A stretch of DNA of 64,000 nucleotides, taken from positions 806,001 to 870,000 of the forward strand of contig CP054178.1 of the NCBI GenBank assembly GCA_015709595.1, read 5' to 3'. The position numbers and the translations under genes are program-made. Each line of letters opens with the position of its first letter. Position 1 is the first letter of the stretch. Shown here piece after piece: positions 1 through 64,000 of the stretch. The notes under the pieces were generated by a model that was not told the DNA's origin, did not search any database, and was given only the letters and a program-made list of their open reading frames with translations. The stretch comes from Phycisphaeraceae bacterium (GTDB lineage: Bacteria > Planctomycetota > Phycisphaerae > Phycisphaerales > SM1A02).

Positions 1-1
1 G

Positions 2-1999
2 CCGGTGGACCTGGGCAGTTCGGAGTTTCACCATCGACTGGTGGACTACGCGCAGCGGCGCGATCGGCTGGTGTCGCGGCTGGAGGAGATTCGCGCCAAC
101 ACGCTGGCCGCGGAGGCGAAGAGCCCTCACCCCGGGCATCTCCCAGGTGGAGCGGGCGACGCCGCGGCTGGTCCCGTCGTTCATCTTTCGTTTGATGAGA
201 CAGACGATGCCCGATTCCGCCATGCCATGACGGCCATGCAGGCGGAGATGCGGGGTACCGCAGTCGCCGCCGATGGTCGCCACGGAGCAGCGCGAACGTT
301 TGACGGGCGGCGCGATTTCATCCGCATCGTCCGTCCGGTGCAGGATGACTTCACCATCGCCTTCTGGCTGCGCACCACCGGCACGGGACCGGGCGGCAAT
401 GACTATCGCTGGTTCCTCGGCGCGGGGCTGGTGGATGGCGAGGTGCGCGGCATCGTGCGCGACTTCGGCGTCTCGTATCACTCCGATGGGCGCATCACCG
501 CGGGAACGGGCGAGCCGGAGACGTTCATTCATTCCCCGCCCGGCTACAACGACGGGCTGTGGCATCACGTGGCCTTCACGCGCGAGCGTTCGAGCGGCCT
601 GATCCGGCTGTTCGTGGACGGCGAGCCGGTGGCGCAGGCGAAGGGCTCGACCAGGCCGCTTGACGCCCCGGCGCATCTCGACATCGGACGCATGATGCCG
701 GGCTACAACCACTTCCGGGGCGATCTGGACGATGTGCGCCTCTATGCGCGGGCGCTCAGCGAGCACGAGATCCTGTCGCTGACGTACGGCGAGGGGTTCT
801 CTCCCGCCTTCGCCGATCGCGTTCGAGCCGCCCTGGGCGAGGAGGAGCACCGCCGCTACCAGGAAGTGCTGACCGACCTGCGCGGGCTGCGCAAGCCGGT
901 GCGAGAGACGACCGAGGTGCTCTGCGTCATGGAGCAGGGGGCGAACCCGCCCGATTCATTCGTGCGTCAGCGCGGCAACGTGCATTCGATCGGCGAGAAG
1001 GTCACGCCCGGCTACCCGTCGATCCTCGGCTTCCCCGACCCCCCTACTCCCCCCGCGACATCCTCCACCGCCGCCCCCCCGCGTCCCATCGATACGCGGC
1101 CCGACAGCGCGGAAACATCAGGCCGCCGCCTGACCCTGGCGCGGTGGATCGCCAGCCCGGAAAACCCGCTCACGGCCCGCGTGATGGCCAACCGGCTGTG
1201 GCAGCATCACTTCGGCCGGGGCATCGTGCGCACGCCCAACGACTTCGGGCGGCTGGGTGAGGCGCCCACGCACCCGGAGCTCCTCGACTGGCTGGCGAGC
1301 GAGTTCACCGCCCGCCAGTGGTCGATCAAGTCGATGCACCGGCTCATCATGACGTCAAGCGCCTACCGCATGTCGTCGCGCGGCGACGCAAGGGCGATTG
1401 AAGCCGACCCCGAGAACAACCTCTTCACGCGCTTCAACATGCGGCGGCTGACCGCGGAGGAACTGCGCGACTCGGTGCTGGCGATGAGCGGCACGCTCAA
1501 CCTCGAAATGGGCGGCCCCAGCGTTTACCCGCCCATGCCGCGCGAGGTGCTCCAGACGGCCTCGCGCCCCGACCAGGCGTGGGGACGCTCCGATCCGCGG
1601 CAGGCCGCCCGGCGCACCATCTACATCCACATCAAGCGATCGCTGCTCATGCCGCTGCTCGTCAGCTTCGATATGGCGGATACCGACAACTCCTGCGACG
1701 TGCGATTCGTCACGACACAGCCCACGCAGGCGCTCACCCTGCTCAACGGCGAGTTCATGCAGGAGCAGGCGGAACTGTTCGCCCGGCGGCTGGAGCGCGA
1801 GGCGGGCGGAGACCACGCCGCGCAGATCCGTCACGCCTTCCGGCTGCTCACCAGCCGCGACCCGCACCCGGATGATCTGCGCGAATGCCTGTCGCTGCTT
1901 GACGAACTGCAGACGGTCGATGCCCAGACACCCGAGCAGGCGATGAAGTATCTCGCCCTGATGCTGCTGAACCTGAACGAGTTCGTGTACCTGGACTAG
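2..1999 (+). CDS. DUF1553 (PSD1) domain protein with LamG domain, 5' partial
   Basis: The reading frame is open to the left window edge, so this is the C-terminal part of a larger planctomycete-type protein that normally starts with a cytochrome-like PSCyt1 domain and DUF1549. Residues about 55-265 form a LamG/concanavalin-like jelly roll (LSFDET, FTIAFWLRTTG, GLWHHVAFTRE, FVDGEPVA, DDVRLYARALSEHEI). The DUF1553 domain follows from about residue 370, with WIASPENPLTARVMANRLWQ, HHFGRGIV, THPELLDWLA and SSAYRMSS. Such proteins are very abundant in planctomycetes and are thought to work outside the cytoplasm, possibly on polysaccharides; the activity is unproven. Just before the LamG domain, the bases around 123-155 read SPHPGHLPGGAG and look like a worn copy of the [11 protein letters not shown] repeat seen intact in trpB. 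Confidence 0.9.
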   Translation, partial: PVDLGSSEFHHRLVDYAQRRDRLVSRLEEIRANTLAAEAKSPHPGHLPGGAGDAAAGPVVHLSFDETDDARFRHAMTAMQAEMRGTAVAADGRHGAARTFDGRRDFIRIVRPVQDDFTIAFWLRTTGTGPGGNDYRWFLGAGLVDGEVRGIVRDFGVSYHSDGRITAGTGEPETFIHSPPGYNDGLWHHVAFTRERSSGLIRLFVDGEPVAQAKGSTRPLDAPAHLDIGRMMPGYNHFRGDLDDVRLYARALSEHEILSLTYGEGFSPAFADRVRAALGEEEHRRYQEVLTDLRGLRKPVRETTEVLCVMEQGANPPDSFVRQRGNVHSIGEKVTPGYPSILGFPDPPTPPATSSTAAPPRPIDTRPDSAETSGRRLTLARWIASPENPLTARVMANRLWQHHFGRGIVRTPNDFGRLGEAPTHPELLDWLASEFTARQWSIKSMHRLIMTSSAYRMSSRGDARAIEADPENNLFTRFNMRRLTAEELRDSVLAMSGTLNLEMGGPSVYPPMPREVLQTASRPDQAWGRSDPRQAARRTIYIHIKRSLLMPLLVSFDMADTDNSCDVRFVTTQPTQALTLLNGEFMQEQAELFARRLEREAGGDHAAQIRHAFRLLTSRDPHPDDLRECLSLLDELQTVDAQTPEQAMKYLALMLLNLNEFVYLD

Positions 2000-2170
2000 G
2001 TTCACCACCGGGGACGTGAACGAAGCACGGAGCGGGCGCGGATGAACTCGCCTGTCGCCCGCGCTGCTCCTGTCGGACATCGTGATCATTCACGCGGGCT
2101 GATATCGAACGACTTCAACAACACCACCAGTCCACTGGTCGGCTGTTTCCTCACCGAGTCGCAACGCTCC

Positions 2171-2725
2171 TCATCCTCCGTGTCGCCGCGTGTCACCCTG
2201 TGTTGACCCCAAGCGGATCAACAGCGCGGCGACATGCACCTCCACCGCCCGGCCTTCCCCCACCGCGTCCACCTGCTCGTGCGTCTTGCCCTTGACGTTG
2301 AGGCGTGATCGATCGCATCCGATCAGCGCGGCCAGGTTCTCCACGATGGCGTCGCGACGAGGGCCGATCTTCGGCTTCTCGCAGATCACCGTGGCGTCGA
2401 GGTTGCCCAGTTCGTACGCCGCCGCTCGCATGCGGCGAACCGCCTCGCGCAGGAAGTCCGCCGAGTCGCGTCCCGCGTTGACAGGGTCGTTGTCGGGAAA
2501 GAGCCGTCCGATGTCCGGCTCGCCCAAGGCGCCCAGAATGGCGTCGGTAATCGCGTGAAGCAGGGCGTCACCGTCGGAGTGCGCTGCCGGACCGGTCGGA
2601 TGATCGGGAAACGCCACGCCGCCCAGCACAAACGGGCGGCCTCGTCCCCGGGGAGCCGTCGGCTCCAGCCGATGCAGGTCATACCCATGTCCCACGCGGA
2701 ATGGCGGCGCGGCGCGATCAGTCAT
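2171..2725 (-). CDS. ispF: 2-C-methyl-D-erythritol 2,4-cyclodiphosphate synthase
   Basis: IspF catalyses the fifth step of the non-mevalonate isoprenoid pathway, making the cyclic diphosphate from CDP-ME 2-phosphate with release of CMP. Family motifs are all present: RVGHGYDLHRL with the zinc-binding DxH, HSDGDALLHAITDAILGA with the metal-binding His, DIGRLFPD, and the C-terminal KGKTHEQVDAVGEGRAVEVH. The length of 184 residues is slightly above the usual 157-170. I start at the ATG at 2725 (MTDRAAPPFRVG) because an upstream in-frame start would add a Trp/Arg-rich stretch that is only rex read in another frame. The start overlaps the rex stop by 8 bp, so the two are probably translated from one message. 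Confidence 0.95.
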   Translation of the reverse strand: MTDRAAPPFRVGHGYDLHRLEPTAPRGRGRPFVLGGVAFPDHPTGPAAHSDGDALLHAITDAILGALGEPDIGRLFPDNDPVNAGRDSADFLREAVRRMRAAAYELGNLDATVICEKPKIGPRRDAIVENLAALIGCDRSRLNVKGKTHEQVDAVGEGRAVEVHVAALLIRLGSTQGDTRRHGG

Positions 2726-3377
2726 CGTCTTCATCCAGCGAACCCAGCAGACCCAGCGACACCTGGAAGGCCAGCTGCTCAAGCGACAGCGCCAGATCGA
2801 CGCTGGAGATGCTCACCGCCTGATGCACGTCCAGCCGACGCGGCGCGAAGTTGAGAATGCCGCGAACCCCGGCGGCGATGAGACGGTCTGCCACCTCCTG
2901 CGCCCGGTCGGCGGGCACGGCGATCATGGCCAGCCGGATGTCGCGCTCCTTCACCAGCATGGCCAGATCCGACATGGGCCGAATTCGGTGATTCTCGAGC
3001 CACTGACCGACGAGATCGGGGTTCTGGTCGAACACGGCCACGATGTCGAAGCCGCGCTGCTGCCACCCGCCATAGGCCATCAGGGCGCGTCCGAGGTTTC
3101 CGGCGCCGATCAGCGCCGTGTTCCACGTGCGATCCGTGCCCAGAATCTTCCGCAGGCGATCCACCAGGTTGGTCACGTCGTACCCGATGCCGGGGTGCCC
3201 GAACTGTCCGAAATAGGCCAGGTCCTTGCGCACCTGAGCATCGGTGAGACCCAGGGCATCGCCCAGTTGCCGACTGCTGATGGTCGGCTGCTTCTGCTCC
3301 ACCCGATGCTCGAGCTCGCGCAGGTACAACGACAGGCGCTTGACGGTCGGCTTGGGAACTTTGGCGCGGTAACTCAT
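2718..3377 (-). CDS. rex: Redox-sensing transcriptional repressor Rex
   Basis: Rex senses the NADH/NAD+ ratio and represses genes of fermentative or respiratory metabolism when NADH is low. The N-terminal winged helix (PTVKRLSLYLRELE, ISSRQLGDALGLTDAQVRKD, LAYFGQFG) is followed by a Rossmann domain with the GxGxxG nucleotide site in IGAGNLGRAL near residue 92, and then VFDQNP, IAVPADRAQEVAD and GILNFAP. Length (219 aa) is typical. It is the first gene of a two-gene leftward unit with ispF. The start lies 54 bp from the divergent metF start, so the promoters of both must sit in that short interval. No Rex operator was recognised there. Confidence 0.95.
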   Translation of the reverse strand: MSYRAKVPKPTVKRLSLYLRELEHRVEQKQPTISSRQLGDALGLTDAQVRKDLAYFGQFGHPGIGYDVTNLVDRLRKILGTDRTWNTALIGAGNLGRALMAYGGWQQRGFDIVAVFDQNPDLVGQWLENHRIRPMSDLAMLVKERDIRLAMIAVPADRAQEVADRLIAAGVRGILNFAPRRLDVHQAVSISSVDLALSLEQLAFQVSLGLLGSLDEDDD

Positions 3378-3431
3378 GCGGGGTCGATTCAGGGCGGCGT
3401 CGAATCACGCGGCGGGACGTATCATACCGAA

Positions 3432-4349
3432 ATGCACATCGCCGACATCTTCGCGAGGCATCGCACGACGATCAGTTTCGAGTTCTTCCCCCCCGCCACC
3501 GAGGACGGGTGGGAGGCGCTGTTCGGCCGCATCGCGGATTTCGAGGCCCTGGCTCCCTCTTTCGTGTCGGTGACGTATGGTGCGGGCGGCTCAACGCGCC
3601 AGCGGACGCACGACCTGGTCGTCCGGCTGCGGCGTGAGACGACGCTCGACCCGATCCCGCACCTCACCTGCGTCTGCCACGCGCCGGCCGACGTGGACGC
3701 CATCCTGGCCCGGCACGCCGAGGCGGGCATCAGCAACATCCTCGCCCTTCGCGGCGATCCGCCGCGCGACCGGCCCGACTATCGCCATGACACCGCCGAT
3801 TTTCGTCACGCCGCCGACCTGGTGCGTCATATCCGGCTCTTCAACGAATCTGGCCGTCACCCCGACCGGCGCGGGTTCGGCATCGGCGTGGCGGGCTTCC
3901 CGGAGGGGCACCCCGATACCCCCAACCGGCTCCGCGAAATGGACTTTCTCAAGGCCAAGGTCGACGCCGGGGCGGACTACATCGTCACGCAACTCTTCTT
4001 CGACAACCGCGCGTTCTTCGACTGGCGCGAGCGCTGCGAACTGGCGGGCATCACGGCGCCGCTCATCGCGGGCATCATGCCCATCACCTCCATCGCGGGC
4101 ATGAAGCGCATGGCGGACCTGGCGGGCGGCGCCAACTTCCCGGCGCGGCTTCAGAAGATGCTCCTCCGCGCCCAGGACGATCCCGACGCCGTCGAGCGCG
4201 TCGGCGTCCACTGGGCCACCGAGCAATGCCGCGACCTGCTGGACGAAGGCGTGCGCGGCATTCACTTCTACACGCTCAACAGGTCCAGCGCCACCAAGCG
4301 CATCTACGAGACGCTGGGCGTGAAGGATTCCAGCGCGTTGACCCGGTAG
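3432..4349 (+). CDS. metF: Methylenetetrahydrofolate reductase
   Basis: Reduces 5,10-methylene-THF to 5-methyl-THF, which supplies the methyl group for methionine synthesis. Diagnostic segments are SFEFFPPATEDG at the N-terminus, FVSVTYGAGGSTRQRT, HLTCVCHAP, NILALRGDPPRD, FGIGVAGFPEGHPD, DYIVTQLFFDN, PLIAGIMPI and GIHFYTLNRS at the end. The protein has 305 residues, as expected for the bacterial FAD enzyme. The frame is open far upstream over rex, but the family begins at MHIADIF, so the start is the ATG at 3432. It is transcribed away from rex. Confidence 0.96.
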   Translation: MHIADIFARHRTTISFEFFPPATEDGWEALFGRIADFEALAPSFVSVTYGAGGSTRQRTHDLVVRLRRETTLDPIPHLTCVCHAPADVDAILARHAEAGISNILALRGDPPRDRPDYRHDTADFRHAADLVRHIRLFNESGRHPDRRGFGIGVAGFPEGHPDTPNRLREMDFLKAKVDAGADYIVTQLFFDNRAFFDWRERCELAGITAPLIAGIMPITSIAGMKRMADLAGGANFPARLQKMLLRAQDDPDAVERVGVHWATEQCRDLLDEGVRGIHFYTLNRSSATKRIYETLGVKDSSALTR

Positions 4350-4365
4350 TCGCACGTCCTCATCG

Positions 4366-6024
4366 TCATGTGCCATCCGGTCCGCGCCCGCCCCCGCCGC
4401 GACGACGACGCCTGCGACGGCGGCGCGGACCGCCTTGTCGCCCTTCTCCGGCGCCGGAACCGCCCCCATCTTCGACGCCGGGGTCACCGCCGCCCTCCGG
4501 CGCGGCCGGGCGATCCGATCCGACGCCCGAGTCAGGACCGGCCGTCATGCCTCGCTCCCCATCAGGGCGTTCGCCCCGCCCGCGACGGCGACGGCGACGC
4601 CCGCGCTCCCGGCGTCGCTGGACGCCTTCGCCCGACGCGGCGGCGCCGTCCTCCAACCGATGGTCCGCGGGCTGATCGACCTCGGGTTGTCGAGCGGACA
4701 CTGTCTCGTCCGAACGGAGCGCATCCTCGGGTGATGACTCGGAAGGCGATGTCGGCTGTTCCCGCTCAAGCCGCTGGCTCCGCTGGCGGTAACGATCCTG
4801 CCGGTCGGCTCGGGACGGTCGCGGCTCCCCGCCTCGCGCCTCACCGCCATCCGGCCGCGCGGCGCCCCGATCATCGCGCGGGCCGCGATCGCGTCGTCGA
4901 TCATCGCCGCGACGGGAGCGTTCCTCGCCGCCTCGACGCTCTCCGGCGCTGCTCCCGGAGACCCGTTCCTCCACCTCGTCCTCGGTCATGCCGCGAAGTG
5001 GATCCTCGGGTTCGACGCGGGCGAAGCGCCTCGCCCCGCCCTCACTGGGCCGCGGGCAAGTCTCGGGATCAGAGAGCTCCTCCACCGGCACGGCGATCTC
5101 CTCGCCGTTGTGCTCCAGTTGCACAAGCACCAGTTGCGCGAGAATCTTGGAATCCAGCACGATTCCCGGGCCTTCGGGCGTTCCCACGCGCGTCTTGCGA
5201 TGCGGCAGGTTCTTCTTCAACTGCTGATAGGTCTGGTCCTCGTAGCGCAGGCAGCACATGAGCCGCCCGCACCGGCCGGAGATCTTGAGCGGGTCGAGCG
5301 TGGCCTTCTGCATCTTGGCGGCCCGCATCGAGATGGGCTTGAGCACCTTCAGGAAGTTCTTGCAGCAACAGTGCTGGCCGCAGCGTTCGTAGTCCGCCAC
5401 GAGCCGGGCTTCGTCGCGGGCGCCGACCTGCCGCATCTCGATGCGCGTGCCGTACCGGGCCGCCAGTTCCTTCACCAGGTCGCGGAAGTCGACGCGCTCC
5501 TCGGACATGTAGTAGACGGTGAGGATCTCCTCGCCGAGGATCGGCTCCACATCCACGACCTTCATCTGAACGTCCAACCCGCGCTCCCGCACCAGTTGCT
5601 TGATCTCCTTGACCCACTGCGGCCTCTTGGCTTCCAGTGCGCCGGCGCGGTTGAGGTCATCGATGGTGGCGACGCGCAGGATCAACCCGTTCGTGTGAAA
5701 GGGGAAATCCCGTCCGCCCGAGTTCTCGATGTACTCCAGCATCTCCCGCCGCGTGATCGATTTGGAGCAGCCCGAGTTCTCACAGGTGGTGGTGAGCATT
5801 TCCACCAGTTCGGTGCCGCGGTGGGTGCGGGCGACCAGTTTGGTGCCGCACCCCGGCTTCACGCCGCCCTCGTAACGGAACTCGGCGATCATCTTCATCG
5901 CGCCGAACTTGACCACCAGCGACTTGGGAACCTCCAGCCGCTCGTAAATCTCCCGGTCGGTCATGGCGTCGCGGCGCGCGGGGTCGGCGTCGGCTTCAAA
6001 AACAGGCAATGGATGAATGGCCAT
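4366..6024 (-). CDS. ricT: RicT/YaaT-like PSP1 domain protein with arginine-rich tail
   Basis: Residues about 30-310 form a PSP1 domain as in Bacillus RicT (YaaT), a member of the RicAFT iron-sulfur complex that acts with RNase Y in RNA maturation. The conserved cysteine region CGQHCCCKNFLKVLKPISM and SGRCGRLMCCLRYE is intact, as is PGIVLDSKILAQLVLVQLE. After residue 320 comes a disordered, highly charged tail of about 230 residues rich in Arg, Asp, Glu and Gly, ending in runs of nine Arg and GGGGRG, reminiscent of RNA-binding RGG tails. No RicA or RicF homologue is seen in the window. The 3' end lies 16 bp from the convergent metF end. The N-terminal core is secure; the role of the tail is inference. 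Confidence 0.88.
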   Translation of the reverse strand: MAIHPLPVFEADADPARRDAMTDREIYERLEVPKSLVVKFGAMKMIAEFRYEGGVKPGCGTKLVARTHRGTELVEMLTTTCENSGCSKSITRREMLEYIENSGGRDFPFHTNGLILRVATIDDLNRAGALEAKRPQWVKEIKQLVRERGLDVQMKVVDVEPILGEEILTVYYMSEERVDFRDLVKELAARYGTRIEMRQVGARDEARLVADYERCGQHCCCKNFLKVLKPISMRAAKMQKATLDPLKISGRCGRLMCCLRYEDQTYQQLKKNLPHRKTRVGTPEGPGIVLDSKILAQLVLVQLEHNGEEIAVPVEELSDPETCPRPSEGGARRFARVEPEDPLRGMTEDEVEERVSGSSAGERRGGEERSRRGDDRRRDRGPRDDRGAARPDGGEARGGEPRPSRADRQDRYRQRSQRLEREQPTSPSESSPEDALRSDETVSARQPEVDQPADHRLEDGAAASGEGVQRRRERGRRRRRRGRGERPDGERGMTAGPDSGVGSDRPAAPEGGGDPGVEDGGGSGAGEGRQGGPRRRRRRRRRGGGGRGPDGT

Positions 6025-6129
6025 GGGGTCTCGTGCGCGAAACGCACATGCTTCGCCAGCGGATCAGGCGCGCATCGTGCGGAATGATGTCGTCAGGGGG
6101 GGTTTCATGCCCGTCGCCCGCCTGACACG

Positions 6130-6205
6130 GGCGCCGGTTCCAGACGCGGACGAGATGGCGGAGTATAGGGCATGAAGGCGGCGCCAGCCCCCGCACGCGC
6201 GGGGG
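6130..6205 (-). promoter_or_regulatory. Possible ricT promoter region with GC hairpin
   Basis: The 314-bp interval between ricT and the divergent nagB-like gene contains, on the minus strand, a good -10 hexamer TATACT (about 6162-6167) with only a weak -35. A perfect 7-bp stem with a 4-base loop (CCCCCGC/GCGGGGG, 6188-6205) lies just upstream of it. The hairpin could be part of either leader or a protein-binding palindrome. No riboswitch was recognised. Confidence 0.3.
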
Positions 6206-6338
6206 TGGACCAGTCGGACGATGACGTCCGAACCCGCAACGAGATGGCAGCGGACGACGTCGCATCGGGAGCAGCGGAACCGGGCGATTGGCGGCTCGGC
6301 GGGTCGGGACTCGACCGTCGCCGCGCCAATAATCGCAC

Positions 6339-8423
6339 ATGACGCCTGACTACCTCACCCAGCGCGAGCGCATTCCCGTCACCGTTCTGCACGAGCCGCA
6401 CGAGGTGTCGGCCACGGTGGCGCGGGAAATTGCCGCGCTCATCCGCGCCCGGCAAGCGGAGAACCGCCCCTGCGTGCTCGGGCTGGCCACGGGGTCCACG
6501 CCCGTCACCGTGTACAACGAACTCGTCCGCATGCACCGCGAGGAGGGGCTCTCCTTCCGCAACGTCGTCACGTTCAACCTGGACGAGTACTACCCCATGC
6601 AGCCGCATGAGCTGCAGAGCTACCGGCGGTTCATGCAGGAGCACCTGTTCGACCACGTGGACATCGACCCGGCCAACATTCACATTCCCGATGGCACGGT
6701 TCCAATCGAGCACGTCTTCGCCTTCTGCGAGCAGTATGAGCGGTCGATCGAGCAGCATGGCGGCGTCGATCTGCAGCTGCTGGGCATCGGGCGCACCGGG
6801 CACATCGGCTTCAACGAGCCCGGCTCGGCCCGCGACAGCCGTACGCGGTTGATCACGCTCGACCGCATCACGCGGATGGACGCAGCCAGCGACTTCTTCG
6901 GCGAGGAGAGCGTGCCCCGTCGGGCCATCACCATGGGCGTAGGCACGATTCTCAAGGCCCGGCGGATCGTGCTGATCGCCTTCGGCGAGCACAAGGCCCC
7001 GGTGATCGCGCAGGCGGTGGAGGGCGACGTGTCGCCGTCCGTCTCGGCCAGTTACCTGCAGCATCATCCGGACGCGCGCATTTACCTGGACGAGGCCGCC
7101 GCCGCATCACTCACGCGCTGTCGCTGCCCGTGGGTGCTGGGGCCGATGGAGTGGAGCGACGCCCTCATCCGCAAGGCGGTGCTCTGGCTGGCGCAGACTA
7201 CGGGCAAGCCCATTCTCAAGCTCACGGACGAGGATTACAACGAGCATCACCTGCAGGATCTGCTCGCCGAGTCGGGCGACGCCTACGACATCAACCTGCG
7301 CATCTTCCGCGAGATGCACCGCACCATCACCGGCTGGCCGGGGGGCAAACCGCGCACGGCCAAGCAGCCGGGCGACTTGGACCGCCCGCGCGACGCGATC
7401 TTTCCCAAGCGCGTGCTGATCTTCTCGCCTCACCCGGATGATGATGTCATCTCGATGGGCGGCACGCTCATCCGGCTGGTGGATCAGGGTCACGAGGTCC
7501 ACGTGGCCTACCAGACTTCAGGCAACATCGCGGTCTTCGACCACGACGCCATCCGCTTCGCCGACTTCGCCACAGACTTCAACCAGCTTTTCGGCATCGA
7601 CCACCAGCGGGCGGCGGAGATCGAGCGTCACATCGAGCAGTTTCTCAAGAACAAGACGCCGGGCCAGGTGGATTCGCCCGAGGTGCAGGCCCTGAAGGGA
7701 TTGATCCGGCGGGGCGAAGCCCGCGCCGCCTGCCGATCGTGCGGCGTGCCGGATGCCAACCTGCACTTCCTCGACATGCCGTTCTACGAGACGGGGCGCG
7801 TGCGCAAGAAGCCGCTGTCGGAGCAGGACGTTCAGATCATCGTGGACCTGCTGGAAAAGATTCAACCCCACCAGGTGTACGCGGCGGGCGACCTGTCCGA
7901 CCCGCACGGCACGCACCGGGTGTGCCTGAGTGCGATCATGCAGGCGCTGGAGCGGATCAGCGCGGGCAGCGCCTCGGCGAGCCGTGAGGTGTCAGCGAGC
8001 CGCGACCGTGAGGGAGCGGACGTCACCAGCGCCCCAGTGAGCCGCGACCGTGAGGGAGCGGGCTTCTCCTGGTTCCGCGACTGCGAAGTGTGGCTCTACC
8101 GCGGGGCGTGGCAGGAATGGGAGCCGGAGAAGATCCAGATGGCCGTGCCGCTCAGCCCGCAGGAGCTGCGGCGGAAGATCAACGCCATCTTCAAGCACCA
8201 GTCGCAGAAGGACAAGGCCCTCTTCCCCGGCACGGATCAGCGCGAGTTCTGGCAGCGGGCCGAGCAGCGCAACCGCGCCACCGCGAAGCTCTACGACTCA
8301 CTCGGGCTGGCGGAGTACGAGGCCATCGAGGCGTTCGTGCGGTACGAGATGGCGGAAATCGACCGCACGCAAAGAACGCTGGAAGGGCATGGTTCATCGC
8401 TGTCCGCAACGAACACGCGATGA
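6339..8423 (+). CDS. nagB: Glucosamine-6-phosphate deaminase domain fused to PIG-L/LmbE deacetylase domain
   Basis: Residues 1-270 are a NagB domain (LGLATGSTPVTVYNEL, FNLDEYYPM, LLGIGRTGHIGFNEPGS, RRAITMGVG), which in classic enzymes converts glucosamine 6-phosphate to fructose 6-phosphate and ammonia. The usual GNDGHIAFNE active-site loop is GRTGHIGFNE here, so the Asp before Gly-His is Thr. Residues 350-680 are a PIG-L/LmbE zinc deacetylase domain with SPHPDDDVISMGG and DPHGTHR as metal motifs. Long proteins of this architecture are known in Bacteroidetes and other phyla. The fusion may deacetylate and deaminate an amino sugar in one polypeptide. Residues about 545-575 are an insertion made of two copies of a dispersed repeat. 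The start at 6339 lacks a clear ribosome-binding site. Confidence 0.88.
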   Translation: MTPDYLTQRERIPVTVLHEPHEVSATVAREIAALIRARQAENRPCVLGLATGSTPVTVYNELVRMHREEGLSFRNVVTFNLDEYYPMQPHELQSYRRFMQEHLFDHVDIDPANIHIPDGTVPIEHVFAFCEQYERSIEQHGGVDLQLLGIGRTGHIGFNEPGSARDSRTRLITLDRITRMDAASDFFGEESVPRRAITMGVGTILKARRIVLIAFGEHKAPVIAQAVEGDVSPSVSASYLQHHPDARIYLDEAAAASLTRCRCPWVLGPMEWSDALIRKAVLWLAQTTGKPILKLTDEDYNEHHLQDLLAESGDAYDINLRIFREMHRTITGWPGGKPRTAKQPGDLDRPRDAIFPKRVLIFSPHPDDDVISMGGTLIRLVDQGHEVHVAYQTSGNIAVFDHDAIRFADFATDFNQLFGIDHQRAAEIERHIEQFLKNKTPGQVDSPEVQALKGLIRRGEARAACRSCGVPDANLHFLDMPFYETGRVRKKPLSEQDVQIIVDLLEKIQPHQVYAAGDLSDPHGTHRVCLSAIMQALERISAGSASASREVSASRDREGADVTSAPVSRDREGAGFSWFRDCEVWLYRGAWQEWEPEKIQMAVPLSPQELRRKINAIFKHQSQKDKALFPGTDQREFWQRAEQRNRATAKLYDSLGLAEYEAIEAFVRYEMAEIDRTQRTLEGHGSSLSATNTR
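7997..8061 (+). repeat. Dispersed repeat A, two copies inside the NagB/PIG-L gene
   Basis: Two identical 23-bp units, GAGCCGCGACCGTGAGGGAG plus CGG, occupy 7997-8019 and 8039-8061 and are read in frame as SRDREGA. The same unit occurs at 14811-14833 (opposite strand) and 17880-17902, so this is a dispersed element and not a local duplication. Confidence 0.9.
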
Positions 8424-8525
8424 CTTGCGCGCCTGTCCGCAACAACTCCGGCGCCTGATTCACGTTCGGCGCGGTTGTCACACCCCTATGATCGCGTCAC
8501 GCACCGTGACCGTCAGGATGCCATC

Positions 8526-9932
8526 ATGCCCACCCACGACCTCACCAGAGTCCTCGCCCACATCGACGCCGACTTCGATGCCGCCGTCACTCGCCTGAGC
8601 GACCTGCTGCGCATCCCCTCCGTCAGCACCGACAGCAAGCACAACGCCGACACCCGGCGCTGCGCCGAGCACGTGGCGGCGGACCTGCGCTCGATCGGTT
8701 TCGACGCCAAGCCCTACCCCACGCAGGGGCACCCCATGGTCGTCGGGCATTACCCGGGGCCCAAGGGCTACGCCGGGCCGCACCTGCTGTACTACGGCCA
8801 CTACGACGTACAGCCGCCCGACCCGCTGAATCTGTGGACCAGCCCGCCCTTCGAGCCCACTATCGTCGATGGGCCGCACGGCAAGCGCATCGTGGCCCGC
8901 GGCGCGGTCGATGACAAAGGCCAGGTGATGCTCTTCATCGAGGCCTTCCGCGCGTGGAAGAAAACTCACGGCGAACTGCCCGCCAGGATCACCGTGCTTA
9001 TCGAGGGCGAGGAGGAATCCGGCAGCAAGTCGCTCGACCCGTTCCTCATACAGCACAAGGACATGCTCACCGCCGACGTGTGCATCGTCTCCGACACCGG
9101 CATGTGGGATGTGGATACGCCCGCCATCACCACGCGCCTGCGCGGGCTGGTGTACGTGGAAGTGACGCTCCACGGCCCCGCCATGGATCTGCACTCGGGC
9201 ATGTACGGCGGCGCGGTCGCCAACCCCTGCAACGACCTCTGCCGCATTCTCGGCCAGCTCATCAACAGCGACGGCGTCATCCAGATCCCCGGCTTTTACG
9301 ACGACGTGGAGGAACTGACGCCCCAGCAGCGGAAGCAGTGGGAATCGCTGGAGTTCGATGAGGTGGAGTTCCTCGGCGGCGCGGGGCTCAAGACGCCGCG
9401 CGGCGAGAAGGGCCGCACCACGCTCGAACGCGTCTGGTCGCGCCCCACCTGCGACATCAACGGGCTGTACGGCGGATACACCGGCGAAGGGGCCAAGACG
9501 GTGATCGCCTCCAAGGCCACGGCCAAACTCTCGTGCCGCCTGGTGCCCTCGATGGACCCGAAGAAGGTGTACGACGGCATCAAGGCGTTCCTGGAAGCCC
9601 GCACGCCGCCCGACTGCCGCTGGGAGATTCACCCGCACGGCATGAGCCCGGCGATCCGCGTGCCGGGCGATTCGCCGTTCGTCAAGGCCGCCGCCCGCGG
9701 GCTGGGCAGGGTGTACACGAATGAGACAAAACTGATCGGCACGGGCGGGTCGATCCCGCTGGTGGGCTCGATCCAGCGGATTCTCGGCTTCGATTCACTG
9801 CTGGTGGGCTTCGGTCTGGACGACGACCGCGTACATTCGCCCAACGAGAAGTTCGAGCTGACCTGCTACCAGCGCGGCATCAAAAGCCACGCGGCGATGC
9901 TGCTGGAGTTTGCGGGGGTGAGGGTTCGATGA
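8526..9932 (+). CDS. M20 family metallopeptidase (dipeptidase type)
   Basis: A zinc-dependent M20A-type peptidase, closest in layout to the cytosolic dipeptidases of the PepV/CNDP group. Metal-site motifs are present in order: YYGHYDVQPPDP (His and the following Asp), RGAVDDKGQ (bridging Asp), IEGEEESGS (catalytic Glu-Glu), SDTGMW and a C-terminal HSPNEKF. The dimerisation insert is also seen (GLVYVEVTLHGPAMDLHSGM). It has 469 residues, typical of the family. I chose the ATG at 8526 over an in-frame TTG at 8475 because the family alignment starts close to it. No signal peptide, so it should be cytoplasmic. Substrate cannot be deduced from sequence. Confidence 0.92.
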   Translation: MPTHDLTRVLAHIDADFDAAVTRLSDLLRIPSVSTDSKHNADTRRCAEHVAADLRSIGFDAKPYPTQGHPMVVGHYPGPKGYAGPHLLYYGHYDVQPPDPLNLWTSPPFEPTIVDGPHGKRIVARGAVDDKGQVMLFIEAFRAWKKTHGELPARITVLIEGEEESGSKSLDPFLIQHKDMLTADVCIVSDTGMWDVDTPAITTRLRGLVYVEVTLHGPAMDLHSGMYGGAVANPCNDLCRILGQLINSDGVIQIPGFYDDVEELTPQQRKQWESLEFDEVEFLGGAGLKTPRGEKGRTTLERVWSRPTCDINGLYGGYTGEGAKTVIASKATAKLSCRLVPSMDPKKVYDGIKAFLEARTPPDCRWEIHPHGMSPAIRVPGDSPFVKAAARGLGRVYTNETKLIGTGGSIPLVGSIQRILGFDSLLVGFGLDDDRVHSPNEKFELTCYQRGIKSHAAMLLEFAGVRVR

Positions 9933-9967
9933 GTAACTGGCGCGACGCTCAACGGCGACACGGACCT

Positions 9968-10687
9968 TCAACGAACACGAACAGGCAGCGTCAAGTGAAC
10001 GTCGGCGCCTGGAACTTCGAGCATCACGTCGCCTGAACTGTCGCCTTCATGGGCCTCGATCGTCAACTCACACTGCCACCGACTGGACGCAGCCGCTTCT
10101 CCGCCCGAGACGCGCATCCATTCGCCGGTTGTGGACGAGTATCCGTTTGGCGTCAGAACTTTCAGTTGCGGGGGCGCGCTCTGACCTGGGCTGCGACTGG
10201 AGTACTGGACGGGGATACGGCGCGGCGTGTCGCGCGCGACGACAACTTCATCAATGAGCGCAGTCAGCGCCTCGGGCAGCACGACTCGTGCTTGGAGCGT
10301 CAACTGAACGGGCTGTGCGTAGCCGGCGAATCGCATGGCCGCCAGTTGCCCGAACTGCCCCGGCTTGTGAACCGCGATCTTGACATTGACGGTCAGGGAC
10401 TCCCCCGGCGCGATGCTCTTCGGCTCCGCATCGACACCCACGCATCCGCAGGTGGAAGTCACGCCTTCGACGTGAAGGTACCCGCGCGATGCATTGACGA
10501 GCCGGAACGTGTGCTCGTATAACTTTGATTTGTCGCTGAGTACGATCTCGCCAAAATCGTACGACACGTCACCGTCCAGGCGGACCGCCTGCCCTTGAGC
10601 GCCGGTCACCCAGCCGACGAGCGCCGCCGCGGAACCCAGGACGCCGACCACAACACAAGTGAGTATCAACGGTCTGGTGCGCATCAT
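9968..10687 (-). CDS. DUF1573 domain exported protein
   Basis: The N-terminus MMRTRPLILTCVVVGVLGS... is a signal peptide or anchor ending near VTGAQGQA. The DUF1573 domain follows (VSYDFGEIVLSDKSKLYEHT, FRLVNASRGYLHVEGVTSTC, GCVGVDAEP, IAPGESLTVNVKI), an Ig-like fold with the typical TCGC motif common in Bacteroidetes and planctomycetes. The C-terminal 110 residues look like a second beta-sandwich. Function is unknown for the family. It is the last gene of a four-gene operon: its ATG at 10687 overlaps the TGA of the preceding gene. It converges on the M20 peptidase gene, 35 bp away. Confidence 0.85.
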   Translation of the reverse strand: MMRTRPLILTCVVVGVLGSAAALVGWVTGAQGQAVRLDGDVSYDFGEIVLSDKSKLYEHTFRLVNASRGYLHVEGVTSTCGCVGVDAEPKSIAPGESLTVNVKIAVHKPGQFGQLAAMRFAGYAQPVQLTLQARVVLPEALTALIDEVVVARDTPRRIPVQYSSRSPGQSAPPQLKVLTPNGYSSTTGEWMRVSGGEAAASSRWQCELTIEAHEGDSSGDVMLEVPGADVHLTLPVRVR

Positions 10688-11889
10688 ACCGCCCCCTCGG
10701 CGCGTCGCGCGCCAATGTACCGGAACAACCAGATCACGCCGAGGACCGCAGCCGCGGCCACGATGCCATAGGCGAGCGGGTTCAGCCACGAGCGGAGCGG
10801 GCCGGGCGTGGCGGGGGCGGCGATGGGTTGAACCTCGACGACGCGCTCCGCCGATGCGAGGAGTTCGGTCATCCGTTCACCCGGATGCGACAGAATCGGC
10901 TCCCGGGTGCGATAGATCACGCCGTCCACGACGAATGTGCCTTCACCGACGACGAACTGAAGCCCAGCGCGTTCATCGCTGACCGGCGTGCCCTTATCGA
11001 GCGCCGGCCTGAACATCTCATCGAGCGGCGTCAACGGCTCGATCTTGACCCGTCTGTACCGCTCGACTCGACCGTGCCATTTACCGTCCGGGGGCGTGAT
11101 GCCGTCACGTGAACTGCCTCCGACGATGACAAATCCCTCGATGGCGCGGCCACCCTGGTCTGGTGGTTCCCAGTCAGTGATGATCCGATCGACTCGCAGC
11201 CGTGGCAAACCTTCGGGGTTCTTCGAATCGGTGAAATGTTGGGTGAATCGAAGTAGTCGTTGATGTGCCACATCGAGTTCAACTTCCCAGTATCCGTCAG
11301 ATTGCGTTGACCCCTTGAACCTCCACGTCAAACGGCCATCGGTTTGTTCGTGAGACATTGGTTCACTCCGCCGGATCATTTCGGCAAGCGACGGGAATTG
11401 AAGTCGAACCACGCCCTCCAATTCATTGAGAAGGTAGGCGAATCCTCTCGTGTCCGGTGCTGAATGCATTGCGCCCATGTCTATGGTGCCTGTGCGCCGG
11501 CGGACGGCTGCCTGTTCGCCATCCCAGTACTGCTCTAGCTCGTGGCGCCCATCAACCGCAAGAGCCACACGGTACCGTCCTGACGACCACCACACTTCGA
11601 GCGAAGCGACCGGATCGAACGCCACGGCCTTGACCAGCGCGTCAAGTTCGTCAGGCGAGGTGGGGGACTTGCGTGAAAACGGAGTCGTGGCACGTTCAAT
11701 CACCCACGTGGCCATGAATGGGTCACGGCCCATCACCCGGGTCTGGGCATGATGAACAAGGGTGGCGACGCGATCGACCGTCCACCCATCGTCGGGCTCG
11801 ATGGGCGGATCTTGCGCCCAAAGCGAATCGCCGAAGGAAACGAGAACGCCACCCAAGGCGACTCCGATCAGAAGGCGACGCTGCTTCAC
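10684..11889 (-). CDS. Exported protein with C-terminal membrane anchor, unknown function
   Basis: A 401-residue protein starting at a GTG that overlaps the TGA of the upstream cysteine-rich gene (GTGA). A signal peptide (KQRRLLIGVALGGVLVSFGD...SLWAQ) and a single C-terminal hydrophobic helix (YGIVAAAAVLGVIWLFRYIG) followed by Arg residues suggest a periplasmic protein fixed to the membrane at its end. The central part is rich in beta-like alternation (YRVALAVDGRHELEQYWDGE, WEVELDVAHQRLLRFTQHFT) and may resemble LolA/LolB-type folds, but I could not assign it. Its base composition looks lower in GC than its surroundings. It must act with its coupled neighbours. Confidence 0.75.
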   Translation of the reverse strand: MKQRRLLIGVALGGVLVSFGDSLWAQDPPIEPDDGWTVDRVATLVHHAQTRVMGRDPFMATWVIERATTPFSRKSPTSPDELDALVKAVAFDPVASLEVWWSSGRYRVALAVDGRHELEQYWDGEQAAVRRRTGTIDMGAMHSAPDTRGFAYLLNELEGVVRLQFPSLAEMIRRSEPMSHEQTDGRLTWRFKGSTQSDGYWEVELDVAHQRLLRFTQHFTDSKNPEGLPRLRVDRIITDWEPPDQGGRAIEGFVIVGGSSRDGITPPDGKWHGRVERYRRVKIEPLTPLDEMFRPALDKGTPVSDERAGLQFVVGEGTFVVDGVIYRTREPILSHPGERMTELLASAERVVEVQPIAAPATPGPLRSWLNPLAYGIVAAAAVLGVIWLFRYIGARRAEGAV

Positions 11890-12272
11890 ACGCCACCTCC
11901 ACCCGTCGGAAGAGGACAGCTCTGGAAATTACACCGATAGTTCGACACCTCAGCAAAGAGAATGCACTGAAGAGATTGGTTGCAGATACCGAAGTGATAG
12001 TAACCACAGTTGATGGTGACGACCTGACAAGTTGTGTTGGGATTCCCCTCGCAGTTCGGGAGCTTCTCCGGTTCCGTGCAGATGAAACAGAGATTCGGAT
12101 TCTCGGGCGGACCGGGGCACACTCCGACGCTTGGACAGTCAATGGAGTGATACTTGCACAGAGAATGCTGGTACGTCTGTCCCACGGCAACACACGCGGA
12201 GACAACCGCTCCGATTGAGGCGGCCACGACGATGTTGAGAGACGTGAAGCGATGGGATCGGAAGAATGTCAC
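11886..12272 (-). CDS. Secreted cysteine-rich small protein
   Basis: A 128-residue protein starting at a GTG with GGAGG six bases upstream. The GTG overlaps the TGA of the preceding gene, and its own TGA overlaps the next gene's GTG. After a basic start and a hydrophobic segment (SLNIVVAASIGAVVSACVAV), the mature part from QTYQHS carries twelve cysteines in about 95 residues, as in LCKYHSIDCP, NLCFICTEPEK, NTTCQVVTINC and YRCNFQSCPLP. The even number and export signal suggest a disulfide-knotted periplasmic or extracellular protein. The tail is PTGGGGV. GC content is clearly lower than in surrounding genes. I recognise no family. Confidence 0.75.
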   Translation of the reverse strand: MTFFRSHRFTSLNIVVAASIGAVVSACVAVGQTYQHSLCKYHSIDCPSVGVCPGPPENPNLCFICTEPEKLPNCEGNPNTTCQVVTINCGYYHFGICNQSLQCILFAEVSNYRCNFQSCPLPTGGGGV

Positions 12273-13729
12273 TTTGAACCTCCGTTGGCTGTTTGAGTCT
12301 CTGCCGTTGGTGGCGTACGCAGTGTGATCTCGATGGATTCGGTTGATGCACCTCCCCATCGATATCCTGAATCATCAAGAAGCGCCTTGTTGGCGAATGC
12401 CTCAAAAGGCGCACGATCGCTGTCGACGACCCAATGGCGCAATCGGCTGACTGTCCGGCGCATGGCCGCCCGTCGGGCAGAGTCAACTCGGCCGAGGGAC
12501 TCCCGGGTCTCATCCTGCACACCCACACTTGCCAGGTTCCCTGCGGCCGTGATTCGCCGCAGTTGCAGTGCAAGGAGCCGCTGCTCCTCCACAAGCGGTC
12601 CAGAATCGCGTCGATGCGCCTCAACAATCGCCGCAATCTGCGCCCGAACCTCCGGCGCCTCCATCCCCGGGCGCTCCAGCAGCCACTCGGCCACGCGCTC
12701 CGCGGCGTCCACGCGATACGCGGCGGGGAAGTTGACCCGATCCACCGCCGCGGTGAACACCGAGCGCAACTCCGCTTCACGCCCCTCCGGCGAGCCGGAT
12801 TCGATCACCTGCGCGATCTGGAGCGCGGTTCGCTCGTTGAGGGACCAGTAGCGGTCGAACATGCCCAGCACGCGCCGCTTCAGCGCGTCCGCGGCCGGGC
12901 CATCCCCCGAGTCTGATCGGATTTCAAGCGAGCGAATCTCAGGCCACGACCGAGCACGCTCCACCGACATGGCGGCCAGTTCTGCCCGATAGGCCGTCTG
13001 CACTTTCCGGAACTCGTCACTATCGCCCACGATTCGGGCGATCTCCGGCTGGGATTCGCTCACCGACTCAAGGACATCCAGGAGGCAGATGCGCGAGCCC
13101 AGATCGCGCTGGGGCTGGGCCTCGATGTTGTTCAGCAGCACATCAATGATGAAACGCTCACGGGCCGCCAGAATGGCGCCCCCATCCACCGCCTCAGTCG
13201 CCAGCGATGTCACATCATCCAGCAGTTTCATCAGGTCGGCAAGAAACCGCTCGACCGCCGGCGCGTGTTCCTGCTTGTGGAACAGCTGCCGCTGACTGGT
13301 GTAATCGGCGGGAAGGAACTCGCCCGGATAGGTCGCCAATGGTTTGCCGTCCGGCCCTTTGCCCCACGGCATGACCAGTTCTTGGTACGCGTTGGTGAGT
13401 TTCGCGCTGACCTCCCGCGTCGATTCGCCGTGAAGCCGATACAGGTCCAAGGCGATGGTGCGCCCGTCATCGTTGAGCCGCAGCCGCTCGATGAGCCGCT
13501 CCAGATGTCGCGGCGTCACCTGATAGACCAGCCAGTACTTTGGGCCGAGGGGCGGGGCGTTCTTGCGGGCCTCATCCATCCGCCGCTGCATTTCCTGCTG
13601 AGCGATCTTCACCCAGGGGTGCTCTTCCTGTTCCTGCCCATCCTGCGCCAGCGCGTGCGGCGACGACACTGCCACGCAAAAAGCAGCAGCCAGCCCGGTG
13701 ATCGTGAGTTGTCGGATTCCCCAGTTCAT
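12269..13729 (-). CDS. Exported helical protein, unknown function (first gene of operon)
   Basis: A 486-residue protein with a clear signal peptide (GIRQLTITGLAAAFCVAVSS, cleavage near HALAQ). The rest is mostly charged and helical, with heptad-like stretches such as LAARERFIIDVLLNNIEAQP and AEWLLERPGMEAPEVRAQIA. No catalytic motif was recognised. An AAGGGG ribosome-binding site precedes the ATG, and a candidate promoter lies 34 bp upstream. It heads a four-gene unit in which each stop overlaps the next start by four bases, so all four proteins are probably made in a fixed ratio and work together outside the cytoplasm. Confidence 0.78.
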   Translation of the reverse strand: MNWGIRQLTITGLAAAFCVAVSSPHALAQDGQEQEEHPWVKIAQQEMQRRMDEARKNAPPLGPKYWLVYQVTPRHLERLIERLRLNDDGRTIALDLYRLHGESTREVSAKLTNAYQELVMPWGKGPDGKPLATYPGEFLPADYTSQRQLFHKQEHAPAVERFLADLMKLLDDVTSLATEAVDGGAILAARERFIIDVLLNNIEAQPQRDLGSRICLLDVLESVSESQPEIARIVGDSDEFRKVQTAYRAELAAMSVERARSWPEIRSLEIRSDSGDGPAADALKRRVLGMFDRYWSLNERTALQIAQVIESGSPEGREAELRSVFTAAVDRVNFPAAYRVDAAERVAEWLLERPGMEAPEVRAQIAAIVEAHRRDSGPLVEEQRLLALQLRRITAAGNLASVGVQDETRESLGRVDSARRAAMRRTVSRLRHWVVDSDRAPFEAFANKALLDDSGYRWGGASTESIEITLRTPPTAETQTANGGSK

Positions 13730-13762
13730 ACCGGCGCCCCTTCGCCATGTAGTTCAACGGGC

Positions 13763-13790
13763 AACATATCAGAGATCAGGGGGGTGGCAA
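13763..13790 (-). promoter_or_regulatory. Candidate promoter of the four-gene exported operon
   Basis: On the minus strand, TTGCCA (13790-13785) and TATGTT (13768-13763) are separated by 16 bp. The -10 lies 34 bp before the ATG at 13729. This is a fair sigma-70-type match in the only non-coding stretch upstream of the operon. Confidence 0.4.
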
Positions 13791-13920
13791 GCCCTTTTAT
13801 GGCATCCCTGCAAAAAAGTTGAGCGTGCCCCCACGACTTCGGGACGTGCATCCGGCCGCCCGACATTCCGAGGAAATGCCAAGTCGCCATGTCGCACAGG
13901 TGCTCATTGCATGTGGGTCG

Positions 13921-14517
13921 TTAATGCCGTTCACACGAGGGATCGAAGACAATCTGGACGAACCTCTCCATAAACACACTCCCCCGCACCGCCCCCGCCG
14001 ACATCGAGGCATACGGCTCGAACGCCGCGCAGCGGCGGTAGCCGCGGCGTTCGTAGAAGCGAATGGCGGCGTGCTGCTCGGTTCCCGTCTCCAGCCGCAC
14101 CAGCGGGCGGCCGCAGGCGAGGGCCTCATGCTCCAGCCGGGTGATGATGGCGTCCGCCACGCCGGCGCCGCGCCACGCGGGGCGGACGAACATGCGCTTG
14201 AGTTCGGCGAAGCCGTCGAGCAGGGCGATGCCGCCGCAGCCGACGGGTTCGCCACCGTCGCGTCTGCCGGAATCTCCCTCGGAATCCGAACAGGAGACGC
14301 CCCCGCCTCCAACAGTCACCCGCGCCACGAAGAACCGGACATTCGGCTGAAAGATCGCCTCCACCGACAGCCCGTGCCGCTGCTCGGGCGGGTAGTTGGC
14401 GGCCAGTTCCGATTCCAGCTCGGCGACCAGGGCGCGGACTTCATCCGTCGGCGCGGCGACACGCTCCACTTCGATGGAGAAATGCTGCGGCGTCGTCGTG
14501 GCGGGTTTGGCAGTCAT
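13921..14517 (-). CDS. GNAT family N-acetyltransferase
   Basis: A 198-residue acetyl-CoA-dependent acetyltransferase. The region VRALVAELESELAANYP is the usual N-terminal helix. FAELKRMFVRPAWRGAGVAD contains the acetyl-CoA pyrophosphate loop (R-x2-G-x-A form), and LETGTEQHAAIRFYERRGYR is motif B. Between beta strands there is a Gly/Ser/Asp-rich insert (GGGGVSCSDSEGDSG). I place the start at the ATG at 14517, which has AAGGAG nine bases upstream; the frame stays open to 14730 with other possible starts. The substrate may be an amino acid or small molecule; the sequence does not decide. Confidence 0.85.
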   Translation of the reverse strand: MTAKPATTTPQHFSIEVERVAAPTDEVRALVAELESELAANYPPEQRHGLSVEAIFQPNVRFFVARVTVGGGGVSCSDSEGDSGRRDGGEPVGCGGIALLDGFAELKRMFVRPAWRGAGVADAIITRLEHEALACGRPLVRLETGTEQHAAIRFYERRGYRRCAAFEPYASMSAGAVRGSVFMERFVQIVFDPSCERH

Positions 14518-14810
14518 GGAGACGCACTCCTTCACTCCGGCGGGTAGCGCAACGATATCGCGCCGCAGCACGGCGGGCACGAGTGAATCAATGGCGATCA
14601 TGAATACACCTGATCCCGGAACGGTGAATGAAGCATCCACCGCAGAGAGCGCGGAACGCGAAGTTCCAACTGCAGAATTGATCCCGGAGCGATCGAAGAA
14701 GACTATTACATAAAGCCGCAACGGATGCACAAGCCGGAACCCCGAGCGAGTTATCTCGGCGACCTCCGCGACTCAGCGGTCAATCCGGGTTTCGGGATCG
14801 ACGCCGCAGA

Positions 14811-14833
14811 CCGCTCCCTCACGGTCGCGGCTC
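14811..14833 (-). repeat. Dispersed repeat A, intergenic copy
   Basis: An exact 23-bp copy of the repeat found twice in the NagB/PIG-L gene, here on the opposite strand inside the 387-bp interval 14518-14904. Apart from this copy I see no gene or other element in that interval. Confidence 0.85.
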
Positions 14834-14904
14834 GCTTCTCGTGGATGCGGACTTCGAATACGCTGCGGCTTCGCAGTCGAATCGATTCATTGCCGACAAT
14901 CGGC

Positions 14905-15141
14905 TCAGCCGCTCCCCGCGCTCTTCCCATCCAGTCCCGTGCGGCGGCGGACTTCGGCCAGGTACTTCTGCACCATGGCGGGGTCGCCTTCCTCGAGGAA
15001 CTGGCGCTTGAGCCGCATCGCCTCGACCAGGTGGTCGTGCGCCTCCAGCCGATACTGCAGCCGCTCGCCCAGCGTACGCAGGGCCGTGAGCACCAGTCCG
15101 GCGGAAAGCACCAGGATGGTCCCGAGCACCAGGGCTTCCAT
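14905..15141 (-). CDS. Small single-pass membrane protein
   Basis: A 78-residue product beginning with a transmembrane helix (MEALVLGTILVLSAGLVLTA) followed by a charged helix (GERLQYRLEAHDHLVEAMRL) and EGDPAMVQKYLAEVRRRTG. The hydrophobic-then-amphipathic layout and clean frame argue for a real gene. The frame is open up to 15363 with a low-complexity Pro/Arg/Ser N-terminus, so the true start could be further up; neither start has a clear ribosome-binding site. It is divergent from the 815-residue membrane protein. Confidence 0.5.
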   Translation of the reverse strand: MEALVLGTILVLSAGLVLTALRTLGERLQYRLEAHDHLVEAMRLKRQFLEEGDPAMVQKYLAEVRRRTGLDGKSAGSG

Positions 15142-15343
15142 GCCGGGCGCATCGGCCGGGCGGGGCGTCGACTTGAGCGGGGAGGGGGAGGAACCCGCGG
15201 ATGGATCGATGCGGGCGCCAGCGGCCGATGGATCGACCCGGCGCCGACTGCGGGGGCGGATGACAGGCGAGGACGACTGTCCCACCACCCTTCCGATGAT
15301 CGCTTCGCTTCGTGACCGACCCGACTGGTACACTACTTCCACG

Positions 15344-17791
15344 ATGTTGACCTTCCGGATCATGACGTTCGTTCTGGCGACCCTCCTTGCGGGGCTTCAT
15401 CCAGCCGCGGCGCGGGCACAGGACAACGTGGACATCACGCTCGAGACATTCGGCGTCTCGGGCCACTATCGACCCGGCGACTTCGTACCCATCCGCGTGC
15501 TGCTCAAGAGCAACCTGAGCAGCCCCGAGACGGTGCAGGTGGTGTGGGAGGTGCCGGAGGCGTCGGGCGACATCGCCGAGGTGATGCGCGAGGTCGCGGT
15601 GAACACCGGCGTGCCCGTCAGCGTGTGGCTCTACGCCCGTGTGCTGCCCTCCACGAATGATCAGACGGTCTTCGCCCTGCGCGTTTATCGCGATGTGGAT
15701 GGCGTCCGTGGTGAGGAACTGGGCGGCAGGATTGTCAGCCCCGCCACGGCGATCACCGCCGCGTCCCGCGTCTCTCCCGCCGAGGGGATGATCGCCATCG
15801 TGGGCGGCACCAACGCCGCCGGGCTTGATGAGTACAACGTCACCGGATCACGCAATATCAACGATCCGATCACGGGCCACGAATACACCCGCCTGGTGCG
15901 CGGACTGAGCGTTTCAGACCTGCCCGACCGCTGGGAAGGGCTGGCGCCCTTCGAGGCCGTCGTGTGGACCAGCGGCCTGCCCAGCGCGCTGCGTCAGGGC
16001 CAGGCGGACGCCCTGCGCGAATACATCCGCCGGGGCGGGCATCTGGTGATCCCGCTGCCGTCCGTGGGCAACGACTGGGGGCTGGGCGCGGTAGGCAATC
16101 ATCCGTTGCACGATCTGGTTCCTGTCGCTGCCCCGCGGACGGAGAACGTCCGGCTCTCCATGGTCCTGCCGATCATCAGCAAGCGGCGGCAGATTGATGA
16201 ACGCGATGACATCGAGTTCCCCATCCGGGTGTTTGAATCATTCGGGAATGGATACGAGCCGCTCATCGCGCTGCCCAAGCCGGACGGTCGCGTCCTGGGC
16301 GTGCAGCGGATCGAGGGGTTCGGGCGCGTGACGTTCATCGGCGTCGAGCTTCAGTCGGGGCAGCTGGGTCGCCCGCGCGACAACCGGGGCGGCGGGCTGC
16401 TGGAAGGCGACGTGGTGTGGAACCGCGTGCTGGGGCGCCGGGCCGACACCTTGCACCCGACCCAGTTCGCCACGCTGGCGGGGCCCGGACGCGACGCCAG
16501 CCGCCTGAATGACGGCTACCGGCGCGAGGTCGTGGTGGCCGGCGGACGCACCATTCTCGACGCCATCAGTCTCAGCGGACGGGCGGCGGTCGGCATCGGA
16601 CTGGCGTTTCTCCTGTTCGTGGCGTACTGGCTGGTGGCGGGACCAGCGGGATTCGCGGTGCTCAAATCCACGAAGCGTCTGAGGCACGCCTGGGTGGCGT
16701 TCTTCCTGACGAGCGCGGCCTTTACGCTTCTGGCCTGGGGCATGGTGAAGGTCTTCGGGCAGAAGTCGGTGCAGGTGCAGCACCTGACGTTCCTGGACAT
16801 CGTGTCGCCGCCGCCGGGCGCCGCGGCGGACGCGACGCCGGGCTTCCGGGCCTCGATGTGGTTCAGCGTCTTCCTGCCCGGCTACGGCCCGCGGGAGATT
16901 TCGATCCGCTCGACTGAGGGCTTCCGCGACGTGCTGGCGCCCTTCGCCGCCCCGGACGTGGACCCCGTCCGGTTCCCCAACGTGGCAAGGTACGTGCTGC
17001 CGGTGCGCAGCCCGGCGTCGTACGAGGTGCCGGCCCGCGCCACCACCAAGGAGATGTACGCCCGCTGGATGGGCACGCCCGAGGGAGACTGGGCCGGGGC
17101 CATCGAAGTCGTCGAGCCGATCGAGTACGACCGGCGCGGCCGCCGCCTCTCCGCGGGAGCCATGGGTCACAACCTGCCCGGGCGACTGACCAACGTGCGG
17201 CTGTATCTGGTGCAACCGATCCGGCTGCCCAACAAGGTCTACCGCGACGGGACGGGGCAAGATCCGATCCTGCGGACCGGCGCCAGCGGGCAGGGTCTGA
17301 ACGTCACGCAAAGCTGGGCGATCCCCGACATGGAGAAGGGCGCCGTGATCCGCCTCGACACGCTGGGGGCGGGCATCGCGCAGTTCGACACCGAGATCGG
17401 ACGCGACTTCACCACCGTCACCGGCTACGAAGACGACGACATGGCGTGGCAGCGCGGCGCGGCGCGACCCGCCGCCGCCGATCCGCGCGTGCAGTACCGG
17501 CTGCTGACGTTCTTCAGCATGGCCCCAGCGCCGGCCTACGTGCAGCCGCCCGGCAGCATGGGGGGGACGAGGCCGACCATCCGCCGCATCGTCGGTCGCG
17601 AACTGGACCTGTCAGCGTGGCTGGCGCGACCATGCATCATCGTCATGGGCGAACTGGTCGGGTCGGAGACGCCCGTGCCCCTGCGCGTCAGCGACCGCCC
17701 GGTCGAGAGCCGGGGGCTCACCATCGTGCGCTGGATCTACCCGCTGCCCGTGACCGCAGACGACGTGGCTGAAGAGCCGACGGCGAACTGA
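15344..17791 (+). CDS. Large exported membrane protein with glutamine-amidotransferase-like region
   Basis: An 815-residue protein. A signal peptide (FRIMTFVLATLLAGLHPAAA, RAQ) is followed by a beta-rich domain (YRPGDFVPIRVLLKSNLSSP). Next is a region resembling a class I glutamine-amidotransferase-like fold as found in planctomycete BatA-type membrane proteins (EAVVWTSGLPSALRQGQADA, LREYIRRGGHLVIPL). Two transmembrane helices lie around residues 410-470 (AVGIGLAFLLFVAYWLVAGP, WVAFFLTSAAFTLLAWGMVK), and a large extracytoplasmic beta-rich part ends the protein. The catalytic Cys expected of a true amidotransferase is not visible. Frame is open upstream, but the signal peptide fixes the start at 15344 or the nearby ATG at 15362. 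Function unknown. Confidence 0.82.
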   Translation: MLTFRIMTFVLATLLAGLHPAAARAQDNVDITLETFGVSGHYRPGDFVPIRVLLKSNLSSPETVQVVWEVPEASGDIAEVMREVAVNTGVPVSVWLYARVLPSTNDQTVFALRVYRDVDGVRGEELGGRIVSPATAITAASRVSPAEGMIAIVGGTNAAGLDEYNVTGSRNINDPITGHEYTRLVRGLSVSDLPDRWEGLAPFEAVVWTSGLPSALRQGQADALREYIRRGGHLVIPLPSVGNDWGLGAVGNHPLHDLVPVAAPRTENVRLSMVLPIISKRRQIDERDDIEFPIRVFESFGNGYEPLIALPKPDGRVLGVQRIEGFGRVTFIGVELQSGQLGRPRDNRGGGLLEGDVVWNRVLGRRADTLHPTQFATLAGPGRDASRLNDGYRREVVVAGGRTILDAISLSGRAAVGIGLAFLLFVAYWLVAGPAGFAVLKSTKRLRHAWVAFFLTSAAFTLLAWGMVKVFGQKSVQVQHLTFLDIVSPPPGAAADATPGFRASMWFSVFLPGYGPREISIRSTEGFRDVLAPFAAPDVDPVRFPNVARYVLPVRSPASYEVPARATTKEMYARWMGTPEGDWAGAIEVVEPIEYDRRGRRLSAGAMGHNLPGRLTNVRLYLVQPIRLPNKVYRDGTGQDPILRTGASGQGLNVTQSWAIPDMEKGAVIRLDTLGAGIAQFDTEIGRDFTTVTGYEDDDMAWQRGAARPAAADPRVQYRLLTFFSMAPAPAYVQPPGSMGGTRPTIRRIVGRELDLSAWLARPCIIVMGELVGSETPVPLRVSDRPVESRGLTIVRWIYPLPVTADDVAEEPTAN

Positions 17792-17839
17792 ACGGCACAC
17801 GACCACCCTCGAGCGTACGGAACCGCGGCAATCGTCTGC

Positions 17840-17902
17840 GAGCCGCGACTGTCACCAACGAGCCGCGACTGTCACCAACGAGCCGCGACCGTGAGGGAGC
17901 GG
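17840..17902 (+). repeat. Dispersed repeat A, tandem copies after the 815-aa gene
   Basis: Two 20-bp units GAGCCGCGACTGTCACCAAC at 17840-17859 and 17860-17879 run straight into a full 23-bp copy at 17880-17902 that matches those at 7997, 8039 and 14811. The cluster fills the space between two convergent genes. Confidence 0.9.
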
Positions 17903-17914
17903 GTTCCTGGCGAC

Positions 17915-18886
17915 TCACTCCGCCCTGACGAGGCGCGGCCAGATCCACAGCAGCGAGAGCGCCCCCAGCGGCACGTAGAGCAACGCCTCGCCGGCGGACT
18001 CAATCAACGCCAGCGAGGCATACACACTTTCACTCTCCGGCACACCGAAGCGCGACGCCGCCAGACCGACCAGGGCCTCGCGGAAGCCGATGCGGATGGG
18101 GATCAGACCCGCCAGCAGCGCGACCAGCGCCAGCATCAGCACGTAGGAAGCCCCGTTCTGAGGCAGGGCGATGCCCACGATGCCCAGGGCGCAGTACATC
18201 CGCCCCGCAAAGGCGCCGATGTCCGCCAGGCGCAGACCAATGATCGCCCACAGCACGCGCCCCCGGCGCAGCATCCGGTCCGCGCCGCGCCCATGCCGCA
18301 CGATGAGCGGATGACCCATCACGATGATCGTCGAGAGCCCGCCGATCACCAATCCCCCCGCCACCAGACCCGCCCACCACGCATCCATCTCCGGGCGCAC
18401 GATCATCGACGCGAAGAGCACGCCCGCCACCAGCAGGAGCACGACGGCGATCGAGGCGAACCACGCGCCGATCTGGATCAGGTCCAGCCGATCCACGCGC
18501 ACGTGGTACACCAGCCGCAGGATCAATCCGGGTCGCAGCGGGCCGTAGTTGAGCGCATTGGCCGCGGCGTTGAGTCGCTGCAGGTTCCAGAAACCCAGAT
18601 CCTTCACCGGACGCATCACCAGCCAGAACGTCGCGCCGTTGAGAAGGAGACTGACCGCCGAGCAGGCGATCAGTCCGACCACCAGCCCGATCGGCGCCTG
18701 CCGCAGTTTCTCCCACGGGTTCTCCGCCGGGTCGCGGAAGGCGAACCAGACGCACGCGGCGAGGAGCCCCAGGCCGATCACGAACCCGGCGATCTGGCCG
18801 ATCCAGCGCAGCCAGCGCGGCCGCGGGTTCGGCGCGGGACGCCTTTCGATGGGCTCGGGTGCATGGGCTGTCTCTGCGGGTGTCAT
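17915..18886 (-). CDS. Lysylphosphatidylglycerol-synthase-TM/flippase-like membrane protein
   Basis: About eight transmembrane helices in 323 residues (WIGQIAGFVIGLGLLAACVW, LVVGLIACSAVSLLLNGATF, WFASIAVVLLLVAGVLFASM and others). The pattern, including LNYGPLRPGLILRLVYHVR and GLIPIRIGFREALVGLAASR, fits the UPF0104/LPG-synthase transmembrane family, whose members are often flippases or glycolipid partners in archaea and bacteria. The next gene downstream on the same strand is a DPM1-like glycosyltransferase, which supports a joint role with a lipid-linked sugar. I start at MTPAETAH (18886); another ATG is 9 bp upstream. The family assignment is moderate. Confidence 0.7.
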   Translation of the reverse strand: MTPAETAHAPEPIERRPAPNPRPRWLRWIGQIAGFVIGLGLLAACVWFAFRDPAENPWEKLRQAPIGLVVGLIACSAVSLLLNGATFWLVMRPVKDLGFWNLQRLNAAANALNYGPLRPGLILRLVYHVRVDRLDLIQIGAWFASIAVVLLLVAGVLFASMIVRPEMDAWWAGLVAGGLVIGGLSTIIVMGHPLIVRHGRGADRMLRRGRVLWAIIGLRLADIGAFAGRMYCALGIVGIALPQNGASYVLMLALVALLAGLIPIRIGFREALVGLAASRFGVPESESVYASLALIESAGEALLYVPLGALSLLWIWPRLVRAE

Positions 18887-18918
18887 GCGCCACACTTGAA
18901 CGGCACGCAGGCGGGACG

Positions 18919-18987
18919 CTGTGCCACCGGGGGATCACTCACCCGTACAGGCAAGGACGCCTGTGCCACTGGCGCCCGTGCCACTGA
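18919..18987. repeat. Dispersed repeat B (GGCACAGGCGTC type), intergenic copy
   Basis: Several worn units related to GTGCCACTGGCG and AGGCAAGGACGCCTGTGCCA lie between two genes of the same strand. On the opposite strand they read GGCACAGGCGTCC, the same core that is read as GTGVSPV inside mutL and the large helicase gene. Such repeats are common in planctomycete genomes. Confidence 0.75.
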
Positions 18988-18988
18988 G

Positions 18989-19729
18989 TTATCGCCGAAA
19001 CCGCTCACGGACCATCACCCAGAAGGCCCGGAAGCCGTCACGGGCGCGGATCTTCTTGCCTTCCGCCACCTCGCGCGGGGCGTAGGTGACGGGCCGCTCG
19101 ACGAGCTTCAACCGATGCCTCGCCACCGCCGCGGCGATCTGCGGCTCGATGCCGAAACGCTCCTCCGTCAGCCGGGGCCTGATCGTGCGCAGCGCCGACA
19201 CGGTGAACACCTTGTAGCAGCACTCCATGTCCGACACGCGGTGACCGGTGAGCAGGTTGCTGAAGCCGGTGAGCACCCGGTTGCCCATCGCGTGAACTTT
19301 GCGCCACAACCCATCGGTGCGGGCGTGCCTGCCCCAGCGTGTGCCGAACACCACCGCCGCCTCGCCCGCGATGAGCGGCGCCAGCAGAGCGGCATAATCG
19401 TTGGGGTCGTATTCCAGGTCGGCGTCCTGAATGATGATCAGGTCATCCGGCGCGGCGACCGTCAGCACGTGGTCGAACCCCGTCTGCAACGCCGCCCCCT
19501 TGCCCCTGTTGACGGGGTGGTGCAGCAGCGCGGCGGCGACGCCTCGCGCCGTCAGGCCTTTCACGAGTTGCGATGCCACGTCGCCCGACCCGTCCTTTGA
19601 GCAATCGTTCACCAGGGCCAGCGCCCGCCCCCAGTCCGCGGGCAGCGGCGCGGCGACCACACGCTCCAGGCACGGACCAAGCGTGGCGCGCTCGTTGTAG
19701 AACGGAATGACGACGTGCAGGATGGGCAT
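18989..19729 (-). CDS. Family 2 glycosyltransferase (dolichol-phosphate-mannose-synthase type)
   Basis: A 246-residue GT-A enzyme with HVVIPFYNERATLGPCLERV at the N-terminus, NDCSKDGS, HHPVNRGKGAALQTG, and the DXD motif in IIIQDADLEYDPNDYAALLA. FGTRWG, DMECCYKVFT, ERFGIEPQIAAAVAR and VTYAPREVAEGKKIRARDG are typical of DPM1-like polyprenyl-phosphate glycosyltransferases. No C-terminal membrane domain is present, so it acts at the cytoplasmic membrane face. It lies upstream of the flippase-like gene on the same strand, separated by repeat B. Confidence 0.88.
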   Translation of the reverse strand: MPILHVVIPFYNERATLGPCLERVVAAPLPADWGRALALVNDCSKDGSGDVASQLVKGLTARGVAAALLHHPVNRGKGAALQTGFDHVLTVAAPDDLIIIQDADLEYDPNDYAALLAPLIAGEAAVVFGTRWGRHARTDGLWRKVHAMGNRVLTGFSNLLTGHRVSDMECCYKVFTVSALRTIRPRLTEERFGIEPQIAAAVARHRLKLVERPVTYAPREVAEGKKIRARDGFRAFWVMVRERFRR

Positions 19730-19803
19730 GAAGGGGCGGATGATAGAGCATCGGCGTGCTTCACCGCTGAGTCATCCCGCGGCGCCGCATCACTCCGGAC
19801 GCC

Positions 19804-20874
19804 TCACCCGAACAGCACCTCGCACGTCTCATGGCGCGCCCCGTTTTCATCGCATACGGCGAAGCGGGTGCTGCCGTTCATCGTGGCGCTGCCGTATTCG
19901 CCGTCCTTGCGCAGGGCGTAGAGGACCACGCTGAAGTTCGGACGCCCCTTGTCGTTGAGCAGGTACTTCTGCTTCGTGTGGTCGGCGATCCACTGCAGCA
20001 CCTTCAGGCACGCCTCCCTGGGGTGATCGCCGCGGGCCATGTGCTGCACGATCTGGAAGGCCCCGCAGGACTGGATGACCGCCTCGCCCCGCCCCGTGGC
20101 TCCCGCCGAGCCGACGTTGTTGTCCACGAACATGCCGGCGCCGACGATGGGCGAGTCGCCCACACGCCCGGGAATCTTGTATGACAATCCGCTGGTGGTG
20201 GTGCAGGCGCCGAGGTCGCCGTCGCCGTCCACCGCCGAGCAGTGGATCGTTCCCCATGACCACGGGACGCCGATCTGTTCGGCCATCGCCTGTCGCGGAT
20301 CCCTGTCCCGTCGGATCTGCTGGTCGTCATCCAGCCAGTCGTCGTCGGGATTGAGGTTCTCCTTCCACTTGAGCCAGGCGCGGCGGGCCCCTTCGGTCAG
20401 CAGTTCCGTGTGCGGGTGCCCGTGGGCGCGAGCGAAGTCGTACGCCCCCTGCCCCACCAGCAGCACGTGATCGGTGCGGCGGAGCACGTCGAGCGCCACC
20501 GCCGCCGGGTTCTTGATGTTCTCGATGCCCGCCACCGCGCCGGCCTTGTGCGTCGGGCCGTGCATGACCGACGCATCGAGCTGCACCACGCCGCGCTCGT
20601 TGGGCAAACCACCGTAGCCCACGGACATGTCGTTCGGATCATCCTCCACGATGGCGACGCCCTTGACCACCGCGTCGCAGGGGTCGGCGCCTTCGTTCAG
20701 CAGGCGCACCGCCTCGGCCACAGTGCGCAGACCGTTGCCGGAGCTGATCGCCACCGGCGAACCGGCGCGGCGGCGGGCCGCGGCGCTGGCGGGCGCGGAC
20801 GCCGTGCCCAGCAGCGGCAATGACGCGGCGGAAAGGGCGAGGAATGCGCGGCGGTCGAGTGAGGGGTGAGTCAT
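19804..20874 (-). CDS. Tat-exported N4-(beta-N-acetylglucosaminyl)-L-asparaginase
   Basis: An N-terminal nucleophile hydrolase that cleaves the GlcNAc-Asn bond of glycoproteins or related isoaspartyl/asparagine amides. The Tat signal is visible as SLDRRAFLALSAASLPLLGT with an AxA cleavage region. The autocleavage site is WSWGTIHCSAVDGDGDLGAC, in which the Thr after Gly becomes the nucleophile. LSYKIPGRVGDSPIVGAG and GAGMFVDNNVGSAGATGRGE line the substrate site as in aspartylglucosaminidases. Length 356 aa is typical. Start at ATG 20874 is fixed by the Tat motif. It probably degrades glycopeptides in the periplasm. Confidence 0.9.
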   Translation of the reverse strand: MTHPSLDRRAFLALSAASLPLLGTASAPASAAARRRAGSPVAISSGNGLRTVAEAVRLLNEGADPCDAVVKGVAIVEDDPNDMSVGYGGLPNERGVVQLDASVMHGPTHKAGAVAGIENIKNPAAVALDVLRRTDHVLLVGQGAYDFARAHGHPHTELLTEGARRAWLKWKENLNPDDDWLDDDQQIRRDRDPRQAMAEQIGVPWSWGTIHCSAVDGDGDLGACTTTSGLSYKIPGRVGDSPIVGAGMFVDNNVGSAGATGRGEAVIQSCGAFQIVQHMARGDHPREACLKVLQWIADHTKQKYLLNDKGRPNFSVVLYALRKDGEYGSATMNGSTRFAVCDENGARHETCEVLFG

Positions 20875-21350
20875 GCCGCACAGTATGACCGAAATCGACG
20901 CCTGACGCACGCGGAAAGTGGTCCGCAAGTCATCGCCCACTTCCGCAGACGACTCGGTGAATGCTCACCGTGGAGGACAGACCTCTCCAGTGGGCGGGCA
21001 GGGCGCCTCTCCTCCCTCCCGGCCTGGTCGTCGAACTCCAAAACGGAAACGGGTTCCACGAGGGAACCCGTTCCGGCCGCAACTTGCCGTCGCCCGAAGT
21101 CCGAGCGTCCGGGCCGCCCTGCCCGGACGGCCACGCGCGGGGGGAGTGTCCCGCGGCGGCGCACAAGAACGGCCCTCCGTGGCCGGCACGCGCCTCCGTG
21201 CGCTGCCGTGTTTCACGCAACCCGCGTGCCAGCCCGTCATCGCCGCGAAGTCACGCCCTCACCGGCCATTCCCGCCCGCACCCAGCGCAGATGGTGCGCG
21301 GGTGAAGCGCAAGCATCGCGCCGCTTCACCCGGATGGATCGGTCATTCCC
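20875..21350. other. 476-bp non-coding interval with strong hairpins
   Basis: No convincing gene. Three strong stems are visible: AACGGGTTCC/GGAACCCGTT at 21048-21072 (10 bp, 5-base loop), GTCCGGG/CCCGGAC near 21108-21130, and GGGTGAAGCG/CGCTTCACCC at 21300-21331 (10 bp). The last sits just after the stop of the minus-strand gene ending at 21351 but has no U-run. I compared the region by eye with RNase P RNA, tmRNA, SRP RNA and 6S RNA and found none of their key motifs. It may hold an unassigned structured RNA. Confidence 0.45.
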
Positions 21351-21539
21351 CTACGAACAATCGCGACACCGCACCACGTTGAAGACCTCATCCCGCAGCC
21401 CCGGCTCGTGGATGGCGAACTCGATGAGCACGCGGACGGCCTTGCCCATGTCAGGCAGGGCGTACTGTCGCACGATTCCCTCGAGAAACTCGTGCTGGCT
21501 CTTCTTGAGATCGATGGTGAGAGGGATTCGTTCCGGCAT
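21351..21539 (-). CDS. Small conserved-looking protein, ribbon-helix-helix-like
   Basis: A 62-residue product (MPERIPLTIDLKKSQHEFLE, then a central helix DMGKAVRVLIEFAIHE, ending CRDCS). The short beta-like start followed by two helices resembles a ribbon-helix-helix DNA-binding protein, but this is only a guess. The ATG at 21539 has GGAG seven bases upstream. A second ATG at 21575 would give 74 residues and overlap the end of the Rieske gene by 11 bp. Either way it follows that gene closely on the same strand and is probably cotranscribed. Confidence 0.6.
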   Translation of the reverse strand: MPERIPLTIDLKKSQHEFLEGIVRQYALPDMGKAVRVLIEFAIHEPGLRDEVFNVVRCRDCS

Positions 21540-21564
21540 CCTCGCGCTCCGATTGAGAGGGCTG

Positions 21565-22665
21565 TCAGACGTCATCGCCGCACGTCTCCACGAGCATCCG
21601 GTGGAAGTGATGCACCCCCTGCTCGCGGGTGGGCGAGTACCGCCCTCGATGATACAGCCGCGAGCGCACGCCTCGCTGCACCGACTCGACGATGGCCTCG
21701 TCCTCGCGCTCGACGCGGTCCAGCCCGGCCCCGGCGCCCTGATCCAGTTTCGAAGCGTCCCACACCCACGTCAGGAATGACACCCGCGTGCGATCCACGC
21801 CCAGCGGCTTGACGATGTTCACCGACAGCCCCCAGGGGTAGAAGTTGAACATCAGGTTGGGCCAGAGCCACCAGTAGTATGCCGCCACGGGCCGCCCGGC
21901 GTCGGGCGAGTCGGGCGGCGGATCGAACACGTGCTCGCCCCCCTTCGACAGGCCCAGCTGCAGGATGCTGCGCCCGTGCAGTTCCGTCGTGTACTCACCG
22001 TAGTCCAGGGCGGCGTTCAGCGACGCATGCACAAAGGGGATGTGGAACCCCTCCAGGTAGTTCTCCACGTACAGCGCCCAGTTGCACCGCACGAGGTAAT
22101 CGCGCGATCGCGTGGGGTCAAAGAGAAACTCGCTCAGGGGCAGCCGCCCGACGCGCCGACGCATCGGACCGATCAGGTCGTCGAAGCCGAACGCCGGGTC
22201 GATCGACGTGAAGAGCCAGCGGCCGAACGTCTCCAGCGGCAGCCGCGACAGGTGATCGCGCTCGCCTGGAAAGTCCCGCGTCCCCTCGAACTCCGGCATG
22301 TGCTCGAAGCGACCGTCCAGCGCGAAGCGCCGGCCGTGGTACGGGCATCGCAGATGGGCCGCGCGGCAGGGCTCGGGCACGAGAATCGTCCCCCGGTGCG
22401 TGCAGACGTTCGACAGGCATCGCAGCACATCCGACCCGTCGCGCGTGAGCAGCAGCGGCTCATCCACGCATCCCTCCAGGAACGTGAAGGGATGGACATG
22501 CTGGGGCGTGCGGGCCAGACCATCATCGCCGATCAACTGCCACGATCGGGCGAAGACACGCTGCCGCGCCCGCTCGTACACCCCCGGATCGGCGTAGAAC
22601 CAGCCCGGCAACGTGTGAGCACGGGCGATGTCCGGATCAACGTCGAATCGCTCCATGCGAGGCAT
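21565..22665 (-). CDS. Rieske non-heme iron oxygenase, alpha subunit
   Basis: Residues about 45-150 hold a Rieske [2Fe-2S] domain with ligands in CTHRG and CPYHGRRFAL. The catalytic domain contains YVENYLEGFHIPFVHASLNA, where Glu-x2-His-x4-His supplies the mononuclear iron ligands. WWLWPNLMFNFYPWGLSVNI and REQGVHHFHRMLVET are typical of the choline/carnitine/glycine-betaine monooxygenase branch. The protein has 366 residues. No reductase subunit is encoded nearby, so electrons must come from elsewhere; a Rieske ferredoxin gene lies at 34.4 kb but is not linked. Two starts are possible (22665 or 22656). The substrate is unknown. Confidence 0.88.
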   Translation of the reverse strand: MPRMERFDVDPDIARAHTLPGWFYADPGVYERARQRVFARSWQLIGDDGLARTPQHVHPFTFLEGCVDEPLLLTRDGSDVLRCLSNVCTHRGTILVPEPCRAAHLRCPYHGRRFALDGRFEHMPEFEGTRDFPGERDHLSRLPLETFGRWLFTSIDPAFGFDDLIGPMRRRVGRLPLSEFLFDPTRSRDYLVRCNWALYVENYLEGFHIPFVHASLNAALDYGEYTTELHGRSILQLGLSKGGEHVFDPPPDSPDAGRPVAAYYWWLWPNLMFNFYPWGLSVNIVKPLGVDRTRVSFLTWVWDASKLDQGAGAGLDRVEREDEAIVESVQRGVRSRLYHRGRYSPTREQGVHHFHRMLVETCGDDV

Positions 22666-22734
22666 GGTACAGGCAGGCCGAACAACCTGTCGATCAGCCG
22701 CCCCGCCACGGGCTGGCGGTAGAATCCTCCCGCC

Positions 22735-24759
22735 ATGCCCATCCGCCGCCTGCCGCCCCTGCTCGTGAACCAGATCGCCGCGGGCGAGGTGATCGAGCGG
22801 CCCGCCAGCGTGGTGAAGGAACTGGTCGAGAACGCCATCGACGCCAGGGCCACGCGCATCAGCATCGAGATCGAGGATGGCGGACGCGAACTCATCCGCA
22901 TCACCGACGACGGCATCGGCATTGATGAGGCCGAACTGCCGCTCGCCCTCGCGCCCCACGCCACCAGCAAGATCGAGAAGCAGGAAGACCTCGACGCCAT
23001 CGGCACGCTGGGCTTCCGCGGCGAGGCGCTGGCCTCGATCGCCTCGGTCAGCCGCGTGATGATCCTGTCCCGGCCGCGCGGCGCGGTGAACGCCGCGCTG
23101 ATCGAGGCCGAAGGCGACCAGATCCACCCGCCGCGACCGTCAAGCGGACCGGGGGGCACCTCGGTCACGGTGCGCAACCTGTTCTTCAACACGCCCGCGC
23201 GGCGGAAGTTCCTGCGCACCGCCGCGACGGAGGCCACGCGCATCGTCGAGATGGTCGAGTCCATCGCTCTGGCCCACCCGGCCATCGCCTTTTCACTGCG
23301 CCATGAATCACGGCTCATGCTGGACCTGCCCGCCGCCGACACCCCCCGCCGCCGCGCGCTGGAGGTGCTGGGCAGGGAACTCGAACCCCACCTGCTGGAG
23401 GTGCATCTGGACGCGGCGGGGCCGGAAGGCGTGAGCGGCTGGGGACTGATCGGCACGCCCGAAGTCGCGCGCGGCAACGCCAATCACCAGCGGCTGTACC
23501 TCAACGGGCGACCGATCCGTGATCGCTCGCTGCAGCATGCGCTGAAGGAGGCGTATCGCGGCCTCATCGAGCCGGGCCGCTACCCCACCACGCTGCTCTT
23601 CCTCGAAATGGACCCGCGGCAGGTGGATGTCAACGTCCACCCCACCAAGGCCGAGGTGCGTTTCCGCAACCAGTCATTGGTGCACCAGGCGGTGCTGCAC
23701 GCGGTGCGCTCCCGCCTGCGCGAGGCGGATCTGGCGCCCGCGCTGGAACTGGAGCGGGCGATTCCCGGGGCCGGGGGCGGGGGCGGCGTGGGCTCATCAT
23801 GGCAACTCACTCCCACGTTCGGACCGAGTTCGACACGCACGATGTTCACCCGCACGGGATCCGGCTGGAGCGACGCAGGCCATGCGAACGCCCCCGGCGC
23901 CCCCGGCGCCCCCGGCGCCCCCGGCGTGAGCGACGGATCGCCCCGCGAGGGCGACGCTCGACCGATCACCTCCGCCCGCGACTTCGTGGACTATTTCCGC
24001 CGCCTCGACCCCGTGCAGAAGGGCTTCGTCTATGCCGAGGTGAAACAGGCCGTGGCCGGTATTCCACTGCCTGATCTTCACGACAGTGATACTGGCCTCA
24101 GTGGAACAGGCGTCCCACCTGAGTCCTCAGACTCCAGTGGCACAGGCGTCTCGCCGGTGTCCTCGCTCCCCACACCTGTTTTGGCCCCCTCCATCCTGCA
24201 GGTCCACGCCAGTTACCTGGTCACGCAGGACGCCCAGGGGCTGGTCATCATCGACCAGCACGCCCTGCACGAGCGTTTCATGTTCGAGCGGCTGCTGGAG
24301 CGGCTCAACCACGGCCCGCTGGAATCACAGCGGCTGCTCCTGCCCGAAGTGCTCGACCTCGACCGAACGCTCATCGAGCGAGCGGAGGAGCTCGCCCCGC
24401 TCCTGGCGCGGCTGGGCATCGAGGCCGCGCCGATCAGCCGCACGGCCCTGGCGGTGCAGGCCTTCCCCTCATTCCTGCTCTCGCGGAGCGTGGAGCCGGG
24501 TCCGTTCCTGCGCGAGCTGCTGGAGCGGGCCGCGGCGGGCACGCTGGGCGAAGGCATCGAGGCCGCGCTGCACGAGACGCTGGACATGATGGCCTGCAAG
24601 GCCGCGGTGAAGGCGGGCGACCGCCTCGCCCCCGAGGAACTGCGCGAACTCCTCGCCGCCCGCGAGCGGCTGGAGCGGTCCAGCAACTGCCCGCACGGCC
24701 GCCCGACGACGCTGCGGCTGACGATCCACGAACTGGATAGGCAGTTCGGGCGGGGGTGA
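22735..24759 (+). CDS. mutL: DNA mismatch repair protein MutL (endonuclease type)
   Basis: The N-terminal GHKL ATPase is intact (NQIAAGEVIERPASVVKELV, ENAIDA, DDGIGI, HATSKI, TLGFRGEALASIASV). The C-terminal domain carries the DQHA-x2-E-x4-E endonuclease motif in DQHALHERFMFERLL, plus MACKAAVKAGDRL and CPHGRPT. This is therefore a nicking MutL like that of Bacillus, expected in organisms without MutH. The linker is unusual: a 9-bp tandem array encodes APGAPGAPGAPG at about 23888-23925, and two copies of repeat B encode GTGVPPESSD and GTGVSPVSS at 24101-24165. Length is 674 residues. No mutS is seen in the window. Confidence 0.96.
   Translation: MPIRRLPPLLVNQIAAGEVIERPASVVKELVENAIDARATRISIEIEDGGRELIRITDDGIGIDEAELPLALAPHATSKIEKQEDLDAIGTLGFRGEALASIASVSRVMILSRPRGAVNAALIEAEGDQIHPPRPSSGPGGTSVTVRNLFFNTPARRKFLRTAATEATRIVEMVESIALAHPAIAFSLRHESRLMLDLPAADTPRRRALEVLGRELEPHLLEVHLDAAGPEGVSGWGLIGTPEVARGNANHQRLYLNGRPIRDRSLQHALKEAYRGLIEPGRYPTTLLFLEMDPRQVDVNVHPTKAEVRFRNQSLVHQAVLHAVRSRLREADLAPALELERAIPGAGGGGGVGSSWQLTPTFGPSSTRTMFTRTGSGWSDAGHANAPGAPGAPGAPGVSDGSPREGDARPITSARDFVDYFRRLDPVQKGFVYAEVKQAVAGIPLPDLHDSDTGLSGTGVPPESSDSSGTGVSPVSSLPTPVLAPSILQVHASYLVTQDAQGLVIIDQHALHERFMFERLLERLNHGPLESQRLLLPEVLDLDRTLIERAEELAPLLARLGIEAAPISRTALAVQAFPSFLLSRSVEPGPFLRELLERAAAGTLGEGIEAALHETLDMMACKAAVKAGDRLAPEELRELLAARERLERSSNCPHGRPTTLRLTIHELDRQFGRG
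23888..23925 (+). repeat. 9-bp tandem repeat in the mutL linker
   Basis: About four units of CCCGGCGCC encode APG repeated in the disordered linker between the two MutL domains. Slippage here would change linker length by three residues per unit without breaking the frame. Confidence 0.85.
24101..24165 (+). repeat. Dispersed repeat B, two copies inside mutL
   Basis: AGTGGAACAGGCGTCCCACC and AGTGGCACAGGCGTCTCGCC lie in frame in the MutL linker and are read as SGTGVPP and SGTGVSPV. The same core occurs at 18.9 kb and 49.8 kb. Confidence 0.85.
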
Positions 24760-24964
24760 GGGCGGATCGCTCCACGGCATCATGCGAGCCCATGACGCGG
24801 CCTTTGGTCGCACCTGGCCATTGGTTCCCACCCTGGGAATGTGCCGCGACATCCGGCTCGTTCAGGACCGATGATGCCGGGATTCGAGGCGGCAAGATCC
24901 GCCAATCCGCCCACCGAGTCCGTCATTCATGGGCGATCTCGCATTGCGTTCACCCCATGGTCAT

Positions 24965-25438
24965 TCACACCTCCGCCATCCCTCCGCCGATCTGCCCGAT
25001 GTACGCCGCCCACCAGCCGAGGATGCTCAGCACCGCCCAGCCGAACAGGAGCAGCACACACGCACCCCACGTAAGCAGCCGAGGGACGGGCCGCTTGAGC
25101 ATGAACACTGCGGCCAGACCGGTCAGGGTGACGATGCCCACGCCTGTCACCAGCCAGGGACGGGCCTCCACGGCCCAGGCGACCAGGGCGGGCGTATCCA
25201 GTTCCGCCTTGCGGAAGCCCTCGGCGGTCATGGGCGCGACCAGCAGGATGAAGAGCAGCGACGCCGCCGCCCCGGAAAGAAGCATCAGCGCCAGCCACAG
25301 GTCGCCGAACAGCCGCAGCCCCCGGCGGGCGCGGCGGAGCATGGCCTCCTCCATCTGGGCGGCCCGGGCCCGGGCGTCAGCGGTCAGCGGATCGCCGGTG
25401 AGGGGTCGGTCGGAGGAAGACGGCTCCCGGCCTGTCAT
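24965..25438 (-). CDS. Integral membrane protein, unknown function
   Basis: A 157-residue protein with a charged N-terminus (ARARAAQMEEAMLRRARRGL) and four transmembrane helices arranged as two hairpins (LFGDLWLALMLLSGAAASLL, WLVTGVGIVTLTGLAAVFML, LLTWGACVLLLFGWAVLSIL among them). No family recognised. The ATG at 25438 is preferred over one 21 bp upstream. Neighbours give no hint: it converges with mutL and diverges from a methyltransferase gene. The interval 24760-24964 holds nothing recognisable. Confidence 0.65.
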   Translation of the reverse strand: MTGREPSSSDRPLTGDPLTADARARAAQMEEAMLRRARRGLRLFGDLWLALMLLSGAAASLLFILLVAPMTAEGFRKAELDTPALVAWAVEARPWLVTGVGIVTLTGLAAVFMLKRPVPRLLTWGACVLLLFGWAVLSILGWWAAYIGQIGGGMAEV

Positions 25439-25676
25439 GATCGGTTCTCCACAATCCACACCCTACCTGTCCACACCTTCCATCGCCAGTTGGATCGACC
25501 CTCAACCATCCTGGTTTTCGGACCGATGGGAGAAGGGCTGATGGCTGGTGGCCTGTTGAACGCTGCCTGTTCCCTCGTTTTTCCTTGCCGATCTGACAGA
25601 GACGCGGCTATCCTGATCCAGCAGAGCACCGGGCAGGTGGATGCCGCTGACACGCCCCACGTGGAAGGAGGCGGCC

Positions 25677-26360
25677 ATGACGATTGAGACACGAATCCCC
25701 TCTTCGACGTCAACCGTCGCGGTCAGCGACGACTACGCGGCCTTCTTCGAGTCCCGCTACACCGAGGCGGCGGGGGATGCTTCACGCATCCCCTGGGCGG
25801 ACGGACACGCCAACCCCGCGCTGGTCAACTGGCTCAACGCCGCCGCCCCGTCGCTGGTGCGCTGCGGCGCCCGCGTGGCCGTGCCGGGGTGCGGGCTGGG
25901 CGAGGATGCGCGCGAACTCATCAAGCGCGGGTACGAAGTGACGGCGTTCGATGTCAGCCCCACGGCGGTCGAGTGGGCCAGACGGCTCGATCCGGATCAC
26001 GCCGAGTGCTACCACCAGGCGGACCTGTTCAACCTTTCACCCCGCTGGCGGCGGCGCTTCGACCTGGTGGCGGAGATTTACACCGCCCAGTCGCTGCCGA
26101 TCCATCGACGGACCGACGTGTTCAAGGCCCTGGCGGACCTGCTGACGCCGCATGGCGTGCTGCTGGTGATCGCGCGGGGGTCGAAGGAGCCGGTGAGCGA
26201 AACCGATGGCCCGCCCTGGGCCTTCACGCGTGAGGAACTGCTTCGCGCGGTCGCCGCCGCAGGCCTGTCGCCGCAGGGTTCGGTGGATATGTTCCTCGAT
26301 GACGACGAGACGCCTCCGCCATGGCGCTTGCGCGGCGTGTTCAGTCGGACACGCGCGTAG
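25677..26360 (+). CDS. Class I SAM-dependent methyltransferase (TehB/thiopurine type)
   Basis: A 227-residue Rossmann methyltransferase. The SAM motif is VAVPGCGLGEDARELIKRGY, with the acidic residue in VTAFDVSPTAVEWARR. YHQADLFNL and FDLVAEIYTAQSLPIHRRTD continue the core, and LLTPHGVLLVIARGSKEP is motif III. The pattern resembles thiopurine methyltransferase and TehB-like proteins that methylate small toxic molecules. GGAAGGAGG lies just upstream of the ATG at 25677, the strongest ribosome-binding site in this part of the window, which fixes the start. Confidence 0.85.
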   Translation: MTIETRIPSSTSTVAVSDDYAAFFESRYTEAAGDASRIPWADGHANPALVNWLNAAAPSLVRCGARVAVPGCGLGEDARELIKRGYEVTAFDVSPTAVEWARRLDPDHAECYHQADLFNLSPRWRRRFDLVAEIYTAQSLPIHRRTDVFKALADLLTPHGVLLVIARGSKEPVSETDGPPWAFTREELLRAVAAAGLSPQGSVDMFLDDDETPPPWRLRGVFSRTRA

Positions 26361-26392
26361 GAGGCGTCGCCCCCGACGCCGAGCAAGTCGCC

Positions 26393-27409
26393 TCAGAGGC
26401 GGTACGTTGAAATCAACTGCACGATCTTCGGCTGGTCGCGGTTGAGTCGGAGCGACCGCCGCAGGGCTTCGCCGGCTTCGCGGCGGGCCTCGACGTTCTG
26501 CTTCTCGCTCAGGAGCCAGGCGTTGAGCGCGTTGACGCCCACGCCGTTCCACGCCGGCCAGTGTGATTCGTCAAGGCGCACCGCGTTGCGATAGGCCTCG
26601 ATGGATTTCTCGTAGTTCTTCAGCCGGAACCACGCCCAGCCCACGCGCTCCCATGCGCCGGCGCTGGGCTGCACCCGCAGCAGGGTCTCGGCGGCGTTGA
26701 TCGTCTCCTGATATCGCCCCGCGTTGGCGTAGGCGTTGACGATGTTCATCCGCAGTTCAGGCGTGGGGTCGACGAGTTCCGCGGCGGTGAGGTATTCCTC
26801 GATCGCCAGGTCGTACAGCCCCAGCTGGTCGTAGACCGCGCCCAGGTTGATGCGCGATGGACCATCGTCCGGCTTGAGCGTGCGGGCCATCTCGGCGAAG
26901 CCGCGGGCGCTGCGCGCCTCGCCCATCTGGAGATAGGTGATGGCGGTGTTGAGGTTCGCCTCGTGGCTGCTGGGACGGACCACCAGAGCCCGCTGGTAGG
27001 CGCGGATGGCGTCCACGAACCGTCCCAGCATCTGCAGGGCCAGCCCGTGCTTGTACTGGGCGTCGAAGTTGCGGGGCTCCAGCCGGGCCGCCCGGCCGTA
27101 GTTGGGCTCGGCGGCGGCGTAGTCCTGCTGGGCCATGTGGATGTCGCCGATTCCGACGTACGCGGTGGCCACGGTGGGGTTCTTGGCGAGAATCTCGCGG
27201 AACATCGCCATCGCCGCGTCGTAGTCGCCCGTGTTCAGCGCGGCGTTGGCGTCGGTGAGCGCGCTCTCCAGGGCGGCGGCGTTGACCTGCGCGGCTTGCG
27301 ACGCCGTGCCCGCTGAGTTGTCCACGCGGGCCGAGTCGCTCGTCCGGCATCCACCCGCCGCCAGCATGCCCAGCATGGCGACGCCGACCAACACGCGAAG
27401 ATGACTCAT
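26393..27409 (-). CDS. TPR-repeat lipoprotein
   Basis: The N-terminus LVGVAMLGMLAAGGCRTSDS is a lipoprotein signal with Cys as the lipidated residue (lipobox AAGGC). The rest consists of about six tetratricopeptide repeats, such as ALNTGDYDAAMAMFREILAK, AYVGIGDIHMAQQDYAAAEP and AINLGAVYDQLGLYDLAIEE-type units. TPR proteins on the outer membrane act as scaffolds. It lies 13 bp downstream of nfo on the same strand and could share its transcript. Confidence 0.85.
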   Translation of the reverse strand: MSHLRVLVGVAMLGMLAAGGCRTSDSARVDNSAGTASQAAQVNAAALESALTDANAALNTGDYDAAMAMFREILAKNPTVATAYVGIGDIHMAQQDYAAAEPNYGRAARLEPRNFDAQYKHGLALQMLGRFVDAIRAYQRALVVRPSSHEANLNTAITYLQMGEARSARGFAEMARTLKPDDGPSRINLGAVYDQLGLYDLAIEEYLTAAELVDPTPELRMNIVNAYANAGRYQETINAAETLLRVQPSAGAWERVGWAWFRLKNYEKSIEAYRNAVRLDESHWPAWNGVGVNALNAWLLSEKQNVEARREAGEALRRSLRLNRDQPKIVQLISTYRL

Positions 27410-27422
27410 CGACGATCCTCTC

Positions 27423-28406
27423 TCAAGCTCGGGACGCCCGCGCCTTCGATCGGCGCGGCCTGACCCCGTCTTTATCGGCCGGTGCGGAGGGCTCCATCAG
27501 CCGTTTCAACGCTCGCATGTTGAGAACATCCCACGGTACGCCGCCCGGCCCGTCTTCCTTGGGCGTTTCGAGGATCTTTGGTACGGCGCGGAACCGGGGG
27601 TGGTTCACAATGGCGCGGAAACACGACTCGCCGCAGCACCCCTGCCCGATGTGGGCGTGACGATCCTTGCGCGAACCCACCGCCCCCACCGAGTCGTTGA
27701 GGTGAAAGACGCGCAGGTGATCCAGGCCGCACACGGCGTCGAACTGCTCGATGACCGCCGCCGCGCCGGTGGGCGTGGTCATGTCGTACCCGGCGGCCGT
27801 CACGTGGCAGGTGTCAAAGCAGAAGCCCACGCGCTCGGGCTCGGCGATCAGGTCGCGGATGATCCGCAGATGATGGAAGTCATAGCCGAGGTTGGTTCCC
27901 GAGCCGACCGTCGTCTCAAGGCAGGTGATGACCGGCAGACCCGGCAGATCGCGGTGCAGTTCATCGAGCGCCGCGGCGATGCGCTTGAGTCCCGCCAACT
28001 CGTCGGCGCCGGGCGAGCCGTCGAGACGATTGGGCTCCTTTGGCGCGCGGGCGGCGCCGAGGTGCGCGCCTGGGTGGGCGACCAGATACGGAATATCCAG
28101 CAGGGCGCAGTTCCTGAGCTCGCACCGCTGCAGGTCGATGGAACGCCGGCGCAGATCATCGTCCGGCGAGGCCATGTTGATGAGGTAGCCGTTGTGGCTC
28201 ACGGCGGCGCCGGGTTTCTTTGCGCTCGTCCAGCCCATCGACGCGAGCGCATCGAGCCACGCGGTCCGGTCGGCTTCGGATGGCGTGTGGGCCTTCCACT
28301 GCCGCTGGTTCTTGGTGAAGACCTGCACGCAATCGAGTTCGAGTCTGGCGGCTTCGTGCAGCGCGTTGACCATGCCGCCGGCGATGGAGAGGTGGGAGCC
28401 GAACAT
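27423..28406 (-). CDS. nfo: Endonuclease IV (AP endonuclease)
   Basis: Cleaves DNA 5' to abasic sites using three zinc ions. Motifs include MFGSHLSIAGGMVNAL at the start, VFTKNQRQWKA, YLVAHPGAHLGAA (zinc His), CLETTVGSGTNLGY (zinc Glu), VGFCFDTCHVTAAGYD (zinc Asp and His), HLNDSVGAVGSRKDRHAHIG and KILETPKE. At 327 residues it is a little longer than usual (about 280) owing to a basic C-terminal tail, RPRRSKARASRA. The frame is open upstream, but the family starts at MFGSH, giving ATG 28406. Confidence 0.94.
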   Translation of the reverse strand: MFGSHLSIAGGMVNALHEAARLELDCVQVFTKNQRQWKAHTPSEADRTAWLDALASMGWTSAKKPGAAVSHNGYLINMASPDDDLRRRSIDLQRCELRNCALLDIPYLVAHPGAHLGAARAPKEPNRLDGSPGADELAGLKRIAAALDELHRDLPGLPVITCLETTVGSGTNLGYDFHHLRIIRDLIAEPERVGFCFDTCHVTAAGYDMTTPTGAAAVIEQFDAVCGLDHLRVFHLNDSVGAVGSRKDRHAHIGQGCCGESCFRAIVNHPRFRAVPKILETPKEDGPGGVPWDVLNMRALKRLMEPSAPADKDGVRPRRSKARASRA

Positions 28407-28493
28407 GGGGGATGGTAGGTTCGGGCGTCTGCCATTTGCTCCACGGCGCGGCCCGGGCGAACACACCCCGATCCGCCCCACTACGATCAGCCC

Positions 28494-29795
28494 ATGTTCG
28501 GGTGGACTGCCGCGCATATCCCGCTGTTTGCCGCTCTGCCGCTGCTGCTGGCGGGCAGCGCGTTCTTCTCGGGCTCCGAGACGGCGCTGTTCGGACTGAC
28601 GCATCCGGAGCGGCAGGCCCTGCGCCGACGGGGCGGCGTGGCGGCGCGGGCGGTGGAAGGTCTGCTGGCCGCTCCGCGACGGCTGCTCATCACCGTGCTG
28701 CTGGGCAACATGATCGTCAATGTGCTGTTCTTCGTCATCAGCTCGGTGCTCACGATGGCGGCGACGGAGGCGTCAATCGCCGTACGTTCGGGCATGGCGG
28801 TCGTGTCGCTGCTGGCGGTGATCCTGTTCGGCGAGGTGCTGCCCAAACTGGCGGCCAGCGCGGGCCGTGAGCGGATCGCCCTGCTGATCGCCCCGCCCCT
28901 GTGGACCGTTCACCGGCTGATCGCCCCGGTGCGCGGCTTTCTGGAGGCGGCGGTGGTCGCTCCGCTGGGGCGACTGACCGCCCCCACCGCCGCACCGGCC
29001 ACGCTCAGCCCCGAAGAGATCGAGGCGATGTTTGAGGTCTCCGAGCGCGAGGGAACCATCGACGGCGAGGAGCGGCGCATTCTCGGCCAGGTGGTGGACC
29101 TGGGTCGCCGGCGCGTCAAGCAGGCCATGACGCCGCGTGTGCGCCTCGCCGCGCTTCCGCTGGACGCCTCGCGCGAGGACGTGAGGCGGCTTGCCTCGCG
29201 CACGCGGTTGACCAAGATTCCCGTCTACGAGCGCACGCTCGATCAGATCGTGGGCATTCTCAACGTCAAGCGCTACCTGCTGGACGACAAGGCGCCCACG
29301 CTGCGATCGTGCTCTTCCATCGTCCCGCCCCGTTTCGTGCCCGAACTGGCCACGCTCGAGCGCATGCTCGATGACTTCCGCGCCACGAAAACGCAGTTCG
29401 CGGTGGTGGTGGACGAGTACGGCGGGACGGCGGGAGTGGTGGCCATCGAGGACGTGGTGCGCGAGATCATGGGTGAACTGCACGACCCGCGCGCCATGAC
29501 CGAGGGGCTGATTCGTCCGATCGAAGCCGGTCGCTGGCGCGTGCGCGGGGAGGTGGACATCCGCGATCTCGCCGCGGTCATCCCCGAGCGGCTGGTGCCC
29601 GACGAGGCCGCCTCGGTATCGGGGCTGGTGGTGATGGAGCTGGGCCGCGCGCCCGAACCGGGAGAGGTGGTTCGCGTCGGGGCGCTCACCATTCAGGTCG
29701 AGGAGACTGACGCGACAGGCGTCGCCACGGCGGTGGTGAGCGTCGAACCGGAGCCGCCGGCGACCCATCCCGCCGACGGGGAGCGCACCGCATGA
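28494..29795 (+). CDS. CNNM/CorC-HlyC family membrane protein with CBS pair
   Basis: The first 190 residues form the CNNM (DUF21) transmembrane domain, with LLLAGSAFFSGSETALFGLT, LLGNMIVNVLFF and ILFGEVLPKLAAS. Two CBS domains follow (VKQAMTPRVRLAALPLDASR, IVGILNVKRYLLD, VVVDEYGGTAGVVAIEDVVR), and then a CorC_HlyC domain. Proteins of this kind transport or regulate magnesium and cobalt; CBS pairs sense adenosine nucleotides. Total 433 residues. The next gene is a paralogue whose ATG overlaps this stop (ATGA), suggesting a hetero-oligomer. Confidence 0.9.
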   Translation: MFGWTAAHIPLFAALPLLLAGSAFFSGSETALFGLTHPERQALRRRGGVAARAVEGLLAAPRRLLITVLLGNMIVNVLFFVISSVLTMAATEASIAVRSGMAVVSLLAVILFGEVLPKLAASAGRERIALLIAPPLWTVHRLIAPVRGFLEAAVVAPLGRLTAPTAAPATLSPEEIEAMFEVSEREGTIDGEERRILGQVVDLGRRRVKQAMTPRVRLAALPLDASREDVRRLASRTRLTKIPVYERTLDQIVGILNVKRYLLDDKAPTLRSCSSIVPPRFVPELATLERMLDDFRATKTQFAVVVDEYGGTAGVVAIEDVVREIMGELHDPRAMTEGLIRPIEAGRWRVRGEVDIRDLAAVIPERLVPDEAASVSGLVVMELGRAPEPGEVVRVGALTIQVEETDATGVATAVVSVEPEPPATHPADGERTA

Positions 29796-30778
29796 CGACG
29801 GGCGAACTCATTCTGGCGGGTGCGCTGGCGCTCGCGGGCGTGGCGCTCAGCGCCCTCTGCTCCGGCATCGAGACCGGCACCTACACGATCAACCGCGTCC
29901 GTCTGGCGGTGCGCACCGGACGTGGCGAACCAGCCGCCCGGCGTCTGACGCGCGAGCTCCAGAACCCGGAGCGAGTGCTCACCACCATTCTCATCGGCAA
30001 CAACATCGCCAACTACGCCGGCAGTTTCGGACTGGCGACCATCATCGCCTCCATGCATCTGGCCGATTGGCAGGCGGTGGCGCTCAACGCGCTCGTGTTG
30101 ACGCCGGTGCTCTTCGTATTCGGAGAAACGCTTCCCAAGGATCTCTTCCGCACCCACACCGACCGCTGGACCTACCGGGCGGCGCCCGTGCTGACGGGCA
30201 TGCGGCGACTGTTCACCGTCACCGGCCTGCTGCCCCTGGTCGAGCGCTTCGGTCGACTGGTGGCCCTCGTGGCGGGGGGCGGAGATCGCATGCCCGTCGC
30301 CGCCCGTGAGCGCATGAGCCAGTTCATCCAGGAAGGCGCCGGCGCCGGCGCCCTGTCCGAGGCCCAGGCCACCCTGGCGGACCGCGCCCTGGCGCTGCGC
30401 GATCTGACCGTCGCCGGCGAGATGATCCCCTGGTCCGACGTCCGGACCATTCACGTGGACGCGACGCCCGCCGAGCGCGAAGCGATCATTCGTCGCCTGC
30501 CCTACACCCGTCTGCCCGTGGTCAACCGTCGCGGCGACGTCGTGGGCATTCTCAACACGCTCGACGCCTGTCTTGATCGCGACAAGGCCACGGAGCGCCT
30601 GATGTACTCGCCCTGCACGCTGCCCTCCAACGCCCGCGTCACCCAGGCGCTGCGGACCATCCGCGCCGCCAAGCGGAACATGGCGATCGTGCTCGACCCG
30701 CGCACCGGCCGCCCGGTGGGTATTGTGACCCTGAAGGATCTCGTCGAGCCGGTCATCGGGGAACTGGGAGCATGGTGA
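29792..30778 (+). CDS. CNNM-CBS membrane protein, shorter paralogue
   Basis: A 328-residue paralogue of the preceding gene. The CNNM domain is visible (LALAGVALSALCSGIETGTY, LIGNNIANYAGSF, PVLFVFGETLPKDLF), as is the CBS pair (MIPWSDVRTIHVDATPAERE, RGDVVGILNTLDA, GRPVGIVTLKDLVEP). The CorC_HlyC domain is missing: the protein stops at the end of the second CBS domain. It starts at an ATG overlapping the previous stop by four bases. The pair probably forms one ion-transport or ion-sensing unit. Confidence 0.88.
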   Translation: MTTGELILAGALALAGVALSALCSGIETGTYTINRVRLAVRTGRGEPAARRLTRELQNPERVLTTILIGNNIANYAGSFGLATIIASMHLADWQAVALNALVLTPVLFVFGETLPKDLFRTHTDRWTYRAAPVLTGMRRLFTVTGLLPLVERFGRLVALVAGGGDRMPVAARERMSQFIQEGAGAGALSEAQATLADRALALRDLTVAGEMIPWSDVRTIHVDATPAEREAIIRRLPYTRLPVVNRRGDVVGILNTLDACLDRDKATERLMYSPCTLPSNARVTQALRTIRAAKRNMAIVLDPRTGRPVGIVTLKDLVEPVIGELGAW

Positions 30779-30919
30779 GAAGGGCTGATGGCTGATTGAC
30801 GACACCCGCTCCGCCTGAAACGCCCGGGCGATCGAGTCGAACAATCCCTGTCACGTCGGCGCCCGGACGGGCCGGCTCCTGGGTCGACCGGCCCCGGCGC
30901 GTGACGCAGGAGAAACGCG

Positions 30920-31870
30920 ATGCTCCATGCCACCCTCCGATCCCGAGTGTCCTTCGCCGTAGGAGCGCTGGCGATCCTGTCGCTGAACCACGCCATGCCC
31001 GCGCTGGCGCGGGGCGGGCCCGACTTTCGACACGTGGACGCTCAGGCCGCGTGGGTGATGCACGTGGACGTGCAGGCGGCCATGGCCTCAAAGATGGGCC
31101 GGATGATGATGGACGCCATGCCCGCCGCACAGCGGAACGCCATCTTCGGCGCAGCGGAGGAAATGGGGTTCGACCTGACCAGGGATCTGCGACACGTGAC
31201 GCTCTACGGGGCGACCATGCAGGACGGCCCGGACGTCATCATCACCGTGGCTTCGCCCGCGATAGAGAACGTCCTCGCCGCGGTGCAGCGCGAGGCCCCC
31301 GATTACCAGACCACCACCATCGACGGATACGAGTGCCATACCTTCGGACCCGCGTGCGTGAGCATCCGGCCCTACGGCGGCGACCGGATCGTCGTCGCCA
31401 CGCGCAGCACGCAGCGTCTGGTCGAGGCCCTGCAGGTGATGGATGGAAAACGAGCCAACCTGACCAGTATCGAATCGCCCGCCAGATCGATTGAGACCCG
31501 TCCCGGTGCGTTCATGATCACGCACCTGATGCGCATGGACGCCCTGCCGGGCGGCGACACCGGACCCGCCTCGATCGTGGCGCAGAAGTCCGATGGCGCG
31601 TCGATTCAGATCGGCGAGCGTGATGACAAGGCCTTCATGTCGATGCGCGTGGTCGCCAAGTCCGATCTCGAGGCCCAGGACATCTCGGGATTCGGCCAGG
31701 GTCTGCTGGCGCTGGGACGAATGGCCGCCGAGGATGACGCCCGGCTCAAGCCCCTGCTCCCCATCCTGCGGGCGTTCCGCATCAACGTGGACGCCAAGGT
31801 GGTGACCCTGGAAGTTCGCTTCGACCCGGCGGAACTGCCATTGGCCCAGTGGCTCGGGAACGTTCAGTGA
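30920..31870 (+). CDS. Exported protein of unknown function, upstream of an ECF sigma factor
   Basis: A 316-residue protein with a signal peptide (RSRVSFAVGALAILSLNHAM, cleavage near PALA). The mature part begins AWVMHVDVQAAMASKMGRMM and has alternating beta/alpha segments (VIITVASPAIENVLAAVQRE, GDRIVVATRSTQRLVEALQV). The layout recalls DUF3352-like exported planctomycete proteins, but I cannot assign it firmly. GGAGAAACG precedes the ATG. It is followed after 65 bp by an ECF sigma factor and then a putative anti-sigma factor, so it could be a regulator or target of that module. Confidence 0.7.
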   Translation: MLHATLRSRVSFAVGALAILSLNHAMPALARGGPDFRHVDAQAAWVMHVDVQAAMASKMGRMMMDAMPAAQRNAIFGAAEEMGFDLTRDLRHVTLYGATMQDGPDVIITVASPAIENVLAAVQREAPDYQTTTIDGYECHTFGPACVSIRPYGGDRIVVATRSTQRLVEALQVMDGKRANLTSIESPARSIETRPGAFMITHLMRMDALPGGDTGPASIVAQKSDGASIQIGERDDKAFMSMRVVAKSDLEAQDISGFGQGLLALGRMAAEDDARLKPLLPILRAFRINVDAKVVTLEVRFDPAELPLAQWLGNVQ

Positions 31871-31935
31871 TGCAACGCCGTATCATCCCCTGACGCACGA
31901 CGCCCATCGGGGCGGCAAACCGGCTGGGGAGCGAC

Positions 31936-32631
31936 GTGGCCAGACGATCTCGATCACGATCAACGTACCACCAGGATCCGCCTGCCGCGGGAGCGGCGGA
32001 TCGTCTCGACCACCTGACAAACGAGCTTCTCGCGGTGCGCGCCCAGGCGGGGGACCAGGAGGCGTTTTCGGAACTGGTCCGGCGTTTCGAGGGGCGGCTG
32101 TTCAACTTCCTTCGACGCCGCTGCGCGACCGACGAGGACGCCGCCGAATGCACCCAGAACACGCTGGTGCTGGCGTGGCAGGGGATCGGTCGGTACTCGC
32201 CCCGGTGGCGGTTCTCCACGTGGGTCTACACCATCGCGGTGCGGCAGTCGATCCAGCTGCTCCGTGATCGGTCAGCAAGACCCAGCGAATCCGGCGAGTC
32301 GATCTTCTCCGACCTGATGAGCCCGCAGGACGCTCCCGACCGGAAACACGAGCGCGAGGAGCTCCGAAGAAACGTATGGCAGGTGGCCCGTGAGCGTTTG
32401 ACGGAGGAGCAGCGCACGATCCTGTGGCTTCGCTTCGTGGAGGATTACGCCGTGCAGGACGTGGCCCGCATCATCGGACGCACGCCCGTCACCACGCGCG
32501 TGCTGCTCTTCCGAGCGCGGCAGGCGCTGCGGCGGCACCTCGAGGCGATCGAGGGGGCCTCGATGCGTCCTTCGCACGGTCGGGCCGTCATCGAACCCCT
32601 GCCCGCCGGCGCCGCGCTGGCGGCCGAGTGA
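31936..32631 (+). CDS. ECF-type RNA polymerase sigma factor
   Basis: Region 2 spans about residues 40-110 (FSELVRRFEGRLFNFLRRRC, DEDAAECTQNTLVLAWQGIG, RWRFSTWVYTIAVRQSIQLL). Region 4 spans 150-205 (LTEEQRTILWLRFVEDYAVQ, DVARIIGRTPVTTRVLLFRA). No region 3 is present, as in all group IV sigma factors. Start is GTG at 31936. The basic N-terminal 30 residues and the C-terminal 25 residues are extensions. A putative anti-sigma factor follows 27 bp downstream. Confidence 0.93.
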   Translation: MARRSRSRSTYHQDPPAAGAADRLDHLTNELLAVRAQAGDQEAFSELVRRFEGRLFNFLRRRCATDEDAAECTQNTLVLAWQGIGRYSPRWRFSTWVYTIAVRQSIQLLRDRSARPSESGESIFSDLMSPQDAPDRKHEREELRRNVWQVARERLTEEQRTILWLRFVEDYAVQDVARIIGRTPVTTRVLLFRARQALRRHLEAIEGASMRPSHGRAVIEPLPAGAALAAE

Positions 32632-32658
32632 CACGCGATTCAGGCACGTGGCGACGAT

Positions 32659-33264
32659 ATGGCACTGAGACAAGTACAACCCGATGCAACCGGCCGCGCC
32701 GTGCCAGGCCCCGAAGACCGGCTGGCGAATCGGCTGCGTCACGACGCCGCCGCGGTGCATCGCCCCGCTCCGGCCGACCTGCACGATCGGGTGATGCGCC
32801 GCCTCAACGTCCCCGTGAGCATGGAGAACGATTCGGTCTCCACGGTACTGGGTCGCATCGACCGGCGCCGCTGGCCCGCCGCTCTGGCCGCCTGCCTGGT
32901 CATCGCCGGCGGGGCGGCCGCGGGAATCGCCTTGATCGCATCATCATCCGGCCGCTCGACGCCAACGGTCGAAGTCGCGGCCGACACGGCCCGTTCGATG
33001 GCTCGGCTTCCGTCCGACGAATCGCCGATCGAACCTGCGACGCCGAGCGAGCCAGACCGAAGAACGCACGAATCGGCCCGCGAGGCATCATCAGTCGCGC
33101 TGGTTGATCGGCTGTTCTCGATCAATCTCAAGGCCGCCGCGACCCCGGTGGAGCAGCCGCTGGTGAACGAAGCCCGCGCCATTGTCCGCGCCGGCGAGGC
33201 GGTGCTGGATGGCGCGCTGGCCTACCTGCCGCCGACGCTTCGATCACGATTCGAGCGGCCCTGA
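32659..33264 (+). CDS. Putative anti-sigma factor, single-pass membrane protein
   Basis: A 201-residue protein. The N-terminal 85 residues are cytoplasmic and include PADLHDRVMRRLNV, as often seen in short anti-sigma regions. One transmembrane helix (WPAALAACLVIAGGAAAGIA) precedes a Ser/Thr/Pro-rich linker and a short C-terminal part (LVNEARAIVRAGEAVLDGAL). No zinc-binding anti-sigma motif HxxxCxxC is present. Role inferred mainly from position directly after the ECF sigma gene and from topology. Confidence 0.6.
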   Translation: MALRQVQPDATGRAVPGPEDRLANRLRHDAAAVHRPAPADLHDRVMRRLNVPVSMENDSVSTVLGRIDRRRWPAALAACLVIAGGAAAGIALIASSSGRSTPTVEVAADTARSMARLPSDESPIEPATPSEPDRRTHESAREASSVALVDRLFSINLKAAATPVEQPLVNEARAIVRAGEAVLDGALAYLPPTLRSRFERP

Positions 33265-33296
33265 GGCATTCCCGACGCATCCGGACGCCGCACGGT

Positions 33297-34244
33297 TCAC
33301 GGCGTCTGGGTTGGCGCTGGCAGCAGCGCCGACAGGTCGAGGCCGCGGAGCGACTCCATCGCCATGTCGTCAGTCCAGTCGAATCGCAACGGCGTGATGG
33401 TGATCCGCCCCGCGCGGAACGCCGCCGCGTCGCTGCCGGCAGGCGGCTCACCGGCCGGCGCCGCCACGGCCCGGTAGCGAACCTCGCCGGTCGCTTCGTC
33501 CCGCGTTTCCTGGTAGCGGTCGATGCGGAATGAACTGCCGCCCATACGGGCCGCGGTTACGCCCCGGATGGCCGCGGGATCGGACGACGGCACGTTGATC
33601 GAGTACACGGTGTGCGGCGTCCAGCCATGCCGTGTCATGGCCTCGATGAAGCGGGCCGTGACGGCGGCGGAGAAAGCGAAATCCTGCCCGCGCGACCCCT
33701 GAGACACGGCGATCGACGGCAACCCAAGCATCGCACCTTCCAGCGCGGCGCCCACCGTCCCCGACAGGTGCGCCACCTCGCCGATGTTGGCCCCGGCGTT
33801 GATGCCTGAGACCACCAGGTCAAACTTCCGTTCGCGGCCCAGGTGGACGACTCCGAAATTGACGGCGTCCGCGGGTGTGCCCCCCACCGCGCAGGCGAAG
33901 ACGGCGCCATCCATGGTTCGCTCCTCCACCCGCAACGGCTGAGACAGAAACGTGGTGGCGTGGCTGATGCCCGACTTGTTCTCCATCGGGGCGGCGACAA
34001 CCACATCGCCAAGCCGAGAGAGCTCCTTCACGAGCGCGAGGAGGCCTGGAGCGTCGATTCCGTCGTCATTCGTGACGAGGATGCGAAGCGGCTCGGACAG
34101 CGGGGTTCCAGACGACACCGCGGCGACGAACTCGCTCGACGCGCCGATTTCGACGCCGGGAGGCGAGCCGCGCCACCACCCCGTGGTGACCACAAGGCCA
34201 GCGATCAAGAGCGACCATCGAACCAGGTTGGCGACATGGGACAT
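33297..34244 (-). CDS. surE: SurE-like 5'/3'-nucleotidase with N-terminal signal or anchor
   Basis: SurE removes phosphate from nucleoside monophosphates and short polyphosphates. Motifs: RILVTNDDGIDAPGLLALVK (metal-binding Asp-Asp), SGISHATTFL, GTPADAVNFG, and VVSGINAGANIGEVAHLSGT. Unusually, the family domain begins only at about residue 54. It is preceded by a hydrophobic segment (LVRWSLLIAGLVVTTGWW) and a linker, so the enzyme is probably exported or membrane-tethered, whereas SurE is normally cytosolic. The ATG at 34244 is chosen; an earlier in-frame start would only lengthen the cytoplasmic tip. Confidence 0.88.
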   Translation of the reverse strand: MSHVANLVRWSLLIAGLVVTTGWWRGSPPGVEIGASSEFVAAVSSGTPLSEPLRILVTNDDGIDAPGLLALVKELSRLGDVVVAAPMENKSGISHATTFLSQPLRVEERTMDGAVFACAVGGTPADAVNFGVVHLGRERKFDLVVSGINAGANIGEVAHLSGTVGAALEGAMLGLPSIAVSQGSRGQDFAFSAAVTARFIEAMTRHGWTPHTVYSINVPSSDPAAIRGVTAARMGGSSFRIDRYQETRDEATGEVRYRAVAAPAGEPPAGSDAAAFRAGRITITPLRFDWTDDMAMESLRGLDLSALLPAPTQTP

Positions 34245-34375
34245 GGCGATTGCGTCTCCGAGGGCTGGTGGGGCGTCCGCGAGTGTACCGGTCAATCGGT
34301 CTCGGAGCCGCGGCGCCTCGGCTCGGATATGCTGGACGACCGCAATCGCGGCCCCAGGTGACCGGAGTGGCGAGG

Positions 34376-34696
34376 ATGCCTGATTTCATTCCCGTGATGC
34401 GAACCGCCGACCTGTCCCCCGGGCAGGTTCGATGCGTCGAGGTGTGCGGCCGCGAGATCGCCATCTACAACCTTGCCGGTCAGTTCTACGCCACGGATGA
34501 CCGATGCACCCACGCTGAGGCGTCGCTGAGTGAAGGGCAGATTCAGGGTGACGAGATCGTCTGCCCGCTGCATTTCGCCACTTTTGACATCCGAACCGGC
34601 GCCTGCACCGGACCTCCCGCGACTGATGACGTGCGGACATACCCGGTGCGGGTGACTCCATCGGGTGAGATTGAGGTCGCTGTCGGAATGACCTGA
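34376..34696 (+). CDS. Rieske-type [2Fe-2S] ferredoxin (NirD-like)
   Basis: A 106-residue single-domain Rieske protein with cluster ligands in DDRCTHAEASLSEG (CxH) and VCPLHFATFDIRTG (CxxH). GPPATDDVRTYPVRV is typical of biphenyl-dioxygenase-type ferredoxins and NirD. Such proteins carry electrons to oxygenases or form part of nitrite reductase. No partner is adjacent. GGAG/GAGG precedes the ATG at 34376. A link with the Rieske oxygenase at 21.6-22.7 kb is possible but unproven. Confidence 0.9.
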   Translation: MPDFIPVMRTADLSPGQVRCVEVCGREIAIYNLAGQFYATDDRCTHAEASLSEGQIQGDEIVCPLHFATFDIRTGACTGPPATDDVRTYPVRVTPSGEIEVAVGMT

Positions 34697-34797
34697 AAAC
34701 GAGCACACTGAGAATGTGGGCAAGATGTGGAGAACTGGTGGGGAATCGTCTGAGATCGGGCCGGTGCGGGATCGTGGTGGAAAATTCAGGGGGTCGG

Positions 34798-34825
34798 TTG
34801 ACTCGGTTGGGTGCGTCGGTATCAT
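34798..34825 (+). promoter_or_regulatory. 16S rRNA promoter
   Basis: TTGACT (34798-34803) and TATCAT (34820-34825) are separated by 16 bp, about 394 bp before mature 16S. Five of six -35 bases match consensus. It is the best sigma-70-like site between the Rieske ferredoxin gene and 16S. Confidence 0.6.
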
Positions 34826-34882
34826 TCGAGGTTCGCCGGTTGGGCGACTGATCGGCGAGGGGTATCTATCCCCCTGAATCGG

Positions 34883-34894
34883 GCTCTTTGGCAA
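34883..34894 (+). promoter_or_regulatory. boxA-like antitermination element in the 16S leader
   Basis: GCTCTTTGGCAA closely resembles the bacterial boxA consensus (TGCTCTTTAACA) used by NusB/NusE to prevent early termination in rRNA transcripts. It lies about 55 bases after the predicted transcription start. Further down, GATCGGGC/GCCCGATC (about 35048-35066) and ACCGGC/GCCGGT (about 35191-35206) form hairpins that may guide processing. Confidence 0.5.
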
Positions 34895-35218
34895 GTGAAC
34901 AGTTGGGTACGCCGCGAGGATGTGACCGTCATCCGCGTCTTTCACAAGGGCGCGGGTGCGGAACTGGAAGGTTCGGTCTCACAGCCCGTCCTTCCATCAA
35001 ACATCCTTGTGATGTCCAAGAAAGGTCAGTTCCAAGGACCTCTCTCGATCGGGCTTGCCCGATCGGACAGAGATGTTTGAGAACTTCCCGACGGGTCAGC
35101 CGCCCGTCGGCGCCGGTTGATTGGAGACCGGCGGACCGTCCGATCCGCGTCAAGCGGGTCGGTCGCCAGGGCTCAACTTTCAGTTGAATCGAACCGGCTT
35201 CGGCCGGTGAAGAAACAT

Positions 35219-36913
<1,695 letters not shown>

Positions 36914-36946
36914 AGCCCCGCCATCATCGGCGGGGCCTTTTTCTTT
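36914..36946 (+). terminator. Rho-independent terminator of the 16S transcript
   Basis: Perfect 7-bp stem CCCCGCC/GGCGGGG with a 6-base loop (36916-36935), followed by CCTTTTTCTTT. It ends the 16S unit about 230 bases after the mature 3' end, confirming that 23S is not in this transcript. Confidence 0.85.
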
Positions 36947-37068
36947 CCCATTCGAAGCCAATCGCCCCGCACCACGCCCGCCGTGACTTCGTACCATCTG
37001 GCCGCTCCGGTGCATCTCTCAACAACACGGCGCACGCATCGAGGCGACATCCACTGAAAGGCCAATCC

Positions 37069-37533
37069 ATGCCTCGTTCTCAACTCGCGGCTTCCCTGGT
37101 CCTGGCAATCGCGGCCGCCATGCTCACCCTGCCCGGCTGCAAAGGCGAATCCGGCGGAGGCGGAACGGGCGGCGCAGGGACCGGGGACTCGGCAGTTCCC
37201 CCCACCGGCGGCGGCGGCTTCGACATCGGCAGCGTCGGCGAAACCGCTGGCAAGGCGTTCAACGACCTCAAGAGCCGGTTCTCCGGCGCCGTCTCCGAGG
37301 CGGAAACGAAGATCGCCGCCCTCAAGACCAAGGCCGACACCCTCAAGGACGAGCGGCTCAACACCCTCATGGGCTCGATCAACGCCAAGCTCACCGAGGT
37401 CAAGGCCGCCGTCAAGAGCATGGTGGACAGCGGCTCGGACGCCACCAGGTCTACGGTGGAGAAACTGGTGGGCGAACTCAACGCGCTGATCGAGCAGGGT
37501 GCGAAGCGGGCCGACGAGCTGTCAGCCGGGTGA
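37069..37533 (+). CDS. Small helical lipoprotein
   Basis: A 154-residue protein with a lipoprotein signal peptide (SQLAASLVLAIAAAMLTLPG then Cys). A Gly-rich linker (GESGGGGTGGAGTGDS) leads to a long amphipathic helical region (GKAFNDLKSRFSGAVSEAET, KIAALKTKADTLKDERLNTL and on), which suggests a coiled coil. It recalls small murein-associated lipoproteins, but no family is assigned. The frame is open far upstream; the lipobox fixes the start at 37069. Its 3' end overlaps the convergent methyltransferase gene by 12 bp. Confidence 0.75.
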   Translation: MPRSQLAASLVLAIAAAMLTLPGCKGESGGGGTGGAGTGDSAVPPTGGGGFDIGSVGETAGKAFNDLKSRFSGAVSEAETKIAALKTKADTLKDERLNTLMGSINAKLTEVKAAVKSMVDSGSDATRSTVEKLVGELNALIEQGAKRADELSAG

Positions 37534-38406
37534 CGCGGCCTGACGCATCCCCTTCGACCGCTCGTAGAGAAACACCGCCGCCGCGGTGGCGACGTTGATC
37601 GACGGCACCCCGGGCGCCATCGGAATGGCGTACGTGCCGGCGCAGCGCGCCAGCGTGTCCGCTCTCACGCCATGCCGCTCGGCGCCGAGCACAATGGCCA
37701 CGCGCCCTCCGCGCGGCAACTGTTCAATCGGTTGCGCTTCGGCGATTGTCTCCGCCGCGAGCAGGTCGAATTTCCAACTCGACGGCAACTCCGCCAGCAG
37801 GCCGCGCCAGTCTGACGCGATGGCCCAGGGCACGTTGAAGACGTGACCCATGGACACTCGGATCGACAGCCGGAAGAGGGGATCGGCGCAGGCGTCATCC
37901 AGGATGACGCCGTCGGCGCCGAACGCCGCCGCGTTGCGGAAGATGGCGCCGATGTTGTCCTTGTTGGTCACGCCTTCCACCAGCAGCAGGGTGCAGCGCG
38001 GCTTCTCACTCAACTGTTCCAGCGTTCGCGCGGGGTCAACCTCGCCTGGCGATGGTCGCCACGCCGCCGCCAGGGCGCCGCCGTGATGCCGGTAGCCGGC
38101 GATGGCCCGCATCATGGGCTCGGGCGCCACGTACACCGGCGGCACCGCGTGCGCCTGGGACCAGGCGCTCTCGATCGCCGACCGCAAGGACCGGAACTGC
38201 TCCGGTGAAAGCAGCATCGACTTGACGCGGAACCGCCGGCTTTCCAGCAGGCGGCGAATGACCATCTCCGACTCGGCCATGAAGAGCCGGTTGGATGTGC
38301 CGCGCGGCGCCAGCCCGCCGCCGCCGCGCAGGTCGGCGTCGCGCACGTCGCGGTACTCCGCCACGCGAGGGTCATCCATGCGCTCGATCGCGACGGGGTC
38401 CATCAC
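37522..38406 (-). CDS. SpoU/TrmH family RNA 2'-O-methyltransferase
   Basis: A 294-residue SPOUT enzyme that methylates ribose in tRNA or rRNA. The N-terminal substrate-binding part includes LFMAESEMVIRRLLESRRFR. The three SpoU motifs are LLLVEGVTNKDNIGAIFRNA (motif 1, with the catalytic Arg), IVLGAERHGV (motif 2) and YAIPMAPGVPSINVATAAAV (motif 3, forming the trefoil knot). The exact RNA target cannot be told. It overlaps the convergent lipoprotein gene. Confidence 0.92.
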   Translation of the reverse strand: MMDPVAIERMDDPRVAEYRDVRDADLRGGGGLAPRGTSNRLFMAESEMVIRRLLESRRFRVKSMLLSPEQFRSLRSAIESAWSQAHAVPPVYVAPEPMMRAIAGYRHHGGALAAAWRPSPGEVDPARTLEQLSEKPRCTLLLVEGVTNKDNIGAIFRNAAAFGADGVILDDACADPLFRLSIRVSMGHVFNVPWAIASDWRGLLAELPSSWKFDLLAAETIAEAQPIEQLPRGGRVAIVLGAERHGVRADTLARCAGTYAIPMAPGVPSINVATAAAVFLYERSKGMRQAASPG

Positions 38407-38449
38407 GGGCGAAGGATAGCAACGCCTCGCGCCGACCTGATTCCGATCG

Positions 38450-39172
38450 TCAGAACGGCACGCTGATGCCGGCGTATCCCAGCAGACTGTCGCGGCCGGG
38501 GTTGGAGTCGGCGGTGTCCGCGTTGGAGATGTGGTGCCACCGCAGCCCGAGCATCATCCGCCAGTCGTTGCCGATGTCGAATGACGCGCCCACGCCGAGC
38601 TGCGGCGTGAAGTTGTAGTTCGAACCGTTGTCTGGCACGTCGTCGTTGGTTTTGAGGAAGCCCACGCCGCCATCCACGTAGAGCGACCAGGTATCCCGGG
38701 CGAGGAAGTGCCAACGCAGCAGGATGTTGAAGTTGCCGCCCCAGGCGTCGGGACCATCCTGGCCGAACTTGGCCAGACCCAGCTCGAAGTCCACGCTGAA
38801 GTTCCTGACCATGAAGTAGGTGAAACTGACCGCGCCGCCGAAGAAGTGCCCCGATTCGAAGTCGTCGCCATAGAAGCCCAGCACGTTGAAACGCCACGTG
38901 GCCGCGTCACCGAAGCGCCGCGCCGGGCCGGACGTCAGTCCAGCGGGGGGCGGCGCCGATGCGGCCTCGTCCTGCGACAGCACTCCCATCGAGACGACCG
39001 GAGCGGTCGCCGACACGTCGCCCACGTGGGCCTCTCCAACGTTCAAACGAACCGCGGCGCGCTCGGCGAATGTCGGACCGGGTTCGGACAGCCACTCGGC
39101 CGACGCCCCCGCGGACGGAATGCAGCAACACGCGAAAGTGAGCGGGAAAGCGAATCGGGAGCGTCGAACCAC
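38450..39172 (-). CDS. PagL-like lipid A 3-O-deacylase family outer-membrane protein
   Basis: A 240-residue exported protein. From about residue 95 the sequence is a row of amphipathic beta strands (WRFNVLGFYGDDFESGHFFG, AVSFTYFMVRNFSVDFELGL, LYVDGGVGFLKTNDD) ending in the aromatic GYAGISVPF, as in outer-membrane barrels. LRWHHISNADTADSNPG matches the PagL/acyloxyacyl hydrolase active site, in which His-x-Ser-Asn is catalytic. I start at the GTG at 39172, with AGAAGGGA upstream and a signal peptide following. It may trim acyl chains from lipid A, implying a lipid-A-containing outer membrane. An insert of 40 residues after the signal is unusual. Confidence 0.72.
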   Translation of the reverse strand: MVRRSRFAFPLTFACCCIPSAGASAEWLSEPGPTFAERAAVRLNVGEAHVGDVSATAPVVSMGVLSQDEAASAPPPAGLTSGPARRFGDAATWRFNVLGFYGDDFESGHFFGGAVSFTYFMVRNFSVDFELGLAKFGQDGPDAWGGNFNILLRWHFLARDTWSLYVDGGVGFLKTNDDVPDNGSNYNFTPQLGVGASFDIGNDWRMMLGLRWHHISNADTADSNPGRDSLLGYAGISVPF

Positions 39173-39444
39173 GATGAATCCCTTCTGGAATGAACACCAC
39201 GCGGACGGACCAACCTGCCGGTCAAGCGTGGAACGCGACGTGTGAGACGGATCACCCCTGCCCGAAGATGCCGGAGCGGAAAAAATACCGTGCCGCGCCA
39301 GCGCTGGCAAGTCGGCCTGCGCCAAGGATGATCGGCGGCATCGGGGTGACGACTTGAGGTGATCCCCGCTCTCGGGCGGCGGCCCGAATCAGGCACGTTT
39401 CCGTACTGGCATCACGCTCGTCACGTCGCTACGCTCTTGCCCGC

Positions 39445-40299
39445 ATGACTGAAGGACGAACATGGGTCGGCATCGGCGAAGCGCTGCTGTCCTCCGGGCC
39501 GGGCGGTGAGACGGTCGCCGGGCTGGCGGCGACTTGGCCCATGATGGCGGTTCGTCTGGGCGTCCCCGCGGTGACGGTGGCCCGCGTGGGGCAGGACGCC
39601 AACGGCGAGCGGATCGCACGCACCCTGCGCGAGCATGGCGTGGACGTCAGCGCCATGCAATACGATCCGGATCTGGCCACCGGGCGACTCACCATTCGCT
39701 CCCTCGCGGGGCGCATCACCAGCATGCTCGACGCCCGGGCCGCGTTTGACAACCTCCAGTGGGATTTCGACATGGAGGACGTCGCGCAGCAGGCCGACGT
39801 GGTGATGTTCGGCGATCTGGCCCGGCGCGAGGCCCAGACGCGCACCACCATCGACCGCTTTCTCACGTGCTGTCCGCATGCTCTGCGCGTGTATGACCTG
39901 ACGAACCGCGCCACGGACGCCATCGACCGGGCCGGCGCGGTGCGCGCCGCCTCATTCGCCCAGGGCGTGGTGATGGACGAGATCGCGGTTCGAGCCCTCT
40001 CGCCGGGCGAGCGCGACAAGCCGCTTGATCTGGCGGCAAGCTCGCTGCTGCGTCCGCTGGGCGTGCTCTTCATCGTGCTCTTCGACGGCGCATCCATGCG
40101 CGTCGTGAGCGAGTCGGGTGTGAGCGGAAGGGACGAGGCCATCGCGCCGGCAACTCGTGAGGCCGCATTGGCGGGACTGATCCGCGGGGTGCTCGATGGG
40201 CGCGACTGGCCGCGGTCACTCGTCGTCGCGGGCCGCGTGGCTCATCACGTTGCGTCCTCGTCGGGCGAACGAATCCCGGATGACCTGCTTCGCGCGTGA
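39445..40299 (+). CDS. PfkB-like sugar kinase family protein, degenerate catalytic motif
   Basis: A 284-residue ribokinase-fold protein: VTVARVGQDANGERIARTLR, EHGVDVSAMQYDPDLATGRL and DVVMFGDLARREAQTRTTID match the PfkB family. However, the C-terminal DTxGAGD motif holding the catalytic Asp and anion hole is absent: the expected place reads EAIAPATREAALAGLIRGVL. The N-terminal GGN-type signature is also weak. The protein may be a pseudokinase or bind sugar as a sensor. Start is the ATG at 39445. Confidence 0.75.
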   Translation: MTEGRTWVGIGEALLSSGPGGETVAGLAATWPMMAVRLGVPAVTVARVGQDANGERIARTLREHGVDVSAMQYDPDLATGRLTIRSLAGRITSMLDARAAFDNLQWDFDMEDVAQQADVVMFGDLARREAQTRTTIDRFLTCCPHALRVYDLTNRATDAIDRAGAVRAASFAQGVVMDEIAVRALSPGERDKPLDLAASSLLRPLGVLFIVLFDGASMRVVSESGVSGRDEAIAPATREAALAGLIRGVLDGRDWPRSLVVAGRVAHHVASSSGERIPDDLLRA

Positions 40300-40325
40300 C
40301 CGCGATCACGTGACGAGCATGACGC

Positions 40326-40370
40326 AAAAAAAGCCGCCGCCCGAATGCTCCGACACGTTCGGGCGGCGGT
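40326..40370 (-). terminator. Intrinsic terminator on the minus strand
   Basis: A 12-13 bp stem GCCGCCGCCCGAA/TTCGGGCGGCGG with a 12-base loop (40333-40369) is preceded on the plus strand by seven A, so on the minus strand it is followed by U7. No minus-strand gene lies upstream until 44 kb, so its client is unclear. In the plus direction it follows the PfkB-like gene but has no U-run. Confidence 0.65.
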
Positions 40371-40469
40371 GCGCCACGGCCTTGCGGCCGGGATATCCTC
40401 GACTGAACCCCCAACACTACACGCCTTGGTCCGGGCCGGTCAACGGAGAGAAACCGGATTCGTCAAAGA

Positions 40470-40497
40470 TTGATAAATCATTGTCTTGCAATAACTT
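40470..40497 (+). promoter_or_regulatory. Possible promoter of the Nudix gene
   Basis: TTGATA (40470-40475) and TAACTT (40492-40497) with a 16-bp spacer lie in a short AT-rich stretch just before the ATG at 40526. The -35 is good and the -10 is poor. Confidence 0.35.
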
Positions 40498-40525
40498 GCG
40501 TCAAAATGCCGCTTCCAGGCCATTC

Positions 40526-40993
40526 ATGCGCCCCACCAGCCGCCAAACAACCGGTCATCGTGAGTTCACCATCGCCCTGACGGTGGTCTGGCGCCTCACC
40601 GGACAGCGACTGGAGGTGCTGGTGACCCGCCGCCCCCTTGATGCCCACCTGGGCGGATTGTGGGAGTTCCCCGGCGGCAAGGTTGAGCACGATGAGGGGG
40701 TCGTCGAGGCCGCGGCGCGTGAGCTGGCCGAGGAGACCGGATTGCGAGTCAACCCGTCACAACTGACCTTCTTTCATGAAGTTACGCATCGGTATCCGGA
40801 CCGGACCGTGCGATTGATGGGCTTTCTGGCCCGCGTTCCGGAGGATGCCACGGTGCGGCATCTGGGGATCGCCGATCACGCCTGGGTTGGATTGGACCAA
40901 CTCGTCACCATCCCCTTCCCCCCTGCCAACGGGCCTCTCACTCAGGCGGCCCTCACCACGCTTCGGACAATCCAGACCACGAGTGACCGATGA
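40526..40993 (+). CDS. mutT: Nudix hydrolase, MutT-like (8-oxo-dGTP diphosphatase type)
   Basis: A 155-residue Nudix protein. The full Nudix box G-x5-E-x7-REUxEExGU is seen in GGKVEHDEGVVEAAARELAE followed by ETGL. GGLWEFPGGK and the acidic-aromatic FHEVTHRYPDRTVRL are typical of MutT, which removes oxidised dGTP from the nucleotide pool. The C-terminus HAWVGLDQLVTIPFPPANGP also fits the MutT/MutY-C type. The start at 40526 has no strong ribosome-binding site. Confidence 0.88.
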   Translation: MRPTSRQTTGHREFTIALTVVWRLTGQRLEVLVTRRPLDAHLGGLWEFPGGKVEHDEGVVEAAARELAEETGLRVNPSQLTFFHEVTHRYPDRTVRLMGFLARVPEDATVRHLGIADHAWVGLDQLVTIPFPPANGPLTQAALTTLRTIQTTSDR

Positions 40994-41468
40994 CTCCGCG
41001 GGACAGACCACAAGGCCATCGATCGCGGCAAGTTGAGAAGTTCGGGGAGTTTGGGTTTGGCGACGTCGGGTCATGTGATAGGATGAGTTTCGTCGCCTCA
41101 CCGGCCTCGCCTGCCGGCTGCCGCGCTGATTTCAGCGCCGAAGGCAGGGCGCCACCGACGTTTCCGGAGTCGCAGGAGGAGATCCGCCGCGTGGGGTCGT
41201 GGGGTTGAGGGGATAGGGCGTCGGCGAGACGCTCTGGTTCTTCCAGCGGGTGCGGCGTCCGCTGACAACCCGTGTGCCATCCGTCGCCGCCCGGCGGATG
41301 CGCTCAGAATCTGGCACCACGTGGTGGGCGGTCGGACCCGAGGAGAGGAGCGTCCGGCCGCCCTTCTTGTTTCGTTGCGGACCGGCGGGCTGACCGGGCT
41401 ACGCCTCTTCCGCAACCGCCGATCTCTCCGGCTCGAATCAGGCGGCGGTTCGATGTACGCTACCCGTC
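40994..41468. other. 475-bp interval with candidate promoter and palindrome
   Basis: No convincing gene. A plus-strand promoter-like pair TTGGCG (41057-41062) and TAGGAT (41079-41084), 16 bp apart, would start a transcript near 41091 and give a leader of about 380 bases before the first zinc-ribbon gene. Inside are a GCGCTGA/TCAGCGC stem near 41130 and the perfect palindrome CACCACGTGGTG (41315-41326), a possible operator. No known riboswitch or RNA was recognised. Confidence 0.4.
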
Positions 41469-42176
41469 ATGCCGATCGCTCACGTGTGCGTGAAGTGCGG
41501 CTCGGATCTCTCGCGGCGTCGAGCCCGGCGCGAGCCGCACTACGGCCTGTGGATCGTGCCATGCGACGGTTGCGGAGCCGTCGCGGTGCGTCAGCGGCAC
41601 GAGATCACATCGGGCATCCTGCACATTCATCGCCTGCACATGGCGTTGGAGGCCCTGCTCCTGAAGACGCTTGTGAGCGCGGGGCTGCTCACGCTGGCGG
41701 TGATCGCGGCCTGGGGTGTATCGGTCGTGCTGCCGCCCCGCATTGGGCTGCGAATGGAGGAGGCAGTCGGCGTCTGCTTCGCCGCGCTGGTGGTACTTCC
41801 ATTCGCGACCGGCATCTGGCTCTCAACCGCGTTCACGCATCATCGCCGGTGGAAAGTGTGGCTGACATGGTGGACCATTCCCGCGGCGCTGCTGATCATC
41901 GGCTACGTCGCGTACGCACTGACGTGGCCCGGCATGTCCCTGCCGCGGAACATGGGCGCGACCGGTCAGGAGTACCTCGACCTGCGGCGCCAGGACGGGT
42001 GGCGTGAGATGTTGCTCCTGCTCGGCGTCGGGCTCCCGGCGTGCATTGTCATGGGACTCGTCTCGTGGTCCGGCGTGCCCGCCGGGCGGCTGATCAACTG
42101 GGTGCTGTCGCACGCCCGGCGCTGGCGATGGCGATGGATCCGCGCCCGGCGCAGGAGGTTGCTGCAATCGACCTGA
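41469..42176 (+). CDS. Zinc-ribbon membrane protein, paralogue 1 of 3
   Basis: A 235-residue protein with an N-terminal zinc ribbon: Cys 7 and 10 and Cys 32 and 35, spaced CX2C-X21-CX2C, with REPHYGL between the pairs. Four transmembrane helices follow (LLKTLVSAGLLTLAVIAAWG, CFAALVVLPFATGIWLSTAF, VWLTWWTIPAALLIIGYVAY, EMLLLLGVGLPACIVMGLVS). The tail is strongly basic (RRWRWRWIRARRRR). No enzyme motif is seen. Two further genes with the same zinc-ribbon spacing follow on the same strand. I know of no described function. Confidence 0.75.
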   Translation: MPIAHVCVKCGSDLSRRRARREPHYGLWIVPCDGCGAVAVRQRHEITSGILHIHRLHMALEALLLKTLVSAGLLTLAVIAAWGVSVVLPPRIGLRMEEAVGVCFAALVVLPFATGIWLSTAFTHHRRWKVWLTWWTIPAALLIIGYVAYALTWPGMSLPRNMGATGQEYLDLRRQDGWREMLLLLGVGLPACIVMGLVSWSGVPAGRLINWVLSHARRWRWRWIRARRRRLLQST

Positions 42177-43120
42177 GAACACCCAATGTTGACGATGGGC
42201 CGCGGACGGCGACCGATGGTGCGCCGAACGGATCAAATCCACCCCGCGTGGATCACCCATCGTCATCACCCTCAACGGGTCCGAAGCAGTTCGTCCGCAG
42301 CGATCGTTTCTGCCGCTGCTGCGGCGTCAACCTGATCGGGTCGGGCATCGAGCGCGAGCCGCATTACGGCTTGATGGCGGCGACGTGCCCGGCATGCACC
42401 GCGGTGAATCCCGTGGTGGTGTACCCGCACCTGGGTCGATGGACCGCCCGCTGGGCGGCGTTCTTCGCGGGCATGACGCTGCTGCTGCTCATCGTGGTGC
42501 TGCTGGGAGGCACGGCATCGCTGATCGGCATGGACTACGCCATCGCCGAGGAAATGAGCCGACCACTCCGCTACGAGGTGCAGAGCGAGTTCGATACGTG
42601 GCTCACGAACCGCTACCCCAACGATCCCAATCGACGCTACTGGAATCACCAGCCGGAGGACATGGAGGCGTGGATCAAGTCCGGCGGCCTGATCAGGATC
42701 GGGCTGGGCGCGATCTTCGACTCGCTCGGTCCCGAGGAACTGCTCATCATTTTCTTCGGCCTCCTGGCGGCCTTGGCGCAGGGCGTTGTGCTGACCATCC
42801 TTCTCATGCGCGCCAACTGGAAGCGGCGAGTCGCCGTCACCGCCGCGGCGTGGCTGCTGGTGATGATCGTCGCACTGATCATCACGATTCCGCTCTGGTG
42901 GTCGGACAGGCCGGGAACCATCTACTACTGGCTCGAAAGCCGCCTGGTCTGGCCGGTCTGGGTGGCGGCGCAACTGGTGACGCTGGGCACGGTGCTGATC
43001 GGCGTGCTGAGCGGACGCTGGCTGGCCCGACTGCTGGTCTCGGCGATGCTCGGCCCGCGCTCGCGCGCCGCCCTGGCCGTGCTGTGGACGACGGACGGGC
43101 TGGCGCCGCCCCGCCGTTGA
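42134..43120 (+). CDS. Zinc-ribbon membrane protein, paralogue 2 of 3
   Basis: A protein of about 328 residues whose zinc ribbon begins FCRCCGVNLIGSGIEREPHY and ends CPACT, giving the same CX2C-X21-CX2C spacing and the REPHYGL core. Transmembrane helices include WAAFFAGMTLLLLIVVLLGG, ELLIIFFGLLAALAQGVVLT, VAVTAAAWLLVMIVALIITI and VTLGTVLIGVLSG. A soluble loop between helices 1 and 2 holds TWLTNRYPNDPNRRYWNHQP. The start is uncertain: ATG 42134 overlaps the previous gene by 43 bp, and there is no clear ribosome-binding site; a start closer to the zinc ribbon is possible. Confidence 0.72.
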   Translation: MDPRPAQEVAAIDLRTPNVDDGPRTATDGAPNGSNPPRVDHPSSSPSTGPKQFVRSDRFCRCCGVNLIGSGIEREPHYGLMAATCPACTAVNPVVVYPHLGRWTARWAAFFAGMTLLLLIVVLLGGTASLIGMDYAIAEEMSRPLRYEVQSEFDTWLTNRYPNDPNRRYWNHQPEDMEAWIKSGGLIRIGLGAIFDSLGPEELLIIFFGLLAALAQGVVLTILLMRANWKRRVAVTAAAWLLVMIVALIITIPLWWSDRPGTIYYWLESRLVWPVWVAAQLVTLGTVLIGVLSGRWLARLLVSAMLGPRSRAALAVLWTTDGLAPPRR

Positions 43121-43150
43121 TCCGAACCGACTGCCGGAATCACGATCACC

Positions 43151-43888
43151 ATGACTTCAGGCACCATCAATCCCGCGCCGCCGTCCGACGAGCGACAGCA
43201 GAAGCGGCTGGGCAATCTCGGCGGCGACCGATTGTGCCTGAGTTGTCAATACAACCTGAAGCACCAGCCCTACTGGCGTGAGCCGAGGTACGGGCTGTTG
43301 ATGGTGCGCTGCCCGGAGTGCGGGCTGGCGGCGTCGCTGGAGGATCAGCCCGTCATTCTTTCTCGCTTCGCCGCCAGCGTGACGTGGCTCATCGCCCTGC
43401 CGTGGGTGGCGCTGATGCTGATGTTCCTGCTGGCGATCGCGGGAGGAACCTTCGGCTTCGCCATGCTGGCGACGATGGTGGCCGTGGAGCCATTCATGTT
43501 CGGCGCCACGAAGTCGCACTGGTTCGAGTTGAACTGGTACTTCCTGATTCCGCTGGGGCTTGCCTGCCTTGTCGCGTTCATTGGCGGGCTGTGCTGGCGC
43601 GTGATCACCTGCGGCGCCGGGCCTTGGCTGACGCGATGGTCGTTCATCGGTCTGATCCTGCTCCTGGGGTTCTTCGGTTGGTTGGCGATCGACGACTGGC
43701 GCGGCGCCATGGCGTACTCGAACTACTACTACTCGCTGGCCACCATCGGGTCCGTGGTTCTGGCGCCGACGCAGGGCGTGGCTGTGCTGGCCTACGCCCT
43801 GGGGCTGATGAGCGGGCGTCGGCTGGGGGCGCTGGGGCTGCGGCTGATCCGCCGGGACGTTGAGATGCTCCCCGGCTTCTCCCGTTGA
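43151..43888 (+). CDS. Zinc-ribbon membrane protein, paralogue 3 of 3
   Basis: A 245-residue protein with the zinc ribbon CLSCQYNLKHQPYWREPRYG then LLMVRCPECG, again CX2C-X21-CX2C. Four or five transmembrane helices follow (TWLIALPWVALMLMFLLAIA, FLIPLGLACLVAFIGGLCWR, SFIGLILLLGFFGWLAIDDW, VVLAPTQGVAVLAYALGLMS). It starts 30 bp after paralogue 2 and shares strand and layout, so the three genes probably form one transcript and one membrane complex. Confidence 0.75.
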   Translation: MTSGTINPAPPSDERQQKRLGNLGGDRLCLSCQYNLKHQPYWREPRYGLLMVRCPECGLAASLEDQPVILSRFAASVTWLIALPWVALMLMFLLAIAGGTFGFAMLATMVAVEPFMFGATKSHWFELNWYFLIPLGLACLVAFIGGLCWRVITCGAGPWLTRWSFIGLILLLGFFGWLAIDDWRGAMAYSNYYYSLATIGSVVLAPTQGVAVLAYALGLMSGRRLGALGLRLIRRDVEMLPGFSR

Positions 43889-43938
43889 TTCGCTTCACGC
43901 GACGGTTCCCCTCTGATCACCACACCCTCCCCGCGCCA

Positions 43939-43972
43939 ACGAAAGAAACATGCCCGCCGGGGCGGGCGGGCA
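43939..43972 (-). terminator. Probable terminator of the PepSY-like gene
   Basis: An 8-bp stem TGCCCGCC/GGCGGGCA with a 6-base loop (43951-43972), followed on the minus strand by TGTTTCTTTC. It lies 49 bp after the stop of the minus-strand gene at 44021. It could also slow transcription from the zinc-ribbon genes on the plus side. Confidence 0.5.
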
Positions 43973-44020
43973 CGTTCATCGCGTGGGCGCGATGGGGAGG
44001 GGAGTCTGTCGGGACAGTGT

Positions 44021-44521
44021 TCAGTTGTACCGCTGCACTTTGATGACCTGGCCGGTCACGGTGTTGATCTTCACTTCCCACTTGACGCCGCTCTGAATGA
44101 TCTCGACGTTGAGCAGCTTGCCGTTACGCTCGTCCTCGATGTCCCGGACCTTGATCTCCGCCTCGCGGACGAATCCAGGCACACGGTCCCGTGCGATGTC
44201 GATGCCCTGGATCAGCGTGACCTGGGCGATCTGCAGGGCGGCGGCGACTTCCTGCACGTCGCGCTGGCGCGTCTCAACGCTGGAGCGCAGAAAGGCGCCG
44301 GTGCTGGCCCGGTAACGGGCCTTGACAATCTGGTTGCCCTGCAGCAGCTTCACCTCGTACAGGTCGAAGGAGGCGTAGAAGTCCACCTTGTACGCCTCGC
44401 TGCCGGCGAAGCGGTTCTGGGCGTTGATGACCACCGCACGGGCGGTGACGTCCGCCATGGCCGGGACGGTGAGGAACAGGGCCGCGAGGGCCAGCATCAG
44501 GGATCGAAGGGTGAGGGTCAT
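44021..44521 (-). CDS. Exported PepSY-like protein
   Basis: A 166-residue protein with a signal peptide (LRSLMLALAALFLTVPAMAD). Two repeated halves resemble PepSY units: AYKVDFYASFDLYEVKLLQG with KARYRASTGAFL, and KLLNVEIIQSGVKWEVKINT with VTGQVIKVQRYN at the end. The final motif, in which a strand of the type VKIDAxTGxVL ends the domain, is typical of PepSY, often linked to peptidase inhibition or redox partners. AAGGAG lies nine bases before the ATG at 44521. Periplasmic location is expected. Confidence 0.75.
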   Translation of the reverse strand: MTLTLRSLMLALAALFLTVPAMADVTARAVVINAQNRFAGSEAYKVDFYASFDLYEVKLLQGNQIVKARYRASTGAFLRSSVETRQRDVQEVAAALQIAQVTLIQGIDIARDRVPGFVREAEIKVRDIEDERNGKLLNVEIIQSGVKWEVKINTVTGQVIKVQRYN

Positions 44522-44728
44522 GGTCTGAATCTCCTTGCGAGCGGTGGATGGTTCCGGTGATCGTCCGAGGGGACGCCCCTCACAAGCCGAGACCACCATT
44601 CGCAGTGGTGATACGACAGTACGGAGAAAAAACCTCCGTGCCGCGCCGCGGCGGTAGGGAAACGGCCCCAATCCGTGCGTCTCGCCCGGCCCGACCTGAG
44701 AAGCCGCGCGAAACGGGAGGCCCCGGTC

Positions 44729-45457
44729 TCACTCCGCCAACTGGCCCGCGGCGGCGTCGATCCGCCGCCTCACCCGCGACAGGAACGCCTCCCAGGGAAA
44801 GTGCGGCCCCGGGTCGGTTCGGTTCCACGGCTGGATCTGCCCGTGAGACACGATGCCGCGACCGTTGAACCGCTTGCCCTCGGGCGTGTCGAGCGAGTAC
44901 GGCCCGTGGTTGGCGTCGCCTTCAGGCCGCTCCACGGGCACCCGCCACTTGACGGCGAGGTAGGCGACCAGTTCCACCAGCGAATCGAGCAGTTCCGGCG
45001 TCCAGGTGTCCTCGCTGTCGGCCCAGCCGGCACATTCGATGCCGATGGAGCGGGCGTTGTAGTAGGTCTGCGCGTGGCAGATGTCCTCCTCCGCCACCAT
45101 CTGCGTGATGCCGCCATCCGGTCCGACGACGAAGTGCGCGCTGACCTCGCGGTCGTTCTTCTGAAAGTAGCGGATGACGTTGCGGTAGTTGTTGGCCTGG
45201 TTCTCGGCGAACGTCAGCGTCCGGTCAAAACGTCCTTCAGTGGTGTGGATGACGATGGCGTCCACGTCGCCCACGCGCCGCGGACCGGGGCGGAAGTGGG
45301 ATGACGCGACCCACGCCGCAACGGGCCTGGACAGCGGCAGCGCGGTGCGTTGCGGCGCCGGCTCCATGCGACCGGATGCGGCGCAGCCCGTCAGCAGCAA
45401 CGCCGCGCCAGCGCCGGCCAGCCGCAGCCCGATGCCGGCGCTGCGAGCCGCCGTCAT
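44729..45457 (-). CDS. N-acetylmuramoyl-L-alanine amidase lipoprotein (Amidase_2)
   Basis: A 242-residue lipoprotein (signal ends LLLTGC) with an Amidase_2 domain that cuts the bond between N-acetylmuramic acid and L-alanine in peptidoglycan. Zinc ligands are the His in DAIVIHTTEG and the His/Asp region RTDPGPHFPW. HFVVGPDGGITQMVAEEDIC, YNARSIGIECAG and GIVSHGQIQPWN complete the fold, as in AmiD/AmpD-type enzymes. The frame is open upstream for another 860 bp across the GH15 gene, but the lipobox fixes the start at 45457, overlapping the GH15 stop by four bases (ATGA). Confidence 0.9.
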   Translation of the reverse strand: MTAARSAGIGLRLAGAGAALLLTGCAASGRMEPAPQRTALPLSRPVAAWVASSHFRPGPRRVGDVDAIVIHTTEGRFDRTLTFAENQANNYRNVIRYFQKNDREVSAHFVVGPDGGITQMVAEEDICHAQTYYNARSIGIECAGWADSEDTWTPELLDSLVELVAYLAVKWRVPVERPEGDANHGPYSLDTPEGKRFNGRGIVSHGQIQPWNRTDPGPHFPWEAFLSRVRRRIDAAAGQLAE

Positions 45458-47472
45458 CGGGCGCTGGTCCTGGGCTTGAGCGGCTCCGAAAGTCCCCCGA
45501 CGCGCTTGCCCGTCAGGGCGGCATGCTTGTGCAGGTACTTCATCACCACGGTGAGCACCGTGGCGTGCGACCACGTGAGCGGGCTGACCGACACGGCCTC
45601 GCCGGTGTAGGGGTGGAACTGTTCCGCCAGCACGCCGGAGGAGACGGCGCGCTCGCGCGCCCACTCGAGGTACTCGACCGCTTCCTCCAGTTCGACCAGG
45701 TTGGCCGCCGACTCGATGCGGTGCAGCGCCAGCCAGAGGGTGCAGATGGCCCAGGGGTTGCCGGCGACGCGGTCGATGTCGTTGCGCTCCACCTGGTGGT
45801 AGTAGTCGCGCTCGTACCGGGCCATGCCGCCGATCGTGGTGCGGACCCACAGCCGGTCCTTCAGCGCCTTCATCTCCGCGACCACGGCGGGGTGGTCGGC
45901 GGGAAGCGCGTCGAAGGCGAACAGGGCGAAGTTGGCCGAATCGTGCGTCATGTCCAGCCGGTAGGTGCCGTCCTCGAGCGGGGTGGCCATGCGGGCGAAC
46001 CGTTGCCGCTCCTCCACCCAGAGATACCGGAGCATGGCGCCGCGCATGCGCTTGGCGGCTTCCCCGAACTCCTCGGCCTGATCGAAGGCGCCCAGGTCGT
46101 GGGCGAAGTCCGCCGCCGCCTGCAGCGCGCCGATGGTGGCCGCCACGGTGAAGGTGTGGACCCCCCGGCGCTCCTCCCACAGATCCCACGACGGCTTGGG
46201 CAGCCCGTGGTGGTCGCGGTGGGCCAGCATCCACTGCGCGGGACGGATGATCAACGGATGGTAGAGCGGCTTGATGAACTCCACGTCGCGGAAGACCTCG
46301 AAGTGCTTCCGCAAGGCCCACACAACCAGGGCCGTCTCATCCTGCTGAATCGGCAGCACCTTCCTGCTGTCGAGCATCCACGGGTGCCACGACGAGGCCA
46401 GCGTGCCCGAGGGGTTGTACTTGTGCAGGAAGTACCCTTCCTCGGTGATGACCTTGGCGCAGAAGCGGAAGAAGGCGCGAGAGAGCTCTCCATGTCCCGC
46501 CAGCACCAGCGCCTGAGCGACCAGGGCGCCATCGCGCGGCCACATGTAGGCGTAGTGGTCGCCCGCGTAGTGGGCGATATCCGAATCGGTGGCGGCGACA
46601 ATCGCTCCGCCGTTGTCGATCTGCGTGCGCAGAATGAGCTGCGAGCGCACGAACAGGTCGCGGATGGGCTCGGGCAGCGGGGAGAAGTCGATCGGCTCCT
46701 TGCAGGCCCACAGGCGCCAGTAGGCCTCGGTGCGGTCCATCATGCGCCCGGGGGTGCGCTCCAGGATCTTCTGATTGAGCTGCTTCACCGAGCGGTAGTC
46801 TCGCCCCGCCGCCATCCAGTAATGGACGTAGGACGCCCCGTGCGGCGTGAGCTGAAGCGAGAAGCCCACCGTGGAGTCCACTGACCCCTGCGCGATGGCG
46901 TTGCGCGACAGCTGGCCGTCCTCGGCGTCGCGCCAGGTTCCCTCCGCCGTGCCGATGCGCTTGGCGCCGGTGGCCCAGTGGTCGATGCCGCACTTGCGCT
47001 CGTCGCAGGCGTTGATGAGGAAGTAGATGTCGTCCTTGTAGTGGACCAGCCCGGCGGTGGCGGGATCGTAGTTGACGGTGTCGCCCACCGGCGTGCCGTT
47101 GATGGAGAGGTCGTGATGGAAGAACAGCCGAACCTCGCGCGAGCGGCCCAGCAGGTCGATGATGCGGATGCGGCGGAAGAACACCGGGGCGGAGTAATCC
47201 ACCGCGTCGTGGCAGATGAGCTCGACGCCCAGCCGCTCGTGGCGCAGCCGCACCTCGGTGATCATGGTGTCGGGCTTGTATCGCAGGTCGCGCGACCAGC
47301 CGGCGTCCTCGATCCAGGCGAACTGGCCGTCGGCCCACACGCCGAACCGCTGCACGTGCCCGCCGGTGTGGTTGGGCATGCCCACGCGCGGGTAGTGGAT
47401 ATCGCGGACGCGGTAGAGGTCGTCAAACGTGATCAGCAGTTCGCCATTGCCGACGGGAATGTTGCGGGCCAT
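45454..47472 (-). CDS. GH15 family glycoside hydrolase (glucoamylase-like)
   Basis: A 672-residue protein with an N-terminal beta-sandwich (NGELLITFDDLYRVRDIHYP, YKPDTMITEVRLRHERLGVE) and a C-terminal (alpha/alpha)6 barrel. Active-site blocks are YAYMWPRDGALVAQAL, KPSWDLWEERRGVHTFT (general acid Glu) and LAEQFHPYTGE (general base Glu). Family members hydrolyse alpha-1,4-glucans, trehalose or glucosyl-mannose polymers. There is no signal peptide, so it acts inside the cell, probably on glycogen-like glucan or trehalose. It is translationally coupled to an amidase lipoprotein, which is an odd partnership. Confidence 0.92.
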   Translation of the reverse strand: MARNIPVGNGELLITFDDLYRVRDIHYPRVGMPNHTGGHVQRFGVWADGQFAWIEDAGWSRDLRYKPDTMITEVRLRHERLGVELICHDAVDYSAPVFFRRIRIIDLLGRSREVRLFFHHDLSINGTPVGDTVNYDPATAGLVHYKDDIYFLINACDERKCGIDHWATGAKRIGTAEGTWRDAEDGQLSRNAIAQGSVDSTVGFSLQLTPHGASYVHYWMAAGRDYRSVKQLNQKILERTPGRMMDRTEAYWRLWACKEPIDFSPLPEPIRDLFVRSQLILRTQIDNGGAIVAATDSDIAHYAGDHYAYMWPRDGALVAQALVLAGHGELSRAFFRFCAKVITEEGYFLHKYNPSGTLASSWHPWMLDSRKVLPIQQDETALVVWALRKHFEVFRDVEFIKPLYHPLIIRPAQWMLAHRDHHGLPKPSWDLWEERRGVHTFTVAATIGALQAAADFAHDLGAFDQAEEFGEAAKRMRGAMLRYLWVEERQRFARMATPLEDGTYRLDMTHDSANFALFAFDALPADHPAVVAEMKALKDRLWVRTTIGGMARYERDYYHQVERNDIDRVAGNPWAICTLWLALHRIESAANLVELEEAVEYLEWARERAVSSGVLAEQFHPYTGEAVSVSPLTWSHATVLTVVMKYLHKHAALTGKRVGGLSEPLKPRTSAR

Positions 47473-47561
47473 GCGGGTCTCGAAGGGGTCTCATCCTGAA
47501 GCCCCGCCCCGAGGGCGGGATTGTAGTGAGCCGCCGCGGATCGGCCGAACGGCCCGTCACG

Positions 47562-47969
47562 TCACGCCGCCGCTCCGTGCGCTGCTGCTCCCGCGGCCGG
47601 GTGCGGCAGCGGGGCCGGCGTGGCGCCCTCTGCACCGGGGGCGGCGACCCCCTGCCCGGCCCCTTCCCCGCCACCTGACACGGTTCCCCCGGCCCCACTC
47701 GCTCGACCCCCCAGGGCGTCCACCCGCTGCTGCTGCGTCCCCAGCCGCGTCACCTTCAGCCCGAAGTTCTCGCCCACCTTCACCGCCACCCCGCGGCCGA
47801 TCACCTTGTTGTTGACCAGCAGGTCGAGATCCTCCTCGACCGACTTGTTCATCTCGATGATCGAGCCGGGAACGAGGTTGAGGACATCCGACAACCCCAT
47901 CGACCGTTCCGCGATGCGAACGATGACCGGCACCTCAAGGCGCAGAATGGCGTTCAGCTTGGATGACAT
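47562..47969 (-). CDS. fliN: FliN/SpoA-domain flagellar motor switch protein
   Basis: Residues about 1-85 form a SpoA (surface presentation) domain: LNAILRLEVPVIVRIAERSM, LSDVLNLVPGSIIEMNKSVE, DLLVNNKVIGRGVAVKVGEN and FGLKVTRLGT. This matches FliN, a subunit of the C-ring that sets rotation direction. The C-terminal 50 residues are a low-complexity Gly/Ala/Pro tail (GAGGTVSGGGEGAGQG), not typical of FliN. No other flagellar gene is in the window, so the gene is isolated. The start ATG at 47969 gives 135 residues. Confidence 0.88.
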   Translation of the reverse strand: MSSKLNAILRLEVPVIVRIAERSMGLSDVLNLVPGSIIEMNKSVEEDLDLLVNNKVIGRGVAVKVGENFGLKVTRLGTQQQRVDALGGRASGAGGTVSGGGEGAGQGVAAPGAEGATPAPLPHPAAGAAAHGAAA

Positions 47970-48127
47970 GCCCACTGGTTATCGGCATGGCCAGGGGGGG
48001 AGGTTGAGGGGCGGGCGGCGCCGGTGTCGCAGGCACCCCGCCCGTGACCCTCGGCTCCCGTCGCCCCGGACGGCCCAGCCGCCGACCTTTGCTTGGGTGC
48101 CCCGCCCCGGTCCGGTACACTCCGGTC

Positions 48128-51100
48128 ATGGAACCCGCTTCGGAGTCGGCCCGAGCCCGGCAAGCCGCCGACATCCTGCATGCCCGCCTCGAGGCGGCCC
48201 GGCGCGAGCTGCTGGATCTCACGGCCCGCAATCGGCTGCTCAACACGCCCCGGCGCGTCGCCCGGACCACGCGGCTGGACATCGTGGACGAACGCAGCGA
48301 GGACATCTTCCGCCTCCTGGTCAACGAGAGCCGGGCCATGTCCTTCGAGCCGCGCCCGGCGGATGACGAACGCGGCGCGGCCCCTGATGCATCGGCCATG
48401 CCGAGAACGCGATCGGCGCCCACGCCGTCACCTTCTGCCGGCGCCGTCACGGACGAATCGAGCCCCTGGCGAACGATGGGCGACCTGGCGGGCGACGACG
48501 TGGGCGACCTGGTCGAGACGCCTGAGGGTGTGCTGGAGCAACCCGCCTCCCACGGGGGCGCCCCCCCGCCCGGCGACCCCCTGCCCCATCACGTGGATGC
48601 GTTCCTTCAGACCACGCTCACGTCCGAGAAACTCCAGACGCGGCTGCTGCGCATCGCCACCGAGGCCCGCATCTTTCAGGAGGAACAGGGCGTCAACACG
48701 CTCTACCTGGCGCTGGGGTTCCTTCGCTGGTACGAGAACGACGCGTCGAATGAGCCGCGCGATGCGCCGCTGCTGCTGGTGCCGGTGGAGCTCTCCCGCC
48801 GCAGCGCTGGCTCGCGTTTTCAGATCCGGTGGTCAGGTGACGACCCGGCCACGAACCTGTCGTTGCAGGTGAAGCTCAGGGAGTTCGGCCTCTCGCTGCC
48901 GAACGTGCCGGAGATCGACGACCTCTCGCCGGCGGCGTACTTCGATGCGGTGCGAATGGCGATCCGAAGTCAGAAACGCTGGGAGGTGCTGGAAAACGAC
49001 GCCGTCCTGTGGTTCTTCTCCTTCTCCAAGCTGCTCATGTACCGCGACCTCGATCCGAAGTCGTGGCCCGGGGAGCGCAAACTGGAGCAGCGCCCATTGG
49101 TGCGTTCGCTGCTGGTGGAGGGATTCCGTCACGAACCGCCGGTGGTGCCGGAGGGCGAACGCATCGATCGGATGGTTCCCGCGCTGGACACGATTCACGT
49201 GCTCGATGCCGACAGTTCACAGGCGGAAGTGGTGGAGGAAGTCAAGCGGGGCCGCAACCTGGTGGTGCAGGGACCGCCTGGCACGGGCAAGAGCCAGACG
49301 ATCGGCAACATCATCGCCGCCGCGGTGCACGCGGGGAAGCGCGTGCTCTTCGTCGCCGAGAAGATGGCCGCGCTGGAGGTGGTCAAGCGGCGGCTGGAGC
49401 ACATCGGCCTGGGCGACCTGTGCCTGGAACTGCACAGCAACAAGGCCCGCAAGCGCGATGTGCTGGAGCAGTTGGCGCGGGCCATGGACCTGGCCCGTCC
49501 CGTGCTGGCGGGCGTGGAGGAGAACGCCCGCGAACTGGAGCGGACCCGGCGCACGCTCGATGAGCACGCCGACGCCATGCACACGCCTGATACGCCGTCG
49601 ATGCTCACGCCCTTCCGCGCCGTGGGCGAACTGGTGCGTCTGCGCGCGGAGGGTTTGCCGCCCCCGGATTTCCAACTGCCCGATGCCGCAACGTGGTCGC
49701 CAGTGGATCGGGACGAGCGAACACGCCACGTCGCCGACCTGGCTGAGCATGTGCGCGCGATGACCTCGGCAAGCAGCGGCACAGGCGTCACGCCCGTGGC
49801 CCTCGATTCCAGCGGCACGGGCGTCTCGCCCGTGGCCACGCATTCCTGGCGGGGCGTCTGTCTCGACGTTTCATTGCCGGATGATCGCCGTCGTCTTGTG
49901 CCCGAAATCGAATCCGCCCGCCGCGCCGTCGATCAGGCGGCGGCCGAGGCGGGCGTGCTCGCCGGGTTGCTGCGCGTGACAATCGGCGGCACGCCGGGGG
50001 ATCACCATCAATTGGCCGCGCTCGCCCGTCGGGTGGTCGCCGCACCGCGGGAGATGGACGCGGAAGCCCTCACCGATCCGGTGTGGGAGAACCAACGGGC
50101 GGCGATCACCGACCTGGTGAAGCAGGGCTTCGTGCTGACGGACGCCCGTACCCGGCTGAGCGGCGTGGCGGCGGAGGTGGCGTGGGACGCCGACCTGTCC
50201 GAAGCCCGACGCAACTTCGCCGCCACGGGCCGGTCGCTGTTCCGTTTTCTCTCGCCGCGCTACCGCCGCGCAGTCGGGGCGTTGCGCGGCGTGCTGGCCG
50301 GACCCATGCCTGGTGGGTTCGACGCGCGGCTGGCACTGTTCGATGCGCTGATCGCCGCCCGCAAGGCGAGACAACACATCGCGGCGAGCGCGGACCTCGG
50401 TGCCCGCGCCTTCGGCGCACAGTGGCGCAGCGAGCAGTCGGACTGGTCCCTGCTTGCGTCGATCGAGCGTTGGGACGCCGAGTGCCTGGCCGACAAGACC
50501 ATCCCGCGCACGTTCCGTCATCTGCCGCGCCGTGTGAAGGACCGACGCGCCGTCAGTGACGCCGCCGACCGCGTATCGCAGGCGACGGGGGAGGCCACGG
50601 AACGACTGGGTGCGGTGTTCGAGGCCGTCAAGCTCGACCTGGGCGCCGCCTTCGGGGAGGGGCTCGCCTCCGTCACCGACCTTCCTCTCTCCGAGGCGTC
50701 GTCCCGGCTGGCGCAGTGGCTCACCGACCCGGACGGCATCACACGCTGGATCGGCTGGCGGCTGCGATCCTGGCGATCGGATGAACTGGGGGTGGCAGCC
50801 GTGCGTGATCGACTGGCCGACGGGCGGCTGGCGCCGGATCACGCCGTGGACATGCTTCAGGCGTGCTGCTGCGAAGCCGCGCTTCGTCGGATGCTCCGCG
50901 CCCGTCCGGCGCTGGCGTCGTTCGACGGTCTCTCGCACGAGCGCGTGCTGGCGCGGTTCAGGCAACTGGACCTGGAGCGGCTGCACCTGGCACGGCGTCA
51001 GGTGGCGATGGAGCACTACCGCCAGATCCCGCGCGGCGAGGGCGATATTGGCGAACTGGGCGTCATCAAGCGCGAACTCAACAAACGGCGCCGCCACCTG

Positions 51101-53107
51101 CCGGTGCGGCAACTCCTCAAGCAGGCGGGCAACGCAGCGTCGCGGCTCAAGCCGGTGTTCATGATGAGCCCCATGTCGATCGCCCAGTACCTTGAACCGG
51201 GGTCGATTTTCTTCGACGTGCTGGTGATTGACGAGGCATCGCAGGTCCGCCCGGTCGAGGCCCTGGGCGCCGCGGCCCGCGCCGAGCAGATGGTGGTCGT
51301 GGGCGACGATCGCCAGTTGCCGCCCACCTCATTCTTCAGCCGGACGCTGGACGACGTGGAGACGGATGACGATGCGCCGGTCGCCGGGGATCTGGAGAGC
51401 GTGCTGGGGTTGTGCAAGTCGTGCAACATGTCGGAACGGATGCTCCGGTGGCACTATCGCAGCCGCCATCATTCGCTGATCGCGGTTTCCAACCGCGAGT
51501 TCTACGAAAACCGGCTCTACGTGGTGCCCAGCCCCTCCGACGCGGGGCCGGCGACGGGCGTGCGACTTCACCACGTCGCCGACGGCGTGTACGAGCGAGC
51601 GGGCAGTCGGACCAACCCTGTCGAGGCCCGCCGCGTGGCGGAGCACGTGATTCGTCACGCCGAAACCGCCCCGCACCTGACGCTGGGCGTGGGTGCGTTC
51701 TCCGTGCAGCAGCGCGACGCGATCCTGGATGAACTGGAGCGCCTGCGCCGCGCCCGGCCCGATCTGGAGCCCTTCTTCGCCACCGGGTCAGCCGAGCCGT
51801 TCTTCGTGAAGAACCTGGAGAACATTCAGGGCGATGAGCGCGACGTGATTCTCATCTCGGTCGGGTATGGGCGCGACGCCTCCGGGTACATGGCCATGAG
51901 TTTCGGACCGTTATCGAACGAGGGGGGCGAGCGACGACTCAACGTGCTCATCACCCGCGCCCGCACGCGCTGCGAAGTGTTCTCCTCGATCACAGACGAT
52001 GACATCGACCTGAACCGGGCCACCGGGGCCGGGCCGCGCGCGTTCAAGGCGTTCCTGCGATACGCGCGCACGGGGGTGCTGGGCGTCGAGACCGTCGGTG
52101 GGCAGGGGCATCACTCGCCCTTCGAGGAATCCGTCGCGCGGGCGATCGCATCGCAGGGATACCAGGTCGAGCCGCAGGTGGGCGTGGCCGGGTTCTTCAT
52201 CGACCTGGCGGTCCGCGACCCGGACCAGCCGGGGCGGTTCCTGCTGGGCATCGAGTGCGACGGGGCGGCGTACCACAGTGCACGGTCCACGCGCGACCGC
52301 GACCGGCTTCGTCAACAGGTCCTGGAAGATCGCGGCTGGCGCATCCACCGCATCTGGTCCACCGACTGGTTCAATCGGCCGCAGGAGGAACTTCGTCGCG
52401 TCGTCGCCGCCATCGAACAGGCCCGTGTCGAGCGAGGGCGATCGGTCGAGCCGACCAGCGGCTCGACCGACGCCGTCGAGATCGAGCGTGAGGAGTCGCC
52501 GGATGCCGAGGCGGACGCGGACGACGCCGAGGGTACGCCCGCCGCCATCGCGGCGCCGTACGAGGAGGCGGCGTTCACCGTCGGCACTCGCATGGCGATC
52601 CACGAGATGTCGCCCGCCGCGCTGTCGAAGCTGGTGGAGCGGGTGGTGCAGATCGAGTCGCCGGTGCATCCGGATATCGTCGCCCAGCGTCTTGCCCAGC
52701 TCTGGGGGATGCAGCGTACCGGGTCGCGCATCCAGCGCGCGGTGGAGACGGCGATCATCGTGGCCCTGGGGCGCGGAGCAATCGCCCAGGACGGGGGTTT
52801 TCTGTTCAGGGCCTCGAGCGGGCCGGTGGCGCCGCGCACGCGGGCGAACGTATCCCTGGCGTCGCTGCGCAAGCCGGAGATGCTGCCCCCGGCGGAGATT
52901 CGCGCCTGCCTGCTGGCGTTGATCGAACACCACGTGGGCGCATCGCACGACGAGGCGATCCGCGCCGCCGCGCGTGAACTGGGCTTCCGATCCACGTCCG
53001 AAGGGCTGCGTCTGACGATCGAGCGTGAAATCGCGCAGCTGGTGAGCGCCGGACGGTTGCGCGAGGCGCAGGGGCGTCTGTATGCTCCGCCCGAGCAGGA
53101 TGTATGA
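48128..53107 (+). CDS. DUF4011 / UPF1-like SF1 helicase / Vsr-like nuclease / DUF3320 protein
   Basis: A 1,659-residue multidomain protein. DUF4011 spans the N-terminus (RRELLDLTARNRLLNTPR). The SF1 helicase has Walker A in VVQGPPGTGKSQTIGN (residue about 381), VLVIDEASQVRPVEALGAAA (motif II, about 1035), GDDRQLPPTSFF (III), WHYRSRHHSLIAVSN, ENIQGDERDVILISVGYG (V) and RLNVLITRARTRCEVF (VI). A PD-(D/E)XK nuclease of the MTES_1575/DUF559 type follows at about 1328-1411 (HHSPFEESVARAI, GFFIDLAV, GIECDGAAYHSA). DUF3320 is at about 1485-1550 (MSPAALSKLVERVVQIESPV). Family members are suspected defence or DNA-processing factors; function is unproven. Residues 548-571 are an in-frame insertion of repeat B. 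Confidence 0.9.
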   Translation: MEPASESARARQAADILHARLEAARRELLDLTARNRLLNTPRRVARTTRLDIVDERSEDIFRLLVNESRAMSFEPRPADDERGAAPDASAMPRTRSAPTPSPSAGAVTDESSPWRTMGDLAGDDVGDLVETPEGVLEQPASHGGAPPPGDPLPHHVDAFLQTTLTSEKLQTRLLRIATEARIFQEEQGVNTLYLALGFLRWYENDASNEPRDAPLLLVPVELSRRSAGSRFQIRWSGDDPATNLSLQVKLREFGLSLPNVPEIDDLSPAAYFDAVRMAIRSQKRWEVLENDAVLWFFSFSKLLMYRDLDPKSWPGERKLEQRPLVRSLLVEGFRHEPPVVPEGERIDRMVPALDTIHVLDADSSQAEVVEEVKRGRNLVVQGPPGTGKSQTIGNIIAAAVHAGKRVLFVAEKMAALEVVKRRLEHIGLGDLCLELHSNKARKRDVLEQLARAMDLARPVLAGVEENARELERTRRTLDEHADAMHTPDTPSMLTPFRAVGELVRLRAEGLPPPDFQLPDAATWSPVDRDERTRHVADLAEHVRAMTSASSGTGVTPVALDSSGTGVSPVATHSWRGVCLDVSLPDDRRRLVPEIESARRAVDQAAAEAGVLAGLLRVTIGGTPGDHHQLAALARRVVAAPREMDAEALTDPVWENQRAAITDLVKQGFVLTDARTRLSGVAAEVAWDADLSEARRNFAATGRSLFRFLSPRYRRAVGALRGVLAGPMPGGFDARLALFDALIAARKARQHIAASADLGARAFGAQWRSEQSDWSLLASIERWDAECLADKTIPRTFRHLPRRVKDRRAVSDAADRVSQATGEATERLGAVFEAVKLDLGAAFGEGLASVTDLPLSEASSRLAQWLTDPDGITRWIGWRLRSWRSDELGVAAVRDRLADGRLAPDHAVDMLQACCCEAALRRMLRARPALASFDGLSHERVLARFRQLDLERLHLARRQVAMEHYRQIPRGEGDIGELGVIKRELNKRRRHLPVRQLLKQAGNAASRLKPVFMMSPMSIAQYLEPGSIFFDVLVIDEASQVRPVEALGAAARAEQMVVVGDDRQLPPTSFFSRTLDDVETDDDAPVAGDLESVLGLCKSCNMSERMLRWHYRSRHHSLIAVSNREFYENRLYVVPSPSDAGPATGVRLHHVADGVYERAGSRTNPVEARRVAEHVIRHAETAPHLTLGVGAFSVQQRDAILDELERLRRARPDLEPFFATGSAEPFFVKNLENIQGDERDVILISVGYGRDASGYMAMSFGPLSNEGGERRLNVLITRARTRCEVFSSITDDDIDLNRATGAGPRAFKAFLRYARTGVLGVETVGGQGHHSPFEESVARAIASQGYQVEPQVGVAGFFIDLAVRDPDQPGRFLLGIECDGAAYHSARSTRDRDRLRQQVLEDRGWRIHRIWSTDWFNRPQEELRRVVAAIEQARVERGRSVEPTSGSTDAVEIEREESPDAEADADDAEGTPAAIAAPYEEAAFTVGTRMAIHEMSPAALSKLVERVVQIESPVHPDIVAQRLAQLWGMQRTGSRIQRAVETAIIVALGRGAIAQDGGFLFRASSGPVAPRTRANVSLASLRKPEMLPPAEIRACLLALIEHHVGASHDEAIRAAARELGFRSTSEGLRLTIEREIAQLVSAGRLREAQGRLYAPPEQDV
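49773..49840 (+). repeat. Dispersed repeat B, two copies inside the helicase gene
   Basis: AGCGGCACAGGCGTCACGCC and AGCGGCACGGGCGTCTCGCC are read in frame as SGTGVTPV and SGTGVSPV. They sit between helicase motif I and the nuclease and interrupt no recognised motif. Confidence 0.88.
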
Positions 53108-54557
53108 TCTTCCCACGCCCATGAGCCGCACCGTCACCATGGACTTCCGGGAGGAGTACGAGGCCGAGCGCACCCGCTGGCTGCGCAAGCGCTTCCTGTG
53201 GTACTGCGCGGTGCTGGGCTCGCTGCAGGCGCTGGGGCTGACGATCGCCACCTTCGCCACGGTGCTGTCCGAGAGTCAGTCGGCGGATTCCGGACGCAAC
53301 CTGGCGCTGAACGCCGCCAACGGCGTGCCTCAGGTCATCCTGCTCGCCGGGGCGTACTTCTTCGTGCTCCGCCGGCCCATGCGGCGCGAGACGCTGCTGC
53401 GCCTGGTGTTCTGGCTCACGGTGATCATCGGGTCGATCGGCGTGCTGACCACGCCGTTCCAATCCGTCACCGTGACCGATGTGCCATCGCAGCGCGTGGA
53501 GGAGTGGCTCCACTGGGTGCGCCGTTTTCAGGCGCTGGGGAGCGTGTTCTTCACCCACTTCGTGGCCTCGCTCTTCATCCCCTGGACATGGCGCGAGGCC
53601 ATCCGTCCGCTGATCCCGCTGCTGCTGGTCTGCGCCGTCACCGCGCTGGCCATTCAGGGCGGGGGATGGGCCGGCCGCATTCTCTTCATCCTGCTCTCGC
53701 CCCTGGTCGGCGTGCCAGGCGCGCTGGTGAGCTGGTGGCGGCACAGCCGCTTCCGCGACCGCTTCCATCTGCGCATGCTGCGGGCGCGGCACGGTGAAAT
53801 GCAGCGAGAGATGGTCGACGCCCGTCGGATGCACGAGGCCCTGTTTCCCCAGCCGCTGCGCGAGGGTCCGATCCGCTTCCATTACTGCTACCAGCCGATG
53901 CGCGCCATCGGGGGCGACTATCTCTACGCCGCCGCCTCGCCGGGCGAGAACGGGCGGCCCGGGGCGCTCAGCGTGGTGGTGCTGGACGTCACCGGGCACG
54001 GGGTGGCCGCCGCCCTCACCGTCAACCGGCTGTACGGCGAGCTCGAGCGTCTCTTCGCCGAGCGCCCGGACATTTCACCCGGCGAGGTGCTGGCCGCGCT
54101 CAACCGCTATGTCCATCTCACGCTCTCCAAGCACTCGGTCTACGCCACCGCGCTGGTGATGCGGTTCGACGCCGCCCGCGACCTGGTGGAGTGGGCCAAC
54201 GCCGGGCATCCACCGGCCTTCCGGCGCGACGCTGGTGGACGCATCGAGCGGCTGGAGTCCACCTCGCCCCTGCTGGGCGTGGTGGGCGACGACGTGTTCG
54301 ACCCCGGTGAGCAACACCTGCGCCTGGGGCCGGGCGACACCGTCATCGCCTACACCGACGGCGCCATGGACGCCGCTGCGCAGGACGGTTCGCGTCTGCG
54401 CATCGACGGGCTGCAGCGCATCATCGCCACCGCCTCGCCGGACGCCGACGACCGAGGCCGCTGGGCGTCGGCGATCCTGCGGGCCATCGACCACCACCGC
54501 TTCGGCGCAGCGACGGATGACACGCTCATCGTCGAGGTGTACCGGCCGATTTCGTGA
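53100..54557 (+). CDS. Membrane-bound SpoIIE/PP2C-type serine phosphatase
   Basis: A 485-residue protein with six N-terminal transmembrane helices (FLWYCAVLGSLQALGLTIAT, VPQVILLAGAYFFVLRR, LVFWLTVIIGSIGVL and others). A short helical linker (EMQREMVDARRMHEALFP) leads to a PP2C/SpoIIE domain: YQPMRAIGGDYLYAAASPGE (first metal Asp), VVLDVTGHGVAAALTVNRLY, EWANAGHPPAFRRDAGG, GDTVIAYTDGAMDAA (metal Asp) and ATDDTLIVEVYR. These phosphatases control partner-switching anti-anti-sigma proteins. The start is uncertain: ATG 53100 overlaps the helicase stop, and ATG 53121 or 53139 are alternatives. No partner STAS protein or kinase is nearby. Confidence 0.88.
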   Translation: MYDLPTPMSRTVTMDFREEYEAERTRWLRKRFLWYCAVLGSLQALGLTIATFATVLSESQSADSGRNLALNAANGVPQVILLAGAYFFVLRRPMRRETLLRLVFWLTVIIGSIGVLTTPFQSVTVTDVPSQRVEEWLHWVRRFQALGSVFFTHFVASLFIPWTWREAIRPLIPLLLVCAVTALAIQGGGWAGRILFILLSPLVGVPGALVSWWRHSRFRDRFHLRMLRARHGEMQREMVDARRMHEALFPQPLREGPIRFHYCYQPMRAIGGDYLYAAASPGENGRPGALSVVVLDVTGHGVAAALTVNRLYGELERLFAERPDISPGEVLAALNRYVHLTLSKHSVYATALVMRFDAARDLVEWANAGHPPAFRRDAGGRIERLESTSPLLGVVGDDVFDPGEQHLRLGPGDTVIAYTDGAMDAAAQDGSRLRIDGLQRIIATASPDADDRGRWASAILRAIDHHRFGAATDDTLIVEVYRPIS

Positions 54558-54689
54558 GAGGATCAGAGGGTCCGGACCGGTTCCTGGTTCTCGGTGAATC
54601 GGGTTATGGCGACGGTCGAATCCGCACCCGTACGCCTGGCCCACGCCATCGGGAACCGCCCTTCTCTCCGCGGGTACAATCGACCGTCC

Positions 54690-55460
54690 ATGACCACGCT
54701 CGCCCCCGCCCCCGGATCCGGCCCCACGGCGCACGCCGCCCACACGACGCCTCCGCGCGCCGAGGCCCCCGTGGCGCAACTGGTCGGCGTCAAGAAGATC
54801 TACTACAAGCCCGACGGATCGGTGCTGGTGGAGGCCCTGCGAGGCATCGACCTGAGCATCCCCAAGGGGCAGTACGTGGCCATCATGGGGGCCTCCGGCT
54901 CGGGCAAGTCCACCATGATGAACGTGCTGGGCTGCCTCGACCGCCCCACCGAAGGCCAGTTTCTGCTGGACGGCAAGGACGTGGCCCGCATGGACGACAC
55001 CGAACTCTCGCGCGTGCGCGGACGCAAGATCGGCTTCATCTTTCAGGCGTTCAACCTGATCAGTGAACTGACCACCGTGGGCAACGTGGAGGTGCCGCTG
55101 TTCTACCAGGGCGTCTCGCCCCGCGAGCGGCATCGGCGGGCGGTGGCCAAACTGGGCGAAGTCGGCTTGGGCGACCGGCTCGATCACCGGCCCCGCGAAC
55201 TTTCTGGCGGTCAGCAGCAGCGTGTGGCGGTGGCCCGCGCACTCGTCACCGACCCGCTGATCCTGATGGCGGATGAGCCCACGGGCAACCTCGACTCCTC
55301 CACCGGAAACCAGATTCTCGATCTGATCGATGACCTGCACCGGCGCGGACTGACGATCATCATGGTCACGCACGACCCCAAGGTGGCCGAACGCTGCGAG
55401 CGCATCGTGCGGCTGAAGGATGGTTTGATCGAATCCGATGACTCCGTGCGGCGGCGGTGA
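54690..55460 (+). CDS. ABC transporter ATP-binding protein, LolD/MacB type
   Basis: A 256-residue ATPase: Walker [11 protein letters not shown]-loop [20 protein letters not shown], signature [15 protein letters not shown], Walker [21 protein letters not shown] and the H-loop [12 protein letters not shown]. The lengths and [20 protein letters not shown] fit the LolD/FtsE/MacB branch, which serves lipoprotein release, cell division or efflux. The permease gene is not adjacent. The N-terminal 30 residues are a low-complexity extension; ATG 54690 is chosen because the earlier frame shows no conservation. Confidence 0.92.
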
Positions 55461-55522
55461 GCCGCGCGACGCGGCGCATCGCGCCACCCATGCGCGCCGG
55501 ACCGGCGACCTACACTCCGGGG

Positions 55523-56797
55523 ATGGCCTCCGCTGCTTCATTGTCGATCGTTCCCGACGCCGCCGGTCGCTTCGGCCCGTATGGCGGCCGGTACGTGCCC
55601 GAGACGCTCGTCGCCGCGCTGGATGAACTGGCGAGCGAGTACGAACGGGCGAAGAACGATCCCGCATTCGCGCGCGAACTGGATGACCTGCTCACGCGTT
55701 TCGTGGGTCGCCCCACGCCCCTCACGTTCGCCTCCCGGCTGACCGAGCACTGCGGCGGGGCTCGAATCTACCTGAAGCGCGAGGATCTGGCCCACACCGG
55801 GGCGCACAAGATCAACAACACCATGGGTCAGGCCCTGCTGACGCGGCGCATGGGCAAGCGGCGCGTCATCGCCGAGACCGGCGCGGGTCAGCACGGCGTG
55901 GCCACCGCCACCGCCTGCGCCCACTTCGGGCTGTCGTGCGAAGTCTACATGGGCGCGGAGGACGTGCGAAGACAATCGCTCAACGTCTTCCGCATGAAAC
56001 TGCTGGGTGCGAAGGTGAACGTGGTGGAAAGCGGTTCACGCACGCTCAAGGACGCCACCAACGAGGCCATGCGCGACTGGATGGGCAGCGTTCAGAGCAC
56101 GCACTACATCCTCGGTTCAGTGGTCGGACCGCACCCGTTTCCCATGATCGTGCGCGACTTCCAGAGCGTGATCGGGCGCGAGGCGCGGGAGCAGTGGAGG
56201 GCCCTGCCCCCTTCTCCCCTTGGGAGAGAGGGAGCAAGGCACCCTCACCCCGGCCCTCTTCCAGAGGGAGAGGGAGGAAGCCGCCCCCTCACCATCATCG
56301 CCTGCGTGGGCGGCGGCTCCAACGCGGCGGGCATCTTCTTCCCGTTCGTCGACAACGCCCGCGTGCGGCTGATCGGCGTCGAGGCGGGCGGACGATCCGC
56401 CAGGCCCGGCGATCACGCCGCGCCGCTCTCCTTCGGCTCGCCCGGCGTGCTGCACGGCTCGCTCAGTTACGTGCTGCAGGACGAGTTCGGGCAGACGGCG
56501 GACGTTCACTCCTGCTCGGCGGGACTGGATTACCCCGGCGTCGGCCCCGAGCATTCGTGGTGGAAGGACACCGGCCGCGTCGAGTACACCAGCGTGACCG
56601 ACGGCGAGGCGCTGCAGGCGTTTCAACTGCTGGCGCGGCTGGAGGGCATCATCCCCGCGCTGGAGACGGCGCACGCGGTCGCGGAGGCGATTCGCCGCGC
56701 GCCTCGCATGGGGCGCGACGAATCAATCATCATCAACCTCTCCGGGCGAGGCGACAAGGACGTGCAGGAGGCGATGCGCCTGCTCGAGTCGCACTGA
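55523..56797 (+). CDS. trpB: Tryptophan synthase beta chain with in-frame repeat insertion
   Basis: Joins indole and serine to make tryptophan with pyridoxal phosphate. Motifs: [40 protein letters not shown] (PLP Lys in HKINN), [55 protein letters not shown] (phosphate loop), [15 protein letters not shown] and SGRGDKD. Length is 424 residues, compared with about 400 normally. The excess lies just before the phosphate loop, where residues 228-250 are [20 protein letters not shown] plus GEG, a known type of dispersed repeat read in frame. No trpA is adjacent. Activity is probably retained, as all active-site residues are present. Confidence 0.95.
56202..56285 (+). repeat. Dispersed repeat C ([11 protein letters not shown] type) inside trpB
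   Basis: CACCCTCACCCCGGCCCTCT followed by TCCAGAGGGAGAGGG, preceded by a partial inverted part (CTTCTCCCCTTGGGAGAGAG). It is read in frame. A worn copy of the same element appears at about 123-155 in the DUF1553 gene. Confidence 0.88.
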
Positions 56798-56873
56798 GGA
56801 GCAGACGCCCCGATCGCGCGGGCTGATTCCGGCAGACCTTTCTCGCCGCGCCTGACGCGCGGAACCCCCGTTC

Positions 56874-58364
56874 ATGGCCCTTCCGGGTATCCTCTCCGCC
56901 GTGAACGCCAACCTGCACGGCATCGACTGGGGCATCATCGTCGGCTACGTGCTGGCCATGATGGGATTAGGCGCGTACCTCTCCACGCGCATCAGGGGGT
57001 TCAAGGACTACTTTCTCGCCGGGGGCATGCTCACCACGCCCATCCTCATCTGCACGCTCGTCAGCACCTACTACGAGCTGGATGTGACCTTCGGCACCAG
57101 CGAGTCGGCGTACTACTACGGCGTGGTGGCGTGGACGTGGCTCAACCGCCCGTACTACATCGCCATCATCCTGGCGGCCATCCTGCTGGCGGGGCGGCTC
57201 AAGAAGATGGGCGGGCTGATGACCCTGCCCGACCTGCTGGAGAAGCACTACGGCCTGCCCACCCGCATCGTCGGGGCGGCGGCGTGCTTCATCTATTCGC
57301 TGCCCATCACCGCGCTGGCGGGCATGACCGTCATGTTCACCCTGCTGGGGTGGGATCCGGTGGTGGCGCTGGCCCTCTCGGTCGGCGTGTGCGTGGTCTA
57401 CACCGTCATGGGCGGGTTGTGGGCCGATGCCATCTCCGACACCGTGCAGTTCGTGCTCATGTGCGTGTCGATGGCGGTGGCGATCCCTGTCGCTCTCAAC
57501 TGGGTCGGCGGATGGGAGTTCACTCAGCACCTGCCCGTGGATGACGTCACCGGCGTGCGGCAGCACCTGACGGCGACCGGCGGGCTGCGCCCGGGCATCA
57601 TCATCGCGTGGACCATCGGCGCGCTCACGGTGTTCGTGGAGCCGGCGTTCTACCAGCGCATCTTCGCGGCCAGGGACCACCGCTCGATCATCCGCGCCCT
57701 GCTGGTGGGCATCGTGCTGTGGGCCTCGTACGACTGGGGTGTCACGATGATCGGCCTGATCGCCCGCTCCGCCGCGGAGCAGGGGCTGCTCGACGGCGAC
57801 CTGGAAGGTAAGCACGCCCTGGTGGCTGTGTGCCTGCAGACGCTGCCGCTGGGATTGAAAGGCCTGTTCATCGGCGGGGTGCTGGCGGCGGCGATGTCGA
57901 GCGTGGATTCCTACTCCCTGCTGGCCAGCGGCAACGTGGTCTACGACATCGCCCGCCCGCTGTGGCCGCGACCGCTGTCGGACCGCGCGCTGGTCATCGC
58001 CACCCGCATCGGCATCTTCGGCGTGATGCTGGTGGCGGTGGCGGCGTCGCTGGCCTTCGACCGAATCACCGATGCGTGGGTGTTCATGTCCGGCGCGCTG
58101 GCGTCGGTGGTGTTCGTCCCGGTGATGGGGGCGATCTGGCTGAAGCCCCGCCGCGCCGCGGGGCTGCTCAGTTCATCGCTGGGGCTGCTGACGTTCATCG
58201 TCTTCCACGTGCTGGTTCGCTTCAACGGCTCGTACGATGATGAGTACGAGTCGTGGTCGTGGACGGTGGGCGGCGTGCAGCTGTGGCGGGAGTACGCCGC
58301 CATCGCCGCCTTGCCGATGTCGTGCCTCGGTTTCGCGCTGGGCCAGATGGTCGGGAGGAAGTGA
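56874..58364 (+). CDS. Sodium:solute symporter family transporter
   Basis: A 496-residue SSS-family protein with about 13 transmembrane helices. Family features are DYFLAGGMLTTPILICTLVS, FGTSESAYYYGVVAWTWLNR, MTLPDLLEKHYGLPTRIVGA, VYTVMGGLWADAISDTVQF and KGLFIGGVLAAAMSSVDSYS with the sodium-site Ser residues. The substrate cannot be told from sequence. A 36-residue membrane protein starts one base after this stop and is probably its subunit. Confidence 0.92.
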   Translation: MALPGILSAVNANLHGIDWGIIVGYVLAMMGLGAYLSTRIRGFKDYFLAGGMLTTPILICTLVSTYYELDVTFGTSESAYYYGVVAWTWLNRPYYIAIILAAILLAGRLKKMGGLMTLPDLLEKHYGLPTRIVGAAACFIYSLPITALAGMTVMFTLLGWDPVVALALSVGVCVVYTVMGGLWADAISDTVQFVLMCVSMAVAIPVALNWVGGWEFTQHLPVDDVTGVRQHLTATGGLRPGIIIAWTIGALTVFVEPAFYQRIFAARDHRSIIRALLVGIVLWASYDWGVTMIGLIARSAAEQGLLDGDLEGKHALVAVCLQTLPLGLKGLFIGGVLAAAMSSVDSYSLLASGNVVYDIARPLWPRPLSDRALVIATRIGIFGVMLVAVAASLAFDRITDAWVFMSGALASVVFVPVMGAIWLKPRRAAGLLSSSLGLLTFIVFHVLVRFNGSYDDEYESWSWTVGGVQLWREYAAIAALPMSCLGFALGQMVGRK

Positions 58365-58365
58365 C

Positions 58366-58476
58366 ATGGAACTCGGCACGTGGATTGCGGTGATCGTGCT
58401 CGGCCCCGGCGCGCTGGCGGTGTTCGTGTGGTTCATCTTCGACGTGCGAAAGATGTTCCGGGGGCGCGGGGAGTGA
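58366..58476 (+). CDS. Small membrane protein, probable symporter accessory subunit
   Basis: A 36-residue protein with one transmembrane helix (WIAVIVLGPGALAVFVWFIF) followed by a basic end (DVRKMFRGRGE). The ATG comes one base after the symporter stop and has GGAGG eight bases upstream. Several SSS transporters are known to have tiny membrane partners next to them, which makes a subunit role likely. It is too short for many gene finders. Confidence 0.7.
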   Translation: MELGTWIAVIVLGPGALAVFVWFIFDVRKMFRGRGE

Positions 58477-58488
58477 GAGCAGCGAACG

Positions 58489-58932
58489 ATGACCACCGCC
58501 ATCCACCGATTCGTCGAGTCCGCCCGCGCGGGAACGCATCCGTCGCTGGTCTGCCGGATGCATTCCGGCTGGCTCATCATGGGCGAGAGGCAGGTGAGGC
58601 CCGGCTACTGCCTGCTGCTGCCCGACCCGGTGGTCCCTCACCTCAATGCGCTCACGGGCGAAGCACGCGCAACATTCCTGCGCGACATGGCGCTGGCGGG
58701 TGATGCGATCCTGGAAGTCACCGGCGCGCTGCGGATCAACTACGAAATGCTCGGCAACCTCGAACCGGCCCTGCACGCCCACATCGTTCCCCGCGACGCC
58801 GACGAGCCGGAACACCTGCGCACGAAGCCCATCTGGTCCTACGACTGGGACGCCGCACCGCGTTTCGACCCGGTCCGTGACGACGCCCTGCGCCGGTCGA
58901 TCGCCTCGGCGGTGGCGTTGCGATTGGGTTGA
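58489..58932 (+). CDS. HIT family nucleotide hydrolase/transferase
   Basis: A 147-residue histidine-triad protein. The triad region reads NLEPALHAHIVPRD, so of the HxHxHxx residues the catalytic middle His and the last His are present, while the first is Ala. SGWLIMGERQVRPGYCLLLP, LNALTGEARATFLRDMALAG and INYEMLGN match the HIT/FHIT-like nucleotide-binding core. Family members split dinucleoside polyphosphates or AMP-lysine. It follows the symporter pair by 12 bp and may be cotranscribed. Confidence 0.82.
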   Translation: MTTAIHRFVESARAGTHPSLVCRMHSGWLIMGERQVRPGYCLLLPDPVVPHLNALTGEARATFLRDMALAGDAILEVTGALRINYEMLGNLEPALHAHIVPRDADEPEHLRTKPIWSYDWDAAPRFDPVRDDALRRSIASAVALRLG

Positions 58933-58966
58933 CCCCTGATCGGGTGCAGCGGGGTACGATCCCCCG

Positions 58967-59614
58967 ATGTCGCACACGCTCGCCAACCTGTTCGAGAACA
59001 ACCGTCGCTGGGCCGCCGCGCGGACCCAGCAGGATCCGGGCTTCTTTGCGCGTCTGGCCGCCCAGCAGGCCCCGCGATACCTGTGGATCGGCTGCGCCGA
59101 CAGCCGCGTGCCCGCCAACGAGATCGTGGGGCTCGACCCCGGCGAACTCTTCGTCCACCGCAACGTGGCCAACGTGGTGTCGCACACCGATCTCAACTGC
59201 CTGGCCGTGCTGCAGTACGCGGTGGAGGTGCTCAAGGTGGAGCACATCATCGTGTGCGGACACTACGGATGCGGCGGCGTGGCGGCGGCGCTCATGCCCA
59301 ACCAGCTCGGGCTGATCGACAACTGGCTCCGGTTGGTGCGCGACGTGCGCATGCGCCACGTCGATGAACTCGACGCCATCGAGCCCTTCGAGGTCCGCGT
59401 CAACCGTCTCTGCGAGCTCAACGTGCGGGCGCAGCTGGCCCGCGTCAGTCAGACCACCATCGTGCAGAACGCCTGGGCGCGTGGTCAATCGCTCGCCATC
59501 CACGGCTGGATCTACGACATCCGCGACGGGCTGCTGAAGGATCTGGAACTGCGACGGGTGGGCATCGAGGATGTGCCCGCGCCCTATCGCATGACGACTC
59601 CACCCGCGGGTTGA
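58967..59614 (+). CDS. can: Beta-class carbonic anhydrase
   Basis: Interconverts carbon dioxide and bicarbonate. The zinc ligands and gate are visible in LWIGCADSRVPANEIVGLDP (Cys and the Asp-Arg dyad) and IIVCGHYGCGGVAAALMPNQ (His and Cys). FVHRNVANVVSHTD, LCELNVRAQLARV and IHGWIYDIRDGLLKDL are typical of the Can/CynT branch. 215 residues, cytoplasmic. It lies 34 bp after the HIT gene on the same strand. Confidence 0.95.
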   Translation: MSHTLANLFENNRRWAAARTQQDPGFFARLAAQQAPRYLWIGCADSRVPANEIVGLDPGELFVHRNVANVVSHTDLNCLAVLQYAVEVLKVEHIIVCGHYGCGGVAAALMPNQLGLIDNWLRLVRDVRMRHVDELDAIEPFEVRVNRLCELNVRAQLARVSQTTIVQNAWARGQSLAIHGWIYDIRDGLLKDLELRRVGIEDVPAPYRMTTPPAG

Positions 59615-59858
59615 GAACCCTCGTCACGCGCCTCTCCATGTCGCAAGATGCACGCCGCGACCACCTGAACTCGTGAATCGCGAACTTCGAGCGAGCCGCA
59701 ACCATCAGGACGCGGTTCTTCTGCGAATGCCGATAACTCCTCGCGCTGCATCGAACCGCAAGGTATCCCCGCCCCGCGGCGCCGGATGCATCGCTCGATC
59801 AAATCACGACCGATGTCGCCCCGTCGATTGGCCGATTCCTGTGGGACAGGAGAAGGCC

Positions 59859-60179
59859 ATGCTGCGAACCGCCATCAATCGAAGCGCCGCCAACGCCGCG
59901 ACCGGTGAACGACGTGATGTCGCCCGCGTGCCCTGCTCCAAGGAGATCATCCTCTCCTGGAACCACAATCTGGGGCAGCGCATTCGCTTCCGGCTGGTGG
60001 ATCAGAGCGAGGATGGGCTGCGCATCGCCGGCACGCTGCCGATCCTGTCAGGACTGACCGGTGTGGCCATCTCCATTCTGCCCGATGGCGTGGACGTGAA
60101 TCGCGTTTTCTCGGTGAAGTGGGCCAGCGAACACCCCGTGCAGGGCGAGTACCACGCGGGATTGCAGTTCCTCGGGTAG
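59859..60179 (+). CDS. PilZ domain protein
   Basis: A 106-residue single PilZ domain that should bind cyclic di-GMP. The binding residues are RRDVARVPCSKEIILSW (RxxxR) and VDQSEDGLRIAG (DxSxxG). The rest is beta-barrel like, including RVFSVKWASEHPVQGEYHAG and LQFLG at the end. CAGGAGAAGG precedes the ATG at 59859; the open frame upstream shows no conservation. It may control motility or exopolysaccharide in response to the second messenger. The neighbouring glycosyltransferase could be a target. Confidence 0.85.
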   Translation: MLRTAINRSAANAATGERRDVARVPCSKEIILSWNHNLGQRIRFRLVDQSEDGLRIAGTLPILSGLTGVAISILPDGVDVNRVFSVKWASEHPVQGEYHAGLQFLG

Positions 60180-60405
60180 CCCAGGCACATCCGGAAGATC
60201 GCGGCAACACGGCCCATCCTCGCCGAATCGTCTCTCGTTCCGCCGGTTCGACGCTTCCGCTGGGCGTGCGTCGTTCGCCGTGAGGTATGCCCGGCGGCGT
60301 CCACAATGGGACAGGGCGTTCAATGGCGAGGCGCGGCGTCGCCACGGTATCGAGCACATCCTCGAACCAATCACCGCCAACCGACATCCTTCATAGGATG
60401 TCGCG

Positions 60406-61539
60406 ATGACCATCGTCCTCGACGCCCGCTGGATCAACGACGAGATGTCCGGCATCGGCCGATCGACGCTCGGGCTGCTGACCGGGCTGGCGGAGATCGG
60501 CCCGGATCAACCCATCATCGCGCTCGGGGGGCGTTCGGACCTGATCGACGAGGCGGTCGGCGGGCTGTCGCGGGCCGCGTGGCTGGAGCACGTCGGCTTC
60601 CCCATCTCGCCCACGTCGCTGCGCAGTCAGTGGCGGCTGCCGCGACTGCTGCGCTCGCTGGGCGCGGCGCTCTTCCACTCGCCATACGTGTATGCACCGC
60701 TGTGGCGGAGCGGCGGCATGAAGATCGTCATCACGGTTCACGACCTGATTCCTGAGCGCTGCTCCGGAGGGCTGGCGAAATCGCGCAAGGTGCAGTTCGC
60801 CCCGCTCTGGCGGACGTGGTGTCGCCTGCAATATCGTCGGGCGGATGCGATCATCACGGTGAGCGACTTCTCGCGACGGGAACTCATCGAGTACGCGGAC
60901 GTTGCTGCGTCGAGCATCACGCGCATCCACAATGGCGTGGCCCTTCCGCCAGCGGGAGATGACGGCCGACGCTTCCGCGAGCGGTTCGGCGCGCGGGGAG
61001 TGATCATTTCTTACATAGGCCGGCATGATCCATATAAGAACCTTGACGCCCTGGTGCGCGCCTTCGGGCGTCTGCGCGAGATGGTGGGCGGCGAGGTGAC
61101 GCTGGTCATCGCCGGACGGCGTGACCCGCGCTATCCGCAGGCGGAATCCGCGGCTCGGGAGCTGCATCTGAATGGCCAGGTGATCTTCACCGACTACCTC
61201 GACGAGGCGACGCGGCAGTCACTGCTCCGCGCCAGCACGGTCTTCGCGTTTCCCTCGCGCTACGAGGGCTTCGGGCTTCCGCCGCTGGAGGCCATGGCGG
61301 CGGGCGTGCCGGTGGTGGCCAGCAACGCCGCCTCGCTGCCCGAGGTGCTGGGCGATGCGGCGACGCTGGTGCCCCCCGACGACACCGAGGCCCTGGCCCG
61401 CGCCATGGCGACGCTGATTCTTGATGCCGACGCCCGCCGCGCCGCCATCGAGCGCGGCCGCGAGCGAGCGGCTCGTTTCACCTGGCGGCGCTGCGCCCAG
61501 GAGTACCTGGCGCTGTATGAGCGCGTGATTGGGGTGTGA
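60406..61539 (+). CDS. Family 4 glycosyltransferase
   Basis: A 377-residue GT-B enzyme. The N-terminal domain starts IVLDARWINDEMSGIGRSTL; VHDLIPERC, AIITVSDFSRRELIEYADVA and ITRIHNGVALPP follow. The C-terminal nucleotide-sugar domain has VIISYIGRHDPYKNLDALVR, and the EX7E region is FPSRYEGFGLPPLEAMAAGV, followed by PVVASNAASLPEVLGDAATL. Such enzymes add sugars to exopolysaccharide, O-antigen or lipid carriers. It stands alone, 160 bp before the insertion sequence. Confidence 0.92.
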   Translation: MTIVLDARWINDEMSGIGRSTLGLLTGLAEIGPDQPIIALGGRSDLIDEAVGGLSRAAWLEHVGFPISPTSLRSQWRLPRLLRSLGAALFHSPYVYAPLWRSGGMKIVITVHDLIPERCSGGLAKSRKVQFAPLWRTWCRLQYRRADAIITVSDFSRRELIEYADVAASSITRIHNGVALPPAGDDGRRFRERFGARGVIISYIGRHDPYKNLDALVRAFGRLREMVGGEVTLVIAGRRDPRYPQAESAARELHLNGQVIFTDYLDEATRQSLLRASTVFAFPSRYEGFGLPPLEAMAAGVPVVASNAASLPEVLGDAATLVPPDDTEALARAMATLILDADARRAAIERGRERAARFTWRRCAQEYLALYERVIGV

Positions 61540-61777
61540 ACGCACGCCGTCACGCGCCGATTCGTCGTCTGGCAACACGGATGCCCCTTCCTCAACCGCC
61601 CAATCGGGTTGAACTCACCCAGTATTGCCGCACGGCATACGCCGCGCGAGGTCACATGTTGGCCATGGCTCAGGGGCATTACTACGATAGCATCCCAAGT
61701 GACCTGCCCCCCAAAAACTGATCCAGGTCTTATGAGAGTCCCGATGGGCCACGGGTTGGCCCTGGAGACTCTCGAAG

Positions 61778-62089
61778 ATGAAGCGGACAAGGCATTCGGC
61801 GGAACAGATCGTGACGAAGCTGCGTGAGGCGGACGCCATGCTGGCGGCGGGCCGCTCCATCGCCCAGGTCATTCAGCATCTGGGCGTGAGCGAACAGACC
61901 TTCAACCGCTGGCGGAACCAGTATGGCGGGATGAAGTCGGAGGAGGCCCGACGTCTGAAGGAACTGGAGATCGAGAACGCGCGGCTGAAGAAGGCCGTGG
62001 CCGATCTGACGCTGGACAACCAGATCCTGCAGGAGGCCAACGACTACCTGGGAAAGCATCGAGCCCCTCGGGCAGGAAGTGCGTCGTGA
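61778..62089 (+). CDS. IS3-family transposase OrfA
   Basis: A 103-residue helix-turn-helix protein ([40 protein letters not shown]) with a leucine-zipper region ([20 protein letters not shown]) for multimerisation. It binds the terminal repeats. A GGGAAAG heptamer at 62050-62056, in the right phase, could shift ribosomes by -1 to make the OrfAB transposase. Confidence 0.92.
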
Positions 62090-62988
62090 CGCACGTGCGG
62101 GCGACACTGCAGCCGACCGATCCTCGCGTGAGCGAGCGTCGGGTCTGCCGCGTGCTGAACCAGCCGCGTTCGACGCAGCGGTACGCGGCGATCCCGCGGG
62201 ACGGCGATGAGTCCCTGGTCCGCCGCATGCACGAGCTGGTGCGGCGTCATCCGCGTCGGGGCTGCCGGATGATCTGGGGGATGCTTCGGCTGGAGGGATG
62301 GCGTGTGAACCGCAAGCGGGTGCACCGTCTGTGGAGACAGGAGGGCCTCAAAGTGCCTGGAAAGCAGCACAAGCGGCGTCGGCTGGGCCACAGCGACCAC
62401 GGGATCCTGCGGCGTCGCCCGGAACGCAAGGATCACGTGTGGGCCATCGACTTCATCCACGACACCGATGAGCGCGGGCGGGCCTTGAAGTGGCTGAGCG
62501 TGGTGGATGAGTTCACGCGTGAGTGCCTGGCGCTGGAGGTGAACCGCTCGATGACGGCGGGCGGCGTGGCGGATGTTCTGATTGGCCTGTTCACCACGCG
62601 CGGCATTCCGGATCACATCCGCAGCGACAACGGCCCGGAGTTCATCGCGCGGACGATCCGCCGCCTGGCGGACGTGACGGGCGTGGAGAACGTATACATC
62701 GCCCCCGGCAGCCCGTGGGAGAACGGCTACGCCGAGAGCTTCCACGGCCGCCTGCGGGATGAGCTGCTCAACGCAGAAGTGTTCACTGATGTGCGTGACG
62801 CCAGGGCGCTGGCGTCATCGTGGAAGAACGAGTACAACCATCACCGGCCGCACTCCTCGCTGGGGTACGTTCCCCCGGCGACGTTCGCGGCGACGCTGGC
62901 CGGTCCGCCGGTCGGGGCTGCGCCCCGCCCTCCGGCCCGGCCAGCGTCGATCCCCTCAACCCCTATCCTCACCCTCAGACTCTCATAG
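62086..62988 (+). CDS. IS3-family transposase OrfB (DDE catalytic part)
   Basis: A retroviral-integrase-like DDE transposase domain. The acidic residues are in [40 protein letters not shown] and [35 protein letters not shown] and [17 protein letters not shown] form the HTH_21 region. It starts at a GTG overlapping the orfA stop, but the frame is open upstream to the slippery site, so the active product is probably the fused OrfAB. The Ala/Pro-rich C-terminal 35 residues run close to the right end. Confidence 0.92.
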
Positions 62989-63071
62989 GGCCTGGTACAG
63001 GAAATGGGGGCAGGTCATCGCCTTGAGGTGGGTCGCATCGTTCGTTGTGCCTTGATGCAGGAGGATGACAC

Positions 63072-64000
63072 ATGACACCGCGTCCGTCGACATGGAGTTG
63101 CGTACTTGGGGGAGTGTTCTGGATCGTGGTGATTTCGAGTCCTGCGCTAGGGCAGACAGTCACCCGGTACGATGGCGGCGACAATCAGGCGGCGCGTCTG
63201 CTGAAACGTGCGTCTGAGCTGTACCGAGAGGCAAGTCGCGCGTGGACTGAGGAACAGTATCTGGACAGCACTCCAGAGCGTGTTGATCCTGCCGCGGCTC
63301 AACGGGCGATCTCGGCTCTCGAGCCGGTTATGTCGCTTTTTCGGCAGGTGATGCGAGGCGACGCACCCGAGTTTGACACCACGGCGGGAATCGCGGACTC
63401 GCGGTTGTCGGCCCATGCTCTGGTCATGCGCGACGTATTTGTTGCGGTTCGGATGGACCTGACATGGCGGTTGCACACGGGCGCGACGGAGGGTGTGGCC
63501 AAGGATCTTCAGGCCCTGCTTCGATTCACGACACACCCCGGGAGCGACGGGTCACTCCAAGGGACGCTTGTCGGGCTGTCTCATCTCGGCTCGGCCCTGG
63601 AACTGACACGAAGTGGAGCCCTGGGAACCGGGGCACTTGAGCAGGTCGAGTACGATGCACTTCTTGCCACGCTTGATCAGGTGGCGAAATCATCGCTGAC
63701 GGATCTTGGCGGCGCCCTCGAAATGGAGCGAGATCGCAGCATCGAGTGGATGACCGAAATGAACCTGGATGACGGGAGTCACTCGGAGATGCTGCGCACG
63801 ATTGCGGAAAAACGCCTTGGACAGGGGGATCCAGAAATTGCCGTCCATCTGGCGGCGATGACTCCCGCGGAGATCGACATCGGCATTCAGCGATATGCAG
63901 CCGCCATGTCCAGTCTGGCTGAAGCCAGTCGATTGAGCGACCCCGGTCTGGCGAGTGCTGCGTTTCAGCGTGTCATTGACGACATCGCTGCGGGGGCCTA
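63072..64000 (+). CDS. Exported helical protein, unknown function, 3' partial
   Basis: An open frame of at least 309 codons that runs off the right edge. AGGAGG lies eight bases before the ATG at 63072, and a signal peptide follows (WSCVLGGVFWIVVISSPALG, cleavage before QTVTR). The mature part is mostly helical and charged (AARLLKRASELYREASRAWT, AAQRAISALEPVMSLFRQVM, ALEMERDRSIEWMTEMNLDD). No family recognised. It begins 54 bp after the insertion sequence and its GC content is visibly lower than that of the genes before it, so it may belong to a different chromosomal segment. Confidence 0.75.
   Translation, partial: MTPRPSTWSCVLGGVFWIVVISSPALGQTVTRYDGGDNQAARLLKRASELYREASRAWTEEQYLDSTPERVDPAAAQRAISALEPVMSLFRQVMRGDAPEFDTTAGIADSRLSAHALVMRDVFVAVRMDLTWRLHTGATEGVAKDLQALLRFTTHPGSDGSLQGTLVGLSHLGSALELTRSGALGTGALEQVEYDALLATLDQVAKSSLTDLGGALEMERDRSIEWMTEMNLDDGSHSEMLRTIAEKRLGQGDPEIAVHLAAMTPAEIDIGIQRYAAAMSSLAEASRLSDPGLASAAFQRVIDDIAAGA

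What the first reader, a model, noticed from the sequence alone, without database searches (positions are those of the whole stretch)
9968..13729. Four-gene, fully coupled operon of exported proteins: candidate undescribed envelope system
Seen: four leftward genes joined by 4-base stop/start overlaps (GTGA at 12269-12272, GTGA at 11886-11889, ATGA at 10684-10687). All four products have signal peptides or membrane anchors: a 486-aa helical protein, a 12-cysteine miniprotein, a 401-aa protein with a C-terminal anchor, and a DUF1573 protein. Such tight coupling usually marks subunits of one complex. Apart from DUF1573, whose own role is unknown, I recognise none. The middle two genes have lower GC than the surroundings. 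A periplasmic disulfide-linked complex is my inference.
Basis: partly seen in the sequence, partly recalled or inferred. Interest (0 to 1): 0.68.

Follow-up and report, generated by a model that had tools for sequence, protein, structure and literature searches.

The report
Planctomycete disulfide-miniprotein and LolA-fold operon
A small exported protein that appears to be braced by internal disulfide bonds is encoded beside a membrane-tethered protein shaped like a known carrier and a protein of unknown role; this undescribed gene module recurs, patchily, in planctomycete bacteria.

Summary
In detail: four coupled leftward genes (window 9968-13729) for proteins with signal segments or anchors. 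The window's genome holds three more diverged copies of the same four-gene set, and relatives hold dozens of partial or full sets. P3 (401 aa) is predicted to have the LolA/LolB/RseB fold plus a C-terminal anchor. P3 and DUF1573 share one reading frame in 10 loci. The 12-Cys miniprotein has no credible Pfam, NCBIfam or PDB match. It loses cysteines only in fixed pairs (C3 with C9 in 5 of 48 rows; C4 with C10 in 3 of 48), which points to internal disulfides. Of 26 P3 places found with a P3-only query, 22 carry the miniprotein next door. P1 is accessory, seen only in the window's own family. The genes diverge at broadly similar rates, which mildly favours one working unit over a toxin-immunity pair. 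Most likely the module is a miniprotein with its dedicated membrane-tethered LolA-fold/DUF1573 partner; the biochemical job is unproven. Disulfides between the proteins are not shown.

The parts
12269..13729 (-). P1: 486-aa exported protein, helical by look (first gene of the operon here)
   Evidence: ORF; no Pfam match, one weak NCBIfam match (E 0.048) that is ignored; family alignment A10; paralogues in the three other sets of the genome
11886..12272 (-). P2: 128-aa signal-bearing 12-Cys miniprotein (GTG start)
   Evidence: ORF; family alignments A1, A5, A8, A9
11916..12158 (-). 12-Cys core of the miniprotein, C39 to C119
   Evidence: 9 invariant columns in 48 rows, 8 of them Cys; paired loss of C3/C9 and C4/C10; AlphaFold pLDDT 92-94 in the ten-residue blocks of 61-120
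10684..11889 (-). P3: 401-aa LolA-fold protein with signal segment and C-terminal anchor (GTG start)
   Evidence: ORF; model, Foldseek, VIA-align
10966..11784 (-). LolA-like domain, about residues 36-308 of P3
   Evidence: aligned range to LolA/LolB chains
10699..10779 (-). C-terminal membrane helix of P3, residues 371-397
   Evidence: AlphaFold secondary structure; hydropathy
9968..10687 (-). P4: 239-aa DUF1573 protein with N-terminal hydrophobic segment
   Evidence: PF07610, 50.3 bits
10442..10450 (-). CGC motif of DUF1573 (residues 80-82)
   Evidence: conserved in the three-row alignment and in 33 of 42 module DUF1573 ORFs or ORF pieces
13763..13790 (-). promoter-like site about 33 bp before P1, weak evidence
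   Evidence: consensus scan: 2 sites found, 0.8 expected by chance

Best explanation
The operon encodes a miniprotein and its own handling machinery in the cell envelope. The miniprotein is exported by its signal peptide and folds outside the cytoplasm into a compact domain braced by up to six internal disulfides (two pairs inferred from data here, the rest assumed). P3, a LolA-fold protein held to a membrane, probably the inner one, by its C-terminal helix, binds the miniprotein or a hydrophobic ligand that goes with it (inferred from fold and linkage). DUF1573 works on the same side of the membrane as P3, as part of one unit with it (indirect: the two are fused in several loci). Its CGC motif may help make or rearrange disulfides (speculative). 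P1 is an optional exported helper. The four would be translationally coupled and act as one complex or relay that matures, holds or presents the miniprotein.
For: Four paralogous sets in one genome. 22 of 26 P3 places from a P3-only query have the miniprotein adjacent; 19 of the 26 have DUF1573 in the cluster or fused. Of 8 further P3-only loci, 4 have the miniprotein by HMM and 1 has a diverged 13-Cys ORF. P3-DUF1573 fusions in 10 loci, 11 ORFs, two of them with a weak P3 match (L102, L144); Pfam finds DUF1573 in 4 of the 5 fusions scanned. LolA fold: 8cgm E 1.5e-8; Z 14.1, rmsd 3.6 over 204 residues to P. gingivalis LolA3. Paired loss of C3/C9 (5 of 48) and C4/C10 (3 of 48), never one alone; Fisher p 5.8e-7 and 5.8e-5, not corrected for kinship. 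A sixth C3/C9 loss, in L170, is an eye reading. Paired extra Cys in three rows, L164 twice and L166. Broadly similar divergence of the genes in 9 locus pairs. Same module in another family of the phylum.
Against: No interaction was measured or modelled. P3 relatives without an adjacent miniprotein exist: L063, L066 and L068 twice; L171, L174 and L176 (the last two weak); two Gimesia-type records on contigs under 4 kb. DUF1573 was not found beside P3 in L061, L063, L066, L068 twice and L074, nor in L059, where the contig ends. The C-terminal helix is found in 23 of 40 non-fused P3 ORFs. DUF1573 is Ig-like, not a thioredoxin fold (recalled; a Pfam Ig-like model overlaps it), and CGC may be structural. 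On the P3 tree the C3/C9 losses need only 3 changes, and C4/C10 only 1, two of its three rows not being on the tree. Two miniproteins, L065 and L104, have an odd number of Cys after the signal segment. Copy A places P1 last.
Confidence: 0.42

Rival explanations
1. Stress sensor: the LolA-fold P3 works like RseB/MucB, binding misfolded or mislocalised envelope material, with the miniprotein as a sacrificial redox indicator.
For: RseB and MucB are among the fold matches; a LuxR-type HTH ORF, recognised by eye, precedes copy A.
Against: RseB matches less well than the best LolA-type chains (Z 7.6 against 14.1). No sigma or anti-sigma gene was noticed by eye beside the four sets; no profile search for one was made.
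Confidence: 0.13
2. Secreted effector or bacteriocin system: the miniprotein is released against other cells and the anchored proteins protect the producer.
For: Small, exported, cysteine-rich, multi-copy with diverged paralogues, patchy distribution; low GC3 hints at transfer. With shared Cys left out, the miniprotein core is less conserved than P3 in 5 of 8 locus pairs.
Against: Over its whole length the miniprotein is less conserved than P3 (or the P3-DUF1573 fusion) in 4 of 9 pairs and more conserved in 5. PADLOC matches none of the four proteins. DUF1573 and LolA folds are not known immunity folds (recalled).
Confidence: 0.17
3. Structural envelope component: the miniprotein is a cross-linked surface or wall protein, the other genes its assembly factors.
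For: Cysteine-rich (YTV) proteins are known in planctomycete cell-wall preparations (PMC8567305, passages read).
Against: Four of the 12 Cys behave as internal pairs. In a phylum-wide draw 7 of 392 genomes gave a match, a lower bound, so it is unlikely to be a general wall part.
Confidence: 0.12
4. Metal-binding miniprotein: the cysteines bind a metal and P3 or DUF1573 deliver it.
For: Many Cys; C4 and C5 are 2 or 3 residues apart in the 45 rows that have C4. DUF1573 occurs as a UGC selenoprotein form in published lists.
Against: Exact pairwise loss of cysteines fits disulfides better than a cluster.
Confidence: 0.08

Closest known systems
LolA/LolB lipoprotein carriers
   Same: Predicted fold of P3 residues 36-308; exported.
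   Different: P3 has a C-terminal anchor here and about 90 further residues; no lipid or lipoprotein cargo shown; its neighbour is a miniprotein without a lipobox (by eye).
RseB/MucB
   Same: LolA-like first domain.
   Different: Weaker structural match; no sigma/anti-sigma partner noticed by eye.
DUF1573 (PF07610) proteins
   Same: P4 is a member with the CGC motif; a UGC selenoprotein form of the family is listed in print (PMC9312934, PMC13188914; passages read).
   Different: Here it is tied to, and in 10 loci fused with, a LolA-fold protein.
Cysteine-rich YTV cell-wall proteins of Planctomycetales
   Same: Cysteine-rich, cell envelope, planctomycete (passages of PMC8567305 read).
   Different: Described there as restricted to Planctomycetales; no sequence comparison was made here.
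NVEALA small exported proteins of Bacteroidetes, beside DUF1573 genes
   Same: Small exported protein near DUF1573 (recalled, from no call).
   Different: No NVEALA match among the 22 miniproteins scanned with Pfam; that Pfam holds such a model is recalled.

Membership tests
LolA/LolB superfamily (P3) | LolA fold | tested here: met
   predicted model only: Foldseek E 1.5e-8, VIA-align Z 14.1 over 204 residues
LolA/LolB superfamily (P3) | Pfam or NCBIfam LolA model reaches its cut-off | tested here: not met
   P0003 has no hit; 1 of 19 members hits LolA_like at E 0.0046; 0 NCBIfam families at E<=0.01 for 29 members; PDB sequence search with the profile finds no LolA
LolA/LolB superfamily (P3) | shuttles lipoproteins between membranes | not testable with these tools
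   needs biochemistry
DUF1573 (P4) | PF07610 above gathering score | tested here: met
   50.3 bits against 26.1
DUF1573 (P4) | CGC motif | tested here: met
   residues 80-82
LTXXQ/Spy/CpxP (P1) | PF07813 match | tested here: not met
   P0001 no hit; 1 of 16 members at E 0.0021
RseB/MucB (P3) | partner anti-sigma factor nearby | tested here: inconclusive
   none noticed in the ORF lists by eye; no profile search made
NVEALA (miniprotein) | Pfam NVEALA match | tested here: not met
   0 of 22 miniproteins at E<=0.5
Anti-phage defence | PADLOC model match | tested here: not met
   0 of 4 proteins at E<=0.1
YTV cell-wall proteins (miniprotein) | YTV domain | not tested
   no YTV profile or sequence was compared

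The most novel reading that the evidence does not exclude
A dedicated biogenesis line for a new class of disulfide-braced extracellular proteins: a membrane-tethered LolA-fold protein together with a CGC-bearing Ig-like DUF1573 domain acts as a private chaperone/foldase in place of the general Dsb machinery, giving DUF1573 its first function, and the miniprotein has a new fold.
Probability: 0.15. Interest if true: 0.82.

Novelty: categorically new. Interest (0 to 1): 0.57.

Why it matters
Three of the window's four proteins have no usable match in Pfam or NCBIfam, and the miniprotein model has no structural match in the PDB set searched. The label 'categorically new' rests on this make-up and on the literature searches listed under Tried and rejected, not on a demonstrated function. 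The module gives DUF1573, a family of unknown role, a regular genomic partner (a LolA-fold domain, at times in the same chain) and a candidate client. The predicted disulfide pairs C3-C9 and C4-C10 make it directly testable.

Tried and rejected
Sequence searches of the PDB with profiles of P3, the miniprotein and P1 gave nothing useful. Fold searches with the miniprotein model gave a best Foldseek E of 1.7 and no VIA-align match with Z 2 or more among 94 chains; this does not prove a new fold. Pfam and NCBIfam on the miniproteins gave no credible family (for 22 rows; for 48 rows). Spy/CpxP for P1 was considered from its look and not upheld. BFVD (the viral fold library) was not searched.

Rows set aside: L107 and L108 came from the class-wide miniprotein search, but their ORFs look like chance and were left out of alignments, so 2 of the 14 genomes counted are doubtful. 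The second, short miniprotein of L101 (8878-9234, 8 Cys), L145 (partial) and L152 (divergent) were left out of A9. L169, L170, L172 and L175 were found after A9 was made and are not in its 48 rows. L173's 13-Cys ORF is not counted as an HMM match. G1185's match was not read. The broken DUF1573 of copy C was left out of the DUF1573 alignment.

Prevalence is a lower bound: where a genome had many first-look candidates only part of them were scored, 6 to 30 at most depending on the search. Start codons of relatives were chosen by eye. Placing L170 and L175 by automatic addition misaligned them, so their Cys patterns are eye readings.

Papers: DUF1573 in 3 papers, all three seen as passages; NVEALA in none; planctomycet + cysteine-rich + LolA in 1, PMC12419801, whose passages concern LolA-like genes in other operons; planctomycetes + disulfide + cell wall proteins + cystine in none; planctomycet + cysteine-rich + cell envelope in 7, of which PMC8567305 and PMC12419801 were seen as passages and the rest as listing; Phycisphaer + cysteine-rich in 2, unrelated by listing; a search with choice-of-anchor D, cysteine and CGC motif gave 8, none relevant by listing. 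No paper was read whole.
Full report
OBSERVATION. The window lies in a 3.84-Mb single-contig genome. No Pfam family is credible for P1, the miniprotein or P3; P4 is DUF1573. GC3 is 0.64-0.74 in the four genes against 0.82-0.90 in three neighbouring reading frames, one of them taken in part, so the low GC is not confined to the middle two genes. A promoter-like site lies just upstream of P1, at a level that chance could give.

PARALOGUES. Searching the same genome with P3 gave three further places, each beside a DUF1573 match; the one in copy C is below the family's cut-off. Reading these places showed all four kinds of gene each time. Copy B (L018) and copy C (L019) have the order P1, miniprotein, P3, DUF1573; copy A (L003) has miniprotein, P3, DUF1573, P1. 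The proteins are 20-28% identical between the window and the other copies (DUF1573 compared for copies A and B only). Copy B has two ATGA overlaps, copy C three, copy A one. Copy C's DUF1573 is split between two frames.

RELATIVES. With a P3 profile, 15 of 61 genomes (own included) gave 26 places. Reading them, 22 of 26 have a miniprotein ORF directly upstream; L063, L066 and both places in L068 do not. DUF1573 is in the cluster or fused in 19 of 26; L059 is cut by a contig end. P1 is found at E<1e-3 in 12 of 26. Beside the four P3 without miniprotein lies a P1-sized ORF; the P1 profile supports this for L066, weakly for L063, and not for L068. With miniprotein profiles, 14 of 397 genomes of the class (two of them doubtful), 20 of 181 of the family, 25 of 400 of the order, 7 of 392 of the phylum and 3 of 170 of a second family had matches; the sets overlap and are lower bounds. 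A second P3-only search found matches in 15 of 298 genomes of the class. Of the 8 places not seen before, 4 have the miniprotein by HMM, 1 has a diverged 13-Cys ORF, 3 have none. Over the 47 loci with a miniprotein (E<1e-3) in the pooled set, P3 (E<1e-2) is found in 43, DUF1573 in 38 and P1 in 19 (both E<1e-3); some loci are cut by contig ends, and this pool is not independent of the queries. All P1 matches at E<1e-3 are in the window's family. P3 and DUF1573 are one reading frame in 10 loci, 11 ORFs, with a weak P3 match in L102 and L144. Pfam confirms DUF1573 in 4 of the 5 fusions scanned, not in L141. In the second family, two tandem miniproteins lie beside P3 and DUF1573 in both loci read. 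The P3 of one of them is 67% and 75% identical to records named Planctomycetaceae bacterium and uncultured Gimesia sp.; that family is in the window's phylum, which places the window in Planctomycetota. Those two records, both on contigs under 4 kb, show no miniprotein beside P3.

MINIPROTEIN. In 48 aligned miniproteins nine columns are invariant, eight of them Cys. Twelve Cys columns stand out; eight are filled in all 48 rows. C3 and C9 are missing together in five rows (L061, L064, L074, L150, L151) and C4 and C10 together in three (L065, L070, L105). No row lacks one of a pair alone. Fisher p values are 5.8e-7 and 5.8e-5, uncorrected for kinship. On a P3 tree the C3/C9 losses need three changes in both columns; for C4/C10 only one of the three rows is on the tree. 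L170 is a sixth C3/C9 loss by eye. Three rows (L164 twice, L166) have two extra Cys, one between C3 and C4 and one between C9 and C10. Less tidy: L065 and L104 have an odd number of Cys after the signal segment, and L061, L071 and the two L165 rows carry other extra Cys. AlphaFold gives the core high confidence (blocks of 61-120 at 92-94; mean 79.1, pTM 0.60), and no PDB match was found. No coordinates were available to check Cys distances.

P3. The model (mean pLDDT 75.6, pTM 0.70) matches LolA, LolB and other LolA-fold proteins at the top of both comparisons, with RseB/MucB behind. Sequence profiles alone barely see this. A C-terminal hydrophobic stretch is present in 23 of 40 non-fused P3 ORFs; two of the other 17 (L168, L100) are cut by contig ends.

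DUF1573 AND P1. Of 42 DUF1573 ORFs or pieces, 33 carry CGC and 5 another CxC; of the 4 without, 2 are pieces of split ORFs. Published selenoprotein tables list DUF1573 with a UGC motif (passages), which suggests, without proving, a redox role. P1 is helical by look; one of 16 members reaches LTXXQ weakly.

DIVERGENCE. In 9 locus pairs, some holding only part of the set, the genes differ by similar amounts: the miniprotein is less conserved than P3 (or the fusion) in 4 and more conserved in 5. With the shared Cys left out, its core is less conserved than P3 in 5 of the 8 pairs computed. This speaks mildly against an arms-race toxin and does not exclude one.

MECHANISM. Shown here: repeated co-occurrence, fusion of P3 with DUF1573, LolA-like predicted fold, Cys pairing signals. 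Inferred: one envelope unit in which the tethered LolA-fold/DUF1573 pair handles the miniprotein. Speculative: CGC-driven disulfide chemistry, and the final destination of the miniprotein.

VERDICT. A real, recurring, undescribed module; function open. A periplasmic complex is plausible but untested. Disulfides within the miniprotein are supported; disulfides between the proteins are not shown.

Noticed in passing
L019:7512-8221: DUF1573 of copy C is split between two overlapping frames: decay or a sequencing error. L072:6843-7485 shows the same.
   Followed up: partly
L101:5831-9234 and L100: L101 has two miniprotein-P3 sets in tandem; the two P3 share identical last 45 residues, which looks like gene conversion. 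A prepilin-like gene (FSLIELLV) lies beside a miniprotein in both loci.
   Followed up: no
L003:7688-8224: LuxR-type HTH ORF, recognised by eye, just upstream of copy A.
   Followed up: no
L068:3737-8495: Two tandem pairs of a P1-sized exported ORF and a P3 without miniprotein or DUF1573, perhaps a separate use of P3.
   Followed up: partly
L010, L011, L012, L016: Four further DUF1573 places in the genome outside the four sets.
   Followed up: no
L164:7253-8222 and L165:6740-7701: Tandem miniproteins in a second planctomycete family, related to Gimesia.
   Followed up: partly
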